NCBI GenBank assembly: GCA_016219175.1 | Contig: JACRCD010000068.1 | Span: forward strand, 1 to 64,000 | Length of the DNA stretch: 64,000 nt | DNA from: Deltaproteobacteria bacterium | GTDB lineage: Bacteria; Desulfobacterota; Desulfobulbia; Desulfobulbales; SURF-16 | Direction of reading: 5' to 3' | Shown: piece by piece, positions 1-64,000 of the stretch | How the letters are laid out: each line of letters begins with the position of its first letter | How positions within the stretch are numbered: position 1 is the first letter of the stretch | The notes under the pieces: generated by a model | Told to the model about the DNA's origin: nothing | What the model saw: the letters and a program-made list of their open reading frames with translations, nothing else | Database searches by the model: none | Translations under genes and position numbers: made by a program

Positions 1-26
1 TCAGATTCTGGCTTGTTACCGGTTTG

Positions 27-142
27 AGTACTTAAAGTGCCTAAAATGCCTAAAGTACTTAAAGTGAAAGGTTTTATCTGATCAGAAAGTACCACAACTT
101 TAGGCACTTGAAGTATTTTAAGTACTTTAGGCACTTTTTTTT
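27..142. repeat. AT-rich inverted-repeat hairpin with T-run
   Basis: Variants of the short unit AAGTGCCTAAAGTACTT occur on both arms around a centre near position 85. The arms can pair into a long imperfect stem, and a run of eight T follows at about 135-142. For transcription coming from the left this resembles a rho-independent terminator. It could equally be a dispersed hairpin repeat. No gene is visible between positions 1 and 212. Confidence 0.5.
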
Positions 143-212
143 GATCTTGTATTTTGGTACCAGCGTTTAATCTGCCGAGATCAGGTTGTCTGAATTTATT
201 ATCATCTTCCTG

Positions 213-2303
213 TCACTCCGCCCCATTGAGGGCTGTTTTCATCTCAGGCCGCGCTTTTTTTTGTTGTTTGGCGGCATACATCAAGGCATCGGCTTCGCGC
301 AACATATGGTCCAGTTCGGCTGGAGCGTTATGATCGAACATGGCGAATCCCATACTGATGGACAGGTTGTATCTTCTTTCTTTTCTTTGGTTGCTGTCTT
401 CAATATGTTTTCCCAGCCGCTGCATAATGTTTTCTTTTGATTCCATCTCATTGCCGCCGCGCATCAGAACAACAAACTCATCGCCGCCGATGCGCGCCAT
501 AATGTCGGATTCCCTGAAGGTGTTTTTAAGGATTTGCGCGATTTCTCTCAAGGCCTCATCCCCCTGCTGGTGGCCAAGCTGGTCATTGATCGGTTTTAGA
601 TTATCAAGGTCAGCGTACATCAGAAAAAAATCCTGACTCCCCCGTTTGGCGATTTTAAGCTGTTTTTCCCCCAGTAAAAAAAATCCTCTCCTGTTGTAAA
701 GCCCGGTCAGCACATCGGTAATCGAATCCTCTTCCATTTTCTGTTCAAGCATTTTTTTATCGGTAATATCAATCGAGGCCTCTATCATCTGAGTCACTTC
801 GCCGTTCTTGTCAAAAATCGGATAGCCGTGCACCTCTACAAAGGTCTTCCGGCCCTGCCGGTCATGATGAACATGCTCCACGACCACCGGGGCCTTGGTT
901 TTCTTGACAATTCTGAGCGGGCATTTATGACCTTCATCTCCAGAGCAGGGAGTTTCGCAGCCGTGGGTCAGCATATGGCATTTCGTGCCTTGCCATTTAT
1001 GCGGCGGGGCGGTTTGGGAATTGGCAAGTGTGATAGTGTAATCCTGCGTATTGATGACATAAAATGGAAAGGGGATTGACTCGATGACCGTATGCAGAAA
1101 ATCATTCTGTTCCTTGATTTTCTCCTCGGCTTTTTTGCGCCCGGTAATATCCCGGAAAATGCCCCGGGTGAAAAGCGGTTTTCCCTCACCAAACCGGCAG
1201 CTGATATTTCCCTCAAGCAGGACAAGCTCCCCCTTTTTCGACTGATAGCTCACCTCCACCGTGTGCATTTCTTCCCCGGTCATAATGTGCTGAAAATCGG
1301 TAAGGCAGTGCTCCCTGTTCTCGGGCGCAATGAGATCAAAAACATTCAGGGACGCAATTTCCTCGGCAGAGTAGCCCAGCGTTTCCTTCCAGGCCTTGTT
1401 GACATATTCAAATGAGCCGTCCGGTCTGATACTCTGGATGAGGTCGTGGGCGTTGTCAATCAGGTCCCGGTAGCGCTCCTCGCTTTGCAGGAGTTCGCTC
1501 TCCACCTGCTTTCTTTCCACGATCTCATTTCTGAGCGAAGCATTCATCCCGACAACCTCTTCGGTTTTCTGTCTGACAAGGATATCAAGATGATCCCTGT
1601 GTTTTTTCAGTTCCTCTTCCGCCGTTTTTCGTCTCTTTTCCGTTCTGATGGAAGCGGTGACAATCCGGTACTCCAAAAGCACGACAATAAAGAGGACGCC
1701 AACGGCAATCAGGGTGATCTTATGGCTTAATCCGTTGATCTCTTCCCGGACGTCCTCGGTATAAACGCCTGTCCCCACAATCCATTGCCAGGGTTCGAAT
1801 AATTGGATATAGGAGAGTTTGGGTGCGATTTTGGCGCTGTCATCATTCCATTGCCACATGTATTCCGCAAAGCCGCTTTTGCTGTTTTCAGCAATGGCGA
1901 CGAATTCCTGAAAAAGATGCTTCCCGTTTTTTTCCTGGAAGTCCGCCACATTTTTATTTTCCAGGTCAGGCCGATAGGGATGCATGATCATGACCGGCTC
2001 CATGTCGTTTATCCAGAAATAATCCTTTTTCTCATGGCCATAACGCATGGTTCTGATAATATTTTTGGCGGCTTCCTGAGCCTGTTGCCGGTTTAATGTT
2101 CCTTGCCGTTCTTTTGCTTCATAATAGGAGAGGACGGTAATTACTGAATGGGTCAATTCCCTCGCCATTTCTTTTTTTCTTTCCAGAATGTTATTTTCAA
2201 ACTGCGGAATAACATAGGCAAAAAGCAATAAGACAAACAGCAGGACGGCGAGTAGAGTGGGAAGAATAATCTTTGCGTTGGATGGGTAGCGGTAAATATT
2301 CAT
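213..2303 (-). CDS. Cache-PAS-PAS-GGDEF diguanylate cyclase
   Basis: This 696-residue membrane protein probably makes cyclic di-GMP in response to an extracellular ligand. An N-terminal membrane segment (about 12-33) is followed by a periplasmic Cache_2-type domain (about 40-190) carrying the family-typical words DYFWINDM and WQWIVGTGVY. A second membrane helix (about 193-212) and a coiled coil lead to two PAS domains (about 275-390 and 400-520). The second PAS contains a cysteine-rich stretch (CETPCSGDEGHKC) that could bind metal or sense redox; this is inference. The C-terminal domain has an intact GGDEF signature (ARIGGDEFVVL). An RESD motif five residues before it matches the product-inhibition I-site RxxD. 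No EAL or HD-GYP domain is present. The gene stands alone, and no strong ribosome binding site is seen before the ATG. Confidence 0.93.
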   Translation of the reverse strand: MNIYRYPSNAKIILPTLLAVLLFVLLLFAYVIPQFENNILERKKEMARELTHSVITVLSYYEAKERQGTLNRQQAQEAAKNIIRTMRYGHEKKDYFWINDMEPVMIMHPYRPDLENKNVADFQEKNGKHLFQEFVAIAENSKSGFAEYMWQWNDDSAKIAPKLSYIQLFEPWQWIVGTGVYTEDVREEINGLSHKITLIAVGVLFIVVLLEYRIVTASIRTEKRRKTAEEELKKHRDHLDILVRQKTEEVVGMNASLRNEIVERKQVESELLQSEERYRDLIDNAHDLIQSIRPDGSFEYVNKAWKETLGYSAEEIASLNVFDLIAPENREHCLTDFQHIMTGEEMHTVEVSYQSKKGELVLLEGNISCRFGEGKPLFTRGIFRDITGRKKAEEKIKEQNDFLHTVIESIPFPFYVINTQDYTITLANSQTAPPHKWQGTKCHMLTHGCETPCSGDEGHKCPLRIVKKTKAPVVVEHVHHDRQGRKTFVEVHGYPIFDKNGEVTQMIEASIDITDKKMLEQKMEEDSITDVLTGLYNRRGFFLLGEKQLKIAKRGSQDFFLMYADLDNLKPINDQLGHQQGDEALREIAQILKNTFRESDIMARIGGDEFVVLMRGGNEMESKENIMQRLGKHIEDSNQRKERRYNLSISMGFAMFDHNAPAELDHMLREADALMYAAKQQKKARPEMKTALNGAE

Positions 2304-2505
2304 GGCGGATATTTGAAAAAGGGGTTCGCGTGAGAATATTGAAAAATCTGAAAAGTGTCAGCCTGAAGTCACTATCACGTCTCATAATAGCACTCCCGAC
2401 CTGAATTGTCCTGAAAAAGCATTTTGCCGCCGGATGAGAATGAGGAGCGGCTGGTTCACTGCACAGGGATGAAGGAACGAATCCGCGGCCTGGTCTGAAA
2501 AGGAG

Positions 2506-3228
2506 TCATGGGGCGAAATCGCGGATGGCAAGGACAGCGGCGTCAAGAACCGTGGCGGCCGGCAGACGCGCATCGAGCACCACCGCCGGCACGTTGATTT
2601 CCGCCAGATAGTCAAGGAAGCGCGGATATTCCGCCGCCACCCGTTCCAGCAGAGGCGCCGTCTCGTGCAGGGCGCGCAGGCGGCGGGTCTGCCGCCGCTT
2701 GCCTTGAAGGCGCGCGGCGGCAACCGCGGCCGGCAAACGCAGGAAGAGATACATGTCAGCCGGACTGCGGTGGGTCAGGGTAGAAAATATCCTCACCCGG
2801 CGCCCGGGAGTGAGATGGCGGAGGGCGGGGAGGTGGGCGGTTACGAGGGCGCAGAAATCAATGACCGTGTCGCGGTCCTCCAGGCAGATATCCGGACGGT
2901 AGCGGGCGAGCAGGGCGGGCAGCCGCTGCAGGACCCAGTGCCGCTCCAGGTTGCGCAGCAGATGGCGCAGGGGGTGGGCGCTTTCCGGCAGAGGGCCGAG
3001 GAGATCAAGCCGTTCTCCCTCCCTGGTGTGCAGGGTCACCCGCTGGCCAACGCTCATGACGCGCAAGGAAGCGGCAAGACGGTGCTCAAGCCCCGCGACG
3101 AGAGTGCTCTTGCCGCTGCCGTCAATCCCCAGAATGCCGACCCGGAAGGTCATCCTTGCTGCCGCGGCATGGTCAGCAGGAGAAATATCCAGCCCTCTTT
3201 TCACTTTTTCATGTCTCTCGGCGTTCAC
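2506..3228 (-). CDS. Thymidylate-kinase-like P-loop kinase
   Basis: The protein carries a Walker A motif GIDGSGKST and a downstream LEDRDTVIDF segment, typical of the dTMP kinase fold. A basic, arginine-rich lid-like region (KRRQTRRLRALHE) follows. At 240 residues it is somewhat longer than Tmk (about 210), and the C-terminal half is divergent. It may phosphorylate a nucleotide or another small substrate rather than be the housekeeping enzyme. The listed start is a GTG with no clear ribosome binding site. An internal ATG at 3153, directly before the P-loop strand (MTFRVGILGID), is an equally plausible start. A fragment of about 21 bp matching the region around that ATG recurs at 4711-4732, beside the next reverse gene. 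GC content is higher than in the neighbouring Fic gene. Confidence 0.7.
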   Translation of the reverse strand: MNAERHEKVKRGLDISPADHAAAARMTFRVGILGIDGSGKSTLVAGLEHRLAASLRVMSVGQRVTLHTREGERLDLLGPLPESAHPLRHLLRNLERHWVLQRLPALLARYRPDICLEDRDTVIDFCALVTAHLPALRHLTPGRRVRIFSTLTHRSPADMYLFLRLPAAVAAARLQGKRRQTRRLRALHETAPLLERVAAEYPRFLDYLAEINVPAVVLDARLPAATVLDAAVLAIRDFAP

Positions 3229-3393
3229 CGTGCGTTTACCCTACGGGATGAGTCTGTCCATTTTTTTGCTGCTTTCATTCTGTCTTTATTTTGTGTAGAA
3301 TAAAAGTGACATTTTTTTAGCTATTATATTTTTAACATATCGATTTTAAACAATTTTATAGATACATTTCTTGTTACATTCAAGGCGTCTTTC

Positions 3394-4515
3394 ATGCGGG
3401 AATTTTTAACATTCAAGTCGGGGAAATTTTATTTTAGCGAAAAATATGATACTTCCCAGATTGAGAGCCTCCTGGCCCGGGCCACCGTGCTGAACGAGAC
3501 CATTGCCGACCTGCCGATTCTTCCGGAGCTGGCGGCGCAAATTCAGCCGGACATCATGTACAGCTCTATCGCCGGCACCGCCGCTATCGAGGGCAACCCG
3601 ATAACGGGTGATGATGTGAAAAAAATCGCCAGGGGAGAAGAGGTCGAAATCTATAGCAAAAAAGACCGGCAAGAAATCAAGAACCTCATTAAAGCGTACC
3701 ATCTCCTCTCAGGCATTGCTCCGGCCGCGGAACCTTTTCTGTTAACCGAGGAGCTCATTTGCGAGCTTCATGAGATAATAACCAGGGACGTGCCGGATGA
3801 AAATAATGTTCCCGGAAAGTACAGGAACGGCCTCGTGTATGTCGGCGATAAGGCGCATGGGGGAGTGTATATTCCTCCTAAAATTATTGAGGATATACGC
3901 AATCTGATGAGAGAGTTCGTTGTCTGGCTGAACAGTGACGAAATTTTGCGCCTTAACCCATTTATTCGAGCTTCACTGGCCCATTACTATTTTTGCGTGA
4001 TCCATCCATTCTGGGATGGCAACGGCAGAACAGCCAGGCTGCTTGAAGCTATCCTTCTCCAGTCCGCGAATATAAAGTATGTCCCGCGCGAGCTTTCTAA
4101 TTATTACTATAGGAATGTGGACGAGTATTACAACTCATTTTCAAAAGGGATCAAGTTGAAAAATGACGCCACTCCTTTTTTGAAATTTTGCCTGGAAGCG
4201 TCTGTTGATAGTTTGGCCAGGATAAAGGAAACTATTGTTTACTTCATCAGGAAGTTTTCGCTCAGGGATTTTTATCTCTTCGAAAGGAAAAAGAAAATTC
4301 TGACAGCAAGGCAATGTGAACTGCTCTGTTTGCTCCTGGACAACCCGGTAAGTTTCACCATCAAGGAACTCATCGATAGCAGGCCGTTTTTGATTTTGTA
4401 CAGTAAAGTCACAACCCAGACGGCCAGACGGGATTTGAAAAAATTGGTTGCCGGAAAACTGCTGCTGGTTGCTGAAAACAATAAATATTCGCTGAATTTT
4501 AGGGTGCTGGGCTGA
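3394..4515 (+). CDS. Fic family protein (putative AMPylase) with C-terminal winged helix
   Basis: This 373-residue Fic-domain protein would transfer AMP, or another nucleotide moiety, to a target protein hydroxyl. The catalytic signature HPFWDGNGR starts at H204 and is intact. The inhibitory-helix motif (S/T)xxxE(G/N) is visible as TAAIEG at residues 62-67, so this is a class II Fic protein regulated by its own N-terminal helix. The last 75 residues look like a winged helix (RQCELLCLLL, then ARRDLKKLV), as in many stand-alone bacterial Fic proteins. It is preceded by about 160 bp of AT-rich DNA, and codon use is more AT-rich than in the core genes, which suggests acquisition. No toxin-antitoxin partner is adjacent. 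The ATG start follows a weak ribosome binding site. Confidence 0.93.
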   Translation: MREFLTFKSGKFYFSEKYDTSQIESLLARATVLNETIADLPILPELAAQIQPDIMYSSIAGTAAIEGNPITGDDVKKIARGEEVEIYSKKDRQEIKNLIKAYHLLSGIAPAAEPFLLTEELICELHEIITRDVPDENNVPGKYRNGLVYVGDKAHGGVYIPPKIIEDIRNLMREFVVWLNSDEILRLNPFIRASLAHYYFCVIHPFWDGNGRTARLLEAILLQSANIKYVPRELSNYYYRNVDEYYNSFSKGIKLKNDATPFLKFCLEASVDSLARIKETIVYFIRKFSLRDFYLFERKKKILTARQCELLCLLLDNPVSFTIKELIDSRPFLILYSKVTTQTARRDLKKLVAGKLLLVAENNKYSLNFRVLG

Positions 4516-4606
4516 TGCAAAGCCAACGAGCCCAAATAAGTATGGAAGTCCCGGAGTTCCATGACAATCAGTCTCCTATGGCTCGCATTTACCTGCCCAA
4601 AAACGC

Positions 4607-4680
4607 ATTATAGCCGTAAAATATGCTGCTTTCAGAGTATTTTGTCACAAAATGTCGGCTTGTTAGCTTGGTCCGATCCC
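4607..4680 (+). repeat. Direct repeat, copy 1, beside PEP-CTERM-like gene
   Basis: About 74 bp here (from ATTATAGCCGTAAAAT to GTCCGATCCC) recur in the same orientation at 5488-5560 with roughly 80-85 percent identity by eye. The two copies flank the reverse gene at 4735-5346. The interval 4516-4734 holds no gene. Just after the repeat, at about 4711-4732, lies a short copy of the start region of the kinase gene near 3135-3155. Confidence 0.75.
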
Positions 4681-4734
4681 TGATTTGCTTGACCCTGATT
4701 TGCTGTGATCAGGATACCGACCCGGAAGGTCATT

Positions 4735-5346
4735 CTATTTTTTTACTTTCCGTTTTATTCCAATAATTCCAAGCAGAGAAGACCCCAGCAACCAAACGGC
4801 GCCCGGAATTGGAGCTGCCGTGATTTCTCCTTCATGGACGGCAATTCCATAATATGAGCTGTAGTTTTTTGTGCCATAGGTGTTCCATCCATCAAAAAAT
4901 CCGAAATGCCAGATGTTGCTTCCCGACTCTGTGCCGGAAGTGTACCAAACCGGGAGCAGATTCTGAAAAACCCCGGTATTGGCCAATGCCCCTGCCAAGT
5001 TTCCCAATTCGAAATAATACAAATGGCCCAAATCAGATCCTATAACATTATATCCAACTATCTGGGAAACAGGAGGTGTGGCCGGCAAGCGCCAGTCGTC
5101 ATACGTTTGACCGTTTATGGTGATGGCGAGATTGTCAGCCCATGACGCTTGCGTAACATAATTACCCGGGGCATTAGAGAAATCCAGCCAGGTGACATTG
5201 AGGTCAGTATCGTAAATCAACCTTCTTTCCATCCCCTCATAGGTCACGGTCCCATGTTCGACAAGCGCGGCCGAGGCCGGCAAGGAAGAGCCAAACATTA
5301 ATAAAGCTGCTGCCATCATCAATACGTATTTCTTTTTCATCATCAT
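4735..5346 (-). CDS. Exported protein with DUF1566-like domain and PEP-CTERM-like sorting tail
   Basis: The 203-residue product begins with a signal peptide (MKKKYVLMMAAALLMFGSS, cleavage near ASA-A). The middle contains LNVTWLDFSNAPGN and DDWRLPATPP, words typical of DUF1566/Lcl C-terminal-like domains. It ends with PIPGAVWLLGSSLLGIIG followed by KRKVKK, the proline-glycine, transmembrane and basic-tail layout of an exosortase-processed PEP-CTERM variant. It is therefore probably exported, cleaved by an exosortase encoded elsewhere, and released or linked to exopolysaccharide. Three ATG codons stand in tandem at the start; the first is listed. The gene lies between two direct repeats, which hints at a movable cassette. 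Confidence 0.82.
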   Translation of the reverse strand: MMMKKKYVLMMAAALLMFGSSLPASAALVEHGTVTYEGMERRLIYDTDLNVTWLDFSNAPGNYVTQASWADNLAITINGQTYDDWRLPATPPVSQIVGYNVIGSDLGHLYYFELGNLAGALANTGVFQNLLPVWYTSGTESGSNIWHFGFFDGWNTYGTKNYSSYYGIAVHEGEITAAPIPGAVWLLGSSLLGIIGIKRKVKK

Positions 5347-5487
5347 TACCCATTTCTGTTTTGTGGTGACTGGCAGGGTTCTCCTGCCGGATTGCTATCA
5401 TCATTTTCAGGTTGTGCATGGTGGGAAATAAATTCGTCACCTTTTTCCACGGAAATTATAAGTACGTATTTTTGTGCCAATATACTG

Positions 5488-5560
5488 ATTATAGCCGTAA
5501 AATCTGCTGATTTTAGAGCATTTTAGCACAAGATGTCAGCTTGTCAGCTTGTCCGACCCC
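5488..5560 (+). repeat. Direct repeat, copy 2, beside PEP-CTERM-like gene
   Basis: This is the partner of the repeat at 4607-4680: ATTATAGCCGTAAAAT is shared, and the copy ends at GTCCGACCCC. It sits in the 294-bp gene-free interval upstream of the PEP-CTERM-like gene. No transposase is nearby. Confidence 0.75.
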
Positions 5561-5640
5561 TTATGGTACTTATGGTACGAGGAAAATAACACATTGCGAG
5601 GAAATAAAACTTAAAATGTTAAGGACGTCCCTCTTGCTGC

Positions 5641-5844
5641 CTAATTTTCTGCTTCAACTCTAACTTTAATTCCATTTCCTGCCAAAAAATCAACAAGCGG
5701 ATAGCAGTGTTCAAATCCACAATTCTCCTCTATATACCATTCTTGCGATGGTGCAATTGATGGAACACTGACTGGACGTGGCTTGTAACAACCGACTAAA
5801 ACAAAAATATTTAAAATTAAGATCAAGCAAACCCGAATAAGCAT
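5641..5844 (-). CDS. Small putative lipoprotein
   Basis: This 67-residue product has a hydrophobic N-terminus ending in a lipobox-like LVGC at about residues 16-19, followed by a short polar domain with two cysteines (ENCGFEHCYP). It is likely a small membrane-anchored lipoprotein of unknown role. The ATG at 5844 was preferred over the one at 5853 because a GAGAG ribosome-binding-like sequence is correctly spaced for it. The region is AT-rich. The upstream reverse gene at 5952-6464 may be co-transcribed. It resembles nothing I can name. Confidence 0.5.
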   Translation of the reverse strand: MLIRVCLILILNIFVLVGCYKPRPVSVPSIAPSQEWYIEENCGFEHCYPLVDFLAGNGIKVRVEAEN

Positions 5845-5951
5845 TACACACATTCTCTCGTAGCTAACGTAGAGTTCAGCGGAAGCCTCGCTGTTTGCGG
5901 CTTCCGCTGGAACGATTGGTTGGCGAATTTTTTATTAATTTTTTAGATATT

Positions 5952-6464
5952 TCACCGAACGATTTCTAACTTATATCTCCCAAGAGGCATCTTGTCATTT
6001 GGTAATGACCAATATACCCTATCCAATTCAATAGTTTTGTATTCCCATTTAAAAGTGTCTACCCGTTTTGCTTCCTGAAAGTATTCTTCGCCATCAATAC
6101 TTGAAAGAATAGGAGGATTTTTCATGAATTGTTTTGTTGTTATTGTAATTCCAACAACTCGCATTTTCTTATCATCATATTCAGGAACTATTTTGTCTAA
6201 ATAAACAAATTCAGATCCGCCATCGTCATGTATTGCATTGCCATCACTTAAAAAAATAATTGATGGAGATTTTATTTCCGCCGCAATCTGTTTTACGAAT
6301 TTAGGATCACTTAATTTTTCGTTTATTTTCTTCTCGATGTCTGATTGTAAATACAGAATTACACTCAACATCGCTAGTACGGTTCCACCGATAGTTACGG
6401 TCTTCACCACAAAATCGACATTTCTTGAGAGGATTTCAGTTAAAGTAGCGATTAGTTTTTTCAC
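5952..6464 (-). CDS. Membrane-anchored protein of unknown function
   Basis: This 170-residue protein has one transmembrane helix (about 20-42, after VDFVVKTVTIGG) and a charged segment (SDIEKKINEKLSDPKF). A soluble C-terminal region contains a STOP-free beta-rich pattern ending RYKLEIVR. The start is a GTG, read in frame from GTGAAAAAACT. I do not recognise the family. The AT-rich composition sets it apart from the core genes. It may form an operon with the small lipoprotein gene downstream, which would make both envelope proteins. This is inference only. Confidence 0.55.
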   Translation of the reverse strand: MKKLIATLTEILSRNVDFVVKTVTIGGTVLAMLSVILYLQSDIEKKINEKLSDPKFVKQIAAEIKSPSIIFLSDGNAIHDDGGSEFVYLDKIVPEYDDKKMRVVGITITTKQFMKNPPILSSIDGEEYFQEAKRVDTFKWEYKTIELDRVYWSLPNDKMPLGRYKLEIVR

Positions 6465-6664
6465 TCTATTTTCTCAATATTTCATTGTTTCTGTGGGATT
6501 TCCTTGCTGCCGCCAACGAGTCCGCAGAAAAAGCCATTTTTACGAACGTGTGCATCAGGGTCTTGAATTATTGGTTTTGGAATCCTTATATTTCAAGACT
6601 TGAACCCAAAGAAACATTTTGGCCGTGCCGTTTCGTCTGAATCTGAATTTTCATAGTTATATCA

Positions 6665-6796
6665 GAGGCTCTTGCAAAATGAACTTGCGTGTCATTCCGA
6701 ACGCAGTGAGGAATCTTTAATTGCTAGATTTTATTAGATTTCTCCCTTCGGTCGAAATGACAGGAACCACTCTTTTGCTTATTTTGCAAGAGCCTC
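6665..6796. repeat. 132-bp inverted-ended element, copy A
   Basis: The element begins GAGGCTCTTGCAAAAT and ends with the exact inverse, ATTTTGCAAGAGCCTC. Inner arms (TGTCATTCCGAACGCAGTGA and TCGGTCGAAATGACA) also pair, so the whole unit can fold into a long hairpin. It has no coding capacity, like a MITE. Five further copies occur in this window (B 20474, C 32475, D 49335, E 60042, F 60843). The surrounding interval 6465-6920 holds no convincing gene. Confidence 0.9.
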
Positions 6797-6920
6797 ATCA
6801 GATTAGGGGTGAAAAATTGTTTTGTTATATTTCAAGCCCCTCAGAAAGCGGGGACTATGTCTCGCCTGTATCGCTTTGCGTGGCCGCGCCACACGAATTT
6901 TTGAATCGATATGCCAGTTC

Positions 6921-7265
6921 TTAATCTATAAGTTGATCAAGCTCGATTTCCAGGACTTCCGCTATTTTCTTTAAAGTTGATTTTCTTGGTTTCGAATTGC
7001 CGCTTTCAAGGCGAGCCAGGGCGGACTGTTTCATTCCTGATTTTTCTGCCAATTCTTTTTGGGTTAACTTGAAATATTCCCTCCAAGCCTTAACAAGAGT
7101 TTCTCCTCTAACATTGGCCTTAACAACTTCGTTGGGAAACCAAACATCAAGTTCATTGTCTTCGGCCTGATTGTGGATTAGTTCCTGGTATTCATCCCAG
7201 GGAATGACCGCGAAGGCCGGTTTGCCGTTTTGGATTATGATTTGAGGATCAGTATGTACGTTCAT
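6921..7265 (-). CDS. XRE-type helix-turn-helix regulator with Phd-like N-terminus (orphan antitoxin)
   Basis: This 114-residue protein has two parts. Residues 1-35 (IIIQNGKPAFAVIPWDEYQEL) look like the N-terminal strand-helix of Phd/YefM-type antitoxins. Residues 55-112 form an XRE helix-turn-helix with the recognisable LTQKELAEKSGMKQSALARLESG. Such proteins are usually antitoxins of RelE/HigB-like toxins and autoregulate. Here the DNA on both sides (6465-6920 and 7266-7440) encodes no toxin, so it seems to be an orphan. The start is the ATG at 7265. Confidence 0.8.
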   Translation of the reverse strand: MNVHTDPQIIIQNGKPAFAVIPWDEYQELIHNQAEDNELDVWFPNEVVKANVRGETLVKAWREYFKLTQKELAEKSGMKQSALARLESGNSKPRKSTLKKIAEVLEIELDQLID

Positions 7266-7978
7266 CTCAGCCTTGATACGGTGATAATTGTCGACAACTC
7301 AGGTAGCATTACCCTGAACAATTCTCCAGTTTTTGGTTCACTAAATTTATTTGATCGTCCATCTATCGCCCGCCGCCCAGGTTAGGGTATAAAAAACAGT
7401 TAGCATCAATGAGCGGCTATGTCAACAGAGAAGTTTGACCGTCAGAAAGAGCAGTCCGGCTTTGTTTGAGCCAAGAAAATTTCCTACCCCTACCGCCGGA
7501 GTTCAGACCGGAAGAAATGGGTCTAAATGGCTGGATTCCTGGTCGCGCTGCGCTTGCCCGCAATGACGGCGCGATGATTCTCCGTCATTTTGCAAAAGCC
7601 GCTCACCAGAAAATGATTTGAACTAAAAAGGAAGATGGGATATTTTTCACCGGAGTGGTATGATATCCGGATCACCGAATTTACTAATAACCGTGTAACT
7701 GCTCTGATGTCAGGTTAAAGGATAAAGAAAGGGTGGGCAGGGTTTATTGCCCGCCAATCCGCGTTGGCAAACGATGAAACCGTTTGTATGCCTTGTATCT
7801 TGCGCTTTGTGGTGGTCAGCCACGGGTAGGGTGTGCAACGGCTGTTTTGTTGCACACGCGGTAAAAAAAATACAATAATTCCGGTGGGCATGATAAACCC
7901 ATGCCCACCCTACGATAAAAGAGACGTTGCCGTGCACCGGACGACTGAACAGTTACCAATCCTCGATATACGTAAGAA
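7266..7978. other. Gene-free interval with several palindromic repeats
   Basis: I see no credible gene in these 713 bp. The region holds stretches such as GCGCTTGCCCGCAATGACGG, common in dispersed bacterial repeats. Three palindromes lie at 7731-7755, 7831-7857 and 7883-7909. The promoter of the TPR gene at 7979 must lie here, but I could not pick out a convincing one. Confidence 0.6.
7731..7909. repeat. Cluster of three REP-like palindromes
   Basis: The units are GGGTGGGCA...TGCCCGCC (7731-7755), GTGTGCAAC...GTTGCACAC (7831-7857) and GGTGGGCAT...ATGCCCACC (7883-7909). The same types recur at 46367-46392 (second type), and at 58551-58574 and 61289-61313 (first and third types). Looser versions lie near 22054 and 39176. 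They resemble REP palindromes and are non-coding. Confidence 0.75.
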
Positions 7979-9775
7979 ATGCTGAAAAAAAATCTTTTCA
8001 ATCTTTGTCGCCGGAGGAACCATCTTTTCCCTCCGGGCTTGATATGGCTGGCCCTGCTGTTTTTTCTGGCCAACAGTTCCTGCTCCGGCAGCACCCAGGC
8101 CACGGGGAGTGTCATGGATTCCGCTATCCTTGCCCCCGAAGCGGCGGACGCATCCGAAGAGCCCGCCGATGCCGCCTGCGCCTACTTTTATTTCCTGTGG
8201 GGCAAGTCCGCGGAATACGAAAACCGTTTTGATGAGGCCCTGGAGGCCTATGAGAAGGCCCTGGTCTGCGACCAGCGGGCCGACTTCGTCAGCCAGCGGC
8301 TGGCCATCCTGCTGGTCAACATGGACAAAAAGGAACAGGCCGTCGTGCAGCTGGAGAAGATGATCGCCCTTGATCCGGCCAATATCCAGAACCGGCTGCT
8401 GCTCGCCAATATTTACCGCTCCATGGACCGGGGCAAGGAGGCGCGGGCGGTTTACGAGGCCATTCTGCGGATTGCCCCGGATGACAAGCAGACCATGCTG
8501 ATGCTTGGCGCCCTGTATGCCCAGGACAGGGATTACCCCCAGGCGCAGAAGATGCTGGAAAGGCTGGTTGAGATCGACGACCAGTCCCATACCGGCTACA
8601 GCTATCTGGCCAAGCTCTACCGGGAGCTTAATTATTACGATAAGTCGGTTGAGGCCTATGAAAAGGCGCTTGCCCTGAGCTGGTCTCCCATGCTAGCCAT
8701 TGAGGCGGCCGACCTCTATGAGTACCGGCAGCTTTACGACAAGGCCATTGGTGTTTACCGGCGGCTGCTTGAGGAAGACGAGTCCAATACCAAGATCCGC
8801 GGCCGTCTGGCCCGTCTCTACCTGCAGCAGGGCAAGGTCGAGGAGGCCCTGACCGAGTTGCGCGAGTTGAAAAATTACACCGAGGAAACAGCGGTGGTCG
8901 ATCTGGCCATCGGCCGGGTGCTGCTTGATGAGAAACGCTACCCCGAAGCCATCGCGCTGTTTACGGAAATGCTCGGACAGAGTGAAAACCGGGATGTGGC
9001 CAGGTCAATGCTGGCCCTTACCTATTACGAGTCAGGGGATTCGGTCAACGCCAGGAAAATCCTGGAGGAAGTCCCTGCCACGAGCAAGGATTATGAGAGT
9101 TCCATTCTCATGCTGTTTCAGATCATGATGGATGAAAAGGACTCCAAACGCGCGCAAACCTTGCTGCGCAATGTCATTGGCGCGGAAGACACCAGGCGTC
9201 CCTCCTTTTATTTTCTTCTCGCCGGTCTGCTGCGGGAGGAGGGGGACCCCGGGGCGGGCAAGGAGGTTTTTGAACAGGCCGTGCTGGTCTATCCCGAAGA
9301 GCCCAAGGTCTGGTTTGAGTATGGGCTCTATCTCGACCATGCCGGCGAGCCGGAGGCGGCGCTGGCCAAGATGGAGCATGTGCTGGTCATCAAGCCGGAT
9401 GACCCATACGCCCTCAACTATGTCGGCTACACCTGGGCGGACAAGAACATCAACCTGGAAAAGGCGCTGGAGTATATCAAACAGGCCGTGGCCTTAAAGC
9501 CCGAGGACGGTTTTGTCCGCGATTCGCTGGGCTGGGTTTATTATAAGATGGGTAATTTCCAGGAGGCGGTCAAGGAATTGGAGGCCGCCGCGGCCATGCA
9601 GCCTGATGATCCGACCATTAACGAGCATCTGGGTGACGCCTGCCAGCGGGCCGGCGAGTTACAGAAGGCCCTCGCCGCCTATGAGAGGGCCCTGGAGCTG
9701 TATAAGGATGATATGAAAAAGGCCCATGTGCTGTCCGAGATTAATGCGCTGCGACCAAAAATCAAACAGGAATAA
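7979..9775 (+). CDS. Exported tetratricopeptide-repeat protein
   Basis: This 598-residue protein has a hydrophobic signal-like N-terminus (IWLALLFFLANSSC). The cysteine could be a weak lipobox, so outer-membrane lipidation is possible. From about residue 55 to the end there are some fifteen TPR units, for example AKLYRELNYYDKSVEAYEKAL and DSLGWVYYKMGNFQEAVKEL. Such proteins serve as scaffolds for envelope assembly. It starts a tight operon: the lipoprotein gene follows after one base, then the radical SAM gene overlaps that by four bases. The TPR-lipoprotein pairing points to outer-membrane biogenesis, which is inference. The start is the ATG at 7979. Confidence 0.88.
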   Translation: MLKKNLFNLCRRRNHLFPPGLIWLALLFFLANSSCSGSTQATGSVMDSAILAPEAADASEEPADAACAYFYFLWGKSAEYENRFDEALEAYEKALVCDQRADFVSQRLAILLVNMDKKEQAVVQLEKMIALDPANIQNRLLLANIYRSMDRGKEARAVYEAILRIAPDDKQTMLMLGALYAQDRDYPQAQKMLERLVEIDDQSHTGYSYLAKLYRELNYYDKSVEAYEKALALSWSPMLAIEAADLYEYRQLYDKAIGVYRRLLEEDESNTKIRGRLARLYLQQGKVEEALTELRELKNYTEETAVVDLAIGRVLLDEKRYPEAIALFTEMLGQSENRDVARSMLALTYYESGDSVNARKILEEVPATSKDYESSILMLFQIMMDEKDSKRAQTLLRNVIGAEDTRRPSFYFLLAGLLREEGDPGAGKEVFEQAVLVYPEEPKVWFEYGLYLDHAGEPEAALAKMEHVLVIKPDDPYALNYVGYTWADKNINLEKALEYIKQAVALKPEDGFVRDSLGWVYYKMGNFQEAVKELEAAAAMQPDDPTINEHLGDACQRAGELQKALAAYERALELYKDDMKKAHVLSEINALRPKIKQE

Positions 9776-9776
9776 T

Positions 9777-10568
9777 ATGGTTCGCTGTCTGTCTCTTGCC
9801 TGTTGTCTCGGCCTGTTTTTTCTGTCCGGCTGTGCCGGCCTGCCCAAGACCGCCCGGATATCCGATAGTGAAAAGAGCGCTTTAACCGACCGCTTTGTGG
9901 AGGTAATCAGCAGACAGCGGAACTGTCATTGCTGCATCGACGCCCAGGCCACCGTCGCTTTTTCTTCCCTCTGGCGGAAAGGCACGCTCAATGGTTTTCT
10001 GCAGGCCATGTCTCCTTCCTACCTGAAATTTGTCGGCATCAATCCGCTCGGGCAAACCATGGTGGTCTTTGTGACCGACGGCGCCTCGTTCCGCTATGTG
10101 TCCGTGCTTACCGCCACCGAGTTCGAAGGCCCGGTGGACGGAACGACCTACGCGAAATACGCGCCGGAGGGTTTTTTGCCGGAGCATGGCTTTTATTGGC
10201 TTATCGGCCGTCTTTATCCCGGGAAAATACAGATACTCGATGTGACACGGGACGAGGATGGTGGAGGTTACTGGTTTGAAATCAGCTACGGCAACGGCAC
10301 AAAAAGCCTGGTTCTTTTTGCGGAGGAGAGCGGCGTGTTTCTCCGTCATATCGTCTTAAACGAAGAGGAAGAAAAGATCTTCAATGTCAGTTATGATGAC
10401 TACAGCGAGGGGTCATGCCCCTTGCCCGGCAAGGTCACCGTGGCCTCGCTCATCCATGACAGCACCATGGAGCTGCGTCTGGCCGACTGGCTGCCCGAGC
10501 CAGCCATTACCGTGGATGATTTCAGCTATGATGTGCCCGCCGCTTACAAGAGAGTGGTCGTCAAGTGA
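9777..10568 (+). CDS. Outer-membrane lipoprotein, LolB-like candidate
   Basis: The 263-residue product has a classical lipoprotein signal: MVRCLSLACC, a hydrophobic stretch, then the lipobox LSGC at about residues 16-19. The mature part is beta-rich with FLQAMSPSYLKFVGINPLGQ. That resembles the early half of LolB/LppX-fold or DUF4292 proteins, which carry lipids or lipoproteins in a hydrophobic barrel. I chose the ATG at 9777, one base after the TPR gene stop, because the signal peptide begins there. The frame is open upstream, but only over TPR-coding sequence. The stop codon overlaps the GTG start of the next gene (GTGA), which shows translational coupling. Confidence 0.78.
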   Translation: MVRCLSLACCLGLFFLSGCAGLPKTARISDSEKSALTDRFVEVISRQRNCHCCIDAQATVAFSSLWRKGTLNGFLQAMSPSYLKFVGINPLGQTMVVFVTDGASFRYVSVLTATEFEGPVDGTTYAKYAPEGFLPEHGFYWLIGRLYPGKIQILDVTRDEDGGGYWFEISYGNGTKSLVLFAEESGVFLRHIVLNEEEEKIFNVSYDDYSEGSCPLPGKVTVASLIHDSTMELRLADWLPEPAITVDDFSYDVPAAYKRVVVK

Positions 10569-13072
10569 ATCCTGATCATTTTCTGCCCCTGGTCCGTAAA
10601 CCGGGGCGTTACAGCGGCAACGAATTCAATGTCATCAGCAAGGAATGGGACAGCGTTGCTCTGCGCGTTGTCCTCTCCTTTCCCGATCTCTATGAAATCG
10701 GCATGTCCCATCAGGGACTGCAGATTCTCTATCACCTGTTAAACAGCAGGGCTGATATCCTGGCCGAACGGGTCTATGCCCCGGATACGGATCTGGAAAA
10801 ACTGCTTGAGCAAACGGCTACCCCGCTCTTTGCCCTGGAATCGAGAAAGCCGGTGGCGCAGTTTGATATGCTGGCCATCACCCTGCCCTATGAGCTCTGT
10901 TACACCAACATTCTGACCATTCTGGCCCGCGGCGGTCTGCCTTTTTACAGCGCGGAGCGCGATGAAAGCCATCCCGTGGTTTTCGGCGGCGGCCCCTGCG
11001 CCTTTCATGCCGAGCCGGTTGCCGATTTTTTTGACGCCATCCTGCTTGGCGACGGCGAAGAGGCCATCTTCGACATCGCCGATGTGCTCATTGAGGCCAA
11101 ACGCGGCGGCTGGTCCAGAAAAGAGCTTTTGCACCGGCTGGCCGGGATCGAGGGCGTTTATGTGCCCTCCTTTTTTGAGCCCCGCTATGGGGAGGATGGC
11201 GCTTTTGCCGGCATGATCCCTTTAAAGAAGGGCTACGGGACCGTCAAGCGCCGCATCCTGCCCGATCTGGCCAGCGGAAATTTCCCCGCGCCCCTGGTGC
11301 CCCTGTTTAAGATTGTCCATGACCGGCTGGGTATTGAAATCGCCAGGGGGTGCACCAGGGGGTGCCGTTTCTGTCAGGCCGGGGTTATCTACCGGCCGGT
11401 GCGCGAGCGGAGCCCCGAGGAGATCATGCAGGCCGCCCGGGAAGGCATCCGCGCCACCGGCTTTGAGGAGCTGGCCCTGCTGTCGCTGAGCAGCGGCGAT
11501 TACTCCTGTCTTACCCCGCTGTTGGCCGAGCTGATGGATACCTTCGTGCCGGCCAAGGTTTCCGTGTCCATGCCCTCCATGCGGGTCGGCACCCTGACCG
11601 GAGAGATCATGGCCCAGATCAAGAGGGTGCGCAAAACCGGCTTTACCGTGGCCCCGGAGGCCGGCACCGACCGGCTGCGGCGCGTGATCAACAAGGGCAT
11701 CACCGAAGAGGACCTGCTCGCCACCTGCCAGGGGGCCTTTGCCCTGGGCTGGAAGCTGATCAAGTTTTATTTCATGTTCGGGCTGCCCACGGAAACCGAG
11801 GAGGATCTGGCCGCCATTCCCGGGCTGGCCGCCAGGGCACTGGCCCAGTGTCCGGGCAAAAGGGTCAATATCACGGTCAGCGCCGCAACCTTCGTGCCCA
11901 AGCCCCATACCCCGTTCCAGTGGGAGCCGCAGCTCACCATTGAGGAAGGGTTCGCCCGCATTGATTTTCTGCGCAGGAATATGCGTGACAAACGAATCCA
12001 GCTGCGCTGGGGCGATCCCCGGCAGAGTTTTCTGGAAGGCATCATGTCCCGGGGCGACCGGAGGCTGTCGCGGCTGATCGTGGCCGCCTGGAACAACGGG
12101 GCGCGCCTTGACGCCTGGACCGATCATCTCAACATTGACCTGTGGCGCCAGGCCGCGGCCACTCTCGGCCTTGATCTGCATTATTATCTGCGGCGCAGGG
12201 GTTTTGACGAGCCCCTGCCCTGGAGTCATCTCGACGTGGGGCTTGACCCCGGATTTTTCAGACAGGAGCTTGACAAAGGGCTGGCCGAGGGCTACACCCC
12301 CGACTGCCGTTATCATGGCTGCCAGCAATGCGGGCTCTGCGATTTCAAAAAGATACGGCCGGTGGTGGCCGGCAAGCCGGAAAACAGACCGCTCCGGGCG
12401 GAAGAAACCCTCCCCGCCGGGCCGGAGGCGGCCAAAGCCACCCATCATTTCTACCGGGCCGATTACCAGCGCATCGAGCGGGCGCGATTTATCAGCCATC
12501 TTGAGCTGCTGCAGCTTTTTTTCCGCGCCTTCCAGAGGGCTGGTCTGCCGCTGAATTTTTCGCAAGGGTTCAATCCCAGCCCCAAGGTTTCCTTCAGTCC
12601 GGCCCTGCCGCTGGGCACGGAGAGTCTGGCGGAATATCTTTTCCTTGATCTGGCCGAGCCTCTGGCCGATCCGGCGGAGTGGCTGGGCAGATTAAACAAA
12701 CAGCTGCCCGGCGGACTGCGCGTCACGGGCATCGAACCTTGTCAGGAAAAGAAAATCCCGGAAAAGGTGGAAACCATTTACCTCATCGATATTGATGCCG
12801 CCATGGACCAGGAGAAGGTTGACGATTTCCTGGCCGGCACAAGTTACTCTATCAGAGTGAGCAGGAAGAAAAAGGACAGGGAACTTGACGTGCGGCCTCA
12901 GGTTACCTCTCTTGCCCTGGTTGAAAAAAACAGGATAAGATTAGGCGTGCTAAACGAAATCTGCACGCCGGGACTCAAACCCCTGGAGATCGTCTCCGCC
13001 ATCTTTTCCTTCACGGATAAAGAAAGACAGCAGGCGCGCGTGCTAAAAACAGAAGAAAGAGTAATCAGATGA
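10565..13072 (+). CDS. Radical SAM protein (TIGR03960-like) fused to DUF2344 domain
   Basis: This 835-residue protein joins two units that are separate adjacent genes in many bacteria. The N-terminal part (about 40-230) resembles a B12-binding-type Rossmann domain (VVLSFPDLYEIGMSHQG). A radical SAM core follows with the cluster-binding motif CTRGCRFC (C263, C267, C270), then FTVAPEAGTDRLR. The C-terminal 200 residues are the TIGR03936/DUF2344 domain (ERARFISHLELLQLFFRAFQ). The family commonly sits next to RNase E/G and ribosomal genes rplU/rpmA, and a role in RNA or ribosome modification is suspected but not established. It starts with GTG inside the stop of the lipoprotein gene. RNase G follows 51 bp downstream. 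Confidence 0.92.
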   Translation: MNPDHFLPLVRKPGRYSGNEFNVISKEWDSVALRVVLSFPDLYEIGMSHQGLQILYHLLNSRADILAERVYAPDTDLEKLLEQTATPLFALESRKPVAQFDMLAITLPYELCYTNILTILARGGLPFYSAERDESHPVVFGGGPCAFHAEPVADFFDAILLGDGEEAIFDIADVLIEAKRGGWSRKELLHRLAGIEGVYVPSFFEPRYGEDGAFAGMIPLKKGYGTVKRRILPDLASGNFPAPLVPLFKIVHDRLGIEIARGCTRGCRFCQAGVIYRPVRERSPEEIMQAAREGIRATGFEELALLSLSSGDYSCLTPLLAELMDTFVPAKVSVSMPSMRVGTLTGEIMAQIKRVRKTGFTVAPEAGTDRLRRVINKGITEEDLLATCQGAFALGWKLIKFYFMFGLPTETEEDLAAIPGLAARALAQCPGKRVNITVSAATFVPKPHTPFQWEPQLTIEEGFARIDFLRRNMRDKRIQLRWGDPRQSFLEGIMSRGDRRLSRLIVAAWNNGARLDAWTDHLNIDLWRQAAATLGLDLHYYLRRRGFDEPLPWSHLDVGLDPGFFRQELDKGLAEGYTPDCRYHGCQQCGLCDFKKIRPVVAGKPENRPLRAEETLPAGPEAAKATHHFYRADYQRIERARFISHLELLQLFFRAFQRAGLPLNFSQGFNPSPKVSFSPALPLGTESLAEYLFLDLAEPLADPAEWLGRLNKQLPGGLRVTGIEPCQEKKIPEKVETIYLIDIDAAMDQEKVDDFLAGTSYSIRVSRKKKDRELDVRPQVTSLALVEKNRIRLGVLNEICTPGLKPLEIVSAIFSFTDKERQQARVLKTEERVIR

Positions 13073-13123
13073 TGGCGTCGCCATCTTGGTGTTTTCCTCG
13101 ACTTTTTACGGGTTTATCAGATA

Positions 13124-14656
13124 ATGGCAACGGATTTAATTATTAATGCAACCTCGTTTGAGATTCGCATTGCTCTCATTGAGCACGGCAATCTCGTGGA
13201 ATTTTATTTGGAGCGGCCAACCGAAAAAGGGCTGGTCGGCAATATTTACAAGGGCAAGGTGGTCAGGGTCCTGCCCGGCATGCAGGCGGCTTTCGTCGAT
13301 ATCGGGCTCGAACGCACGGGCTTTCTCTATGTGGATGATATCCATGTCAACCGGGCCGATTTTGAAAAACGCTACCAGAATCCCGAGGATGATGACTGTC
13401 TGTGCAATGAGGCCCCCGAGTCCTTGAGCAACAGGATTCCCGGCAAGAGCATCAGCGACCTGCTGGTCGAGGGCCAGGAGCTGCTGGTGCAGATCTGCAA
13501 GGAGCCCATGGGCACCAAGGGGGCCAGGCTGACCGGCCACATCACTCTGCCATGCCGGAACCTGGTCTTCATGCCCATGACCGATCACATCGGGGTGTCG
13601 CGCAAGATCGAGGACGAAGAGATCCGGGAAAAACTCCGCCAGGCTATTGAAAAGCTGCGGCCGGCCGGCACGGGATTCATCGTCAGGACCGTGGCCGAGG
13701 GGGCGACCAGCGAGGAGCTTGAGGCGGACATGGAGTTTCTGCTCCATCTGTGGAGCGAGATCCTGGACAGGGAGGGCAAGGCGCCCTGCATGACCCTGGT
13801 CTACGAGGATCTGGACATCATCCTGCGGGTGGTGCGGGATATCTTTTCACCCACCGTTGACCGGGTTGTCGTGGATGATAAAAAGACCTATCAGCGGGTC
13901 GTTAATTTCGTCGAGACCTTTGTGCCCCATCTGCGTCCCAAGGTGCACTTTTACGACAGCAAGGCCCCGATATTCACGGCCTACGGGGTGGAGATGGACA
14001 TCAACCGGGCTTTGGCCCGCAAGATCTGGCTGCGCTGCGGAGGCTATATCATCATCGAGTCCACCGAGGCGCTCACCGTCATTGATGTCAACACCGGCCG
14101 TTACGTGGGCAAGACGGATCTGGAAGAGACGATCTTCAAGACCAACATGGAGGCGGTCAAGGAGATCGCCTACCAGCTGCGGCTGCGCAACATAGGCGGC
14201 ATCATCATCATCGATTTCATCGACATGGAAAGCGAGGAGCACCGGGAAGAGGTTTTCCGGGTGCTGCACGACGCCGTCAAGAAAGACAAAAGCCGCATCA
14301 ATATCCTCAAATTTTCGGAATTCGGGCTTATCCAGCTCACCCGCAAGCGCAACCGGGAAGATCTGACCAAAACGATGTGCGAGCCATGCCCGTGCTGCAA
14401 TGGGGCGGGACGGCTCAAGTCGGCCCGCACCATCACCTATGAGATCTTCCGCAATATCGCGAGAGACGCGGAAAAGGCCAACGCCACCACCGTCACCGTC
14501 AATGTCCACCCCAAGGTGGCGGCCATGATGCTGAAAGATGAGGCGGTCACCATTAAAAACCTGGAAGATGAAATCAAGATGACCCTGGCGGTTTTCCCCA
14601 ACCGGGAGCTGCACATGGAAAAATACGAGATCAGCTGGGACCGGGGCAAGGGCTGA
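13124..14656 (+). CDS. rng: Ribonuclease G/E family endoribonuclease
   Basis: This 510-residue enzyme cuts single-stranded A/U-rich RNA and matures 16S rRNA 5' ends. It opens with the family's typical strand (DLIINATSFEIRIALIEHG) and an S1-like RNA-binding region (about 40-125). The catalytic DNase I-like region keeps the magnesium-binding aspartates in VIDVNTGRYVG and IIIIDFIDME. The zinc-link cysteines appear in CEPCPCC from residue 419. The length matches RNase G rather than the longer RNase E, whose C-terminal degradosome scaffold is absent. It is last in the forward operon and is followed at once by a terminator hairpin. Confidence 0.95.
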   Translation: MATDLIINATSFEIRIALIEHGNLVEFYLERPTEKGLVGNIYKGKVVRVLPGMQAAFVDIGLERTGFLYVDDIHVNRADFEKRYQNPEDDDCLCNEAPESLSNRIPGKSISDLLVEGQELLVQICKEPMGTKGARLTGHITLPCRNLVFMPMTDHIGVSRKIEDEEIREKLRQAIEKLRPAGTGFIVRTVAEGATSEELEADMEFLLHLWSEILDREGKAPCMTLVYEDLDIILRVVRDIFSPTVDRVVVDDKKTYQRVVNFVETFVPHLRPKVHFYDSKAPIFTAYGVEMDINRALARKIWLRCGGYIIIESTEALTVIDVNTGRYVGKTDLEETIFKTNMEAVKEIAYQLRLRNIGGIIIIDFIDMESEEHREEVFRVLHDAVKKDKSRINILKFSEFGLIQLTRKRNREDLTKTMCEPCPCCNGAGRLKSARTITYEIFRNIARDAEKANATTVTVNVHPKVAAMMLKDEAVTIKNLEDEIKMTLAVFPNRELHMEKYEISWDRGKG

Positions 14657-14687
14657 GAGGGCGGGCTCCGCCCTCCCGCCTATTTTG
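14657..14687. terminator. Hairpin terminator between convergent genes
   Basis: A perfect 8-bp stem GAGGGCGG/CCGCCCTC with a 3-nt loop begins right after the rng stop. It is followed by CCGCCTATTTT. The reverse cyclase gene ends at 14680, so the hairpin probably stops forward transcripts and may also act on reverse ones. Confidence 0.75.
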
Positions 14688-16914
14688 TGGTAAAGATGAA
14701 GACCCCGTCCCAATCCGGCGGCGGCGGAGAGTGCAGGAAAACATCGATCCTCTCCAGATAAAGGCGGTAGAGCTTGCGGCCGTTTTTCTCGTCCAGGGCC
14801 TGCATGATCCGCTGGGCCAAAGCAAAATCCCGCTGCTGATAGGCCGTTATCGCCTTCTGAAAATCCGTCACCTCCCGCAGCAGCTCAGCCTCGGGTTCCC
14901 CTTCGCTGAGCGGTTCAAAGATGTTCACCGGCTGTTTCTTCCCCTTGACCCGCACCCGGTCGATGAAGCGGCAGCAAAATCCCGGCCCGGCCCCATCCCT
15001 GGTTGCTTCGCTGATCAGGATGCGGCAGCCGTAGACCTTGGTCAGTCCCTCCAGCCGGGAGGCCAGGTTGACGTTGTCGCCGATGACCGTGTAATCAAAA
15101 CGCTGGCTGCTGCCGAAATTGCCCACATTCATGTCGCCGGTGTTCAGCCCGATGCCGATCTCGATTTTCCCCGTCTGCTCCAGTTGCAGTTCCGCCTGCA
15201 GGGCATCCAGCCGTTTGACCGAGGCCAGCGCGCCCCGCACCGCCCTGGCCGCGTGTTCGTGGTCCGTGAGCGGCGCGCCCCAGATGGCCATGATGGCATC
15301 GCCGATGTATTTGTCCACCGTGCCGCCATGGGCGAGCACCACCGTGCTCATGGCCGTGAGATAGCGGTTCATGAAGCTGCCCAGCCGCTCCGGCGCCATC
15401 TTCTCGGAAATTGACGTAAAATCGCGGATATCGCTGAAAAACACCGTCAGGTTTCTCACCTGGCCGGACAGGGCGAGGTTGGCCGGATTCCTGATGATTT
15501 CACTTACCACCTCAGGGGAGACATAATGGCCGAAGGCGTGGCGCAGAAAACGTTTCTCCCGGCCGGCAAAGAAGTAATTGCTCAGGGTCACCGCCAGAAA
15601 AACCGTGATAATGGCCAGCAGCGGATAGGTGATGCCGATGATCCGGTTGTTCAGAAAGAAAAGGTAGGAGCCGCCCGCGGTGGCCGCAAGGCACAGCAGG
15701 CCGCCCAGGGCCCCGGCCAGGGGCGGGGCATGGGCCAGCAGCGCGCTGAGCAGGAGGCCGCTAGCCGCGACCAGCGCATAGGTCATGCCGATTTCCGTGT
15801 AGAGATCGTGGGTCAGCGGATCGCCGGCCAGGATGTTGTCAATGACGGTGGCCTGGATTTCCACCCCCGGGAAGATGTTGGAGAAGGGAGTGGCCCGCAG
15901 GTCCAGCAGGCCGGCGGCCGAGGTGCCGAGGAGCACGTATTTGTCCTTGAGTCTGTCGAGCCCCTGGCCGGCGAGGATCTCCCCGGCCGGGACATAGGCA
16001 AAACTCTTCACCGGTCCCCGGTAGTTGACGGTGATCTGGCCCTGGTCATCCGTCGGGATGAATCTCTCGCCCAGGCTGACTCCCAGCACCCCTCTTGGGG
16101 AAGTCTCAAGCTGTTGGGAGAGGTGGATGGTCGCCTCCTGCTCGCCCAGGCCGATGCGGACGGTCTCCAGGGCCAGGGAGGGGTAGGGCGCCCCGTTTAA
16201 GGCCATGAAAAGAGGGACCTTGCGGATGGTGCCGGACGGGTCGGGAAAGGCATTGAAAAAACCCTCGCTTTCTCCCTGGGACACCTCTTCGATATTGACG
16301 ATGGTGTTGCTGGCCTGGATAAAATTGATCGAGGAGAGCTCTGTGCCCGGCGGATCAAACCGGATGATGCAGGAAGGGAAGGGGGTCTTGGCTGCAAGGT
16401 TGTGCTGCCGGGCCGTGAGAAAGACGTAGCCCAGGACGCTGGGCATGGAGCCCAGGGTCTCGCCCAGAATCAGGTCGTGATCGAGGGCGGGATTGGCGCG
16501 AAGCCCGGTTCTTTCTTCCTCGCCAACAGGGGTGTCCAGCAGATCGATAATGTTGTCCAGATGGTTTTTCGGGGAGGTCCGGTCCGGCTCGGCGAAGATG
16601 AGATCAAAGCCGATGACTCGGGCGCCGGCCTCATGGATCCGCGCGACAAGCGCGGCGACGGTGTTTCTGGGCCATGGCCATTGCCCGATGGCGGCCAGAC
16701 TCGCATCGTCAATATCAACCACCACCACCGCGGGGCTTGCCGGGGCGCTTCCCCGGAGGTTGAACATGACATCGGTCAGGCGGTTGTCAATGGCGGTAAG
16801 CAGCCGCGGCCTGTTGCCGCCGAACAGGGCAAAGAGGCACAGGGCCGCGGTCACGACCAGGCAGCCGATTTTAAAAGGTGACGGCTTGAGATGGGATCGT
16901 ATTGGCTTTGCCAA
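14680..16914 (-). CDS. CHASE2-domain class III adenylate/guanylate cyclase
   Basis: The 744-residue membrane protein senses an extracytoplasmic signal with a CHASE2 domain and makes a cyclic nucleotide. A first membrane helix (about 17-36) is followed by CHASE2 (about 40-345; DVMFNLRG, VVVVDIDDASL). Three more helices come next (about 368-450). The class III cyclase domain (about 490-670) shows FFSDIRDFTSISEKM, the metal-binding GGTVDKYIGDAIMAIWGAP and NLASRLEGL. The aspartates for two metal ions are present. Its start lies 2 bp after the FecR gene, so the two are co-transcribed. The CHASE2-cyclase/FecR pairing is common and suggests that FecR-like envelope signals feed the cyclase. Confidence 0.93.
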   Translation of the reverse strand: MAKPIRSHLKPSPFKIGCLVVTAALCLFALFGGNRPRLLTAIDNRLTDVMFNLRGSAPASPAVVVVDIDDASLAAIGQWPWPRNTVAALVARIHEAGARVIGFDLIFAEPDRTSPKNHLDNIIDLLDTPVGEEERTGLRANPALDHDLILGETLGSMPSVLGYVFLTARQHNLAAKTPFPSCIIRFDPPGTELSSINFIQASNTIVNIEEVSQGESEGFFNAFPDPSGTIRKVPLFMALNGAPYPSLALETVRIGLGEQEATIHLSQQLETSPRGVLGVSLGERFIPTDDQGQITVNYRGPVKSFAYVPAGEILAGQGLDRLKDKYVLLGTSAAGLLDLRATPFSNIFPGVEIQATVIDNILAGDPLTHDLYTEIGMTYALVAASGLLLSALLAHAPPLAGALGGLLCLAATAGGSYLFFLNNRIIGITYPLLAIITVFLAVTLSNYFFAGREKRFLRHAFGHYVSPEVVSEIIRNPANLALSGQVRNLTVFFSDIRDFTSISEKMAPERLGSFMNRYLTAMSTVVLAHGGTVDKYIGDAIMAIWGAPLTDHEHAARAVRGALASVKRLDALQAELQLEQTGKIEIGIGLNTGDMNVGNFGSSQRFDYTVIGDNVNLASRLEGLTKVYGCRILISEATRDGAGPGFCCRFIDRVRVKGKKQPVNIFEPLSEGEPEAELLREVTDFQKAITAYQQRDFALAQRIMQALDEKNGRKLYRLYLERIDVFLHSPPPPDWDGVFIFTTK

Positions 16915-16916
16915 GG

Positions 16917-19106
16917 TCAGCGCGTGCCGCCATAAATGCCGGTATAACTTACCCCTGACCCGGTTGGGGCATGGAAGTTGCCGGCAATGTTTCTTGCCCC
17001 GGGACCGTAAAAGCCGCCGTTGAACTGACTGCCCGGCAGGGTGCCGGTCGGGCCGCTTACTCCGCTCACCGTGTTGCTGAAGCCGTTGGCCGAGGCGTTG
17101 CCGGCCGCGCCGCTGCCGACGTTGAACCGGATCTCGCCCAGATCGATAACGCCCCGCACGGCGTCGGCGTCCTGGATGTGGCCGAAGTCCACACTCAGGT
17201 CAACAGTGCCCCGGAGATCCTCGACCTGCCGGGGTGCGGCCGGATCGACCCGGCTGGCCAGGGCCATGCCGGCGTAGTGGCCGGTGAAGCTGGCGGCGGT
17301 CAGGTTGTCGACCTCGTCAACCGGGGTCGGCTCTCCGGCAATCCAGCGGGAGCCGGGGACATGGGTGTGGTATGGCGCGCCGCTGGCGGGATCCGTATAG
17401 GCGATTTCCCAGTAGCCCCAGGTGACGTAATCGCCCAGAATGTTGACCTCCGGCGCGGCCGAAATGAGAAAGTTGCCGTACTGCTTCAGACCCGCGGGGG
17501 TGGCCGGGCCGCTGTAGATGCAGTCGCCGCTGACGCAGCCCAGCACGGCGGCGAAATTGTCCTCCAGGACAAAGGCCGAGGGAAGGGAGCCTCCCAGGTC
17601 GATGGTGATGAGGCGCGAGTTTGAGCCGTTGACGTCAGCGGCGGACAGCGCGCCGTTTAAGGCGCCGTTGTCCTTGTCCACGATAAAGGCGAAATCATTC
17701 TGGTCGCTGTTCATGAATAAGCGCCTGTCTGAGTCGACGTCGGCCATGTCTTCGGAGACCCCCACCACAAAACCTTTCCAGCTAACGGTTCCCCGGGGAG
17801 AAACCCCGTCGTCCTCTTCCTGGATCTCCTTGCCGGCCGTGCCCTGGATACTCCATTCGGCATGCCGTGGCTGATCGTCCGGTTTCAGATCATAGGTGTT
17901 GCCGGAGCCGGTAAAAGTGAACAGATCAAAGCCGGTCCCGGAAATGACGCCGCTGCCCGAGCCGCTGATTGCCGTGATAACCCCGGGGAAAGTGGTTCCC
18001 GGTGGCGGCGGAGTCATGTTGCTGCCCAGGATGTCCACCTCGATGAGCCCATTGCTGCCGACCTTGCCGATAAAGAAGGCGGACGGCGAGCCATCCTTGC
18101 TTTTCAGGCGGCCCAGCACCCTGCCGCTGTGCCAGTTTATTTCCATCCACAGCATATCGTTAATGGGGTCGGTTGGGCCGTTCGGAAAGGTTGAGACGCC
18201 GGTAAGCGCGCCAAAATAGCCGGAAATGCCGTCAGCCGGCACCAGGGTTGTTTCGGACGCGGGATCAATGGCCGGGGCAGTTTCATTGGGAGGAGGCAGC
18301 TCGATCACCGGCACGGTGGTTTCGGTTGCAGCGGTGGCGGCAGCGGTCTCAATAGTTGCGGGGGCCGCCGCCGACTCGTCGGCCGCTGGCGCTACTTCCT
18401 TCTCCTCATCCCCCTCCGCCGGGGGCTGTTGTTCGCCCTCCTCATCCTCGGCGGGCAGCTCGGTGCTGAACACGGCCATATCCTTCTCGCTCAGTTTGCG
18501 GGGCGGCTCCGGGGCGCTGTTTAATTTAACGCTGGTACCGTGGCCCGGCTTGGAAATCTCCACCGCGCCGAAGGGATTGGTCACGGCAATGCCCTTGCCG
18601 CCCTGGAAAATAACGGAGAGCGAGGAGGGGGTCACTGTTCCCGCGTACATGGAGCCGCGGATGCCGATGGTGGCCGCCGGGGTCTCGGTGGTGAAGTTCT
18701 GGGGGGAAGTTTTGGTGATGGCCCCGCCCATGACCCGGAAAACACCCTCCTTAACCTTTGTTTTCAAGACCCCGCTTTTTTCTTCCGGCTGCCATTTGTA
18801 GTCAATGATCTTCATTTCGCTGTTCTGGCCGAGACTGTAAATGGTGTTGTCGGTGAAGAGGATCTGGATGCGGCCGCCCTTGCCTGTTTGGATGGTGTCT
18901 TCGTTGTGGACCGGGGATTTGACGGCCAGGGGGCGCGTCTCACCATTGACGCTCACGGCCCGCACCTCGCCGCGGACGGCCACCACCGTGGCCGCCGGCT
19001 GTTCCGCTTCCCCGGCCCGGGCTGGCCAGGGCGATAGCAGCAGCAGAATGAGCAGGGCGAGAAAGGCTGCGGGATGAAATGCTGGCGGGCAGACTCTTTT
19101 TTTCAT
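16917..19106 (-). CDS. Secreted FecR-domain protein
   Basis: The 729-residue product has a signal peptide (residues 1-31, ending PARAG). A FecR domain spans roughly 40-200, with NEDTIQTGKGGRIQILFTDN and TPAATIGIRGSMY, the form found in periplasmic or surface FecR proteins rather than the anti-sigma kind. An acidic Ala/Glu/Pro-rich linker (about 215-305) leads to a long beta-rich C-terminal domain rich in Gly and Asn that I cannot name. It lies between the TPR-barrel gene (33 bp upstream) and the CHASE2 cyclase (2 bp downstream), forming a three-gene envelope-signalling operon. No sigma/anti-sigma pair is present, so classical iron-transport control is unlikely. Confidence 0.9.
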   Translation of the reverse strand: MKKRVCPPAFHPAAFLALLILLLLSPWPARAGEAEQPAATVVAVRGEVRAVSVNGETRPLAVKSPVHNEDTIQTGKGGRIQILFTDNTIYSLGQNSEMKIIDYKWQPEEKSGVLKTKVKEGVFRVMGGAITKTSPQNFTTETPAATIGIRGSMYAGTVTPSSLSVIFQGGKGIAVTNPFGAVEISKPGHGTSVKLNSAPEPPRKLSEKDMAVFSTELPAEDEEGEQQPPAEGDEEKEVAPAADESAAAPATIETAAATAATETTVPVIELPPPNETAPAIDPASETTLVPADGISGYFGALTGVSTFPNGPTDPINDMLWMEINWHSGRVLGRLKSKDGSPSAFFIGKVGSNGLIEVDILGSNMTPPPPGTTFPGVITAISGSGSGVISGTGFDLFTFTGSGNTYDLKPDDQPRHAEWSIQGTAGKEIQEEDDGVSPRGTVSWKGFVVGVSEDMADVDSDRRLFMNSDQNDFAFIVDKDNGALNGALSAADVNGSNSRLITIDLGGSLPSAFVLEDNFAAVLGCVSGDCIYSGPATPAGLKQYGNFLISAAPEVNILGDYVTWGYWEIAYTDPASGAPYHTHVPGSRWIAGEPTPVDEVDNLTAASFTGHYAGMALASRVDPAAPRQVEDLRGTVDLSVDFGHIQDADAVRGVIDLGEIRFNVGSGAAGNASANGFSNTVSGVSGPTGTLPGSQFNGGFYGPGARNIAGNFHAPTGSGVSYTGIYGGTR

Positions 19107-19139
19107 GGCAAACGTCCTTTTTTCACGCAGGGGCGGCTA

Positions 19140-20444
19140 TTAAAATCCCATGGTCAACGACAGGGAGATGACATTTTTGCGGTAGGTGTAGATGTCGATA
19201 TTGGCATCCGAGTCAAGATGGGTGTAGACAAGCTGGGATGAAAGGTTCCGGTGGCTTGACTTTGACTGCCAGAGCAGCTTTGCCGCGCCCGCCTTGAATT
19301 CCTTGATAGTATCAGCGCGGGTGGCCAGAAAAAAAGGATCAACCCCCTGGTAGTCGCTCTTTTGCAGCCCGAAGCTTGCGAAACCGGAGATGTCTTCGGA
19401 AAATTCCCGTTCATACTGCAATGCCCAGCCGATCCGGTCGTAGGCGTAAGCCTTGGCCGCACTGTTTTCCCTTTCCTTGAAAAAGTTGGCGGAGAGCCGG
19501 TTTGCGCCGGCAACCAGCACCGGGTTGAAGTTGATCATATAATTGGTGGCATCCCGGAAGGGATCCTGATAATTGTTTTTTTCCTCAAGGCGGCCGCCGA
19601 AATTGAGGAGCATGAGGCCGGCCGGCACGGTCAGGGCCGAGGCGAAACCAAAGGCGCCGAGATAACGGTCATGCTCCACATCAATATATTTGACGATCAT
19701 ATTGTTGTTCCACAGGAAGGCCTCGGTTTTCCATACCGGCCCGCTGCCCAGGGCGAAATAGTAGACATCAAGGTCCTGCTGGTTCTCGTACAGCCCGTTG
19801 TAGTTGGTCAAGGTCGTTTTCCAGGAAAGGCGCGGCTCCTCAAAGAGATAGACATGGTTGAAGACGACGGTGGAATCATAGATCCGGTCACTTTTCGGTC
19901 TGGCGGTTGGGCCGGTAAGCTGAATGCCCAGGATGGTATCGGCCACCGGCGACTGGTAGACATTGTCATCCCAGTTGACCCCCAGGGTCAAGGCGCCGGT
20001 GAAGAGATGACGTCTGTCCTCCGCCTCAATGGCGGCAAGATAGTTTTCAATGTTTTTCCATACCGGCTCCGGCGGGTTGGTGGCCAGCACCTCGCGGAAA
20101 TACTGTTTGGCCATTTCCTTAAAGCCCAGACGCAGATGGCAGCGGGCTATTTCCAGCTTGACCCGGGTGGCGGCCGGGTCCATGATCAGCACCCGGTCAA
20201 AGGCCATGAGAGCGCCTTCATAATCGCCGAGTTCAAAGGCCGCGCGGCCGAGATGGAAGTTGATGTCCGGGTTGGCCGGGTCTGCCCTGAAGGCCTTGTC
20301 AAGGTATTGGCGCGCCTCAAGGTAGTTGCCCGACAGAAAAAGTTGCTTGCCCTGCTCGAAATCGGACGGCGAGGGTCCCGCGGAGGCGGGGCAGGGTGAA
20401 AAAAGCAAGATACCTGATATGATGATGAAAAGAAGACGCATCAT
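19140..20444 (-). CDS. TPR protein with outer-membrane beta-barrel-like C-terminus
   Basis: The 434-residue protein starts with a signal peptide (MMRLLFIIISGILLFSPCPASA). TPR units follow at about 30-150 (FEQGKQLFLSGNYLEARQYL, INFHLGRAAFELGDYEGAL). From about 160 the sequence alternates like beta strands (TLGVNWDDNVYQS), and it ends in phenylalanine (SLSLTMGF), as outer-membrane barrels do. The architecture resembles Slam/DUF560-type surface modifiers, but identity is not proven. I took the ATG at 20444, before the signal peptide, rather than an in-frame start 42 bases upstream. It is the first gene of the TPR-barrel/FecR/CHASE2 operon. Repeat copy B lies 30 bp upstream, so the promoter may be in or behind it. 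Confidence 0.82.
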   Translation of the reverse strand: MMRLLFIIISGILLFSPCPASAGPSPSDFEQGKQLFLSGNYLEARQYLDKAFRADPANPDINFHLGRAAFELGDYEGALMAFDRVLIMDPAATRVKLEIARCHLRLGFKEMAKQYFREVLATNPPEPVWKNIENYLAAIEAEDRRHLFTGALTLGVNWDDNVYQSPVADTILGIQLTGPTARPKSDRIYDSTVVFNHVYLFEEPRLSWKTTLTNYNGLYENQQDLDVYYFALGSGPVWKTEAFLWNNNMIVKYIDVEHDRYLGAFGFASALTVPAGLMLLNFGGRLEEKNNYQDPFRDATNYMINFNPVLVAGANRLSANFFKERENSAAKAYAYDRIGWALQYEREFSEDISGFASFGLQKSDYQGVDPFFLATRADTIKEFKAGAAKLLWQSKSSHRNLSSQLVYTHLDSDANIDIYTYRKNVISLSLTMGF

Positions 20445-20473
20445 GGATTTCCCCAGTCTGTATATAATAGATG

Positions 20474-20604
20474 GCGGCTCTTGCAAAATAAACTTGTCTC
20501 ATTCCAAGCGCAGTGAGGAATCTTTAATTGCCGTGATTTTAATAGATTTCTCTCTTCGGCCGAAATGACAGGAGGCCCTCTTTTGCTTATTTTGCAAGAG
20601 TCTC
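20474..20604. repeat. 132-bp inverted-ended element, copy B
   Basis: This is a more diverged copy: it begins GGCTCTTGCAAAATAAAC and ends TTTTGCAAGAGTCTC. With copy C at 32475-32606 it brackets the PEP-CTERM/chimera/YdjY/toroid gene block. Confidence 0.85.
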
Positions 20605-21081
20605 GATGGAAATGGTAATTCAGTATACGCTAGCAGATGGGGCGGGAAAAATACATTTAAAACTTCCGCGGGTGCCGCAGGAGAAAAGTTTCGAGAGGGT
20701 GGGGGCACCAGTGCGATCCCGGTGCAGGCCCGCATCATTGCCGCCACCAATAAGGGCCTGCATGCCGGAGCTTTTTGACCTGACCGGCCAGGGTGAGGCG
20801 CCGCTCAGGTCTGCTCCGCCTCTCTGGTTGCTATCTTTTGCTGAATTGAAATTGTGAGGCGTACGAGAAATCCGGTTTTCCGGTTTATTTTCCGTTTTCC
20901 TGGAAAACAAGAGGGCTTGTGGCATGCGGGCGAAAAATGCGCCATGTAACTATCTGTAATAATGATTATTTTTTTGTGCCTATTGCTGCTTTGTACTGGA
21001 GTAAATATTGCATGATTATTCATTTTAAAAGTTTATTTCCCGCCTTGGCCCGAGAAAAAATAAACCATAAGGGAGGCAAAA
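20605..21081. other. Gene-free interval upstream of PEP-CTERM gene
   Basis: These 477 bp carry no credible gene. The left two thirds are GC-rich with short internal complementarities. The last 130 bp are AT-rich and must hold the promoter of the gene at 21082. I looked for a sigma-54 box around TGGCATGCGGGCG and do not accept it because the -12 element is missing. Confidence 0.5.
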
Positions 21082-21786
21082 ATGAAGAAATATCGTGTTG
21101 GAGTTTTGGCCGTGTTGGCCTTTGGTTTAACTGCCGGCATCGCCTCGGCGACCCCGACATTGTATGATTATGGCTTTAATATTAATGGAACGGTAACCTA
21201 TGGTGCGGCCCCTGCCGGGGTGAGCATGGTGGGCGATTTTGATCTTACTGCTCCAACGCCGGCCACCGGACTCGGCACCATCTCCTGGAGCACTTCCGGC
21301 CTGGGTTTTCACAGTTTTTTCGCCTTTTTTGATCATGAGATCGATGAGACTGTCAATACCTATTATAATGAATACGGCGTCAGTTATGATGCCCCTGGAG
21401 CCGGCCAGTCCTGGGAGATTGACGAGCCCGGTTTTGTGTTTGGCGATATTTATGACCATCTTCTTGCCGGCACACTGGACAACACAAATGGCGTTCCTGC
21501 TGCCACTCCGGATGACGTTTCCTGGGCCATGGGCTGGGATTTCAATCTGGCCGCCGGTGAGACTGCCGACATAACCTTGAGCCTCACCCAAATAGCGCCC
21601 GGTTCCGGTTTTTTCCTGCAACAGTATGATCCAGATTCCCAGGAAAGCATCTTTTTTGCCAGTACTTTAACTATCAGAGGTGGCGGCGGCACGGAGCCCA
21701 TACCCGAACCGGCCACCATGCTGCTCATGGGCACCGGGCTGGCCGGACTGTTCGGTCTCGGCCGCAAGAGGATGAAAAAATCATAA
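21082..21786 (+). CDS. PEP-CTERM exported protein
   Basis: The 234-residue product has a signal peptide (KYRVGVLAVLAFGLTAGIASA) and a beta-rich middle of unknown family. Its tail is a textbook PEP-CTERM signal: EPIPEPATMLLMGTGLAGL, a short hydrophobic helix, then RKRMKKS. Proteins with this tail are processed by exosortase (EpsH) and usually associate with exopolysaccharide. No exosortase is encoded in the window, so it must be elsewhere. A good ribosome binding site (AAGGGAGG) stands 7 bp before the ATG. The gene stands alone between two long gene-free stretches, upstream of the giant chimera gene, which suggests a shared surface role. Confidence 0.9.
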   Translation: MKKYRVGVLAVLAFGLTAGIASATPTLYDYGFNINGTVTYGAAPAGVSMVGDFDLTAPTPATGLGTISWSTSGLGFHSFFAFFDHEIDETVNTYYNEYGVSYDAPGAGQSWEIDEPGFVFGDIYDHLLAGTLDNTNGVPAATPDDVSWAMGWDFNLAAGETADITLSLTQIAPGSGFFLQQYDPDSQESIFFASTLTIRGGGGTEPIPEPATMLLMGTGLAGLFGLGRKRMKKS

Positions 21787-22349
21787 ATGCCGGTAAGGTC
21801 CCGGGCCCGGTTTCGGGGGAAAGCGGTCCTGGTGAAACTTGCCGGTTGTTCTCTGTATAAATGAAGAAGGAAGCGGGGAAGTGAAAAAAGGGGGAAACAA
21901 AGATGAAAACCAGTCAACTCTACTCCATTGCAGCCCCGGCCGGGGCGCCACGGTTTTGCTCAGCAACTCCAGCTCCAGCGGCGGTTCATATCTTCCGCCC
22001 TATAGTCTTGCCACATTAAGTTTCTTTCTCACTACCCTGTAACGGTTTTTTTGTAGGGCGGGCAGACGGGTTCATCGTGGGCCCGCACGGATTGGCGGGC
22101 AATAAATCCTGCCTGACCACGGACCAAGCGTTACACGGTGTTGCTGTCATTCAAAGCAAGCAAGACAGTGTAAAACACCTGGTCAGGCTGTGGTAGCCGG
22201 AGACCAGGCGGTTCTCGCGGTTTAACCGGCGCATCTGTTGCGCGCCGCCGGATTTACCGCCGGACGAACTTTGAATACCTTGAACCGCGAAGCGGCGCTG
22301 ACGCGTCATCTTTTCAGGGCCGCGGGCGGACATGAGAGGAGGCCGGGAT
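21787..22349. other. Gene-free interval before the giant chimera gene
   Basis: No gene is visible in these 563 bp. A loose GGGCGGGCA/TGGCGGGCA palindromic repeat lies at about 22054-22110. The end holds the GAGAGGAGG ribosome binding site (22334-22342) of the chimera gene. No clear promoter hexamers were found. Confidence 0.5.
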
Positions 22350-25300
22350 ATGGAAGGCTTGAGAGCGGGAAGAATGGCAAGGGAAGGCATGGCGATCAGG
22401 ATGATTGGTGTGCTGTTGCTGCTTCAGGGGCTGATTCTCGCAGCGCCCATGGCTATGTGTCCGTGGCTTGCTGAGTCACCCCTGGCAAAAATGCTTGCCT
22501 TTCTCGGTCCCGCGGCGGCCGAGGCGGCCCCGCCCCTGGTTATCTGCGTCCCGCAGGTGACCACGGATCTTCTGGTGCCCCACGAGACGTGGCCCAACGA
22601 ATCCGCCATCCTGAAAGGGGTGGCCAAGGATACCGACGGTAATCTGGCGGGCGGCAGTTATTACTGGGAGTTCGGCGACGGGGCCAGCTCCGCGCCGCAG
22701 ACCATCGGCAACCCCGACAACCTCTCCGCCACCCATACCTACACCGATCCGGCCGGGACGCTCATTGTCGCCCGGCTGCATGTGACGGACACAGCCGGCG
22801 AGACCTCCTCCGACGACTACCGGCTCCTGGTCAAGGACAAGACCCTGGACGTGGAAGTCAACAAGGCCATCGACGACGGCCTCTGGTGGATTTACACCCA
22901 GAAGGAGACCCATGCCTCCTATCCCGGCTGGTACTGGTGGAACAACGCCTCTTACGGGAACCATTACGGCAACACCACGGCCAGCGCCGTGCAGGCCTTC
23001 GAGATCAACGGCCACCTGGAGAATGGTGACCCGAGCGAGGATCCGTATGTTGAGGCGGTCAAGGGCGGTCTCCGCTATCTCCTCTCCACCCTCGCCTCGC
23101 AGAACATGTCGGTGCAGGGCGTGGATTCCAGCGGCAACCCCGCCAACCCGGACGGCAACAACAACGGCATCGGCCTTACCTGGCCGAGTGACCATCCCAT
23201 CTACGAGCTGGGCGCGGTCATGGACGCCTTCATCGCCACGGGCACACCCGACGCCGTTTCCCCTTACGGCGGCGTGAACGTCATCGGCCGCACTTACCGG
23301 GACATCGTCCAGGATATGGTTGACATGTACGCCTGGGGTCAAGGTGACCCCGGGCATTGGTACAACGGCGGCTGGCGCTATGGTTGGAACTCGGACGCCG
23401 ACAACTCCGCCTCCCAGTGGGCGGCCATCGGCATGATCCCGGCCGAGCGGCTGTGGGGCTGTGCCGTGCCCCAGTGGGTGAAGGAGCGCAATAACGCCTA
23501 TCTGAATTACAGCTATAATTCAGCAGGCTATTTCGGCTACCAGGGCCCTAGCCCGAACAGGGCCTTCTCCACGGGCCCCAGCGGCATGGTTGAGCTGTCC
23601 TTTGCCGGCTTCAATACCTCCGACTCCCGCTGGCTGGCCTGCGAAAATTATCTGGCCGCAAATTGGAACGGTTTTCAGGGATGGCGGGACGCTTATTATT
23701 ACTCCCTCTATGCCTTATCCAAGGCCATGCGGCTCGCCCTGCCCCAGGAGGTGACCCATCTGCCCGGCGGGCTCGACTGGTACGGCGATGAAATCCGCGG
23801 CCTGGCCCGGCGGCTGGTGGACCTGCAGAACGCCAACGGCTCTTGGCCGTACGACGGCTGGCCCTACGTGGGATACAAGACAAACGCCTCCTGGAGCGTC
23901 ATCATCCTCACCAGGACGTTGTTTGAGAAACCTCCGGTGGCCGTTATAGACGCCGCCCCCAACCCCGGGGCGGTGGGACAGACCATCTCCCTTGACGGTT
24001 TTTCCTCCTACCATGTGGACCCGGCCAAGGAGATCGTGTCATACCAGTGGGACTTCGACGCCTCGGACGGGGTTGACTGGAGTCATCCGGACGCCGAGGG
24101 GCTCACCGCCTCCCACGCTTACGGCGCCCTGGGCGATTACTCCGTAACCCTGCGGGTGGTGGATAACAGCACGCCGGCGCGTTTCGACATCTCCACCCTT
24201 ACCATTCGCATCACCATTCCCCCCCATCCGCCCACGGCCGTAGTCGGCGGGCCTTATCTGGCCGCGGTGGGCGAGACCATCCAGGTGGATGGCTCGGGCT
24301 CCTATGACGTTGACGCGAGCTTCGGGGATTCCATAACCGCCTGGGATTGGGAGAGCGACTTTGTGGCGCCCTATGATTACAACGAGGCCCACGGGGTCAA
24401 GACCGTTCTGCCCGCTTTCGCGGCAGCGGGCCGCAAGGACATCATCCTGCGGGCCACGGACAACACCGCCGTGATCTTTCCGCAGTCAGGGCAGCCGAAC
24501 CTCAGCCATACGGCGTTTGGCGAGGTCATGGTTTACGAGCGCTGCATCACGGATCTTGTAGCCAGGCCCAAGGCCACCAAATGCCAGCTGACCTGGAGCC
24601 ACACCGGCGCCCCGCTCTACGAGGTGCTGCGCTCCGACAAGAACGCCAATGAATCCTTTGTCCTCATCGGCGCCACAAATTCCACCTACTCCACGTTTAT
24701 TGACTACAATGTGGTGATGAACAAGGATTACTGGTACCGGATCAGGGCCGTGACCGGTGACGAGGCCTGCATCTCTGGTCCGGCCTACGTGAAGTCCGTG
24801 GGCAGGATTGTGAACCGTCCGCCGGTGATCACGAGTACGCCGGTGACCGGGGCCCAGGAGGAGAGCGTTTATCATTATGATGTTAACGCCGCAGACCCCG
24901 AGGGTTTGGCGTTGACCTATTTTCTGGATAGCGCCCCAACCGGGATGTCCATCGCTTCGGGGACAGGTCTTATCACCTGGACCCCGGACTTTGCCCAGGT
25001 GGGGATAAACGACGTGATGGTGCGGGTGCAGGACGCCCGGGGCGCCTCGGCCACCCAGTTCTTCCAGATCCTGGTTACGCCGCGGCCCAACCAGGCGCCG
25101 GTGGTGAGTCCCGGCGGCCCCTACGGCGGGCTGACGGATGAGAGCATCGGTTTTACGGGCAGCGCGGTCGATCCCGACAATGATCCCATCGTTTCCTATT
25201 CCTGGTCCTTTGGCGACGGCGGCACGGCCACGGGCCAGAACAGCAGTCATGTCTACGCGGCCCCGGGGACTTACGTCGTGACCCTGTTTGCCACGGACAA

Positions 25301-28300
25301 CCGGGGCGGGACGGGCACGGGGGAGACTTTCTGCCTGGTCACCGTTCCCAACCGGGCTCCGGAAGCCGACGCCGGCGGACCCTACTCGGGGGAGACCGGT
25401 TCTCCGGTCACCTTTGACGGGAGCGGTTCCTATGACGCGGACGGCGACACACTGAGCTACGCCTGGGACTTCGGCGACGGCGGCAGCGGCACGGGTATGC
25501 AGACGAGCCATACCTACGCAGCCGTCGGCGACTATCAGGTAACCCTGACGGTGGACGACGGCCGGGGCGGCACGGACAGCGCCCAGGCCACCGTGACCAT
25601 CACCCCGCCCAATCAGGCCCCCGAGGCAAACTTCAACGTGCAGGGCAACCTGACGATGTGGCAGACCATCACCTTTGACGGCACTGCTTCGAGTGATCCG
25701 GAAGGGGAAGCGCTGGCCTCATGGGCCTGGGATTTCGGCGACGGGATTTCCACCACCGGCGCCATCGTCACCCATGCCTACGCCGAACCCGGCGATTACC
25801 CGGTGACCTTGACGGTCACCGATGACCGGGGCGCGGTGGGGGCGACGCAACAGACACTGGCCATCATTCACCCCACCCCCAATCACAACCCCGTGGTGGA
25901 GGCCGGGGGGCCATACAGCGGTTCGATGAACGCGGCCATTACTCTCACGGCCACGGGAGCGGATCCAGACGGTGATCCTCTCACCTATAAATGGACCTTG
26001 GACGGGCAGGAGTATGCCGAGCCCTCCATCGGGCTTACCTTTGCTACCGCCGGGACGTACACGGTGCAGCTGAGCGTTGTCGACGGCTACGGCGGGATTG
26101 CGCAGGATACGGCGCAAGTCGTCGTCTACGATCCCAATGCCCCGCTGGATGAGACCCCTCCCACGGTGGCCATCACATCGCCCGCGGCAGGGGCGAACCT
26201 TACCGGCATGGTCAACGTGACGGGCACGGTCAGCGACGACAATCTGCTTAGTTGGGTTGTCGAGGTAGCCCCGGCCGGAAGCGACCAGTGGCTGAGCATT
26301 TCCTCGGGTAACGGTCCGGTGATCAACGGCATTTTGGGCGCCCTCGATGCAAGCCTGCTTGCCGATGATTTCTACCGCCTGCGGCTGACAGCCTCCGACG
26401 GTAGGCAAACCGCCTCGGCCTGGGTTGAATGCGGGGTGACTGACCCCGTCAAACTGGGGCGATTCAGCCTCACGTACGAAGACGTGTCTTTCCCGGCCAT
26501 GGGCATGAATGTCAACGTCAAGCGCACCTATGACAGCACCCGGAAAAGCATGGGCGATTTCGGGGTCGGCTGGACCCTTGATCTCAAGACGGCTGACATC
26601 CGGGAAGACGCCAGTCACAACGTCTTCATTACCCTGCCCGACGGCCGGCGCGTGGCTTTTGCCTTCACCCCCGTCCAGCTCTCCCCCTGGTTTCCTTTTT
26701 ATGAGGCGAAGTTCACGGCGCCGCCAGGGGTTTACGATGCACTGGATTTCGTGGGCAACCACATGGTGGTCTATTCGGGAGGCGACTGGTATTTCTTCCT
26801 GGATTCCGCCGGGAAGTTCAACCCCGAGACCTACATCCTGACAACCAAGAGGGGATTGACCTATACCATTAGTGATATTCAGGGCGTCTCCCGCATTGAG
26901 GACAGGAGCGGGAACTATGTGGAAATCCTGGCTGACGGTATTTTCACAAACAGCGGGCGCAGCGTTTCCTTTGAGCGGGATGGGGATGGCAGAATCACTT
27001 CCATGAAGGATGGTGATGACGTCGAACTTGCGCGCTACACCTATGACGCCAATGGTGATCTGGTGGAGTATGCCGACCGGGAGAACAACCCGACGCGCTA
27101 CGCCTATGACACTTCTCATTATCTGCTCCGGATCCTGGATCCGGCCGGAAACAGCCCGGTAGTGAACGAATACTACCCGGACGGGCCCCTGGCCGGCCGG
27201 CTTGCCGCTCACCTGGACAGCTCCGGCAGGAGGACCACCTATGCCTACGATCTTGATAACCGTAAAGAGACGGTCACCAATGCCCTGGGTGACGCCTCAA
27301 CGTACACCTACGACGCAAAAGGCAAGGTGCTCGAGGTGCTCGATCCCTTGGGCGGCATTGCTTTGCACGCCTATGACGCCAGCGGCAACGAGCTGAGCCG
27401 CCAGGATCCGAGCGGGCGGCTCCGCGAATACACCTATGACGCCAGGGGCAACAGGCTGACGGAGACCAGCCACCCGGCTCCGGGGACTGATTTGACAACC
27501 GCTTACACATACAACTCCCTCAACCTGGTGACGGGCGTCACGCTGCCCATGGGCGACAAGATTCTCTTTTCCTACGACGGCGACGGCAACCTCACCGGAA
27601 AGGAAAAACAGGGGCCGGCCGGACAGACGGTTTATGTGGAAGAGTGGACTTACGACCCATCCGGAAATAAATTGACCCATACGAACGGCAACGGCACGGT
27701 CTGGTCTTACGGGTATAATGCTTATGGGGATAGAATCCGGGAGACGGACCCCGAGGGCGTTGTCAATAGCTACGAGTACGACAACCTCGGCCGGGCCGTG
27801 GCCCGTATTGACGGGGCCGGGAATCGCACCGATTTCCGCTACACCGGGCAGGGGATGATGTCCCAGGTTCTCCAGGATGCGGAGACCCTTTACGATATCA
27901 GCTACAACTACCTGGGCAAACCTTTGATTATGAGGGATTTCTATGTCCGCGACACCCTGTTTGCCTATGACCCGCAGGGGCGTCTGACCGAGACGACCGA
28001 TGCCTTGGGAGGAACCAGCTCGTACAGCCATGACGGGGTGGGCAACCTGCTTGCGGTTACCGACCCCAACGGCAACACAACGGGGTATGAATACGATGCG
28101 GCCGCCAGGTTGCTCGCCAGGACCGGTCCGCCCGTAAATCCGTTGGATCCATCCTCCGGCCGGCAATGGGCATTCGGTTACGACCAGGATGGGCATTTGA
28201 CCTCCAAGACCAACCCGGGCGGGGCCATCCTCTCCTACGATTACGACGGCATGGGCCGGATGGTGTCCATGCACAAACCCGAGGGGGACATCGACTACCT

Positions 28301-30044
28301 GTATGACTCAAACAGCCGTCTCCTGCAGGTGAGTGAAGACATCCCTGGTGGCCCATACGTCACGGGCTTCGGCTACAACCCCATTGGCTGGCTCTCCTCG
28401 GTTACCGATGGCGCCGGCAGACAGGTGGACTATACCTACGATCAGGCCGGCAACAGGACTGGGGTGTCGGTCCCCGGACCTGGCGGCATTGCGGTCCAGT
28501 ACACTTATGACGACGCTTCGCGGCTGGTGCAGGTCAGCGTTGCGGGCAGCTCGGTGGCGTTTACTTACGATGAGGCCGGCCGGCGCAGTTCCGTTACCTA
28601 TTCCAATGGGGTGGTCACCGATTACACTTACGACGCCATGGGACGGCTCCTGTCGGTCAGCAGCAACGGACCAGCCGGCCAGGTGGGAACCTGTCAGTAC
28701 ACCATCGATAAGGTGGGGAACCGGACAGGGGCGACCCTGGCCGACGGCTCCGTGGCGTGGACCTACGACGCGCTGAATCGGCTCACCGGTGAAAACATCG
28801 ATTCCGTTACCCTTGGCAACCACAACCTCGGCTACAGCTATGATGATGCGGGCAATCGCTTCGTGCCCGGCGGTGGGGAGGTCTACCGGTCCGACAATGG
28901 ACTGCTCCAGGATGCCAGCCATGTCTATACGGCTGACGCCACCGGCAATATGGTTGAGGTGGATGGAGGGGCGTTTGAGTATGTCTACGACAGCGAAAAC
29001 CGTTTGTCCGGCTATTATGAAGGCGGCGTCATCACCGGGCAATACGCCTACGACTCCTTGGGGCGCCGGATCAGCAGGACCGCGGGCGGGGAGACCCGTG
29101 CCTATCTCTACGACGGGCAGGAGATTCTCTGCGAGTATCGCAACGGCAGTCCCTTTGCCTACTTTATCCACAGCAACCGTATCGATGAGCCGCTCATGAC
29201 CGTGCAGGGCGGCCAGACATACTTCTATCATGCGGACGGCCTGGGCAATATTGTCGCCATAACCGATGTGGCGGGCAATGTTGTGCAGCGCTATGGCTAT
29301 GACGCCTGGGGCCGGATCATCCATAACAGCGGCAGCTTCTCCTTTGACGGCGCCTCCGGCCTGGTGAACACCTTTACCTTTACCGGCCGGGAATACGACG
29401 TGGAATCAGGGCTGTACCACTACCGGTCGAGGGCTTACGATCCCCGGCTGGGGCGCTTCCTTCAGCGCGACGGGCACCAGGGGCAGCTCCTCATCCCGCA
29501 GACGTTCAACGCCTATGCCTATGCCCTGAATCATCCCGTCGGCTATCTCGATCCATCGGGACAGACGGTCCTCATCAGTTACACGGCGTTGCTGGTCGTG
29601 CCGAGCGGCAAGGAGGTGGCGGCCTCTCTGGCCGGGTTCCTCCATGGCTGGAGCACCACTAATATCACCTTCCTGGGAAGTTACATGGAGCTGATCGGCA
29701 ATCAGTATGATCTGCAGACCATGTGGGATCTCGCCATGGCCAAGACCAAGTGGCAAATGGAGCGGGTCAAGTCCGCCCTGGGCATTGCGGAGACCCTGGC
29801 CGGCCAGGCAGGTGAGGAAGTGATCGGCGGCATACCCGGGGCCTTCAAGTCCGGGGTGACCTTCAAGGTGGGCTTCAAGATAGAGATCGGCGTGAAGCTC
29901 AAGGCCGGCGCGGGAGCCTATGAGCTGGAGTTCGAAAACGACAGTCTCACGGAGAAGGAATTCGCCCTCGAAGCGTCGGGCGGCGGTTTTGAAAACGGCG
30001 TAACCGAAGCCATGAGTTTTCTGGAGCAATTGCGGCCGCGATAA
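22350..30044 (+). CDS. Giant secreted chimera: alpha-toroid, PKD/Ig array and RHS/YD-repeat shell
   Basis: The 2564-residue protein starts at 22350, 7 bp after GGAGG. A long hydrophobic N-terminus ends near EAAPP, so export is likely. A PKD domain (about 84-160, YYWEFGDG) precedes a prenyltransferase/squalene-cyclase-like toroid (about 174-527; WWIYTQKE, NGGWRYGWNSD, LQNANGSWPYDGW). Two PKD-like domains, an Fn3-like domain (733-814), an Ig-like domain and four PKDs (912-1259) follow. The YD-repeat region (about 1369-2405) contains dozens of YDxxGR motifs and ends in the RHS core signature YHYRSRAYDPRLGRFLQRDG. The last 159 residues form a distinct tip after DPSGQ. RHS proteins often build a hollow shell around a C-terminal toxin. 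Whether this tip is toxic is unknown, and no immunity-like small gene follows. A terminator lies downstream. Confidence 0.93.
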   Translation: MEGLRAGRMAREGMAIRMIGVLLLLQGLILAAPMAMCPWLAESPLAKMLAFLGPAAAEAAPPLVICVPQVTTDLLVPHETWPNESAILKGVAKDTDGNLAGGSYYWEFGDGASSAPQTIGNPDNLSATHTYTDPAGTLIVARLHVTDTAGETSSDDYRLLVKDKTLDVEVNKAIDDGLWWIYTQKETHASYPGWYWWNNASYGNHYGNTTASAVQAFEINGHLENGDPSEDPYVEAVKGGLRYLLSTLASQNMSVQGVDSSGNPANPDGNNNGIGLTWPSDHPIYELGAVMDAFIATGTPDAVSPYGGVNVIGRTYRDIVQDMVDMYAWGQGDPGHWYNGGWRYGWNSDADNSASQWAAIGMIPAERLWGCAVPQWVKERNNAYLNYSYNSAGYFGYQGPSPNRAFSTGPSGMVELSFAGFNTSDSRWLACENYLAANWNGFQGWRDAYYYSLYALSKAMRLALPQEVTHLPGGLDWYGDEIRGLARRLVDLQNANGSWPYDGWPYVGYKTNASWSVIILTRTLFEKPPVAVIDAAPNPGAVGQTISLDGFSSYHVDPAKEIVSYQWDFDASDGVDWSHPDAEGLTASHAYGALGDYSVTLRVVDNSTPARFDISTLTIRITIPPHPPTAVVGGPYLAAVGETIQVDGSGSYDVDASFGDSITAWDWESDFVAPYDYNEAHGVKTVLPAFAAAGRKDIILRATDNTAVIFPQSGQPNLSHTAFGEVMVYERCITDLVARPKATKCQLTWSHTGAPLYEVLRSDKNANESFVLIGATNSTYSTFIDYNVVMNKDYWYRIRAVTGDEACISGPAYVKSVGRIVNRPPVITSTPVTGAQEESVYHYDVNAADPEGLALTYFLDSAPTGMSIASGTGLITWTPDFAQVGINDVMVRVQDARGASATQFFQILVTPRPNQAPVVSPGGPYGGLTDESIGFTGSAVDPDNDPIVSYSWSFGDGGTATGQNSSHVYAAPGTYVVTLFATDNRGGTGTGETFCLVTVPNRAPEADAGGPYSGETGSPVTFDGSGSYDADGDTLSYAWDFGDGGSGTGMQTSHTYAAVGDYQVTLTVDDGRGGTDSAQATVTITPPNQAPEANFNVQGNLTMWQTITFDGTASSDPEGEALASWAWDFGDGISTTGAIVTHAYAEPGDYPVTLTVTDDRGAVGATQQTLAIIHPTPNHNPVVEAGGPYSGSMNAAITLTATGADPDGDPLTYKWTLDGQEYAEPSIGLTFATAGTYTVQLSVVDGYGGIAQDTAQVVVYDPNAPLDETPPTVAITSPAAGANLTGMVNVTGTVSDDNLLSWVVEVAPAGSDQWLSISSGNGPVINGILGALDASLLADDFYRLRLTASDGRQTASAWVECGVTDPVKLGRFSLTYEDVSFPAMGMNVNVKRTYDSTRKSMGDFGVGWTLDLKTADIREDASHNVFITLPDGRRVAFAFTPVQLSPWFPFYEAKFTAPPGVYDALDFVGNHMVVYSGGDWYFFLDSAGKFNPETYILTTKRGLTYTISDIQGVSRIEDRSGNYVEILADGIFTNSGRSVSFERDGDGRITSMKDGDDVELARYTYDANGDLVEYADRENNPTRYAYDTSHYLLRILDPAGNSPVVNEYYPDGPLAGRLAAHLDSSGRRTTYAYDLDNRKETVTNALGDASTYTYDAKGKVLEVLDPLGGIALHAYDASGNELSRQDPSGRLREYTYDARGNRLTETSHPAPGTDLTTAYTYNSLNLVTGVTLPMGDKILFSYDGDGNLTGKEKQGPAGQTVYVEEWTYDPSGNKLTHTNGNGTVWSYGYNAYGDRIRETDPEGVVNSYEYDNLGRAVARIDGAGNRTDFRYTGQGMMSQVLQDAETLYDISYNYLGKPLIMRDFYVRDTLFAYDPQGRLTETTDALGGTSSYSHDGVGNLLAVTDPNGNTTGYEYDAAARLLARTGPPVNPLDPSSGRQWAFGYDQDGHLTSKTNPGGAILSYDYDGMGRMVSMHKPEGDIDYLYDSNSRLLQVSEDIPGGPYVTGFGYNPIGWLSSVTDGAGRQVDYTYDQAGNRTGVSVPGPGGIAVQYTYDDASRLVQVSVAGSSVAFTYDEAGRRSSVTYSNGVVTDYTYDAMGRLLSVSSNGPAGQVGTCQYTIDKVGNRTGATLADGSVAWTYDALNRLTGENIDSVTLGNHNLGYSYDDAGNRFVPGGGEVYRSDNGLLQDASHVYTADATGNMVEVDGGAFEYVYDSENRLSGYYEGGVITGQYAYDSLGRRISRTAGGETRAYLYDGQEILCEYRNGSPFAYFIHSNRIDEPLMTVQGGQTYFYHADGLGNIVAITDVAGNVVQRYGYDAWGRIIHNSGSFSFDGASGLVNTFTFTGREYDVESGLYHYRSRAYDPRLGRFLQRDGHQGQLLIPQTFNAYAYALNHPVGYLDPSGQTVLISYTALLVVPSGKEVAASLAGFLHGWSTTNITFLGSYMELIGNQYDLQTMWDLAMAKTKWQMERVKSALGIAETLAGQAGEEVIGGIPGAFKSGVTFKVGFKIEIGVKLKAGAGAYELEFENDSLTEKEFALEASGGGFENGVTEAMSFLEQLRPR

Positions 30045-30068
30045 TAAAAGGCTCCATGATCTTTACCT

Positions 30069-30110
30069 CCCCCTCACTCTCCCTTGCAAGGAGAGCGAGG
30101 GGTTTGTTTT
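30069..30110 (+). terminator. Rho-independent terminator after the chimera gene
   Basis: A stem pairing CCCCTCACTCTCC with GGAGAGCGAGGGG (one mismatch) around TTGCAA is followed by TTTGTTTTT. It begins 25 bp after the stop codon. Confidence 0.85.
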
Positions 30111-30492
30111 TGCCGCTGGGGAAAGGTTGCGTGACCTGTGTTCAACGCACGCGATTCCGGTAAACGGCATCCCCGGCCCCACTTATCTTCATTATCCCCC
30201 ACCTAACTTTATGGTATGTCCGGTTCAGGTTGCCCCCCCAACCTGGACTGGCATATCCCATGGTTTCCGTGCGCCGGCGCCGCCGTTTTCCGGCAGTACC
30301 GCCATTTCGTTCGGGCAGTTCACTTATCCTTGATTTGTTTGGGTGAAAAGGGGAAAAAAGGACAAACTCCAGGGTGAAAATGAGCAACATCAGGTTGTCC
30401 GTTTATGGTATGTTATCACGTATGAGGCAAATGAAAAACCGTGTCTGCCGGCAAAGGCGTTATCGTATCAGTTTGAAAAAAAGGAGGGAGCA
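30111..30492. other. Gene-free interval before the YdjY gene
   Basis: I see no gene here. A reading frame opens upstream of the YdjY protein, but it is not protein-like before the signal peptide at 30493. The sequence near 30330-30480 is AT-rich and probably carries the promoter. Confidence 0.5.
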
Positions 30493-31260
30493 ATGAAAGA
30501 AAGGCTTCTGGGTCGTCTGTTTCTGTTGTTACTGGTCATGCTCTGCACTGTTGTCCCGGTATCAGGGCAGCAGACGCCGCCCTCGTCCCCGCCGCCCGGT
30601 CCGCCGCCGGCACTCACGCCTCCGCCTCCTCTGCCGCCGGCCATGAAGCCCCCCCAGGGTGGTGGGGGTATGGCCTCCCCGCCTCCATTACGGATGGTTT
30701 CCCCCGGTGTTTTTGAAATGGACGGCTGCCGTATCGTCAAAAAACAAAACCGGGTGGAGTTTCCCGCTGAAGTCAACATGGACAAGGGACTGCTTGAGTA
30801 TATCCTGGTGGAGAACGCCGGCAAGGTGCATGAGAGCCTGCTGCGCACCAGGATTTCTCCCTACACCCTGCAGATTGCCCTGCTGCTGCTCGGGGTCGAG
30901 GGCTCGTTGCATCCGCTGGCTGAGCAGGGCGAGAACAGGACCCCTGAAGGGGACCGGGTTAAAATCTGGGTGAGCTGGCAGGACAAGGGCAAGGAGAAAA
31001 AGGTCCCGGTCGAACAGTGGATTGCCAAGGACGGGAAAGCCGCGGGCGCGCTACCCTGGGTATTCACCGGCTCCGTCGTGGTTGACGGCGTCTTTCTGGC
31101 CCAGGCTGATAAGTCAATGGTGGCGCTCTTCCATGACCCGTCAGCCCTGATCGATCATCAGCTGGCGGAAGGGGCCAGTGATGAGATCTGGCAGGTTGAC
31201 AGCGCTTCGGTTCCTCCGGCCGGCACGGCGGTGACCGTCATCATCGAGAAAAATAGTTGA
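30493..31260 (+). CDS. Exported YdjY-domain protein with proline-rich linker
   Basis: This 255-residue product has a signal peptide (MKERLLGRLFLLLLVMLC, cleavage near VSG-Q). A proline-rich linker follows (about 27-60). The YdjY-type domain contains the family-typical words VKKQNRVEFPAEVNM, LEYILVENAGKVHESLL and PWVFTGS. The function of YdjY is not known; it occurs in periplasmic or lipid-anchored proteins. The ATG at 30493 follows AAGGAGGGAG, so that start is firm. The next gene, a toroid protein, begins 15 bp downstream, and the two form an operon. A toroid domain is also in the large neighbour upstream, so the three genes may act together at the cell surface. Confidence 0.86.
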   Translation: MKERLLGRLFLLLLVMLCTVVPVSGQQTPPSSPPPGPPPALTPPPPLPPAMKPPQGGGGMASPPPLRMVSPGVFEMDGCRIVKKQNRVEFPAEVNMDKGLLEYILVENAGKVHESLLRTRISPYTLQIALLLLGVEGSLHPLAEQGENRTPEGDRVKIWVSWQDKGKEKKVPVEQWIAKDGKAAGALPWVFTGSVVVDGVFLAQADKSMVALFHDPSALIDHQLAEGASDEIWQVDSASVPPAGTAVTVIIEKNS

Positions 31261-31274
31261 GGGGAGGAGACGAC

Positions 31275-32462
31275 ATGAAAAAAAGACGACATCATTTACT
31301 TGCCCTGGCCGGGCTGCTGTGTCTGCTCTGCTCTGCCGCAACGGCACAGGCGGAGGAGATACGGCTGGGCGCAGCCGCTGCCAGGAGTGATCTCTCCTTG
31401 AAAAACGAACTGCAGCACGCCATCGAGCGCGGTCTCGGCTGGCTGGCGAAAAATCAGAACCCCGGCGGCTACTGGTCTCAGCCCGACCATCCGGCCTTGA
31501 CCGGTCTGGTGCTCACCGCCTATATGGGGGAGCCGAGCGGCCGGACCAAAGCAAACCCTCCCGACTTTGTTCATAACGGCTATAAGTATCTGCTGGACTG
31601 TGTCAAGCCTGATGGCGGCGTCTATGTCCGGGAGATGGCCAATTACAATACATCCGTGGTCATGATGGCCCTGCTCACGGCGGCCAACCCCGCCTTTGAG
31701 CCGGTCATCCTCAGGGCCAGGAATTTTGAAGTGGGACTGCAGGATGATTTTGACAAAAAAGGGGAAACCGATAACCCCTTGGATGGGGGAGTAGGGTATG
31801 GCGGCAAATATCAGCATTCGGATATGTCCAACACCATGTTTGCCCTGGAATCCATCTACTACACCAAGCATCTTGCCCGAGACAGCGCTGGGGCGGATCA
31901 GGCCAAGGATCTCAACTGGCAGGCGGCCATCAAGTTTATTGAGCGGTGTCAGAATCTGCCCGGCCACAATGACCAGCCGTGGGCCAGTGATGATCCGCTG
32001 AACAAGGGGGGATTCATCTATTTTCCGGGGGACAGCAAGGCTGGCGAGATGGAGCTTTCTGGCGGGCGTAAGGCGCTGCGTTCATACGGCAGTATCAGTT
32101 ATGCCGGACTGCTCAGCTATATCTATGCGGATTTGCAAAAGGACGATCCCCGGGTGGTGGCGGCCCTGGACTGGCTGCGCAAAAATTATACCCTGGAAGA
32201 AAATCCTGGCCTGGGCCAGGATGGCCTCTATTACTACTATCACACCATGGCCAAGGCCTTGGCGGCCTGCGGCGTCAATGAGCTTGTCCTGGCGGACGGC
32301 AGCAAGGTGAACTGGCGGACCGGCCTGGCCAAGAAGCTGCTTAATCTGCAGAACGGGGAGGGCTTCTGGATGAATGAGAACGGCAGATGGTGGGAAAAGG
32401 ATCCGGTTCTCGTGACCTCCTATGCGATTATTGTGCTGGAGATCATTTACCGGGGGCTGTAA
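31275..32462 (+). CDS. Exported squalene-cyclase/prenyltransferase-fold (alpha-toroid) protein
   Basis: The 395-residue protein has a signal peptide (LLALAGLLCLLCSAATAQA). Repeated toroid units follow, for example GLGWLAKNQNPGGYWSQPDHPAL, YLLDCVKPDGGVYV and LLNLQNGEGFW. The sequence resembles the terpene cyclase/mutase fold. The catalytic DXDD motif of squalene-hopene cyclase is not visible, and an exported enzyme of that class would be odd, so a binding role or another hydrolytic role is more likely (inference). A GGGGAGGAG ribosome binding site precedes the ATG. It is coupled to the YdjY gene, and its fold matches the toroid in the giant chimera. Confidence 0.85.
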   Translation: MKKRRHHLLALAGLLCLLCSAATAQAEEIRLGAAAARSDLSLKNELQHAIERGLGWLAKNQNPGGYWSQPDHPALTGLVLTAYMGEPSGRTKANPPDFVHNGYKYLLDCVKPDGGVYVREMANYNTSVVMMALLTAANPAFEPVILRARNFEVGLQDDFDKKGETDNPLDGGVGYGGKYQHSDMSNTMFALESIYYTKHLARDSAGADQAKDLNWQAAIKFIERCQNLPGHNDQPWASDDPLNKGGFIYFPGDSKAGEMELSGGRKALRSYGSISYAGLLSYIYADLQKDDPRVVAALDWLRKNYTLEENPGLGQDGLYYYYHTMAKALAACGVNELVLADGSKVNWRTGLAKKLLNLQNGEGFWMNENGRWWEKDPVLVTSYAIIVLEIIYRGL

Positions 32463-32474
32463 TCCGCGACAATC

Positions 32475-32606
32475 GAGGCTCTTGCAAAATGAACTTGTGT
32501 GTCATTCCGAACGCAGTGAGGAATCTTTAATTGCGAGATTTTATTAGATTTCTCCCTTCGGTCGAAATGACAGGAGCCACTCTTTTGCTTATTTTGCAAG
32601 AGCCTC
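32475..32606. repeat. 132-bp inverted-ended element, copy C
   Basis: The ends are perfect (GAGGCTCTTGCAAAAT and ATTTTGCAAGAGCCTC), and the copy is nearly identical to A. It begins 12 bp after the toroid gene stop and could act as its terminator hairpin. Confidence 0.9.
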
Positions 32607-32625
32607 AATCACTTCATCTTTAAAA

Positions 32626-32785
32626 TTGATGATTTCGTAAAAAGTCATTTTTTGGGGATGGCTAAGCAAAAATCGTCAAATGCGAGGCGCGCAAATTTCG
32701 AGGAGTGAGGCGTACTTGGGTACGCCGCAATGACGAGATAATTTGCAGCAACGAAGCAGTTGGCGACTTTTTGCGACGCCATCAA
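32626..32785. repeat. 160-bp second repeat family with inverted ends
   Basis: The left end TTGATGATTTCGTAAAAAGTC pairs imperfectly with the right end GACTTTTTGCGACGCCATCAA. Inside are GAGGCGTACTTGGGTACGCC-type palindromes. Single-ended relatives appear at 57311-57332 and near 55392. The element lies just before the TatD-like gene and is non-coding. Confidence 0.75.
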
Positions 32786-32804
32786 AATTCATGGAGGAAA
32801 AAAG

Positions 32805-33605
32805 ATGCGCATGATCGAACCTCACATTCACACCATGGTGCGAACCACGGATGATTACTTTAACATGGCGGTAGCGGGCATTGTGGCCTGCGTGGAACCT
32901 TCGTTCTGGTCAGGGCTGGACCGGCGGGCCGTTGCTTGTTTTGAGGATTACTGGGAGCACATGATCACCACCGAAACCGCGCGGGCCGCGAAATATGGGG
33001 TCAGGCATTATGTCATGCTCAGTCTGAATCCAAAAGAGGCCCGCAACGGCATGGCCCATGATGTGCTGGACAGCATGGAGAAATTTCTGGACAGGGAGAA
33101 CGTGGTCGGCATCGGCGAAATCGGTTTTGATCTCATTACCAGCCAGGAAGAGGAAATCTTCAGGCGGCAGCTCAGGATGGGCAATGAGCGGAAGATGCCG
33201 ATCTGCATCCATTCGCCGCATCAGAACAAACTGAAGGGAATTGAGCGGATCATCGAAATTATTGAAGACGAGGGGGTGGCTCAGGAGCGTATCGTTATCG
33301 ACCACAATACGGAGGAAACCATTGAACTCTCCCTGCAGACCAAGTGCTGGCTCGGCATGACGGTCTATTACGTCACCAAGCTGAGCGCGGAAAGAGCGGT
33401 GGCCATCATCGGCCGTTACGGGGCTGAGCGCATGATTGTCAACGGTTCCGCGGACTGGGGTTACTCCGATCCCCTGGCGGTTCCCAAGGTGGCCATGCTG
33501 ATGCGGAAAAGCGGGGATTTCTCCGAACAGATCATCAGGCAGGTCGTCTTTGCCAATCCCTATAATTTTTTGAAAAATTCCGCCAAATTTGATCTGCCGG
33601 AGTAA
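32805..33605 (+). CDS. TatD-family metal-dependent hydrolase
   Basis: This 266-residue TIM-barrel hydrolase starts at the ATG at 32805, 7 bp after GGAGG, with MRMIEPHIHTMVRTTDDYF. Metal-binding residues are seen in order: HIH near the N-terminus, the glutamate in GIGEIGFD, the histidine in ICIHSP, the histidine in IDHN and the aspartate in NGSADWGY. Classical TatD proteins are nucleases. This sequence, with VACVEPSFWSG, resembles the TatD-like branch found in ebo clusters, so its substrate is open. No ebo partner genes are adjacent. It is the last gene before the ribosomal operon and has its own upstream repeat element. Confidence 0.88.
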   Translation: MRMIEPHIHTMVRTTDDYFNMAVAGIVACVEPSFWSGLDRRAVACFEDYWEHMITTETARAAKYGVRHYVMLSLNPKEARNGMAHDVLDSMEKFLDRENVVGIGEIGFDLITSQEEEIFRRQLRMGNERKMPICIHSPHQNKLKGIERIIEIIEDEGVAQERIVIDHNTEETIELSLQTKCWLGMTVYYVTKLSAERAVAIIGRYGAERMIVNGSADWGYSDPLAVPKVAMLMRKSGDFSEQIIRQVVFANPYNFLKNSAKFDLPE

Positions 33606-33653
33606 TGACTTGCGGAGGATTAGCAGGCGGAAATATACCTGATAAAATCAACC

Positions 33654-33681
33654 TTGACAAATTTGTCCTTTATGGTATTAA
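33654..33681 (+). promoter_or_regulatory. Sigma-70 promoter of the rplU-rpmA-obgE-proB operon
   Basis: TTGACA at 33654-33659 and TATTAA at 33676-33681 are separated by 16 bp in an AT-rich patch. This is the best promoter in the window and lies about 300 bp before rplU. Confidence 0.75.
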
Positions 33682-33689
33682 TGTCTGTT

Positions 33690-33986
33690 TCCGTGTCTTG
33701 GCTGTCATTTCTGCCCTGACAGGTCCGGCTTTCTTGGGTTCGGGCCGGAGATAATAAATATTGGCAACCGTTCAGGGGGGACGGCTGAAGGACAGGCGTG
33801 CCGGCTTGCTAAGTCTTGCCGCCGCCGATGGCCTTGCAGTCCGCGCCTTATCCCGGGCAGTTGCCTTGCGCGTTTGATCGGAGAGGGTATCTCTTCGGAT
33901 ATACAACATGTTGAGATTATAAACCAATAGGAACGACAAGAATCGTATCCGGCTCTGCCGGGTCAGTTCTGGTGTTGGAGGATGAA
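33690..33986 (+). promoter_or_regulatory. Long structured rplU leader
   Basis: Nearly 300 nt separate the promoter from the rplU start and contain no gene. Two adjacent hairpins open the leader: CTGTCA/TGACAG (33702-33722) and TCCGGC/GCCGGA (33724-33749). More GC-rich structure follows. It may be an autoregulatory leader bound by a ribosomal protein; this is inference. Confidence 0.45.
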
Positions 33987-34298
33987 ATGTACGCTATAAT
34001 TCGTACCGGCGGTAAACAGTATCAGGTGGCGGCTGGCGAACGTCTTCGCGTGGAAAAGCTCGCTGGTGAAGTTGGTGACACCGTGGAGTTGGGAGATGTC
34101 TTGCTGGTTGCCGAGGGCGCCGATGTCAAAGTGGGACAGCCTGCCGTGGATGGCGCCAAGGTTACGGCGCAGATCGTTGAACAGGGCAAAGGCAAGAAGA
34201 TTGTGGTCTTCAAGAAGAAGCGCCGCAAGGGCTATAGACTGAAAAAAGGCCATCGTCAGCTGTATACCGCGCTTGAGATTAAAGAGATTTCCTTATAA
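33987..34298 (+). CDS. rplU: 50S ribosomal protein L21
   Basis: The 103-residue product begins with the universal L21 strand MYAIIRTGGKQYQV and ends with the basic KKRRKGYRLKKGHRQ region that binds 23S rRNA. The length is normal. The ATG at 33987 follows TTGGAGGATGAA and was chosen over an in-frame ATG-less extension of five codons. It is co-transcribed with rpmA, 68 bp downstream, in the usual order. Confidence 0.97.
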   Translation: MYAIIRTGGKQYQVAAGERLRVEKLAGEVGDTVELGDVLLVAEGADVKVGQPAVDGAKVTAQIVEQGKGKKIVVFKKKRRKGYRLKKGHRQLYTALEIKEISL

Positions 34299-34366
34299 TG
34301 TTACCTGCGGAATAATGGGGACCAGGTCGATTCCATTTCCGCATTGATTATTGAAGAGGTTCTACT

Positions 34367-34630
34367 GTGGCACATAAGAAAGCAGGTGGTAGTTCAAAGA
34401 ACGGCAGAGACAGTAATTCCCAGCGCAGGGGAGTAAAGAGATTCGGCGGACAGATTGTACGGGCCGGCAATATTCTCGTTCGTCAGCTGGGCACCAGGAT
34501 TCATCCCGGGTCAAATGTGGGTTTGGGACGCGACTATACTCTTTATGCCTTGATCGACGGTGTTGTGGTCTATGAGGATTTTGGCAAAGACCGGAAAAGG
34601 GCATGTGTCTATCCCGTGGAAGCAGCTTAA
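34367..34630 (+). CDS. rpmA: 50S ribosomal protein L27
   Basis: The 87-residue product starts with GTG and reads [20 protein letters not shown]. It then has the typical [20 protein letters not shown], whose N-terminal tail reaches the peptidyl-transferase centre. There is no N-terminal extension of the kind cleaved by the Prp protease of Firmicutes. The ribosome binding site GAAGAGG lies upstream. A hairpin element separates it from obgE. Confidence 0.97.
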
Positions 34631-34646
34631 ACCCGGCTTGCCTGCA

Positions 34647-34743
34647 ATTTTAAATCAGAGATAATTTTTCAGGTGGATAGGCTGTCGGCTGTAGGCTGTG
34701 CCTGGCGGTACAGCTGGTCAAGCCAGGCCGTTTGATTTAAAAT
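34647..34743. repeat. Inverted-repeat element between rpmA and obgE
   Basis: Perfect 11-bp arms ATTTTAAATCA and TGATTTAAAAT lie 75 bp apart. Between them is GGATAGGCTGTCGGCTGTAG, a motif that recurs in the element at 40064-40195. A transcript could fold here and influence how much RNA reaches obgE. Confidence 0.7.
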
Positions 34744-34772
34744 TCGATTGACTCCGTCAAGGTGGCGTTTGC

Positions 34773-35792
34773 ATGGCATTCGTGGATGAAGCCAAATTTT
34801 TTGTTAAAGCCGGAGACGGAGGAAATGGCTGCATCGGTTTCCGCAGGGAGAAATTTGTCCCTAAAGGCGGCCCGGACGGGGGGGACGGTGGAAACGGCGG
34901 CTCGGTTATCATCGAGGCTTCCTCTCGACTGGCCTCACTGATTGATTTTCGTTACCGTTCCCATTTCATTGCCGAGAATGGTACCGGCGGCAAGGGTAAA
35001 AAGCAACATGGCAGGAAAGGCGGGGATCTGCTTTTTCAGGTGCCTGTGGGCTCAATCATTAAGGATGCCGAGAGCGGCGAGGTGCTGGCCGATCTTGACC
35101 ATGAGCACGCCAGGTTTGTGGTGGCCAAGGGCGGTAAAGGCGGCGGCGGCAATGTTCATTACGCCACATCCACCAACCGGGCTCCGAGAAAAGCCGGAAA
35201 AGGCCAGCCCGGAGAAGAGCGCTGGCTGCGCATTGAATTAAAACTGCTGGCCGATGTCGGCTTGATCGGCCTGCCAAACGCAGGGAAATCAACCCTGCTT
35301 TCCAAACTATCCGCCGCCAATCCCAAGGTGGCGGCCTATCCTTTCACCACTCTCGAACCCCAGCTCGGCGTATTGCCTTTAGCAGCCAGCGGCCAATGTA
35401 TTATTGCTGACATTCCCGGTCTCATTGCAGGCGCCCATGAAGGGGCGGGACTGGGTCACAGGTTTTTGCGTCATATCGAAAGAACCCATATCCTGCTGCA
35501 TGTCATTGACGGCTCCGGCATGGAAGCTGACCCGCTTGATCAGTATCACACCCTGGAGAGGGAGCTTGCCCTCTATAATGAACAGCTCATGGACCGCAAA
35601 CGGCTGGTTCTGCTCAATAAGATTGATCTCTTTGAAACAGGGGACCAACTTGAGATGATCCGCGACAGGTTCCGCCAGGAGGGGATAGAGGTGCTGCCCA
35701 TTTCGGCCGCCGTCGGGGAGGGGCTGGACCTATTGAAAGACAGGATTGCCGACCTGCTGAAAGATATCCGGGAGCAAAGCACGGCTGAGTAA
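34773..35792 (+). CDS. obgE: Obg GTPase (ribosome assembly, CgtA)
   Basis: The 339-residue GTPase helps 50S subunit maturation and the stringent response. The Obg fold (residues 1-158) is glycine-rich (FVPKGGPDGGDGGNGGS). The G domain has the P-loop GLPNAGKST at about 166-174, the G2 region YPFTTLEP, DIPGL and NKIDL. It lacks the long C-terminal extension of actinobacterial Obg. It starts at the ATG at 34773. proB begins one base after its stop codon. Confidence 0.97.
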   Translation: MAFVDEAKFFVKAGDGGNGCIGFRREKFVPKGGPDGGDGGNGGSVIIEASSRLASLIDFRYRSHFIAENGTGGKGKKQHGRKGGDLLFQVPVGSIIKDAESGEVLADLDHEHARFVVAKGGKGGGGNVHYATSTNRAPRKAGKGQPGEERWLRIELKLLADVGLIGLPNAGKSTLLSKLSAANPKVAAYPFTTLEPQLGVLPLAASGQCIIADIPGLIAGAHEGAGLGHRFLRHIERTHILLHVIDGSGMEADPLDQYHTLERELALYNEQLMDRKRLVLLNKIDLFETGDQLEMIRDRFRQEGIEVLPISAAVGEGLDLLKDRIADLLKDIREQSTAE

Positions 35793-35793
35793 T

Positions 35794-36951
35794 ATGACGT
35801 TTCAGGTGCCGAAAGAAAAGGGCGTCGAGCTGCGCAGGAGCTTTCTTGATTCGGCGCGCCGCGTTGTGGTGAAGGTGGGGAGCGCTGTCCTCACCACGGG
35901 TTCTGGCCTGAATCAAACGGTGCTGGAGAATCTGGCCCAGGACCTGACTTTTCTAAGGGAAAGCGGCCGGGAGGTGATCCTGGTCAGTTCCGGGGCCGTG
36001 GCCTCGGGCCGCAAAAAACTCGGGCTTGACAACCGGGTGCTGAAAATGCGGGAAAAGCAGGCGGCCGCGGCGGTCGGTCAGTCAAGCCTGATGCGCTCCT
36101 ATGAAGATCTGTTTGAGCGGTATGACCAGAAGGTCGCCCAGGTGCTGCTGACCCATGATGACCTTGCCCATCGCCACCGCTATCTCAATGTCAGAAATAC
36201 CATGGCCACCCTTTTTGAATGGGGAATCCTGCCCATTATCAACGAAAACGACACCGTGTCGGTCAAGGAACTGCGCTTTGGCGACAATGATACCCTGGGC
36301 GCCATGGTGACGAATCTCATCGACGCTGATATTTTCATCTGCCTCACCGATGTTGACGGACTCTATACCGGCAACCCCTGCACCAATCCCCAGGCCCAGC
36401 GGGTACAAACGGTGGCGGAGGTCACCGCGCAGGTGGAAAACATGGCAGGCAATATCTGCGGTTCAACGCTCGGCACCGGCGGCATGCGCAGCAAGATTCT
36501 GGCGGCCAGGATGGTGGCGGCCAGGGGCGGCTGCTCCTTCATCGGTCCGGGCCGTGAACCGTCAGTGCTGCGGAAACTCTTCAGCGGTGAGCCGGTCGGC
36601 ACATTTTTTCTGCCCAAACCGCAGAAGCTGGCCAGCCGCAAACATTGGATCGCCTATACCCTGCGGCCCAAGGGCTTTCTCGTCCTTGACGAAGGGGCGT
36701 GCCGGGCCCTGCTGGAGCAGGGGAAGAGCCTTCTGCCCTCCGGCATACGAGAGGTGCGGGGCAAGTTCGGCGTCGGGGATCCGGTGCACTGTCTGAATGG
36801 TGACGGCCGGGCCGTGGCCGCGGGGTTGGTCAATTACAAGGCCGATGATATCGAAAGGATCCATGGCTGCCAGACCTCCGAGATAGAAGAGATTCTCGGC
36901 TTCAAGGACAGCGACGAGGTCATCCACCGGGATAATCTGGTTAAGCTGTAG
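35794..36951 (+). CDS. proB: Glutamate 5-kinase
   Basis: The 385-residue enzyme phosphorylates glutamate in the first step of proline synthesis. The amino-acid kinase domain (about 15-270) shows VVKVGSAVLT, the VSSGAVASG loop and INENDTVSV. A PUA domain occupies the C-terminus (about 290-380, SGIREVRGKFGVGD). The length is typical. The short N-terminal extension before LDSARRVVVKVGS is poorly conserved, so the exact start is a little uncertain. It is directly coupled to obgE and precedes proA, the next enzyme of the pathway. Confidence 0.96.
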   Translation: MTFQVPKEKGVELRRSFLDSARRVVVKVGSAVLTTGSGLNQTVLENLAQDLTFLRESGREVILVSSGAVASGRKKLGLDNRVLKMREKQAAAAVGQSSLMRSYEDLFERYDQKVAQVLLTHDDLAHRHRYLNVRNTMATLFEWGILPIINENDTVSVKELRFGDNDTLGAMVTNLIDADIFICLTDVDGLYTGNPCTNPQAQRVQTVAEVTAQVENMAGNICGSTLGTGGMRSKILAARMVAARGGCSFIGPGREPSVLRKLFSGEPVGTFFLPKPQKLASRKHWIAYTLRPKGFLVLDEGACRALLEQGKSLLPSGIREVRGKFGVGDPVHCLNGDGRAVAAGLVNYKADDIERIHGCQTSEIEEILGFKDSDEVIHRDNLVKL

Positions 36952-36959
36952 CAGCTGGC

Positions 36960-37146
36960 GCGTAGCTCATGGCTGATAGCTCATAGTTCATGGGATATGG
37001 CAGGCGTCAGCCGGTGCGCATCAACCATGAGCCATGACCTATGAGCCATGAGCCATGAGCCATGAACCATGAGCCATGAGCCAAGAACCATGAGCTAAGA
37101 ACCATGAGCCATCCCCCATCAGCCATGAGCCATCAGCCATGAGCCA
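36960..37146 (+). repeat. Short tandem repeat CATGAGC between proB and proA
   Basis: About fifteen imperfect copies of a CCATGAG-type unit (variants CCATGAACCATGAG, CCATCAG and CTAAGAACCATGAG) fill the spacer between the two proline genes. Copy number may vary between strains through slippage. Confidence 0.85.
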
Positions 37147-37181
37147 CACGCGTTCTTAATTTTTCATATTTGGAGTTTGCC

Positions 37182-38441
37182 ATGAGCACTATACAGGAGA
37201 CCATTCACACCATGGCCAGGGAGGCCAGAAGGGCCGCACGGAAAATGACCTCCCTTTCCACTGAAAGTAAAAACCGCGCCCTGCTGCGCATGGCCGAGGC
37301 TCTGGTGCAGCAGAAGGAGTTCATTCGCCGGGACAATGCAAAGGATCTGGCGGCCGGACGTGAAAAAGGGCTGTCCGAGGCCATGCTGGATCGCCTTAAT
37401 CTGTCGGACAAGACCATGGATTCCATGATCAACGGCTTGAAAGAGGTTGCCGCCCTGCCCGATCCGGTGGGCGAGGTAAGCGAGATGGTCAAGCGGCCCA
37501 ACGGCATCATGGTTGGCCGCATGCGTATTCCCCTGGGGGTCATCGGCATGATCTATGAGTCCCGGCCCAATGTCACGGTGGATGCCGCTGCCTTATGTCT
37601 GAAGGCCGGCAACAGTATTTTGCTGCGCGGCGGTTCCGAGGCCATCCATTCCAACCTGGCCCTGGCCAAGGTGCTCCAGCAGGCCCTGGCCGCTGAAAAT
37701 ATTGATGCCGCGGCGATTCAGGTGATCCCCTTTACCGATCGCGAGGCGGTGACCTGCATGCTGGGACTGGAAGAGCTGATCGATCTCATCATCCCCCGGG
37801 GCGGCGAAGGCCTCATCCGTTTTGTGGCGGAAAATTCCCGCATCCCGGTGCTCAAGCATTACAAGGGGGTCTGTCATGTCTTTGTGGATGAGACCGCCGA
37901 TTTTGACATGGCGATCAATATTGTCATGAACGGCAAGGTGCAGCGTCCCGGCGTCTGCAATGCCCTGGAAGCGCTGCTGGTGCATGAGAGGATTGCCGCG
38001 GATTTTCTGCCTCGGGTTGGCGCTGCCCTTGACAAGGCAGGCGTTGAACTCAGGGGTTGCCCGAAAACTTGCGCTATTCTGCCCCAGGCGCTACCCGCCG
38101 GTGACAGCGACTGGGGCACGGAGTTTCTCGATCTGATTCTGGCGGTCAAGGTGGTTCCTGATCTGGATGCGGCCCTGGAACATATCACCAACCACGGCTC
38201 CCAGCACACGGAGGCGATTGTCACCAACAGTTACGCCAATGGCCAGCGTTTCCTGCGGGAGGTGGATGCCTCGGCGGTTATGATCAACGCCTCCACCCGT
38301 TTCAGCGACGGCGGGCAATTTGGTCTGGGTGCCGAGATCGGCATCAGCACCACCAAACTCCATGCCTACGGACCCATGGGCTTGAAAGAGCTGACCACCA
38401 AAAAGTTCATCGTCTATGGTGAAGGACAGGTAAGGGTATAA
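37182..38441 (+). CDS. proA: Gamma-glutamyl phosphate reductase
   Basis: The 419-residue NADPH-dependent enzyme makes glutamate semialdehyde from the ProB product. Family words are present: ESRPNVTVDAAALCLKAGN, ILLRGGSEAIHSN and the active-site cysteine in VQRPGVCNALEALLV. The length is standard for ProA. I placed the start at the ATG at 37182, six bases after GGAG, rather than at the in-frame TTG 12 bases upstream. It is separated from proB by a tandem repeat, and nadD begins 21 bp downstream. Confidence 0.97.
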   Translation: MSTIQETIHTMAREARRAARKMTSLSTESKNRALLRMAEALVQQKEFIRRDNAKDLAAGREKGLSEAMLDRLNLSDKTMDSMINGLKEVAALPDPVGEVSEMVKRPNGIMVGRMRIPLGVIGMIYESRPNVTVDAAALCLKAGNSILLRGGSEAIHSNLALAKVLQQALAAENIDAAAIQVIPFTDREAVTCMLGLEELIDLIIPRGGEGLIRFVAENSRIPVLKHYKGVCHVFVDETADFDMAINIVMNGKVQRPGVCNALEALLVHERIAADFLPRVGAALDKAGVELRGCPKTCAILPQALPAGDSDWGTEFLDLILAVKVVPDLDAALEHITNHGSQHTEAIVTNSYANGQRFLREVDASAVMINASTRFSDGGQFGLGAEIGISTTKLHAYGPMGLKELTTKKFIVYGEGQVRV

Positions 38442-38462
38442 GGCAACACTCATCGGCGAGCC

Positions 38463-39110
38463 ATGAAAAAGACCGGTCTGTTCGGCGGCACCTTCGATCC
38501 CGTACATAATGGCCATCTGGCCATAGGGCGGGCCGCTCTCCGGCAGCTGGCCCTTGATGTCCTGTATTTTATTCCGGCTGCCTCGCCGCCGCACAAGGAC
38601 GAGCGGCGCATTACCCCGTTTCCGCACCGGGTCGCCATGCTCCGTCTGGCCGTGGCCGGCGAGCCCCGCTTTGTGGTTTCCGAGGTGGAAGGTTTGCGCA
38701 GCGGCCCTTCCTACACGATTGACACCCTGGCCCACTTTCGCCGGAGCCGGGAGCGGGAGACGGAATTTTTTTTTCTGATCGGCCTTGATGCCTTTGCCGA
38801 AATCACCACCTGGAAAAGATACGGGGAACTGCTGCACAGCGCCTCTTTTGTGGTGATCAACAGGCCTTCCCATGGCTGCCAATCCGTGGCGAGCGTGGTT
38901 GCCGGATCTTTTCCTGATTACGAGGCAGAGGCGGAGGGGGTGTGGAAGAAGGAGGGCAGCAACAGGATTTATTCCCTGGCCATGGCGCCGTCGCCTGTTT
39001 CTTCGTCAATGGTGCGCCAGAGACTGGGCAGGGGGGAAGCGGTTGACGATCTGCTGCCGCCAGGCGTGCCAGCCTATCTGCGGCAGCACCGGCTGCTGGG
39101 GGCAGCGTGA
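38463..39110 (+). CDS. nadD: Nicotinate-mononucleotide adenylyltransferase
   Basis: The 215-residue enzyme adenylates nicotinic acid mononucleotide in NAD synthesis. The nucleotidyltransferase motif GGTFDPVHNGHL is at the N-terminus, and the ISST-like motif appears as VSSSMVRQRL near residue 178. It follows proA in an operon that is conserved in many Desulfobacterota. The usual next genes rsfS and rlmH are absent; palindromic repeats and the convergent folE2 follow. Confidence 0.95.
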   Translation: MKKTGLFGGTFDPVHNGHLAIGRAALRQLALDVLYFIPAASPPHKDERRITPFPHRVAMLRLAVAGEPRFVVSEVEGLRSGPSYTIDTLAHFRRSRERETEFFFLIGLDAFAEITTWKRYGELLHSASFVVINRPSHGCQSVASVVAGSFPDYEAEAEGVWKKEGSNRIYSLAMAPSPVSSSMVRQRLGRGEAVDDLLPPGVPAYLRQHRLLGAA

Positions 39111-39269
39111 CTGGGCGAGCCATCCGCGTGGCAACAAAAAAGCCGTTGCGCCCTAAGGGGAAATTGCCAGGAGCGTAGGGTGGTGCACGGCTTCATCGTG
39201 CCCACCGGGATTGGTGTGGTGCTTCACCCGTGTTTGTCACCGCGTACCCTCAGCGCCCACCGGGGTTGT
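39111..39269. repeat. REP-like palindromes between nadD and folE2
   Basis: GCGTGGCAACAAAAAAGCC and GTAGGGTGGTGCACGGCTTC type units fill the 159-bp spacer between convergent genes. They belong to the REP-like families seen at 7731-7909 and 46367 and may act as a bidirectional terminator. Confidence 0.55.
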
Positions 39270-40010
39270 CTAAATTCCTATGTCATCGCTGTCCACATAG
39301 GCATAGGCGCTGTGCTTATGGATCGACTCAAAACTCTCCACCCCCACCGAAAACCAATGGATGTCCGGATGGGACTGGACCATTTCCGCCACCCGTCTGA
39401 CCACATCCTCGACAAACATGGGGTTGTTGTATGCCCGTTCCGTGACGAATTTTTCATCCGGCCGTTTCAGAATGGAAAAAACTTCACATGATGCCCCTGA
39501 CTCCACCAGGGCGATCATGTCCTCGACCCAGATAAAGTTTTTTGATTTGATATTGAGATTGATCTCCGCTCTCTGGTTGTGGGCGCCGTAATCGCTGATC
39601 TCCTTGGAGCAGGGACAGAGGGTGGTGCTGGGCACCCAGATGGACAGGATAAAATCCTCATCCCCGCCGATGCCGCCGGTAAAACGGCAGCGGTATTCCA
39701 TGAGTCCGGGCGTTCCGGTGACCGGGGCCTTCTTTTCCAGAAAATAGGGGAAGGTCATTTCCAGATGGGCCGAGTTAGCCTGCAGCTGGTCTTTTACCTC
39801 CTGCAGCAGTTTGGAGAAGATGGAGACGCTCATCTCATCCTGGTATTTGTTCAGCACTTCCAGAAAGATGGAGACACAGTTTTCCCGGTAGGCCTGGGGC
39901 ATGTTGACCTGCAGGGTGATGCTGGCCACGGTGTCTTGCAGTTTTCCTGATTTTTCCCGCACCTTGACCGGGTAGCGGATGTTTTTTATGCCTAGGGTTT
40001 TCAGTTTCAT
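39270..40010 (-). CDS. folE2: GTP cyclohydrolase I type 2 (FolE2)
   Basis: The 246-residue enzyme converts GTP to dihydroneopterin triphosphate for folate synthesis, using metals other than zinc. The catalytic cysteine lies in TTLCPCSKEISDYGAHNQR, the signature of the COG1469 family. The terminal region WFSVGVESFESIHKHSAYAY is also typical. The zinc-type FolE is not in this window. It is transcribed against the neighbouring genes and has an AT-rich upstream region with an inverted-repeat element. Confidence 0.95.
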   Translation of the reverse strand: MKLKTLGIKNIRYPVKVREKSGKLQDTVASITLQVNMPQAYRENCVSIFLEVLNKYQDEMSVSIFSKLLQEVKDQLQANSAHLEMTFPYFLEKKAPVTGTPGLMEYRCRFTGGIGGDEDFILSIWVPSTTLCPCSKEISDYGAHNQRAEINLNIKSKNFIWVEDMIALVESGASCEVFSILKRPDEKFVTERAYNNPMFVEDVVRRVAEMVQSHPDIHWFSVGVESFESIHKHSAYAYVDSDDIGI

Positions 40011-40063
40011 GTGCGGCCATTTTTACCTTTTTTTGTCCGCCTCGCCAACAGGTTTCTTTAAAG

Positions 40064-40195
40064 TTGCAGTAACTATCCAGGTAGATAGGCTGAAGGCTGT
40101 AGGCTGAAGGAAAAGTGCCGAAAATATGCAATACGACAGTACCGACAGCCCTATAGTCTTCAGTCTACAGTCTAAACAGCTGGATAGTTACAAGT
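40064..40195. repeat. Inverted-repeat element upstream of folE2
   Basis: The arms are GTAACTATCCAG (40069-40080) and CTGGATAGTTAC (40180-40191), each extended by GTTGC-like sequence. The inside carries ATAGGCTGAAGGCTGTAGG and its partner TCTTCAGTCTACAGTCT. The core motif is shared with the rpmA-obgE element, so both belong to one family. Confidence 0.8.
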
Positions 40196-40274
40196 TGCAA
40201 ATATGTCAAAGTTCTTTGCCCCCCCGGCAAAATGTGGTAATTTAACCTCATGTTTTTGTTGACAAGAGATCGCA

Positions 40275-40679
40275 ATGACTGAGGAAAAGGTGCGCATAGA
40301 CAAATGGCTCTGGGCCGCGCGCTTCTACAAGACCAGATCCATGGCGGCCAAGGCGGTGACCGGCGGTCATGTTCATGTGAACGGGGCCAGGGTCAAGGCG
40401 GCGCGTTCCGTGGGTATCGGCGACGAGCTGCGCATCGTCCGGGACGAGATCGAGTTTGTCGTTATTGTCCAGGGCCTTTCGGAAAAGAGAGGGCCTGCCA
40501 CCGTGGCGCGCACGCTTTATGAGGAAACGGCGGAAAGCCTGGCCTCCAGGGAGAAAAACTCCGAGGAGCGGCGTCTCATGCATCTCGGCCGGGATTTTCC
40601 GCCGCCCAAGCGGCCTGGAAAACGGGACAGGCGCTTGATCCGCAAATTTATCAAGAAATCACATCAGGAAGAAGGTTGA
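40275..40679 (+). CDS. hslR: S4-domain RNA-binding protein, Hsp15 type
   Basis: The 134-residue protein opens with an S4 domain: VRIDKWLWAARFYKTRS, then AKAVTGGHVHVNGARVKAA. Hsp15 binds 50S subunits carrying stalled nascent chains and helps recycle them. The C-terminal basic tail (PPKRPGKRDRRLIRKFIKK) fits this. The length is normal. It stands alone on the forward strand, divergent from folE2. Confidence 0.9.
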   Translation: MTEEKVRIDKWLWAARFYKTRSMAAKAVTGGHVHVNGARVKAARSVGIGDELRIVRDEIEFVVIVQGLSEKRGPATVARTLYEETAESLASREKNSEERRLMHLGRDFPPPKRPGKRDRRLIRKFIKKSHQEEG

Positions 40680-40680
40680 A

Positions 40681-40815
40681 GGAGTAAGGGAGAAGGGAGA
40701 GGGGAGAAGGGAGAAGGCAAAAGACTCCTCGTTGCAACGTTTGCACGCTGAAACGCTTGAACGCTGAAACGCTGAAACGCTGAATCGCTGGAACGCTGGA
40801 ACGCTGAAACCGAGT
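40681..40815 (+). repeat. Tandem repeats (GGGAGAA and AACGCTGA units) before purH
   Basis: A purine-rich run of GGGAGAAGGGAGA units is followed by about eight copies of GAACGCTGAAACGCTGAAAC-like sequence. Non-coding, it ends 17 bp before the AAGGGGGA ribosome binding site of the next gene. Slippage here could alter the spacing upstream of purine genes. Confidence 0.85.
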
Positions 40816-40832
40816 TAACCAAGGGGGACACC

Positions 40833-41447
40833 ATGAAAAAAGCAGAAAGGGCGCTGATCAGCCTGACGGATAAATCAGGAATTGAAGGATTTGCCAGGGA
40901 ACTGGAAAAACTCGGCATCGAGATTCTCTCCACCGGTGGCACTGCCAAAAAAATGAGGGACAACGGCATCAAGGTCAAGGATGTCTCGGAGTTCACGGGC
41001 TTTCCCGAGATGCTCGACGGCCGGGTGAAAACCCTCCATCCCAAGGTACACGGCGGCATCCTGGCCCAGAAAACCAACCCGGACCATCTGCGGCAGATGC
41101 AGGAGCATGGCCTGCAAGCCATTGATATCGTGGCGGTTAACCTCTACGCCTTTGACAAGGCCACCGCCGACCCGAACTGCACCCTGGCCCATGCCATTGA
41201 AAATATCGATATCGGCGGGCCGACCATGCTGCGGGCTGCCGCCAAGAATTTCCAGGATGTGACGGTTATTGTTGATCCGGCTGATTATCCGGTTGTCATC
41301 GCTGAAATCAAGGAGCACGGCAACACCACCCTGAAAACCCGTTTCCGGCTGTGCGCCAAGGTTTTTGCCTTGACCAGCAGATACGACACGGCAATTTCCG
41401 CCTGGCTGGACAAGGTGGATGTCGCTACCAATCCCCATTTCGCCTGA
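40833..41447 (+). CDS. Stand-alone IMP cyclohydrolase (PurH N-terminal domain only)
   Basis: The 204-residue product covers only the IMP cyclohydrolase half of bifunctional PurH (usually about 520 residues): [49 protein letters not shown] and [16 protein letters not shown]. It closes the purine ring to form IMP. The AICAR transformylase half is missing. The next gene is purN, in a different frame and not that domain, so this looks like a designed short enzyme, not a frameshift. The transformylase step must be encoded elsewhere, as a separate PurH2 or PurP. The ATG follows AAGGGGGAC. Confidence 0.92.
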
Positions 41448-41458
41448 GGATAGCATTC

Positions 41459-42025
41459 ATGAAAATGGCAGTTCTTCTTTCCGGCAGCGGCCGCACCCTG
41501 GATAATTTCCATGAGAGAATAGCCGCTGGCGCCATGCAGGGCGCCATTGAGGTCGTCATCTCCAACGTCAGGGAGGCCCTGGGGCTGAAAAAGGCCAGGG
41601 ACTACGGCTACCCGGCCTTCCATGCCGCGGACAACGCGGAGATCAACGGGATCATCACCGGGCATGGGGTCGAGCTGGTGCTGCTGGCGGGATTTCTGAA
41701 ACTCTATGAGCCACCCGCCCAGCTGCGAAAAAATGTCTTAAACATCCATCCGTCGCTGATCCCGTCCTTCTGCGGCCCCGGATATTACGGCATGAAGGTG
41801 CACCGGGCCGTGCAGGCGCGGGGCGTCAAGGTCAGCGGCTGCACCGTGCATTTTGCCAATGAGGTGTATGACGAGGGCCCCATTGTCGTGCAGAAATGCG
41901 TGCCGCTCGATGAAAACGACACGCCGGATGATATTGCCGCCAGGGTTTTTGCCGCCGAGTGCGAGGCCTATCCCGAGGCGATTAACCTGGTGCATGACCG
42001 GGGCATTGACGCCTTCTGGCGCTAA
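41459..42025 (+). CDS. purN: Phosphoribosylglycinamide formyltransferase
   Basis: The 189-residue folate-dependent enzyme formylates GAR in purine synthesis. Seen motifs are AVLLSGSGRTLDNFHE, the catalytic NIHPSLIPSF and HFANEVYDEGPIV. The start ATG at 41459 is 11 bp after the IMP cyclohydrolase stop, so the two are co-transcribed. The frame is open upstream inside purH, but only over purH-coding sequence. Confidence 0.95.
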   Translation: MKMAVLLSGSGRTLDNFHERIAAGAMQGAIEVVISNVREALGLKKARDYGYPAFHAADNAEINGIITGHGVELVLLAGFLKLYEPPAQLRKNVLNIHPSLIPSFCGPGYYGMKVHRAVQARGVKVSGCTVHFANEVYDEGPIVVQKCVPLDENDTPDDIAARVFAAECEAYPEAINLVHDRGIDAFWR

Positions 42026-42051
42026 GGGGCGCAAGCCAAGGAGAGTTGATC

Positions 42052-42594
42052 GTGAGGGAAAAGAGCACAATCATCATGAACGGTCATGACATTGAGCGTT
42101 CGTTGACCCGCATGGCCCTGCAGATCATGGAAGATAACCGGGGCATAAAAAAACTGGCCCTGATCGGCATTCATACCGGCGGGGTTTTTCTGGCGGACAG
42201 ACTGCGGCGCATCATCAGCGAGCATGAAGGCCTGGACCTGCCGGTGGGTTATCTGGATATAACCCTGTACCGCGATGACTGGAGCCTGGTCAGCCAGAAT
42301 CCCATTGTCAAGAAGACGGAGATTGCCTTTTCTGTTGAAGAATATACCCTGATCCTGGTTGATGATGTATTATATACCGGCAGAACGATCCGGGCCGCCC
42401 TGGATGGCATTATGGACCTGGGCAGGCCGCGCGCCATCCAGCTCGCCGTGCTGATAAACAGGAAGTGCGGCAGGGAGCTGCCGATCCAGCCCAATTACTC
42501 GGGGCTGGATGTGCAGGAGAATGTTACCGATCATGTGCACGTCATCCTTCAGGAAAAAGGGGGGATGGATGAGGTTGTGCTGGAATTTGACTGA
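42052..42594 (+). CDS. pyrR: PyrR uracil phosphoribosyltransferase/pyrimidine regulator
   Basis: The 180-residue protein has the PRPP-binding signature LILVDDVLYTGRTIRAALD and the family's LIGIHTGGVFLADRLR. PyrR makes UMP from uracil, and in many bacteria it attenuates pyr mRNA. No pyr biosynthetic genes or attenuator are adjacent here, so an enzymatic role or remote control is more likely. The start is the GTG at 42052, 7 bp after AAGGAGAG, rather than the TTG six bases upstream. A terminator follows. Confidence 0.93.
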   Translation: MREKSTIIMNGHDIERSLTRMALQIMEDNRGIKKLALIGIHTGGVFLADRLRRIISEHEGLDLPVGYLDITLYRDDWSLVSQNPIVKKTEIAFSVEEYTLILVDDVLYTGRTIRAALDGIMDLGRPRAIQLAVLINRKCGRELPIQPNYSGLDVQENVTDHVHVILQEKGGMDEVVLEFD

Positions 42595-42603
42595 TGGTTG
42601 ATT

Positions 42604-42631
42604 CCGGTTGACTTGAAACCGGTGCCTTTTT
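42604..42631 (+). terminator. Terminator after pyrR
   Basis: CCGGTT pairs with AACCGG around a 7-nt loop, followed by TGCCTTTTT. It begins 9 bp after the pyrR stop codon. Confidence 0.7.
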
Positions 42632-42762
42632 ACCATTCAAGGGGGTATTGAACGGAATCCCCGCCGCGAAGGCCTTGAACTGAATCGGATGTGGTGCCGC
42701 GCGGTTTTGGCGTGAATGCTTTCATGCAAAGCCCGCTTGAATGGAACTTGGAATGAGACGGT

Positions 42763-44148
42763 ATGAGTGAAACGAATCAGAGACTCAGGCGCTTGGAAGA
42801 GATACACCGGCGGATTGCCCAGAAGAGGGTTGATTACGGCCGCTATAATTTCAGCCAACTGCAGAATGATATTCTGAAAACATTCTTTGACCTGGCCCAG
42901 GAATACGGCTCCCTTGAGGATTTTTACCGCATCAGCGTGGTCGTGCTCAAGGAGTTCATGGGGGTTGAAGCCAGGCTTTATCTGATCAACGAGTCGTCAA
43001 ACGCGCTGGAGTTTGTCTGCGACAGCAGCACCGGCCTGCAGGCCGAGGGGGTAGCCGCTCCGTCCTATATGATCCTGAGTGCGAAGATGTATACGGTGGA
43101 GGGCGCCGTGGTGGTGCCCATCGTCAGCAAGATGTCGGAAGGGGTCTCCGAATCCCACCGGGACAAGGACCTTCTGCTGGGCATGCTCAAGGTTGAAGCC
43201 CCCCGCCCCTTGACTCCGCAGGACCAGTTCTTTCTGGGCAAATTCGCCAACCGCATCGGCTTTAATCTCCACAACCGCCGGCTGACCGTCCAGAACATCA
43301 AGCATCTCAAGTTTATCAATAACCTGGTGATGGATATTGAGCATAATGTCATTATTCCCAATATGTATTTCAAGCATCTGTTCAACCGCATCCGCAGCAA
43401 GATCCTCGATGTGGAGGAACTTGAAAAGAAGATGCGGGGCATGAAGGAATCCATGCAGACGGATACCATGCAGCTGAGCGGGGCCTCCTGCGAGGAGATC
43501 ATCAAGCGGGTTTCCACTCTGCATCAGGACCTGATTGATTGCCATCAGGAGATGCTCAAACACCACAATAACTGTAGCCTTTTCCTGGAAAGTCTTTTCC
43601 GCCGGGATCATTTTGAAAAAGGACACCTGGTGCTCCATTCCAAAAAATGTTTTGTGGAAAGGGAGATCATCCTGCCCCAGCTCGAACAGTTTACCAGAAG
43701 ACTCGAGGCCCAGGGCATCACCATCGAACGGCCCACCGACATGTCAACCGAGCAGATTCCCCTGCGGGTTGACGTGGGGCTGCTGTCCCAGGTCTATGCC
43801 AACTATTTTTCCAATGCGGTAAAATATACCGAGGAGATTATTGACCATAAAGGGAGGGTTCGCAAGGCCATCGCCTATGGACGGACGGCGATGCCTGATT
43901 ATTTCGGCCAGGGCAGCCCGGGTGTCAAGTTCAATATCTTCACCACCGGCCCGCATCTGGATGATGAGGATGCCCGGGAAATTTATACGGAAGGGTTCCG
44001 TGGCAAGAACAGCGCCAAACAGAGCGGCAGCGGCCACGGCCTGACCTTTGTCAAACAGGTGGTGGAAATGCACGGCGGCGAGGCGGGATACGAAGCAACG
44101 GAAGAGGGAAATAACTTTTTCTTTATTCTACCCCTTGAAGAGATATGA
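42763..44148 (+). CDS. GAF-domain histidine-kinase-like protein
   Basis: The 461-residue cytoplasmic protein has a GAF-like region (about 40-180; YRISVVVLKEFMGVEARLYL). An alpha-helical segment follows with a histidine-rich turn (QEMLKHHNNCSLFLESLF), then a HATPase_c domain (about 325-460). N-box residues are in VYANYFSNAVKYTEE and a G-box is in GSGHGLTFVKQVVEMHGG. A conventional HisKA box is not evident, so the phospho-acceptor is uncertain. It lacks membrane segments, and no response regulator is adjacent. The last base triplet overlaps the start of the U32 gene (ATGA), so the two are translated together. Confidence 0.83.
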   Translation: MSETNQRLRRLEEIHRRIAQKRVDYGRYNFSQLQNDILKTFFDLAQEYGSLEDFYRISVVVLKEFMGVEARLYLINESSNALEFVCDSSTGLQAEGVAAPSYMILSAKMYTVEGAVVVPIVSKMSEGVSESHRDKDLLLGMLKVEAPRPLTPQDQFFLGKFANRIGFNLHNRRLTVQNIKHLKFINNLVMDIEHNVIIPNMYFKHLFNRIRSKILDVEELEKKMRGMKESMQTDTMQLSGASCEEIIKRVSTLHQDLIDCHQEMLKHHNNCSLFLESLFRRDHFEKGHLVLHSKKCFVEREIILPQLEQFTRRLEAQGITIERPTDMSTEQIPLRVDVGLLSQVYANYFSNAVKYTEEIIDHKGRVRKAIAYGRTAMPDYFGQGSPGVKFNIFTTGPHLDDEDAREIYTEGFRGKNSAKQSGSGHGLTFVKQVVEMHGGEAGYEATEEGNNFFFILPLEEI

Positions 44149-46340
44149 AAGGGGCTGCTGACAGAAAGCCCGAGCTCCTTGCCCCGGCCGGATCCCTTGA
44201 TGTCTTTGTCACGGCTGTTGAGGAAGGCGCCGATGCCGTCTATGTCGGCGCGCCGGCGGTCAATGCCCGGGCCCTGGCCAGGAATTTTTCCCCGGAGGAG
44301 CTGGCCGCCATGATTGATTACGGCCACCGCCACGGGGTCAAGGTCTATCTGGCCATGAACAGCCTGGTCAAGGAGGACGAGATTCCGCAGCTTGTCGAGC
44401 TGCTGGCCATTCTGGAGCAGCTTGGCCCCGACGCCCTGATTATTCAGGACCTGGGCCTTTATTCCCTGGTCAAAAAATATTTCCCCTCCTTTACCCTCCA
44501 TGCCAGCACCCTGATGGGCGCCCACAATTCCCTTGCCGTTCAGCAGTTTGCCGATATGGGTTTCAAACGGGTGGTCCTGGCCCGGGAGGTGACCCTGGCG
44601 GAAACCAGAAAGATTCATGCCCAGTGCCCGGTGGAACTTGAGGCCTTTGTCCATGGGGCGCTGTGCTTCAGTTATTCCGGGCTGTGTCTGTTTTCCAGTT
44701 ATCTGGGCGGCAAAAGCGGTCTGCGGGGCCGCTGCGTGCAGCCGTGCCGCAGGCGCTACAGCTGGGCTGATGCAGCGAAGGGTCAACATGCCGGTTATTT
44801 TTTCTCCATGAATGATCTGGAGGCCATCGAGCTGCTGCCCCAGCTGGCCGAGGCCGGTATCGTTTCCTTTAAGATCGAAGGGCGCATGCGCAGCGCCAGC
44901 TATGTCGGCGCGGTCGTCAGGGGTTATCGGAAGATGATCGATGCCGGGGAGAACGCGGCCGATGTTCTGCCCGAAGTGCGCAGGCTGCTGCATGACGCCA
45001 TGGGGCGGAAGCCGACCCGAGGCTACTTTTCCGCAGCCCAGCCGAGCGATGCCATCACCCCGTTTCAGACCGGCAATATCGGTCACTTTCTGGGCCAGGT
45101 GACCTCAAGCAAAGGGGGGAGGGTAACCGTGGTGCTGCAGGATGCCCTGGAGACCGGGGACAGGGTGCGGTTGCACCAGGAGCAGACCGGGGAGCGCAGT
45201 TCCTTCACCCTAAAAGAGATCCGCCAGGACGGCAGGTTGCTGGCCAGGGGCGAAAGCGGTGACACGGTTGCGCTTCTCATCCCGGGCGCGCCGGCCGAGA
45301 TTGGAGATGTGCTGTACAAGGTGGATGTGCGAGGCAGACGGCAGATGGAGTCCCGCGGCAGCAGGCTGACGCCGCCGGCCCAGTTTAAAAAGTTGATTGA
45401 CAAGGCGAGGAAACAGGGCAAGACGCAGGTTGTCCTGAAGGGTTTGGCCATGGGAGTAGCGGTGCCCCGGCCGGTCAGAGCCCGCGGCGGCCGGACGTCC
45501 GTTCCGGAAAGACAGGCCAGGGGACAGATGCTGCCGGTCTGGCTGCGGGGCGGTGATCTGCGGGTGCTTAATCAGTCCGTGGTGGAGAGACCTGAGCGGC
45601 TGCTGGTGACGCTGGATGCGGAAAGTTTCAAGCAACTGCGGGAGCAGAAGAAGTCCCAGTCCCATGTCCTGAAAAGTCTCACCTGGGTTCTGCCGCCGGT
45701 GATCCTTGAGGATGAGGTGCCCTTTTACCGTCAGGCGGTCCACGATTTGCTGGGCAAGGGTTTCCGGCAGTGGATGATCGGCCATGTGGGCCAGCTCCAG
45801 CTCTTTGCGGCTGCCGGCCGCAAAGGCCAACCGGACGGCAGACGGCCCGCTCCGGCCAGCCCCGTGATCGCGGGGGATTATACCTTGAATGTTCTGAACT
45901 CTCTCGCCCTGGCCTTTCTGCGGGAAAAGGGGGTTGATCCGGTGCTGCTGGCCATCGAAGCGGACCGCCAGGGACTGGCCAGGATTTGCACCCATAAGAA
46001 AAAAAGCCGGACCGGCTTTGTGGTCTTTGGCCGGCCGCCGCTTTTTACCGCCAGGCTCCAGCCTGAATTTTTTCAGTTCAACAAGACCTTTGTCAGCCCC
46101 AGGGGGGAACGGTTTGAGCTTGCCCGCCGCTGGGGACAGACCCTGGCCCTGCCGGATAAACCCTTTTCCCTTCTTGCCCGGCTTGACGAGCTGAAAGGCG
46201 CCGGGTTTGACTTTGTCCTGATCGATCTGTCCAATCTCTCTCTGCATAAAAAGGAGATGGCCGCCCTGCGGAAGACCTTTGCCGCCAGGGGCAAGGACCG
46301 GGGCAGGGATACCTTTAATTTTTTCCGTGACCTGCAATAG
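44145..46340 (+). CDS. Large U32 peptidase-family protein (RlhA-like)
   Basis: The 731-residue product starts KPELLAPAGSLDVFVTAVEEGADAVYVG, the canonical U32 opening. It contains the cysteine motif RGRCVQPCRRRY near residue 197-208. C-terminal collagenase-like domain (DUF3656) sequence continues to the end. Its size fits the RlhA branch, which makes 5-hydroxycytidine at position 2501 of 23S rRNA, rather than the 450-residue tRNA-hydroxylating TrhP. Membership of that branch is inferred from length and domain layout. The ATG overlaps the stop of the kinase-like gene by four bases. Confidence 0.88.
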   Translation: MKGAADRKPELLAPAGSLDVFVTAVEEGADAVYVGAPAVNARALARNFSPEELAAMIDYGHRHGVKVYLAMNSLVKEDEIPQLVELLAILEQLGPDALIIQDLGLYSLVKKYFPSFTLHASTLMGAHNSLAVQQFADMGFKRVVLAREVTLAETRKIHAQCPVELEAFVHGALCFSYSGLCLFSSYLGGKSGLRGRCVQPCRRRYSWADAAKGQHAGYFFSMNDLEAIELLPQLAEAGIVSFKIEGRMRSASYVGAVVRGYRKMIDAGENAADVLPEVRRLLHDAMGRKPTRGYFSAAQPSDAITPFQTGNIGHFLGQVTSSKGGRVTVVLQDALETGDRVRLHQEQTGERSSFTLKEIRQDGRLLARGESGDTVALLIPGAPAEIGDVLYKVDVRGRRQMESRGSRLTPPAQFKKLIDKARKQGKTQVVLKGLAMGVAVPRPVRARGGRTSVPERQARGQMLPVWLRGGDLRVLNQSVVERPERLLVTLDAESFKQLREQKKSQSHVLKSLTWVLPPVILEDEVPFYRQAVHDLLGKGFRQWMIGHVGQLQLFAAAGRKGQPDGRRPAPASPVIAGDYTLNVLNSLALAFLREKGVDPVLLAIEADRQGLARICTHKKKSRTGFVVFGRPPLFTARLQPEFFQFNKTFVSPRGERFELARRWGQTLALPDKPFSLLARLDELKGAGFDFVLIDLSNLSLHKKEMAALRKTFAARGKDRGRDTFNFFRDLQ

Positions 46341-46366
46341 CGAGCGGATATCCCAGCTTTGGTAGG

Positions 46367-46543
46367 GTGCGCAACGGCTTTTTGTTGCGCACGCGGATGG
46401 CAACGGCACGATATTATCGGCGGGCATGATAGACCCATGACCGCTTGGCCTGAACAAATCATCGAAGCTTGCCGCTGACGCCGCGAAAGGTAAACGAGAC
46501 TTTATCGCATGACCGCTTGACCTGAACAAATCATCGAAGCCTG
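46367..46543. repeat. REP-like palindrome and 35-bp direct repeat
   Basis: GTGCGCAAC/GTTGCGCAC forms a hairpin at 46367-46392. Two direct copies of a 35-bp unit (CATGACCGCTTG...ATCATCGAAGC) lie at about 46437-46471 and 46508-46542, 71 bp apart. The interval before the next gene is non-coding. Confidence 0.75.
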
Positions 46544-46617
46544 GGCCTCCCATGTCAGCCTTAAAGTGGGCAAAACGAAAAATTCAAAACAGCGCCGGCA
46601 GGAAAAAAGGGGATGGC

Positions 46618-47967
46618 ATGTCTATTTCCCAGCTGCTTGACCTGGCGGTCCGTCATCACCAGGAGGGGCAGCTGCCAAAGGCAGAGGCTCTTTATCGCCG
46701 GGTCCTGTCCGCTGCCCCTGATAATTTTACCGCTCTCAATAACCTGGGCAATCTGCTTAATAAACAGGCAAAATATGACGAGGCGCAAATCCCGTGCCGC
46801 CAGGCGACCCTGGTCAATGATGCCAGTGGTGAGGCCCACTATAACCTGGCTAACTCCATGTTCGGTTTACGCCGCTACGGGGAGGCCATTGCCGGATACC
46901 GCCGGGCGATTGCCGCCAATCCGGGCTATGGACCCGCCTGCAACAATCTGGGCAACGCCCTCAATGAACAGGGAGAGTTTCAGGAGGCGATCAGCAGCTA
47001 CCGGCAGGCTGTAGCCCTGGCCCCTGATCTGGCGGAGGCGCATTATAACCTGGGCAATGCCCTGGTGAACCTGCCAGGCGGATTTCCCGAGGCGATTCGC
47101 CAGTATAAGAAAGCCATCCTGGCCAAACCCGGTTACCTGGAACCGCGGACCTGCCTGGCCATCTTTTCCTGGATTCATGGCGATTGGCCAGCACTAGCCG
47201 GTGATATCCAAAAACTGGCCCATGCCAATATTCATGACAGGTTTGCCGGACCTTTTTATCTTTTCCTATCCCGGCTCCTCGCCTACCGGGAGCTCCACCC
47301 GGAGGAATACGCGGCGGGCCGGGACCTCCCCGTCCTGCCACTGCTGGGGGACAGCCATTGTCTTTCCCCGGCCCATGCCGTGATTCATTATAAAGAGAAC
47401 CGGTATCGGGCCGAACCAAGGATCATCATGGGCTGCAAGGCCTGGCATCTGGCCAATGAAACCGGCAACAAGTTCAAGTACTGGTTTGAGCAGCAGGTTG
47501 CAAGCCTGGCGGAAGGGGTTGCCGTGGTTGTCATGTTCGGCGAAATCGACTGCCGGATTGATGAAGGGATCATCCACCATTTTAAGAAAACGGGAAACGG
47601 CCTGGAATCATCCATTGCGCGATTGGTAACAAATTACGTCGCCTATGTGGCAAGGGTCCTGACCAGCAGGAATATCTCCCCGGTATTTCATGGGGTTCCG
47701 GCCCCCTTTGCCGACAAAGGCAAACCGGCTGCACATGACCTGAAACTGCTCTCCAGGATCATATCTCTCTTCAATCAGGCCCTGGCCAGGGAAACAGCGG
47801 CCAGGAAATTTTTCTTCTCCGATGTCTACGCCCTGACAAACGACCAAAACGGCTTCTCCTCGGGGAAGTACTATATCGATAAGCGCCACCTGCTGCCGCC
47901 GGTTCTCGGCCATCTGCTTAATAATGATCAATCCGTAACAAGCCGGCGCCAAAGCCTGGATGGCTAA
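46618..47967 (+). CDS. TPR protein fused to an SGNH-type hydrolase domain
   Basis: The 449-residue protein joins about five TPR units (residues 8-195; AEALYRRVLSAAPDNFTALNN, EAHYNLGNALVNL) to a hydrolase domain. In that domain LLGDSHC (G244-D245-S246-H247) fits SGNH block I. GEIDCR (308-313) resembles a later conserved block, and DKRH (D421, H424) fits the catalytic D-x-x-H. The enzyme would be a cytoplasmic esterase, acetylhydrolase or lipase held by TPR contacts. No signal peptide is seen. The start at the ATG at 46618 follows AAAAAAGGGGATG. The upstream ATG at 46552 is possible but not needed. Confidence 0.82.
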   Translation: MSISQLLDLAVRHHQEGQLPKAEALYRRVLSAAPDNFTALNNLGNLLNKQAKYDEAQIPCRQATLVNDASGEAHYNLANSMFGLRRYGEAIAGYRRAIAANPGYGPACNNLGNALNEQGEFQEAISSYRQAVALAPDLAEAHYNLGNALVNLPGGFPEAIRQYKKAILAKPGYLEPRTCLAIFSWIHGDWPALAGDIQKLAHANIHDRFAGPFYLFLSRLLAYRELHPEEYAAGRDLPVLPLLGDSHCLSPAHAVIHYKENRYRAEPRIIMGCKAWHLANETGNKFKYWFEQQVASLAEGVAVVVMFGEIDCRIDEGIIHHFKKTGNGLESSIARLVTNYVAYVARVLTSRNISPVFHGVPAPFADKGKPAAHDLKLLSRIISLFNQALARETAARKFFFSDVYALTNDQNGFSSGKYYIDKRHLLPPVLGHLLNNDQSVTSRRQSLDG

Positions 47968-48190
47968 CTGTTTTTAACGGGCCTCTTTTCAGCCATATTG
48001 TCAATTTTTTGACCTTATTCATGGTCAACATGGTCTTCATCCCGGCATGAGAACTCCCTGTTTTACCATATCTGCCGCGGTTCTTGGCCGGACCGCTCAT
48101 GGTGGCACGAAATCTGCCTGACCTTTTTCATTATACCCACTACCGAGGCCATCTCTTCTGCCAGACAATTTCGTCATCTGGGTGACGGTA

Positions 48191-49261
48191 ATGAAAATTC
48201 ACTCCTTAAATACCGGGCAACTGCTCTGCCGCAAAACGGAACCGGCCCCAAAAAACGGCGGCGGAGCTGTTTTTGCTGATCGTCTGCACGAGGCCGGCAG
48301 GGCGTATCAGCCGGCAAGCGACGGGGACAGATTGCCGGTTGGGGTTATTTCCAACGAGGAGCCCACCGTTTCAGAGATTCTGATCAATCACGAGAATTTG
48401 GGCAAAGAGACCTGGGAGATCGTTTTTTCCGCCGGCAACCGGGGCAAAAACTTTACCAGGATGCAGCCGGGCACCATGGTCTTCATGGACAGGGAAAGCA
48501 GGGAGCTGAGCTGGGAGCCTTGCCCTGTTGCCGGGGCCGGGGTGTCCGGCCGCACTGCGCCGCCCGCTGTTACGCCGGTCAGCAACTGCGCCCCGGCGGG
48601 CGGGCCGTCAGGCGCAACAGTTCCCGCCGGGGAATTTACCGCGGCGCCGGAGCGGCCGGATCCCTTCTCGGCAAACCTGGTCAGGGCGGTGCAGCCCTAT
48701 TACGGCAAACCATACCGGGAGATTGACTGCTATGGTCTGGTGGTCCGGGGCTTGCGGCAGATGGGCGTGCAGTACCAGGGGCAGGGAGGTCTGCAGGATC
48801 AGCTCATGCGGATGGCCGCGGCCCGTGGTCTGCCTGAGAACGCTTATTTGAACGGTGAAGGCTTGATCGAGCTGTCCGGGGAAAAGGTCTTCGCCAGAAG
48901 TTTCGCCAGGGTGGAAAATGCCTCGGCTGTCGCCGACCAGGTTTACCGCGAGATGGCGCCGCTGCTGCAGCAGGGATATATCCTTTCGTTTTCCACCCCG
49001 ACCCGCGGCCATACCGGCATCATTTCCCAGCGTGACCAGCTCTGGACCTTCATCAATTCGGGAAGAATGGACAACCAGCTGGATAAGGCAAAGCTCTCTT
49101 ATGGCGTGGGGGAAGAGCCGCTGGCCAAGGAGATAAACAACTGGTGCAAGGTGGCGGCCGCTAACAAAGAGCCGCTCACCATAACCCTCGGCCGGCTGCA
49201 GGAGGAAAAGCTGCGCATGGCGCGCGGGGATGAACCGCCATCACCGCGAAAAATCATGTAG
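48191..49261 (+). CDS. NlpC/P60-like cysteine hydrolase with LysM-like region
   Basis: The 356-residue protein has a disordered N-terminus. A LysM-like segment at about 55-105 shows NRGKNFTRMQPGTMVFMD, and a proline/alanine-rich linker follows. An NlpC/P60-type fold comes after that, with the catalytic cysteine in EIDCYGLVVRG (C180) and the histidine in RGHTGIISQ (H274). Such enzymes cut stem peptides of peptidoglycan. No signal peptide is present, so export by another route or a cytoplasmic role is open. The ATG at 48191 is used; a GTG 9 bases upstream is an alternative. The unrelated TPR-SGNH gene lies 230 bp upstream. Confidence 0.75.
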   Translation: MKIHSLNTGQLLCRKTEPAPKNGGGAVFADRLHEAGRAYQPASDGDRLPVGVISNEEPTVSEILINHENLGKETWEIVFSAGNRGKNFTRMQPGTMVFMDRESRELSWEPCPVAGAGVSGRTAPPAVTPVSNCAPAGGPSGATVPAGEFTAAPERPDPFSANLVRAVQPYYGKPYREIDCYGLVVRGLRQMGVQYQGQGGLQDQLMRMAAARGLPENAYLNGEGLIELSGEKVFARSFARVENASAVADQVYREMAPLLQQGYILSFSTPTRGHTGIISQRDQLWTFINSGRMDNQLDKAKLSYGVGEEPLAKEINNWCKVAAANKEPLTITLGRLQEEKLRMARGDEPPSPRKIM

Positions 49262-49334
49262 CGGTTGAGCGGCAGGTGGATTCCGGCTGAAAACATGCCG
49301 GAACCAGCCGGACGTTCCGCAAAATAACTCAGCT

Positions 49335-49538
49335 GGGCTCTTGCAAAATGAGCTTGTGTGTCATTCCGAACGCAGTGAGGAATCTTTAATTGCGCTGCCA
49401 AGGCTCAACGGTTTCACTCCTCGGCCAGTGTGTCATTCCGAATGTAGTGAGGAATCTTTAATTGCCATGATTTTATTAGATTTCTCCCTTCGGTCGAAAT
49501 GACAGGAGGCGCCCTTTTGCTTATTCCGCAAGAGCCTC
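49335..49538. repeat. 132-bp inverted-ended element, copy D (with internal duplication)
   Basis: This copy is 204 bp because the TGTCATTCCGAA...GAATCTTTAATTG section occurs twice. It begins GGGCTCTTGCAAAATGAGC and ends CGCAAGAGCCTC. It fills most of the 515-bp gap before exbB. No gene is seen in 49539-49776. Confidence 0.85.
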
Positions 49539-49776
49539 AGCTTATAATAATTGCTTTCCGTGAGGGGTTTCGCTATCCTTTTTCTATCATCGGCTGGGCC
49601 AGGCTGGGGTGCGATTGATAGGAAATTGCCCTGTCATTTTCCCCTTCACAGGCCTCACTTTCCGGTAAAATGGAGAATTTCTGGCCAACGAAGGGGCATT
49701 TTCCGGGCCTTGGCCAAGGCCGTAAAAAGGCGGGGGCCAATCACCTCCCGCCTGTGTCTGCCTAAGGAGCGAGCGG

Positions 49777-50421
49777 ATGATGACATTGGATTTTTTACTG
49801 AAGGGCGGTATCCTGACCTGGCCGATACTGCTGTGTTCCATTGTCGGCTTGACCATCTTCCTTGAGCGTTTTTTCAACTATCGGGCCGCCTCCGCAAAAG
49901 TCCATGAGCAGCTGGCCAGCTCGATCTATCATCTGGTCAGCACCGGAAAAATTGCGGAAGCCCGCGCCCGGCTCCGGGCAAGGGAGCACTCCGGAAATTC
50001 TAAAATGACCCCGACTGAACGGATCCTGCGCGAAGGTTTAGCCGTTGATCCGGCCGACCGTGAAACCCTGGAACTGGTTCTCTCCCATAGCGTCAGCCGG
50101 GAGTTGAAACTTCTGGAGCGTCATCTCGGCACCCTGTCCACCCTGGGCAACGTTGCCACCCTGCTTGGCCTGCTCGGTACCGTTTTCGGTATGATCAAGG
50201 CCTTCATGGCCGTGGCGGAACTCGGCGGCCGCGTCAATGCATCGGTCCTGGCCGGGGGCATCTGGGAGGCAATGCTCACCACGGCCTATGGCCTGGTTGT
50301 CGCCATTCCCATTGTTTTTTTTCATAATTATCTGGAAAATCGTGTTGAGGGAATTCAGGCGGCGCACGAAGAGGTCGCTGTCTACCTGGTCAAGGCATGG
50401 CTGTCTTCCAAACAGAGGTGA
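49777..50421 (+). CDS. exbB: ExbB/TolQ/MotA-family proton channel protein
   Basis: The 214-residue protein has the family layout: an N-terminal membrane helix (about 10-30, ILTWPILLCSIVGLTIFLE) and a cytoplasmic domain. Two further helices (about 120-145 and 165-185) are followed by LGTVFGMIKAF and ANxGGxIWEAMLTTAYGL-type words. It energises TonB-dependent transport or envelope maintenance with ExbD. The ATG at 49777 follows AAGGAGCG by about 8 bp. exbD starts 4 bp after its stop. No tonB is present in the window. Confidence 0.92.
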   Translation: MMTLDFLLKGGILTWPILLCSIVGLTIFLERFFNYRAASAKVHEQLASSIYHLVSTGKIAEARARLRAREHSGNSKMTPTERILREGLAVDPADRETLELVLSHSVSRELKLLERHLGTLSTLGNVATLLGLLGTVFGMIKAFMAVAELGGRVNASVLAGGIWEAMLTTAYGLVVAIPIVFFHNYLENRVEGIQAAHEEVAVYLVKAWLSSKQR

Positions 50422-50424
50422 GCG

Positions 50425-50826
50425 ATGCTTAAATTTCCCGCGCGCCGTCGGCCGCAATCCTCCATACCCCTTACCTCTCTTATCGATATCGTCTTTCTGT
50501 TGCTCATTTATTTTCTCCTGACCAGCAATTTTGTCACCCAGCAGGCCATCGATATCCAGCTGCCCCAAGTGTCAATGGAGACACCGTCCACCGAACAGGT
50601 TGTCGTTATCTCGGTGGACAGGGATGGAAATTTCTATGCCGGCAATACCAGGGTGGGAGAAAGGGACCTGGCCCTTCATGTCCGGGCGGGACTGACTACG
50701 GCGGACAGGCAGGAGGTGGTGATCAAGGCCGACCGGGAAGTCCGCTATGACCGGGTGGTAGCCGCCATGGAGATCGCCAGGAAAAACGGAGCCAATCGTC
50801 TGCATCTGGCCATTGAAGGGAAATAA
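50425..50826 (+). CDS. exbD: ExbD/TolR-family protein
   Basis: The 133-residue protein has a short basic N-terminus and one membrane helix (LTSLIDIVFLLLIYFLL). The conserved aspartate of the helix, needed for proton use, is visible in SLIDIVF. A periplasmic domain follows (KADREVRYDRVVAAMEIARKN). It is paired with exbB with a 3-base gap and a GAGGTGAGCG ribosome binding site. The missing TonB means the partner is elsewhere or another protein is energised. Confidence 0.92.
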   Translation: MLKFPARRRPQSSIPLTSLIDIVFLLLIYFLLTSNFVTQQAIDIQLPQVSMETPSTEQVVVISVDRDGNFYAGNTRVGERDLALHVRAGLTTADRQEVVIKADREVRYDRVVAAMEIARKNGANRLHLAIEGK

Positions 50827-51024
50827 CCGGGATCAAAGTTCTGGTTGGAAGACCGGGAAATAAACTTTTTGGACTCGCCCCGTTAATCATGCTATCGTGT
50901 TTATGGGCTTCACCGCCATTCTGGCGGCATAAAAATACCGCCATGAAGTCCATGAAGTCCGATCATTCCATATCTTATTCCCCTGCGGCTTATTGGTTGT
51001 CTTGATTTCCATACAGGAGGCACT

Positions 51025-53007
51025 ATGCGATTCGGTCTGCGGTTCAAGGTAATGTTTATCCCGCTTTTGCTCATGTTTCTTTCCACCGTTTTCCTGATCA
51101 GCGTTTCCCTGTGGGTTGAGAACCACCTCTGGGAAAAAAAGGTGGCGGAACTGGCGCAAAGCCAGGCGAAACTCGCCAAGAAAAGTCTTGCCAGCCTGGA
51201 AAGGCAGGCCACCGTCATTGCCGCCCTGGCCTCGGAACTTCCCGGGGTTGCCGAGGCCTATCAGCTTGCCTTGAGCGGCCGGGAGGCGGAAGGTCGCGCC
51301 CTGCTGCGGAAAAGCACGGACCCGATCCACAAAAAGGTCACCTCTGTTCTCGGCATTAAAAAATTCAAGGTTCATTTCCATCTGCCGCCGGCAAAAAGCT
51401 TTCTCCGTATCTGGCATGAGCCGGGCAATAAAGACGGAGGCGATGATCTTTCCAGCTTCCGGGCCACTGTCGTGAAGGTTAACCAGGAGAAAAAACCACT
51501 GTCCGCCATCGAAATCGGCGTCGGTGGCTTTGACGTGAGAGGGCTCGTCCCTGTCACCGGCCCGGCGGGGGAGCACCTGGGTTCCGTTGAGTCCCAGTTC
51601 GAGCTCAATGAGGTTTTTGAGACAGCCCATGTTCTCGATTCGGACAATATGGCGGTCTATATGGATCGCAAGGAAGTTGGCGTCGCCAAGGACCTGAAGG
51701 AGAATCAGCTGCCGGAAATCGGCGGATTCGTCCGTATTTTCTCGTCAAACCATGAGGCAACCGATCCCTATGTCACCGCCGAGCTTCTGCGGCAATCCTC
51801 ATCCGGCGAGGCGGCAACGGAAAAAGAGGGACACATGCTCACGGCAATTCCGCTGCTTGATTTTTCCGGCAACACCAAAGGGGCGCTGGTCTTTGTCAGG
51901 GATGCAAGCGCTGAGCTCTCTTTTATCAGAAAATTGGAATGGAGTCTCATTATCGGCGGGACATCACTGCTTGTTCTTGTCTGTCTCTTTCTCTATCTGT
52001 CAAGCTCGTCCATCGTCAGTTGCCTTTCCTCCGCCATGACCCGCCTCGAAGCGAGCAGCCAAAACGTCGCCCGGTCTTCCGGTGAAATAAACGGATCAAG
52101 CCAGGCGGTCGCCTCCGGGGCCTCCGAGCAGGCGGCGGCCCTGGAAGGGACCTCCGCCTCCATGGAAGAAACAACCACAATGATCAAGGCCACGGCGGAC
52201 AACGCCAATGAGGCGGACAATTTGATGAAACAGACGGCGGCAATCACCGACCGGGCCCAAAAATCCATGGAGGAACTCATCGTTTCCATGGCAGAGATTT
52301 CCCGGGCCAGCGAGGAGACATCAAAAATCATTAAAACCATCGACGAAATCGCCTTTCAGACAAATCTTCTCGCCCTCAACGCCGCTGTCGAGGCGGCCCG
52401 GGCCGGTGAGGCAGGCAGTGGTTTCGCCGTAGTGGCCGACGAGGTCAGAAGTCTTGCCATGCGGGCAACCGAAGCGGCCCGCAATACCGCCACTCTCATT
52501 GAGTCCACCGTGGAAAAAGTCAAAAGAGGGGGAATTATCGCCGCAAGCTCAAATCAAACCTTTAACGAAGTGGCCACGGCCAGCCGGAAAATCGGCGGCC
52601 TCATTAATGAAATCTCGGTTGCTTCCCGCGAACAGGCCTTGGGAGTCGAGCAGATAAACAAAACAGTCACGGAAATGGGATCAGTCACGCAGAATAATGC
52701 GGCCTCGGCGGAGCAGTCCGCCGCCGCCTCGGAAGAAATGAAAATGCAGGCTTTTCGTATGCAGGAAATTGTGCAGGATCTGCGGAAAATTCTTGAAGGC
52801 GGCAGCGGCACAGCAAACGGGGGAGCTGGGGAAATCCAGGAAGTGCAACCGGGGCGCGGCATGAAAAAAAGACCATCCGCCGCAACGGGGCAAGTCTTGC
52901 TGCCCCATCGTGGCCCGTCAACCCGGGCCCCGGGGAAACCGGCAAACAAAAAAACCTCTCCCGCGGAAATGATTCCTTTGGACACGGATGATTTCCGGGA
53001 TTTTTAG
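51025..53007 (+). CDS. Methyl-accepting chemotaxis protein with Cache-type sensor
   Basis: The 660-residue receptor has two membrane segments (about 10-32 and 310-332). The periplasmic domain between them is of double-Cache type ([42 protein letters not shown]). The signalling domain has the conserved hairpin tip [20 protein letters not shown] and the regular heptads of a chemoreceptor. No HAMP domain is evident after the second helix. A poly-charged, low-complexity tail of 60 residues follows the last heptads. It stands alone. The ATG follows ATACAGGAGGCACT, a strong ribosome binding site. Confidence 0.94.
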
Positions 53008-53068
53008 GCGGGATGAGCGCCTTCAAGTCAGGACGGACCGGCAACCCTCCAGCCCGCGGTCCGCAGCC

Positions 53069-53173
53069 TAAGCCGTTGTCAATAATTACGGTAACACACC
53101 ATGCGTGGCAACGGCATAAGGGGCCGTATGGATGATATCAAATCTGTAATGCTTATTTTATAACGGCCCCTAA
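53069..53173. repeat. 105-bp element, copy 1 (inverse of 59927-60032)
   Basis: The element runs from TAAGCCGTTGTCAATAA to TATAACGGCCCCTAA. It contains two nested inverted pairs, GCCGTTG/CAACGGC and GGGGCCGT/ACGGCCCC. It is repeated in reverse orientation at 59927-60032 with only a few differences. The last bases contain the stop codon of the adjacent hybrid kinase gene, so the element abuts or shortened that gene. Confidence 0.9.
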
Positions 53174-55386
53174 TTCCCGGCGTGGATCTTTTTCAGCACC
53201 CTGTTCAGTTCCTGGATGCTGAAAGGTTTAGGCACCACCCCGTTAAAACCGTAGGAGCCGTAATTCGACATGACCGGGTCATTGGCATAGCCGCTTGAGA
53301 CGATAACCTTGACTTTGCTGTCAAATTGGCGGAGTTTGCCGATGGCCTCCTTCCCCCCCATGCCGCCCGGTATGGTTAGATCCATGATAATGATGTCATG
53401 GGGCGTCCCTGCTTTTTTGGCTTGCAGATAGAGGGCGACAGCCTCCTCACCGTCGCTGCTCTGCTCAACCTGGTAGCCGCAATGGCTGAGCATTTCGGTG
53501 ACAACCTCCCGGATAATTTCCTCATCGTCCATGATGAGGATTTTGCCCCTGGAATTGCCCGTTTCCTCTTCCTTCTGTATCGTCTTCGCCAGAACTTTTT
53601 TGGAGGCGGGAAGATAAATGGTAAATGTAGCTCCGAGCCCGGCCTCGGAATCGACCGTGATGAACCCCTGATGATTTTTGATGATCGAATAACAGATGGT
53701 CAGCCCAAGGCCATGGCCGGTCTCCTTGGTGGTAAAGTATGGATCAAATATCTTTTCCAGGTTCTGTTTACTGATGCCTTCACCCTGGTCCGTGACCTTC
53801 ATTCTGATGTAGGGGCCGTTAGGCAGAGGTAGAACAGGGGGACCGTCAAGTACGATGTTTTCGGCGCCGATGCGGAGCGCCCCCCCATTGGGCATGGCCT
53901 GGCAGGCATTGATTACCAGGTTCTGAATGACCTGACCCAGCTGGCCTTCATCCGCCTCGGCCGGCCAGATGGCATCGGGAATGGAAAACTCGCATTTAAT
54001 GTTTGAGCCGCTTAATGAAAACAGGGCGGCGTCAACCAGTATTTTCTGCATGGCAAGGAGCCTTTTCAGCGGCACGCCTCCCTTGGCAAAGGTCAGGAGC
54101 TGCTGGGTCAGGTGTTTGGCGCGGGCAGAGGACTTCTCGCTGGCGGCAAGCAGGTCATGAACCTTTTCCCCCGGCCTGACCAGCATCTTTGCCACGGAAA
54201 CATTGCCCATGATGGCGGTAAGCATGTTGTTGAAATCATGGGCGATGCCGCCTGCCAGCAAGCCCAGGGAATCGAGACGGGTTGATTTGATGATTTCTTC
54301 CTCTATCTTTTTTTCCTGGGTGATGTCCCGGAAAACAATAATGGTGCCGGTTGACGTTTGATCCTTGCGTAAAATGGGGGCCGCGCTGACCGTTACCAGC
54401 CACTGGCTGCCGGTTCTGGAGTGGAGGGTGGCCTGTCCTATCCGTTCATTCTCGCCACCCCCCGCGGCGATCTCTCGCCAGATGGCCGGCTGAGGTTTCT
54501 GTTCACTGCCGGCAAATAATTTGAAGACCTGGCCGGCCGGTTGACCAAAGGCCTCCTTGAGAGACCAGCCCGTGAGCTTTTCCGCCACCTGATTCATTAA
54601 GGTGATATGGCCTTCGGTGTCGGTCGCCACCACCCCTTCGGCAATACTTTTCAAGGTCAGCGCCAGCCGCTCTTTTTCTTCCGCCACCGCTTCCTTGGCC
54701 TGGACCAATTCGGTGATGTCCAGATAGAGGAGGACAACCCTGATGATGCTGCCGCGGCTATCCTTGACAGGGGAGGCGATGACGTTATAGTGGCGCTTGC
54801 TCCGGGGGCACTCTCTCGATATGGCGGCCTGGCCTGTTTCCAGCATGCTGTCAAAGACGCATTGCTTGCCCTGCTCCCCCAGGCAGATGATATCCCGGCA
54901 GGTTTGCCCCGTCAGTCTCATCTCCGGCCGGGCGAACATTTCCTCGAATTTGCGGTTATAGGACAGAATCTGTTTGTTACGGTCTAGCACGAGAATGCCG
55001 CCGCCCACCGCCTCGAAAATCGCCTGGTTCTCCTCCATGGCCAGTTCCAGTTTATCGTTGGTTTGCCGCAGATGATCAAGGATCTGGGTGAAGGATTCCG
55101 CTATGATGCCAATGGGGTCAAGAGTGATGAGGCTTGCATTGTCAAGCTCTTCCGGCCGCAGCGGGATGGTGCCGATGACCACGAGCAGCTGGTCGATTTT
55201 TTTGCGGAGGTAGCGGGTGGCGAGATGATGCTGGCTGCGCAGGGATCTGTTTTCATCAATGAGTTCCTTGAGGAAGACGGCCAGAGGGGCAAGCTCACCC
55301 AGGTCGGCGTTTATTGCCGGGAAAGGTGCATCCGGATTTTTTGCAGCCTGTTGGGCCAGGGTCAGAAATTCTTGTAATGTCATCAT
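53170..55386 (-). CDS. Hybrid sensor kinase (PAS-PAS-HisKA-HATPase-receiver)
   Basis: The 738-residue cytoplasmic hybrid kinase has two PAS domains (about 110-225 and 235-350); the first carries CRDIICLGEQGKQC. HisKA has the phospho-acceptor H383 in GGIAHDFNNML. HATPase_c shows QVIQNLVINACQAM and GEGISKQNLEKIF, and the C-terminal receiver has D669 in IIMDLTIPGG. The HisKA-HATPase subtype is the NtrB-like HDFNN group. It is last in a reverse operon after YeeE and the TusA-like gene, so it may respond to sulfur state (inference). A flanking repeat provides its stop codon region. The N-terminal 100 residues are helical. Confidence 0.93.
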   Translation of the reverse strand: MMTLQEFLTLAQQAAKNPDAPFPAINADLGELAPLAVFLKELIDENRSLRSQHHLATRYLRKKIDQLLVVIGTIPLRPEELDNASLITLDPIGIIAESFTQILDHLRQTNDKLELAMEENQAIFEAVGGGILVLDRNKQILSYNRKFEEMFARPEMRLTGQTCRDIICLGEQGKQCVFDSMLETGQAAISRECPRSKRHYNVIASPVKDSRGSIIRVVLLYLDITELVQAKEAVAEEKERLALTLKSIAEGVVATDTEGHITLMNQVAEKLTGWSLKEAFGQPAGQVFKLFAGSEQKPQPAIWREIAAGGGENERIGQATLHSRTGSQWLVTVSAAPILRKDQTSTGTIIVFRDITQEKKIEEEIIKSTRLDSLGLLAGGIAHDFNNMLTAIMGNVSVAKMLVRPGEKVHDLLAASEKSSARAKHLTQQLLTFAKGGVPLKRLLAMQKILVDAALFSLSGSNIKCEFSIPDAIWPAEADEGQLGQVIQNLVINACQAMPNGGALRIGAENIVLDGPPVLPLPNGPYIRMKVTDQGEGISKQNLEKIFDPYFTTKETGHGLGLTICYSIIKNHQGFITVDSEAGLGATFTIYLPASKKVLAKTIQKEEETGNSRGKILIMDDEEIIREVVTEMLSHCGYQVEQSSDGEEAVALYLQAKKAGTPHDIIIMDLTIPGGMGGKEAIGKLRQFDSKVKVIVSSGYANDPVMSNYGSYGFNGVVPKPFSIQELNRVLKKIHAGN

Positions 55387-55427
55387 TTTTTATGAACTCG
55401 TAAAAAAAGTCGGAATTGGCAATGGCG

Positions 55428-55700
55428 TCATTTTTCATTTTCTTCGGGTAACAGACCGACACAAATTTCATAATAGCTTGCCATTTTTGTCACCCTGGTG
55501 GCATAGCCCATATTTTGGGCGGTGGTCGGGATGGTGGTTATGGCCTCACGATTGTCGGTTTTGATGCAGAGCCGGACCTTGCCTCCCAACAGGGGGGCTC
55601 TGTATTTGTTCATGGTATCCATGGCGACCAGAAGGCAAGCCGGGCAAACCTGGCCGCGCATGTCGATGTCAATCCTTTCCTGCTTCGTTTTCTCACTCAT
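55428..55700 (-). CDS. TusA-like sulfur carrier protein with CxxC motif
   Basis: This 90-residue protein has the TusA fold opening with IDMRGQVCPACLLVAMDTMN. Normal TusA proteins have CPxP; here the second proline is a cysteine, giving CPAC, a redox-type CxxC. The rest (VRLCIKTDNREAITTIPTTA, AQNMGYATRVT) fits. It would accept sulfane sulfur from the neighbouring transporter. It sits 120 bp after the YeeE gene and 42 bp before the hybrid kinase gene. Pairing of YeeE with a TusA-like YeeD is known; the CxxC form is less common. The start is the ATG after GAGGTCTAAGCA. Confidence 0.85.
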   Translation of the reverse strand: MSEKTKQERIDIDMRGQVCPACLLVAMDTMNKYRAPLLGGKVRLCIKTDNREAITTIPTTAQNMGYATRVTKMASYYEICVGLLPEENEK

Positions 55701-55819
55701 TGCTTAGACCTCAATGTCATAACCTGCAACCGGGAGAGAGATTTAATTTTTCTCCAAAATGAGGGGGCTGAATTTTTTTCGCGGTTTTTTTTGCGAAAAT
55801 CATTCTGTCCCCGGCTTAC

Positions 55820-56956
55820 TTAACCAGCCGGGCCGCTGCGCTGCCGTAGGATAACAAAGGTGATTATTTTACTGCCGGCCCAGCTGCCCGGAATCAGACC
55901 GAGAAGAAACAGCAGACTCTGGAGGGCAAGGATGGGCAGACCGCCCATGAGATGCCAGATATTGCAGGCCGGGGACATGCGCGATGCGAGGCCCAGGATG
56001 ATGCCGCCGCAGCAGGCCATGACATATTGTCTGACCGGCGCCCGCGCATGCATGGTGAATTCCCGCAGCAGGATGGCCGAGATCATGCTGCCCAGAACAA
56101 TACCGGCAATAACCGGGAACTGGATAGCCCAGATGGAGTCAAACCGCGGTCCCGGACCTCCCCGCAGCACCGCCCCGCTCGCGGGATGGACAATGTCCAG
56201 CGACATGATCTGATAAAAGGGGAGGCGGCTCACATGGCCGGGGGCGGCAAGATTTTCAAGCATGGCCGCCATCTTGGCGTAGGTGGTGGTAATGCCCAGG
56301 GGCATGCCGAGCAGCAGATAAGAGACAAGGGTTGCCAGGGCCAGGGTGCAGGCGGTTTTCCATGGCTGGAGATAGCCGCGCACCTGAGACGGTCTTTGCC
56401 AGAAATCCTTTTTGGCCCCTTTGCCGAAGAGCAGGGCGGCGGCAAGGACAATGGGCGCGACAAACAAACTCGGACTGAGATCGGCCAGCTGGGGTAATGT
56501 CAGGTAGTTCTGGGAAAATGTTGTTGCTTTCATAAAAGCAGACCAGCGGGGATGCATTTCCGCATAGAGACCGCTGCCCGCTATCAGCCCCAGAAAGGCC
56601 GCCAGGCTTATCGTGCTGCCCCCGCCCATTTTGTACAGGGTGCCGACCACGCAGCCGCCGGCCAGCACCATGCCGAGGCCGAAAAGAAAACCGCCGGCAA
56701 GGTTGGCCAGGGAAGGGAAACCGAGCAGGGGAAAAGGATAGAGAGGCAGAAGACCGGACAATCTGGCGATCTCGAAAATGGCCATGGTGATGACGATCTG
56801 GAGCAGAAGGGTTCGCAGCATGAAGGTGTTTTTAAACAGGAAGGCATCCCGGAACATACCGGCCATGCAGTAATCTGACCGGTGCATGACAAAACCCGCT
56901 GTCAGACCGAGGAGCAGCGAGCAGGTATGGATGAGAAACAATGATCCCGTAATCAT
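55820..56956 (-). CDS. YeeE/YedE (TsuA-type) sulfur transporter
   Basis: The 378-residue polytopic protein (about nine to ten helices) resembles thiosulfate importers. Conserved cysteines appear in HRSDYCMAGMFRDA, GGCVVGTLYKMGGGS, MACCGGIILG and SPACNIWHLMGG, in the positions expected for the relay of thiosulfate. It is first in a reverse operon with a TusA-like protein and a hybrid kinase. The full-length form has both YeeE halves. In a sulfate-reducing or sulfur-disproportionating bacterium this could feed sulfur assimilation or dissimilation; the substrate is not shown by the sequence alone. Confidence 0.93.
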   Translation of the reverse strand: MITGSLFLIHTCSLLLGLTAGFVMHRSDYCMAGMFRDAFLFKNTFMLRTLLLQIVITMAIFEIARLSGLLPLYPFPLLGFPSLANLAGGFLFGLGMVLAGGCVVGTLYKMGGGSTISLAAFLGLIAGSGLYAEMHPRWSAFMKATTFSQNYLTLPQLADLSPSLFVAPIVLAAALLFGKGAKKDFWQRPSQVRGYLQPWKTACTLALATLVSYLLLGMPLGITTTYAKMAAMLENLAAPGHVSRLPFYQIMSLDIVHPASGAVLRGGPGPRFDSIWAIQFPVIAGIVLGSMISAILLREFTMHARAPVRQYVMACCGGIILGLASRMSPACNIWHLMGGLPILALQSLLFLLGLIPGSWAGSKIITFVILRQRSGPAG

Positions 56957-57069
56957 AGGTGAGATGCGCGACTCCGAGCCGGAGATTTTTCAGTAACACC
57001 TTGTTGTATTCTTTCAGCTATTTACTAGGATTCATTGAGAAGATCAAACAATAAAACGATCCGCAACCC

Positions 57070-57308
57070 GATTTTACGCGCCGGACATTTTTTGGAAGCC
57101 CTCCCTCTGCTCCGGATTGTCGATGACGGCGACCATGCCGCCCTGGGTGAAACAGTAATCCACTTAACAATGGTCTGGGCGATTATGTCGGCCGACCATG
57201 CCGCCCCCGGCAATGATCACGTGCCGCGAAAGTCCTTCCTCGGGCAGGTTGGCGCTCTGCAGTGCTTCATGCCGGAAGAAACGTTTTTCAGCACTGAATG
57301 CCCGGTAA
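57070..57308 (-). pseudogene. Decayed TrkA/Kef-type NAD-binding fragment
   Basis: In one reverse frame the sequence reads FRHEALQSANLPEEGLSRHV, continuing IIAGGGMVGR, then a TAA stop, then YCFTQGGMVAVIDNPEQREG and a second stop. HVIIAGGGMVGR matches the dinucleotide-binding glycine loop of TrkA-N domains, found in Kef-type potassium exporters. VAVIDNPEQ matches the next strand. Both ends of the family domain and the membrane part are missing. The fragment is a broken remnant, not a functional gene. Confidence 0.6.
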
Positions 57309-57371
57309 AATTGATGATCTCGTAAAAAGTCACCTCGAAGCTGCCAGATGGTTAAGTAAAAAGGAGTGGTG

Positions 57372-57908
57372 CTAAAGCAGATCGTCCTGCCGGTTCAGAT
57401 AACCACGGCACTGGGGTGTCCCGCAACGGCAGGGGGTCAGGGGGGCGTCACCGCTAACCTGGTAGTCCAGCAGCAGCTCTTCGCCTGCTTCAATGGGGCG
57501 CAGACTGACAAGATGGATGCGGCCATGCCTTTTGCGGGCTATCAGGTTCGGCGCGCAACTGTGATTGATAAATTCCGCCCCGCTGCCGCCGATGGCCCCG
57601 TCTATGGCCACCCGTGGGCTGACCCAGAAGATGTAGATCCTGGGGCGCACGCCGCGCCGCCGTACTTCGTCAGGCTTGATGCGTTCCCCGGTGTATTCGA
57701 TCACCCTTCTCCGGGCGGGAATCGGCTCCATGGCGAATATCCCCCAGCGATGGATGGGCGAGGGGTGGTATGCCAGCCGGAAGGAGCAGGCCGCTTCGGC
57801 AAGGCGAGGCACTACGTCAGGCCCTGCCGGCAATACCACATCGCGCACAAAGGGGGTAAGTTTCTCGCTCATGTCAGGGGCGCGGGTGGCTGGCCATGTC
57901 TGCCGCAC
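57372..57908 (-). CDS. SET-domain protein lysine methyltransferase
   Basis: The 178-residue protein is a compact SET domain. It shows WGIFAMEPIPARRRVIEYTGE, then the NHS pseudoknot motif in EFINHSCAPN, GEELLLDYQ, and a post-SET CRCGTPQCRGYL with three cysteines (CxCx4C pattern). All catalytic elements that bind S-adenosylmethionine and a lysine substrate are present, so activity is likely. The start is a GTG at 57908; an internal ATG at 57872 is an alternative. It begins seven bases after the stop of the upstream gene, whose product has a lysine-rich glycine tail. I infer that this tail could be the substrate. Homologues occur in several bacteria, but their partners are mostly unknown. Confidence 0.9.
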   Translation of the reverse strand: MRQTWPATRAPDMSEKLTPFVRDVVLPAGPDVVPRLAEAACSFRLAYHPSPIHRWGIFAMEPIPARRRVIEYTGERIKPDEVRRRGVRPRIYIFWVSPRVAIDGAIGGSGAEFINHSCAPNLIARKRHGRIHLVSLRPIEAGEELLLDYQVSGDAPLTPCRCGTPQCRGYLNRQDDLL

Positions 57909-57914
57909 GTATCA

Positions 57915-58424
57915 TCAGATCTTGCCTCCGCCGGTCCAGCCGGGGGTTTTGCCGCCGCCCGGAGTCCATCCTTTGCCCGGGCCACTACTCTTGCCACCGG
58001 GACCGGAACCCCACATCTTGCCCCCGGCCGCATCCTTGCCGCCAGCGAGCTTGCCTCCCGCCATCTTGCCGCCGCCGAAGTCTTTCCCGGCGAATTTGCC
58101 GCCGTAACCCTTCTGCAGCGGGCTTTTGCCCCATTTCATCCCGGACGGGTTGAACGGTTCCTGGGGGTACGGATCGTACTTGTGCAGCTCCCGCAGGGTT
58201 TGCCCGTTAACGTCAACCCGGCTGTCGGCAAAGCCTAACCGCACCGCCTGGAATTGCCGGACCGCCTGCAGTGTTTTCGGGCCGGTGATGCCATCCACCG
58301 CCAGTTCTACCATTGGGCCGCCTTGATGCACAGGGACGCAATTGAGCAGGTATTGCACCACCATGACGTCCGTTGACTGGTTCTTGCCCCCGAGACCGAC
58401 CGATCCGTTGATTGTCTTCGGCAT
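57915..58424 (-). CDS. Peptidoglycan-binding-like protein with histone-like Gly-Lys tail
   Basis: The 169-residue product starts at the ATG at 58424, 7 bp after AGGAGGGG. Residues 5-85 are a peptidoglycan-binding-like helical domain (VMVVQYLLNCVPV; VDGITGPKTLQAVRQFQAV). From about 96 to the end the sequence is low-complexity and rich in glycine and lysine. I count 13 lysines in 74 residues, mostly in GGK or GK units, with few acidic residues. There is no signal peptide. The SET methyltransferase gene follows by six bases, so the two are one operon. The tail looks like a designed methylation substrate, similar to histone tails; this is inference. Confidence 0.78.
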   Translation of the reverse strand: MPKTINGSVGLGGKNQSTDVMVVQYLLNCVPVHQGGPMVELAVDGITGPKTLQAVRQFQAVRLGFADSRVDVNGQTLRELHKYDPYPQEPFNPSGMKWGKSPLQKGYGGKFAGKDFGGGKMAGGKLAGGKDAAGGKMWGSGPGGKSSGPGKGWTPGGGKTPGWTGGGKI

Positions 58425-58550
58425 AACTTCCCCTCCTGTAGATGGAATGTGCGCCGGCGGGTATTCCCGATGGCGTGTCATGCTTTAAAAATATACGAAC
58501 TCGTACTCTAAAGTCGATCAAAATATGTGCATGGCTGGAAGCGGACAATG

Positions 58551-58574
58551 GGTGGACAGGGTTTATTGTCCACC
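58551..58574. repeat. REP-like palindrome
   Basis: GGTGGACA and TGTCCACC pair around GGGTTTAT, a close relative of the palindrome at 7731-7755. It lies between the reverse tail-protein gene and the kinase. Confidence 0.75.
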
Positions 58575-58630
58575 AAGCCACCGTTCCCGCCTATTGCTTT
58601 CAGGCAGGGGGCACACGCGGTTGCCTGGTT

Positions 58631-59761
58631 TCAGGAGCCGGCCAGCGGCAGGGAGAAGCGGAACACCGTGCCGTCCCGGGTGGAGGAGGTGAAATCGACC
58701 TTGCCCTTCAGAAAATTTTCTCCGAACAGTTTCATGGAGAAGGCGCCGATGCCGCGGCCAGGCCCCTCCTTGGTGGTGAAATGGCGCTGGAAAATGCGCG
58801 GACGAATATCATCGGCAATGACCTGTTGGTTCCAGACGCAGAATGTTATGTTTTTTTCATCCTGATCCAGCCAGATTTTTACCTCTCCAGCCGGTTCCGT
58901 GGCCTCAAAGGCGTTGGTCACCATGTTGGTGAGCACCCGCAGCAGGAGGGAACAGTCGGTGACAATTGCCACCACGGGCAGGGTGGGCGGAAACAGAAAC
59001 GACTTGCCGTGGGCCGCGGGATGTCCCGCGAAAAAATTGCGCAGTTCCCTCATAATTTCAATGACCGGTATTTTCTGCAGGGCGAGCTGGTAATTTTCTC
59101 CCTTGGTGCGGGAGAGAATGCGCTGGATGTCTATCTCTTTTTTAAGTCTCAGGACCAACTGCCCCAGCGTGGTAATGAGATCATGGTCCGAGGCGTCGAT
59201 GGCCAGCAGCTCGGCCGCGCCATAGAGCCCTGTTATTATGTTGCTGATATCATGAAAGAATATCTTCTCAAGGGCCGCCCAGGCCTGCTGATTTGTGATG
59301 TCCTGCATGAAAAGAAGAAGAAAGCGGTGTTCCTCGAAGTTGATGGGGTAGGAGCGCACCTGGAAGCAGATCTCGATTTCCTTGCCGTCTTTTTTGACCG
59401 TGGCGGCACAGATCCGTTCCTGGGGTTTTTTCTCCTCAAAACAGGCGACAATGGCGATCGCCGCCCCGCAGCTCATGCAGTATTTGGTCGTGCCGCAGCC
59501 GGCCGGTTCCTCATGGGCGTGGACGCAGCGGATCATTTCGCCCGGACGCAGCCCCAGAACCTCGCCGGCATCGTTGTAACCCAGCATCTCCAGCATCGTT
59601 TCGTTGACGGCCAGCACCTGGCGATCTTCGTCCAGCACGGCGATGAGACCGGAAATGGATTTCATCAGCCCGTCAATAACCGGGTTCCGGCTGATGATGC
59701 TGATCTCCTGCTGTAATGTCTCTTTGTCGCACCGCTTGGCCGGGGCAAAATAGGTATCCAT
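58631..59761 (-). CDS. PAS-domain sensor histidine kinase
   Basis: The 376-residue soluble kinase has a PAS region (about 20-130; LNETMLEMLGYNDAGEVLG-type words, with CHTH-like cysteines in CGTTKYCMSCG). A HisKA-like segment follows (FFHDISNIITGLYGAAELL), then HATPase_c (MVTNAFEATEPAGEV, GRGIGAFSMKLFGENFLKG). I chose the ATG at 59761, 9 bp after AAGGAG; an in-frame ATG 27 bases upstream is less well placed. The cysteine-rich PAS could be a redox or metal sensor. A copy of its 5' end, with the ribosome binding site, recurs at 61081-61273. No response regulator is adjacent. Confidence 0.88.
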   Translation of the reverse strand: MDTYFAPAKRCDKETLQQEISIISRNPVIDGLMKSISGLIAVLDEDRQVLAVNETMLEMLGYNDAGEVLGLRPGEMIRCVHAHEEPAGCGTTKYCMSCGAAIAIVACFEEKKPQERICAATVKKDGKEIEICFQVRSYPINFEEHRFLLLFMQDITNQQAWAALEKIFFHDISNIITGLYGAAELLAIDASDHDLITTLGQLVLRLKKEIDIQRILSRTKGENYQLALQKIPVIEIMRELRNFFAGHPAAHGKSFLFPPTLPVVAIVTDCSLLLRVLTNMVTNAFEATEPAGEVKIWLDQDEKNITFCVWNQQVIADDIRPRIFQRHFTTKEGPGRGIGAFSMKLFGENFLKGKVDFTSSTRDGTVFRFSLPLAGS

Positions 59762-59897
59762 GTTAAGCAACTCCTTAACATTCATCATAGATTGGCCGGT
59801 TCATTTCCTGCAAGTCATTTTTTGGAAAGGCAGCGGGGCGGGGAGGGGAACATGCAACCGTGGTCATTCCGGGCAAGCACGGCGCGACTCGGAATGA
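59706..59897. repeat. Duplicated kinase 5' end, original copy
   Basis: About 190 bp covering the first 18 codons, ribosome binding site and upstream region of the PAS kinase recur at 61081-61273 in the same orientation. The first 120 bp are nearly identical and the rest is diverged. The two copies flank the toxin-antitoxin island. Confidence 0.88.
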
Positions 59898-59926
59898 TCA
59901 TGCGCTCTCAGGATCTCAGTGTCAAC

Positions 59927-60032
59927 TTAGGGGCCGTTATAAAACAACCATTACAGATTTGATATCACCTATACGGCCCCTTATGCCGTTGCCACGCATG
60001 GTGTGTTACAGTAATTTATTGACAACGGCTTA
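59927..60032. repeat. 105-bp element, copy 2 (inverse of 53069-53173)
   Basis: It reads TTAGGGGCCGTTATAAAAC at the left and GACAACGGCTTA at the right, the reverse complement of copy 1 with a few changes. The gap between the pair is about 6.75 kb. It lies 10 bp before 132-bp element copy E. Confidence 0.9.
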
Positions 60033-60041
60033 AGTACATCA

Positions 60042-60173
60042 AGGCTCTTGTAAAATGAACTTGCGTGTCATTCCGAACGTAGTGAGGAATCTTTAATTGC
60101 CTTGATTTTATTAGATTTTTCCCTTCGGTCGAAATGACAGGAGTCACTCTTTTGCTTATTTTGCAAGAGCCTC
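60042..60173. repeat. 132-bp inverted-ended element, copy E
   Basis: It begins AGGCTCTTGTAAAATGAAC (one change from consensus) and ends TTTTGCAAGAGCCTC. It lies 11 bp from the end of the antitoxin-like gene; copy F lies on the other side of the same module. Confidence 0.9.
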
Positions 60174-60184
60174 CATCGTTTGGC

Positions 60185-60388
60185 TTATTTTTTCTCGATC
60201 TTGATTTGTGTTATGGCATCATCCAGGGATATATGACCAAGCCACTTCTCCCGTTCTTTTGTATAATCACCTTGGCCAATCGAAAATTGATTCAGGAATC
60301 GAATTGTGTCAACAGCGCCCATCTTCTCAAACAGAATGTGAGTGGCTCGACGGTTAATTTCAGATATTGGTTTTGTTTCAATATTCAT
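60185..60388 (-). CDS. Small partner of PIN toxin (antitoxin candidate)
   Basis: The 67-residue product (MNIETKPISEINRRATHIL, then FEKMGAVDTIRFLNQF) is of unknown family. It starts inside the end of the PIN gene with a 4-base overlap (ATGA), so both come from one mRNA. In known PIN modules the antitoxin gene usually comes first; here the small gene is second. It may neutralise the PIN ribonuclease; this is inference from the overlap and size. Confidence 0.65.
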   Translation of the reverse strand: MNIETKPISEINRRATHILFEKMGAVDTIRFLNQFSIGQGDYTKEREKWLGHISLDDAITQIKIEKK

Positions 60389-60825
60389 ATGTCTACCTCC
60401 ATCACAAGCTCGGCAGGCGATACTACCTTGCTGTATAATCCTTTGAAATTTATAGATTTTTTGTAAAATTTGTCGTCACATGTGCAAAAGTAATCAACCT
60501 TTGCAATGGATGCGGATGCCAAATGCAAAGCGTCCAACGGTTTAATCCCTGATGCCTCCAGCCTTCTTGCCAGTGCTTCAATTTCTGGTGACAGCTCAAC
60601 AGTTTCCTTTACTATTTTTAGAATTGCCAGAGCTTCCTCTTTACGGCCCTGATCCGGAATTCGACCAATTTCGAAATATAGGGCATCAGAAGCAACAAGC
60701 GTTAATTCTTCTGACTCGCACAATGAGAGAACAACGAGTACAGCTTCAGCTTCCACCGCTATCCTCGGTTTTGATTTGTCATCAAAGGGCCGCTGGAGAC
60801 TGCAACAATCAAGATAAATCCTCAT
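60385..60825 (-). CDS. PIN-domain ribonuclease (putative toxin)
   Basis: The 146-residue protein has a PIN fold. An early aspartate is in MRIYLDCCSLQRPF, and LVASDALYFEIGRI follows. The later acidic residues are in IKPLDALHLASA and CTCDDKFYKK. These acidic residues would hold Mg2+ and cut RNA. It overlaps the next small gene. The gene is AT-richer than its neighbours, and the module lies between two copies of the 132-bp element and two copies of a kinase 5' end, signs of recent mobility. The ATG start is preceded by no strong ribosome binding site. Confidence 0.85.
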   Translation of the reverse strand: MRIYLDCCSLQRPFDDKSKPRIAVEAEAVLVVLSLCESEELTLVASDALYFEIGRIPDQGRKEEALAILKIVKETVELSPEIEALARRLEASGIKPLDALHLASASIAKVDYFCTCDDKFYKKSINFKGLYSKVVSPAELVMEVDI

Positions 60826-60842
60826 TAGATGACTTTCCTATT

Positions 60843-60974
60843 GAGGCTCTTGCAAAATGAACTTGTGTGTCATTCCGAACGCAGTGAGGAATCTTTAATT
60901 GCTAGATTTTATTAGATTTCTCCCTTTGGTCGAAATGACAGGAACCACTCTTTTGCTTATTTTGCAAGAGCCTC
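60843..60974. repeat. 132-bp inverted-ended element, copy F
   Basis: Perfect ends GAGGCTCTTGCAAAAT and TTTTGCAAGAGCCTC. It lies 18 bp upstream of the PIN gene start, so it may provide promoter or terminator structure to the module. Confidence 0.9.
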
Positions 60975-61537
60975 TATTACGTTCATATTAATACTTCACA
61001 TAACCAAATTAACTAAATCGAGCATCATCTTTCGGCGCGTTGTTGTTTGGATGATGGGTTTATGTCAAACATATCCATGATCCTGCTGTAATGTCTCTTT
61101 GTCGCACCGCTTGGCCGGGGCAAAATAGGTATCCATGTTAAGCAACTCCTTAGCATTCATCATAGATTGGCCGGTTCATTTCCCGCAAGTCATTTTTTAG
61201 GAACGTATCAGGGCGGGCAGTGAACATGCAACCAAGACGTTCATGCCGGGCAAGTAAAGCGCGAACCGGAATCCATTGCACCGCAAGGGTGGGCATGGCT
61301 TCATCATGCCCACGGGTTTGCTCACCTGCCGGCCCCACCGTCATTCCGGCATGCCTTCAGCCGGAATCCACTGCACAGGCCGCAAACATATTTTTTTTGC
61401 TTCCTGACAAATTTTGTTTTGCATTCGGCGTATCAGTTTGTTAGTTTAGGGTTCATAGTAGTTAGTATGACAAACGGCTGACAAAAGAGGCAATCTGCTG
61501 AAACGCCTGGCATCGGACCGGGCATACGGGGGTGTTC
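60975..61537. other. Gene-free interval with duplicated kinase fragment
   Basis: No gene is seen. Positions 61081-61273 copy the kinase 5' end. A REP-like palindrome GTGGGCATG/CATGCCCAC is at 61289-61313. The sequence before cas6 (61400-61530) is AT-rich and ends with ACGGGGGTG, a plausible ribosome binding site. Confidence 0.55.
61081..61273. repeat. Duplicated kinase 5' end, truncated copy
   Basis: This repeats the kinase gene's upstream region and first 18 codons (see 59706-59897), including AAGGAGTTGCTTA before the ATG, with single-base changes. It is cut off at 61081, where unrelated sequence begins. No kinase continues from it. Confidence 0.88.
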
Positions 61538-62479
61538 ATGCTGGTTGGCAAATATTTTTTTCATTGTCGCTTCACCTCACCGGCCTCATTGCCGGCCTTT
61601 AAAGGCTCCATGCTGCGGGGCGCGTTCGGCCATGCCCTCAAAAAAGTGGTCTGCGCCCTGCGCCGCAAGACCTGCGCCGATTGCCTCCTTTCCGCAACCT
61701 GCGTCTATTCCCTTATCTTTGAACCCCACGCCATCCGGCCGGACAAAGACTCTGATAACCCGAAAACCACCTTTCCGCCGCACCCCTATGTGCTGCAGCC
61801 GCCCGCTGACAACGGCCGGGCATACGCCATGGACGACGCCTTCAGCTTCGGCCTCACCCTCTTCGGCAAGAATAATGATTTCCTGCCCCATATCGTCTAC
61901 GCGGTGGAGCAGATGGGCGAAGCCGGCCTGGGGAGGCAAGCGGGAAACGGCTGCGGCCGCTTCGCCATGGCTGCGGTCGAAAACCAGGACGCCACCCTCT
62001 ACGATGGCGACCAGAAGATTCTCCACCAGACCCTTCCCCTGCAAAACCTGGCGCTGCAACCGCCACCCGCCGATCCCGTCAACTCCCTCACCATCCGGCT
62101 CCTCACCCCGCGCCGCCTGAAACACGACAACCGCTTCTAGCAAACCCTGCCCTTTCACCTGCTCATCCGCGCCGCCCTGCGCCGCGTCTCAAGCCTAGAA
62201 GAAACATTTGGCCAGGGAGAACCGCCGCTTGACTACCGGGGACTGGTCCGGCGAGCGGAGCAAATTACCGCCAGGGAAAGCGACTGCCGCTGGGTGGATA
62301 TCGAACGCTACAGCAACCGCCAGAAAACCAACATGCTGATCGGCGGCTTGCAGGGGAAGCTGGTTTATGAAGGGGAATTGGCGGAATTTCTGCCGCTGCT
62401 TCGGTATTGCGAGGTGACGCATCTGGGGAAACAGACGGCGTTTGGGTTGGGGAGGGGGTGGGGGTTGGACAAACAGTAG
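61538..62479 (+). pseudogene. cas6: Orphan cas6 (CRISPR RNA endonuclease) with in-frame amber codon
   Basis: Read through one TAG, the frame gives 313 residues of a Cas6 RAMP protein. It opens FFHCRFTSPASLPAFKGSML, has a CADCLLSATC cysteine pair, TPRRLKHDNRF before the stop, and then FHLLIRAALRRVSSLEETF. The C-terminal glycine-rich motif is LGKQTAFGLGRG. Cas6 cuts CRISPR transcripts within repeats. The TAG at 62138-62140 (codon 201) replaces what would be CAG or AAG, and the frame stays open and conserved after it. No cas genes or CRISPR array are in the window. It may be a pseudogene, or the TAG may be decoded. The start is the ATG at 61538 after GGGGGTG. Confidence 0.8.
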
Positions 62480-62490
62480 TGATATTAACA

Positions 62491-63996
62491 TCACTTATTC
62501 TCAAGTATGCAAGTTAATTCCAAATCCAGTTCTTTAGCTTTTCGATATTTCTCAATGGCCTCCTCGTTGCGCCCGAGATTTTGTAAGGCAATGCCCCAAT
62601 TGTAGAAGGCAAGAGCGAGTTTTGGATCGAGTTCCGTGGCATGGTGGTATTTTTCAATTGCCTCCTCGTTTCTTCCTAATTTTCCCAACGCCGCACCCCA
62701 ATTGAGGAAGGCATCAGGGTCTTTTGGATCGAGTTCCGTGGCATGGCGGAATTTTTCAATGGCCTCCTCGTTTCTCCCTAATTTCCCCAATACTACACCC
62801 CAATTGAAGAAGGCGTCAGGGGCATCAGGGCCAATTTCTATGGCGTGGCGAATTTTTTCACTGGCTTCCTCGTTTCTTTCTAATTTTCCCAACGCCGCAC
62901 CCCAATTGAGGAAGACAGCAGCGTTTTTCGGATCGAGTTCCGTTGCGCTACGATATTTCTCAATGGCCTCCTCAAAGCACCCGAGATTATGTAGTGCATT
63001 GCCCCAGTTGTAGAAGGCATCAGCTAATTTCGGATCGAGTTCTGTTGCGCTACGATATTTCTCAGAGGCTTCCTCAAAGCGTCCGAGATCTTGTAGTGCA
63101 ACACCCCAGTTGTAGAAGGCAGCAGCTAATTTCGGATCGAGTTCTGTTGCGCGGCTGTATTTCTCAATTGCCTCCTCGGTGCGCCCGAGACTTCCTAGCG
63201 TAACGCCCCAGTTGTAGAATGCAACAGCGTTTTTCGGGTCGAGTGACGTGGTGCTACGGTATTTCACAATGGCCTCTTCAAAGCGCCCGAGATTATGTAG
63301 TGTCTTGCCCCAATTGTAGAAGGCAAAAGCAAATTTCGGATCGAGTTCCGTTGCGCTACGGAATTTTTCAATGGCCTCTTCATTTCTCCCTAATTTATCC
63401 AGCGCATTGCCCCAATTATTGAAGGCAGCGGTGAATTTCGGATCAAGTTCCGTGGTGCGGCTGTATTTCTCAATTGCCTCCTCGGTGCGCCCGAGACTTC
63501 CTAGTGCAACGCCCCAATTGTAAAAGGCAACAGCGTTTTTCGGGTCGAGTTCCATTGCGCTACGGTATTTCACAATGGCCTCCTCAAAGCGCCCGAGATC
63601 TTGTAGTGCAACACCCAAACAGATGTAAGCATCAAAAGATTTGGGCGCAATATTTACGGCCTGAATAGCTTTTTCCAGCTGGCGGTCAAATTGTTTCAGT
63701 TTCCCTAAAACCCTCGACCAGCCAATGAAAGCCCACGGGTGAACATCAACCCGGTCACTGGCAAGAATTTGTTCGTATAACTGTATGGACGGAGAAAAAT
63801 CGCAGGAATCAGTACCCTTGCATTGCTTCTCCTCAATTGACACGAAGTAGCTTGCCAGCAATATCGGGTAAATCTCTCTTTGGATTTCTACGGCTGATGT
63901 TCGTAGCAACGTCTCGATATTGTCAACCTTGTCCTTAATAAAAAATGTCCTATCGGCACTATTGATCCGGTTAACGAGCACCCGCATTTCCAACAT
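62491..63996 (-). CDS. TPR protein with eleven near-identical 34-residue repeats (edge-partial)
   Basis: The product is at least 501 residues and may extend past the right edge of the window. After an N-terminal region of about 110 residues there are eleven 34-residue TPR units of the form ELDPKxAxAFYNWGxALxxL, then GRxEEAIEKYRxAT. They are so alike at the DNA level that 102-bp repeats are obvious between about 62530 and 63650, which suggests recent expansion by recombination. TPR arrays bind partner proteins. The neighbour is the broken cas6 gene in a convergent orientation. The start ATG at 63996 is provisional. Confidence 0.88.
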   Translation of the reverse strand: MLEMRVLVNRINSADRTFFIKDKVDNIETLLRTSAVEIQREIYPILLASYFVSIEEKQCKGTDSCDFSPSIQLYEQILASDRVDVHPWAFIGWSRVLGKLKQFDRQLEKAIQAVNIAPKSFDAYICLGVALQDLGRFEEAIVKYRSAMELDPKNAVAFYNWGVALGSLGRTEEAIEKYSRTTELDPKFTAAFNNWGNALDKLGRNEEAIEKFRSATELDPKFAFAFYNWGKTLHNLGRFEEAIVKYRSTTSLDPKNAVAFYNWGVTLGSLGRTEEAIEKYSRATELDPKLAAAFYNWGVALQDLGRFEEASEKYRSATELDPKLADAFYNWGNALHNLGCFEEAIEKYRSATELDPKNAAVFLNWGAALGKLERNEEASEKIRHAIEIGPDAPDAFFNWGVVLGKLGRNEEAIEKFRHATELDPKDPDAFLNWGAALGKLGRNEEAIEKYHHATELDPKLALAFYNWGIALQNLGRNEEAIEKYRKAKELDLELTCILENK

Positions 63997-64000
63997 ATCA

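Follow-up and report, generated by a model that had tools for sequence, protein, structure and literature searches.

A SET Methyltransferase Gene and a Lysine-Tail Gene Form a Candidate Writer-and-Tail Pair in Bacteria

When a bacterial SET enzyme is encoded directly behind a protein with a lysine-rich tail, is that tail its substrate? Most of what is known about bacterial SET proteins concerns effectors directed against host chromatin, and to our knowledge the native SET substrates of free-living bacteria are largely unknown. The question is raised by a locus in a 64,000-nucleotide stretch of DNA from a member of the Desulfobacterota (hereafter the window), for which an earlier note had proposed that a SET methyltransferase modifies the "histone-like" tail of the protein encoded next to it.

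The gene pair and its two products

Both genes, and all of the features described for them here, lie on the reverse strand. The first gene (57915..58424; ATG at 58424, stop at 57915) encodes a protein of 169 amino acids and is preceded by a Shine-Dalgarno-like sequence, AGGAGGGG (58430..58437). A peptidoglycan-binding-like domain at residues 1-87 (58164..58424), delimited by Pfam, alignment and structure prediction, is proposed to be the part that serves in recognition or anchoring, and a tail of 74 residues (96-169; 57918..58139), delimited by composition and the same model, is the proposed methylation substrate. The tail contains 13 lysines, eight of them in a GGK context, no arginines and few acidic residues; the domain and tail, read directly from the sequence, are as the earlier note described them.

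The second gene (57372..57872), recognized from its open reading frame, Pfam and homologues, encodes a SET methyltransferase of 166 amino acids from an ATG at 57872. The open reading frame also offers a GTG start at 57908, which would yield 178 amino acids. The distance of six bases originally given for the pair requires this GTG, whereas the ATG leaves a gap of 42 bp; because homologous proteins start just before the sequence T[AP]FVRE, the ATG appears to fit better, and the six-base spacing therefore holds only for the start that the homologues do not favor.

The SET domain (57459..57746), assigned by Pfam and by structure matches, scores 70.8 bits against PF00856 (E = 1.5e-19; curated cut-off 22.4 bits). 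Sequence and alignment place in the enzyme an NHSC motif (residues 103-106; 57555..57566), the segment ELLLDY (residues 132-137; 57462..57479) with the presumed catalytic Tyr137, and a post-SET CxCx4C metal-binding motif, CRCGTPQC (57408..57431), the three cysteines of which are invariant across the family alignment; the identification of a SET enzyme from NHSC, LLLDY and CxCx4C is thus borne out. The best matches among solved structures, both by sequence (E 7.7e-33) and by fold, are MLL/Set1 histone-lysine methyltransferases, with which the protein shares the SET fold, NHSC, the catalytic tyrosine and the post-SET motif. It differs from them in being a stand-alone protein of 166 amino acids without accessory domains, and in bearing an N-terminal motif that is tied to the partner gene (TPFVRDVVLP, residues 6-15, located by homologue alignment; 57828..57857), which is a putative docking peptide. 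The catalytic motifs are retained in nearly all partner-linked SET proteins; in L031, NQGC replaces NHSC. Two more SET genes, in tandem and without a tail gene, are present on another contig of the same genome (C81; L002:1450-1869 and 1823-2290).

The match of the folded domain in the window protein to the Pfam families PG_binding_1/3 is weak (19.9 bits against a cut-off of 23; E ~8e-4). Among ten members of the family, eight give a match to PG_binding_1, with a best E of 1.7e-9. An AlphaFold model of the tail protein depicts the domain as three helices (pLDDT ~93) and predicts the tail to be disordered (pLDDT ~42). The best PDB matches returned by Foldseek for the domain, at modest E values of 0.07-0.3, are the peptidoglycan-binding domains of 1lbu, SleB, CtpB and SleC, and 1lbu is also its top sequence match (E 2e-4). 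Relatives of the domain that lack a SET neighbor are fused to globular, often protease-like C-termini. No signal peptide was seen by eye in the tail protein of the window, which counts against its reaching peptidoglycan.

According to Pfam, the pair is flanked upstream by a PAS histidine kinase gene and downstream by genes for a YeeE-type sulfur transporter and TusA. Three dispersed repeats occur in this part of the window: a ~74-bp intergenic repeat with more than 20 copies in the genome (59927-60000), a second unit just downstream of the SET stop codon (57305-57363), and a third with many copies in congeneric genomes (55711-55817). Elsewhere the window encodes a large protein of surface or RHS type (22332-30044), 2570 amino acids long, in which PKD, bacterial Ig and RHS repeats are combined.

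Linkage of the two genes and its exceptions

A scan for this SET subtype across 84,980 bacterial and archaeal species yielded 68 loci. The closest SET proteins (57-70% identical; L030-L040) are encoded in Planctomycetota, Pseudomonadota (Rhodocyclaceae, Lysobacterales, Nevskiaceae and Burkholderiales) and Acidobacteriota, and a domain-tail gene lies immediately upstream on the same strand in 10 of these 11 loci, L039 being the exception; nine of the ten upstream genes encode a lysine-bearing C-terminus. Counting the Desulfobacterota of the window, the pair is found in at least four phyla. The intergenic gap in intact pairs ranges from about -17 to +16 bp (an apparent overlap in L040 depends on the choice of start), and gaps this short suggest co-translation.

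The converse search began with the tail gene, using a profile of its domain against 250 genomes from a single acidobacterial order, and returned a bimodal set of matches. All ten new intact loci, with domain E values of about 1e-31 or better, have a SET gene directly downstream (L143-L148, L150-L152 and L154); they include L148, where a frameshift splits the tail gene, and L152, where two tail genes precede a single SET gene. Loci cut by contig ends (L114, L119, L149, L153 and L190) were left out of this count. Among the 31 weaker homologues of the domain, which include matches at 1e-20 to 1e-25 with globular C-termini, none has a SET gene within the fetched flank. The occurrence of a tail gene without a SET gene, a possibility that the earlier note had raised against its own proposal, was seen in no intact locus among those searched. 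Searches at the level of classes or orders in Gammaproteobacteria, Burkholderiales, Planctomycetota and Pyrinomonadales added few further copies, and the pair thus appears to be widespread but rare. In an all-against-all comparison of the open reading frames flanking L030-L040 and the window, in which the same-taxon pairs L033/L034 and L038/L039 were set aside, no third gene recurred; the recurring matches were confined to the two genes and to the frames antisense to them, and the unit, as judged from these flanks, is one of two genes.

The five other genomes of the genus contain no relative of either gene. Across 97 related genomes the tail gene is absent and the SET gene has only weak, distant matches, and in 395 genomes of the phylum the tail-gene domain was detected in the window's own genome and otherwise in one weak match only. 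Given this absence from congeners and near-absence from the phylum, the pair was probably acquired by the window genome. The pair was not found in the phage records, viral contigs or plasmids searched, and in the weak plasmid matches the domain turned out to be joined to globular or protease-like regions. The search for an empty site at the locus yielded none, as same-genus homologues of the flanking kinase sit in different surroundings.

The adjacency is conserved in both directions of search, and its exceptions are SET genes that have no partner. Most of the more distant SET proteins (44-56% identical) come from Acidobacteriota. Of the 54 loci L044-L097, 29 contain a malate dehydrogenase gene, and none of these loci carries the tail gene. 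SET genes on Burkholderia-type plasmids and phage-like contigs likewise have unrelated neighbors. In the Burkholderiales loci L039 and L041-L043 the SET gene is kept and both the domain-tail gene and the N-terminal motif are missing, apparently at the chromosomal locus of L038, which is bordered by serS and, at its opposite end, by ABC-transporter genes; searches of these four whole genomes returned weak, generic homologues of the domain only. Since SET genes elsewhere adjoin unrelated genes, the link defines a subfamily and not all SET enzymes. The coupling first suggested for the window therefore extends to the closest SETs, in several phyla and from both search directions, and stops short of the SETs outside the subfamily and of the Burkholderiales branch; the unrelated neighbors named in advance as evidence against it (malate dehydrogenase, phage and plasmid genes) do occur, outside the subfamily. 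The linkage is phylogenetically clustered and, on the available sequences, is in part a matter of shared ancestry.

A motif near the N-terminus, T[AP]FVREVxLP with slight variation (FVR[ED][VI]), is present in 21 of 21 partner-linked SET proteins and in 0 of 63 unlinked ones, so that partner and motif agree in 84 of 84 rows when compared on a tree of the SET core built without the motif columns. Independent contrasts are concordant, numbering seven on all branches and three on well-supported branches (sign test p 0.25, underpowered); the cases informative for joint loss or gain are L039 and L041-L043 versus L038, and L045, the sister of L036. These data bear on the alternative that the two genes are linked and functionally independent, the low-complexity tail serving as an adhesive or matrix element and the SET enzyme acting on other cell proteins, as is presumably the case for related SETs beside malate dehydrogenase or in phages. 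The related SETs without a tail gene (malate dehydrogenase-linked Acidobacteriota, phage-like contigs, plasmids and the four Burkholderiales loci) speak for such independence, yet these tail-less SETs also lack the motif that marks every partner-linked SET, the linkage persists across four phyla while all other neighbors change, and the tails are biased toward lysine over arginine (see below). We regard functional independence as very unlikely.

The lysine content of the SET cores (2.05 versus 6.68 lysines at equal GC) was considered as a means of escaping self-methylation, an idea that was abandoned because the partner-less Burkholderiales sisters are equally lysine-poor; lysine-poor cores may reflect the ancestry of the clade.

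Several neighbors of partner-less SET genes merit separate mention. In the 29 acidobacterial loci with a lactate/malate dehydrogenase-type gene, this gene usually lies directly upstream of the motif-less SET gene (e.g., L051:3787-4833, with SET at 4890-5441), raising the question of whether dehydrogenase and SET form a second, different partnership. On two phage-like contigs the SET gene is preceded by a NADAR-like gene (L013:4457-5011, Pfam for L013; L015:3961-4605). In Burkholderiales, a gene for a DUF3592 membrane protein with a conserved basic tail, VKRGGxGGRGDxFDK, is located ~4 kb from the SET gene (L038:9244-10059, L039:5637-6569, L041:9239-10165, L042:9147-10013 and L043:9320-10279), and this basic tail may be what the SET enzyme modifies instead in loci that lack the tail gene.

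Lysine in the tails and in the folded domain

Nineteen tails fall into 12 groups, between which no likeness beyond composition is detected (z > 5 versus shuffles). Their pooled composition is 29% glycine and 11% lysine, and they contain 257 lysines to 17 arginines, compared with 41:372 in the SET cores of the same operons and 78:85 in the domains. The genomes that carry the pair are ~62% GC, and arginine is the cheaper choice there. Lysine itself, and not mere positive charge, is thus what is kept, as a lysine-modifying partner would predict; other lysine-specific uses of the tails, such as cross-linking or adhesion, may also apply. Purifying selection acts on the tail codons (dN/dS 0.15 and 0.18 in two close pairs), all 11 tail lysines are conserved between L144 and L147, and the tails vary in repeat number. 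With its tail codons under selection and its arrangement recurring in four phyla, the gene pair is not a product of chance.

The repeat units themselves are unrelated: GDPYGKG in L037 (23 lysines, no arginine), GGYGGQAAKG in L150, HKGSFPQGFKDGPGFG in L145, QGFGPAGSK in L144, an Ala/Lys-rich, H1-like tail of helical type in L035 and, outside the set of 19, ALAHEGIKR in L036. The expectation that lysine spacing would be kept is accordingly realized only in a loose form, as tail lysines are mostly 4-12 residues apart and rarely adjacent (five spacings of 1).

The description of the tail as histone-like finds no support in this comparison, because its lysines are isolated, the net charge of the tails is only about +0.01 to +0.12 per residue (+0.12 in the window), and the attached fold is peptidoglycan-binding-like, not DNA-binding; the Gly-rich window tail, with its isolated lysines, is not the dense, strongly cationic Lys/Ala tail that a histone-like protein would have. 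The same features weigh on a chromatin-like explanation, in which the lysine tail would bind DNA and the SET enzyme would tune that binding. There is precedent for prokaryotic DNA-binding proteins as targets of SET enzymes, in that cpnSET of Chlamydia pneumoniae methylates the lysine-rich, histone H1-like Hc1 (Murata et al. 2007, as summarized in the review PMC3980110) and Go1-SET acts on MC1-alpha (same review, in summary), and the H1-like tail of L035 would suit such a role. The window locus resembles the cpnSET/Hc1 case in combining a bacterial SET enzyme with a lysine-rich protein of its own cell, the methylation being presumptive here; it differs in that Hc1 is a DNA-binding nucleoid protein, whereas the window partner joins a peptidoglycan-binding-like domain to a low-charge Gly/Lys tail. 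Together with the rarity of adjacent lysines and the protease-like or other globular C-termini of SET-less relatives, this leaves a chromatin-like role highly improbable in our estimation.

Two observations argue against the tail as substrate, or as the only target. In L040, L119 and L153 the domain carries an Arg-rich, almost Lys-free C-terminus, and the SET enzyme of L040 is nevertheless intact and motif-bearing (in L119 and L153 the SET gene would fall beyond the contig end). Moreover, a lysine in the N-terminal region is as conserved as the tail lysines: it occurs within the first few residues (M-[AP]-K-x-I) of 26 of 27 listed SET-linked domains, including L040, L119 and L153, and in 7 of 31 domains without SET. 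(The L036 row in that list is a second partial match; the true start of L036 is MSLKSI.) The SET enzyme might then modify the folded domain, notably this near-invariant lysine, and the tail might have a separate function, for example in adhesion or polyanion binding, which would account for the retention of SET in L040. Against this, L037 has arginine at the N-terminal position and 23 lysines with no arginine in its tail, the lysine-over-arginine bias of unrelated tails is left unexplained, and the N-terminal lysine possibly reflects common ancestry; we consider the domain an unlikely target. The case for the tail as substrate is strengthened by the retention of lysine and avoidance of arginine in unrelated tails, and weakened by the L040 subtype.

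A proposed writer-and-tail mechanism and its relation to known systems

Taken together, the comparative evidence makes it probable that the two genes encode a dedicated pair, in which the SET enzyme docks on the folded domain and methylates lysines of the tail. The conserved peptidoglycan-binding-like domain would be the recognized part and possibly also the envelope anchor of the product. The SET enzyme, of a bacterial subfamily most like MLL/Set1, would be recruited through its flexible N-terminal T[AP]FVREVxLP segment. This segment is predicted to be disordered (pLDDT 37-50), as a docking peptide would be, and the model could not place it; from its correlation with the partner gene we infer that it docks SET onto the folded domain. 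In the Gly/Lys tail, which is predicted to be disordered and evolves quickly, the isolated lysines would then be methylated with little sequence specificity, giving a small, probably wall-associated protein with a flexible tail bearing many methyl-lysines.

Such an outcome would resemble that in HBHA, a mycobacterial surface protein whose lysine-rich C-terminal repeats (residues 159-199) are mono- and dimethylated with 20-26 methyl groups (PMC8467707). The lysine-rich C-terminal repeats are the shared feature, methylation being established for HBHA and presumed for the window tail; the repeats, the folded part and the organism group differ, and PMC8467707, as consulted here, names no SET enzyme or adjacent writer.

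Proteusin-type RiPP precursors have a folded leader domain and a hypervariable C-terminus, and their modifying enzyme is encoded next door. The window pair has the same layout of conserved folded N-terminal domain, hypervariable C-terminus and adjoining modifying enzyme, but the unit includes no protease or transporter gene, the tails are ~50-250 residues long, and there is no sign of cleavage. None of the papers found in the open literature searched describes the pair. SET enzymes and methylated lysine-rich bacterial tails are each known, and the dedicated, motif-linked two-gene unit appears to be new.

A broader reading, which we offer tentatively and at somewhat less than an even chance, is that the pair is a mobile module found in at least four phyla, in which a motif-tethered SET enzyme hypermethylates any Gly/Lys-repeat tail attached to the domain. 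If this is true, a leader domain would guide the methylation of protein lysines, and the substrates would be free to evolve. For a bacterial SET enzyme, genomics here points to a specific candidate substrate, together with a domain for its recognition and a putative docking motif. The many unrelated tails constitute a natural library for the study of SET specificity and could become a tool for putting methyl-lysines on designed tails.

One acidobacterial genome (G102) contains three copies of the SET-type domain gene, two of which (L035 and L114) end in Lys/Ala tails and the third (L119) in an Arg-rich C-terminus.
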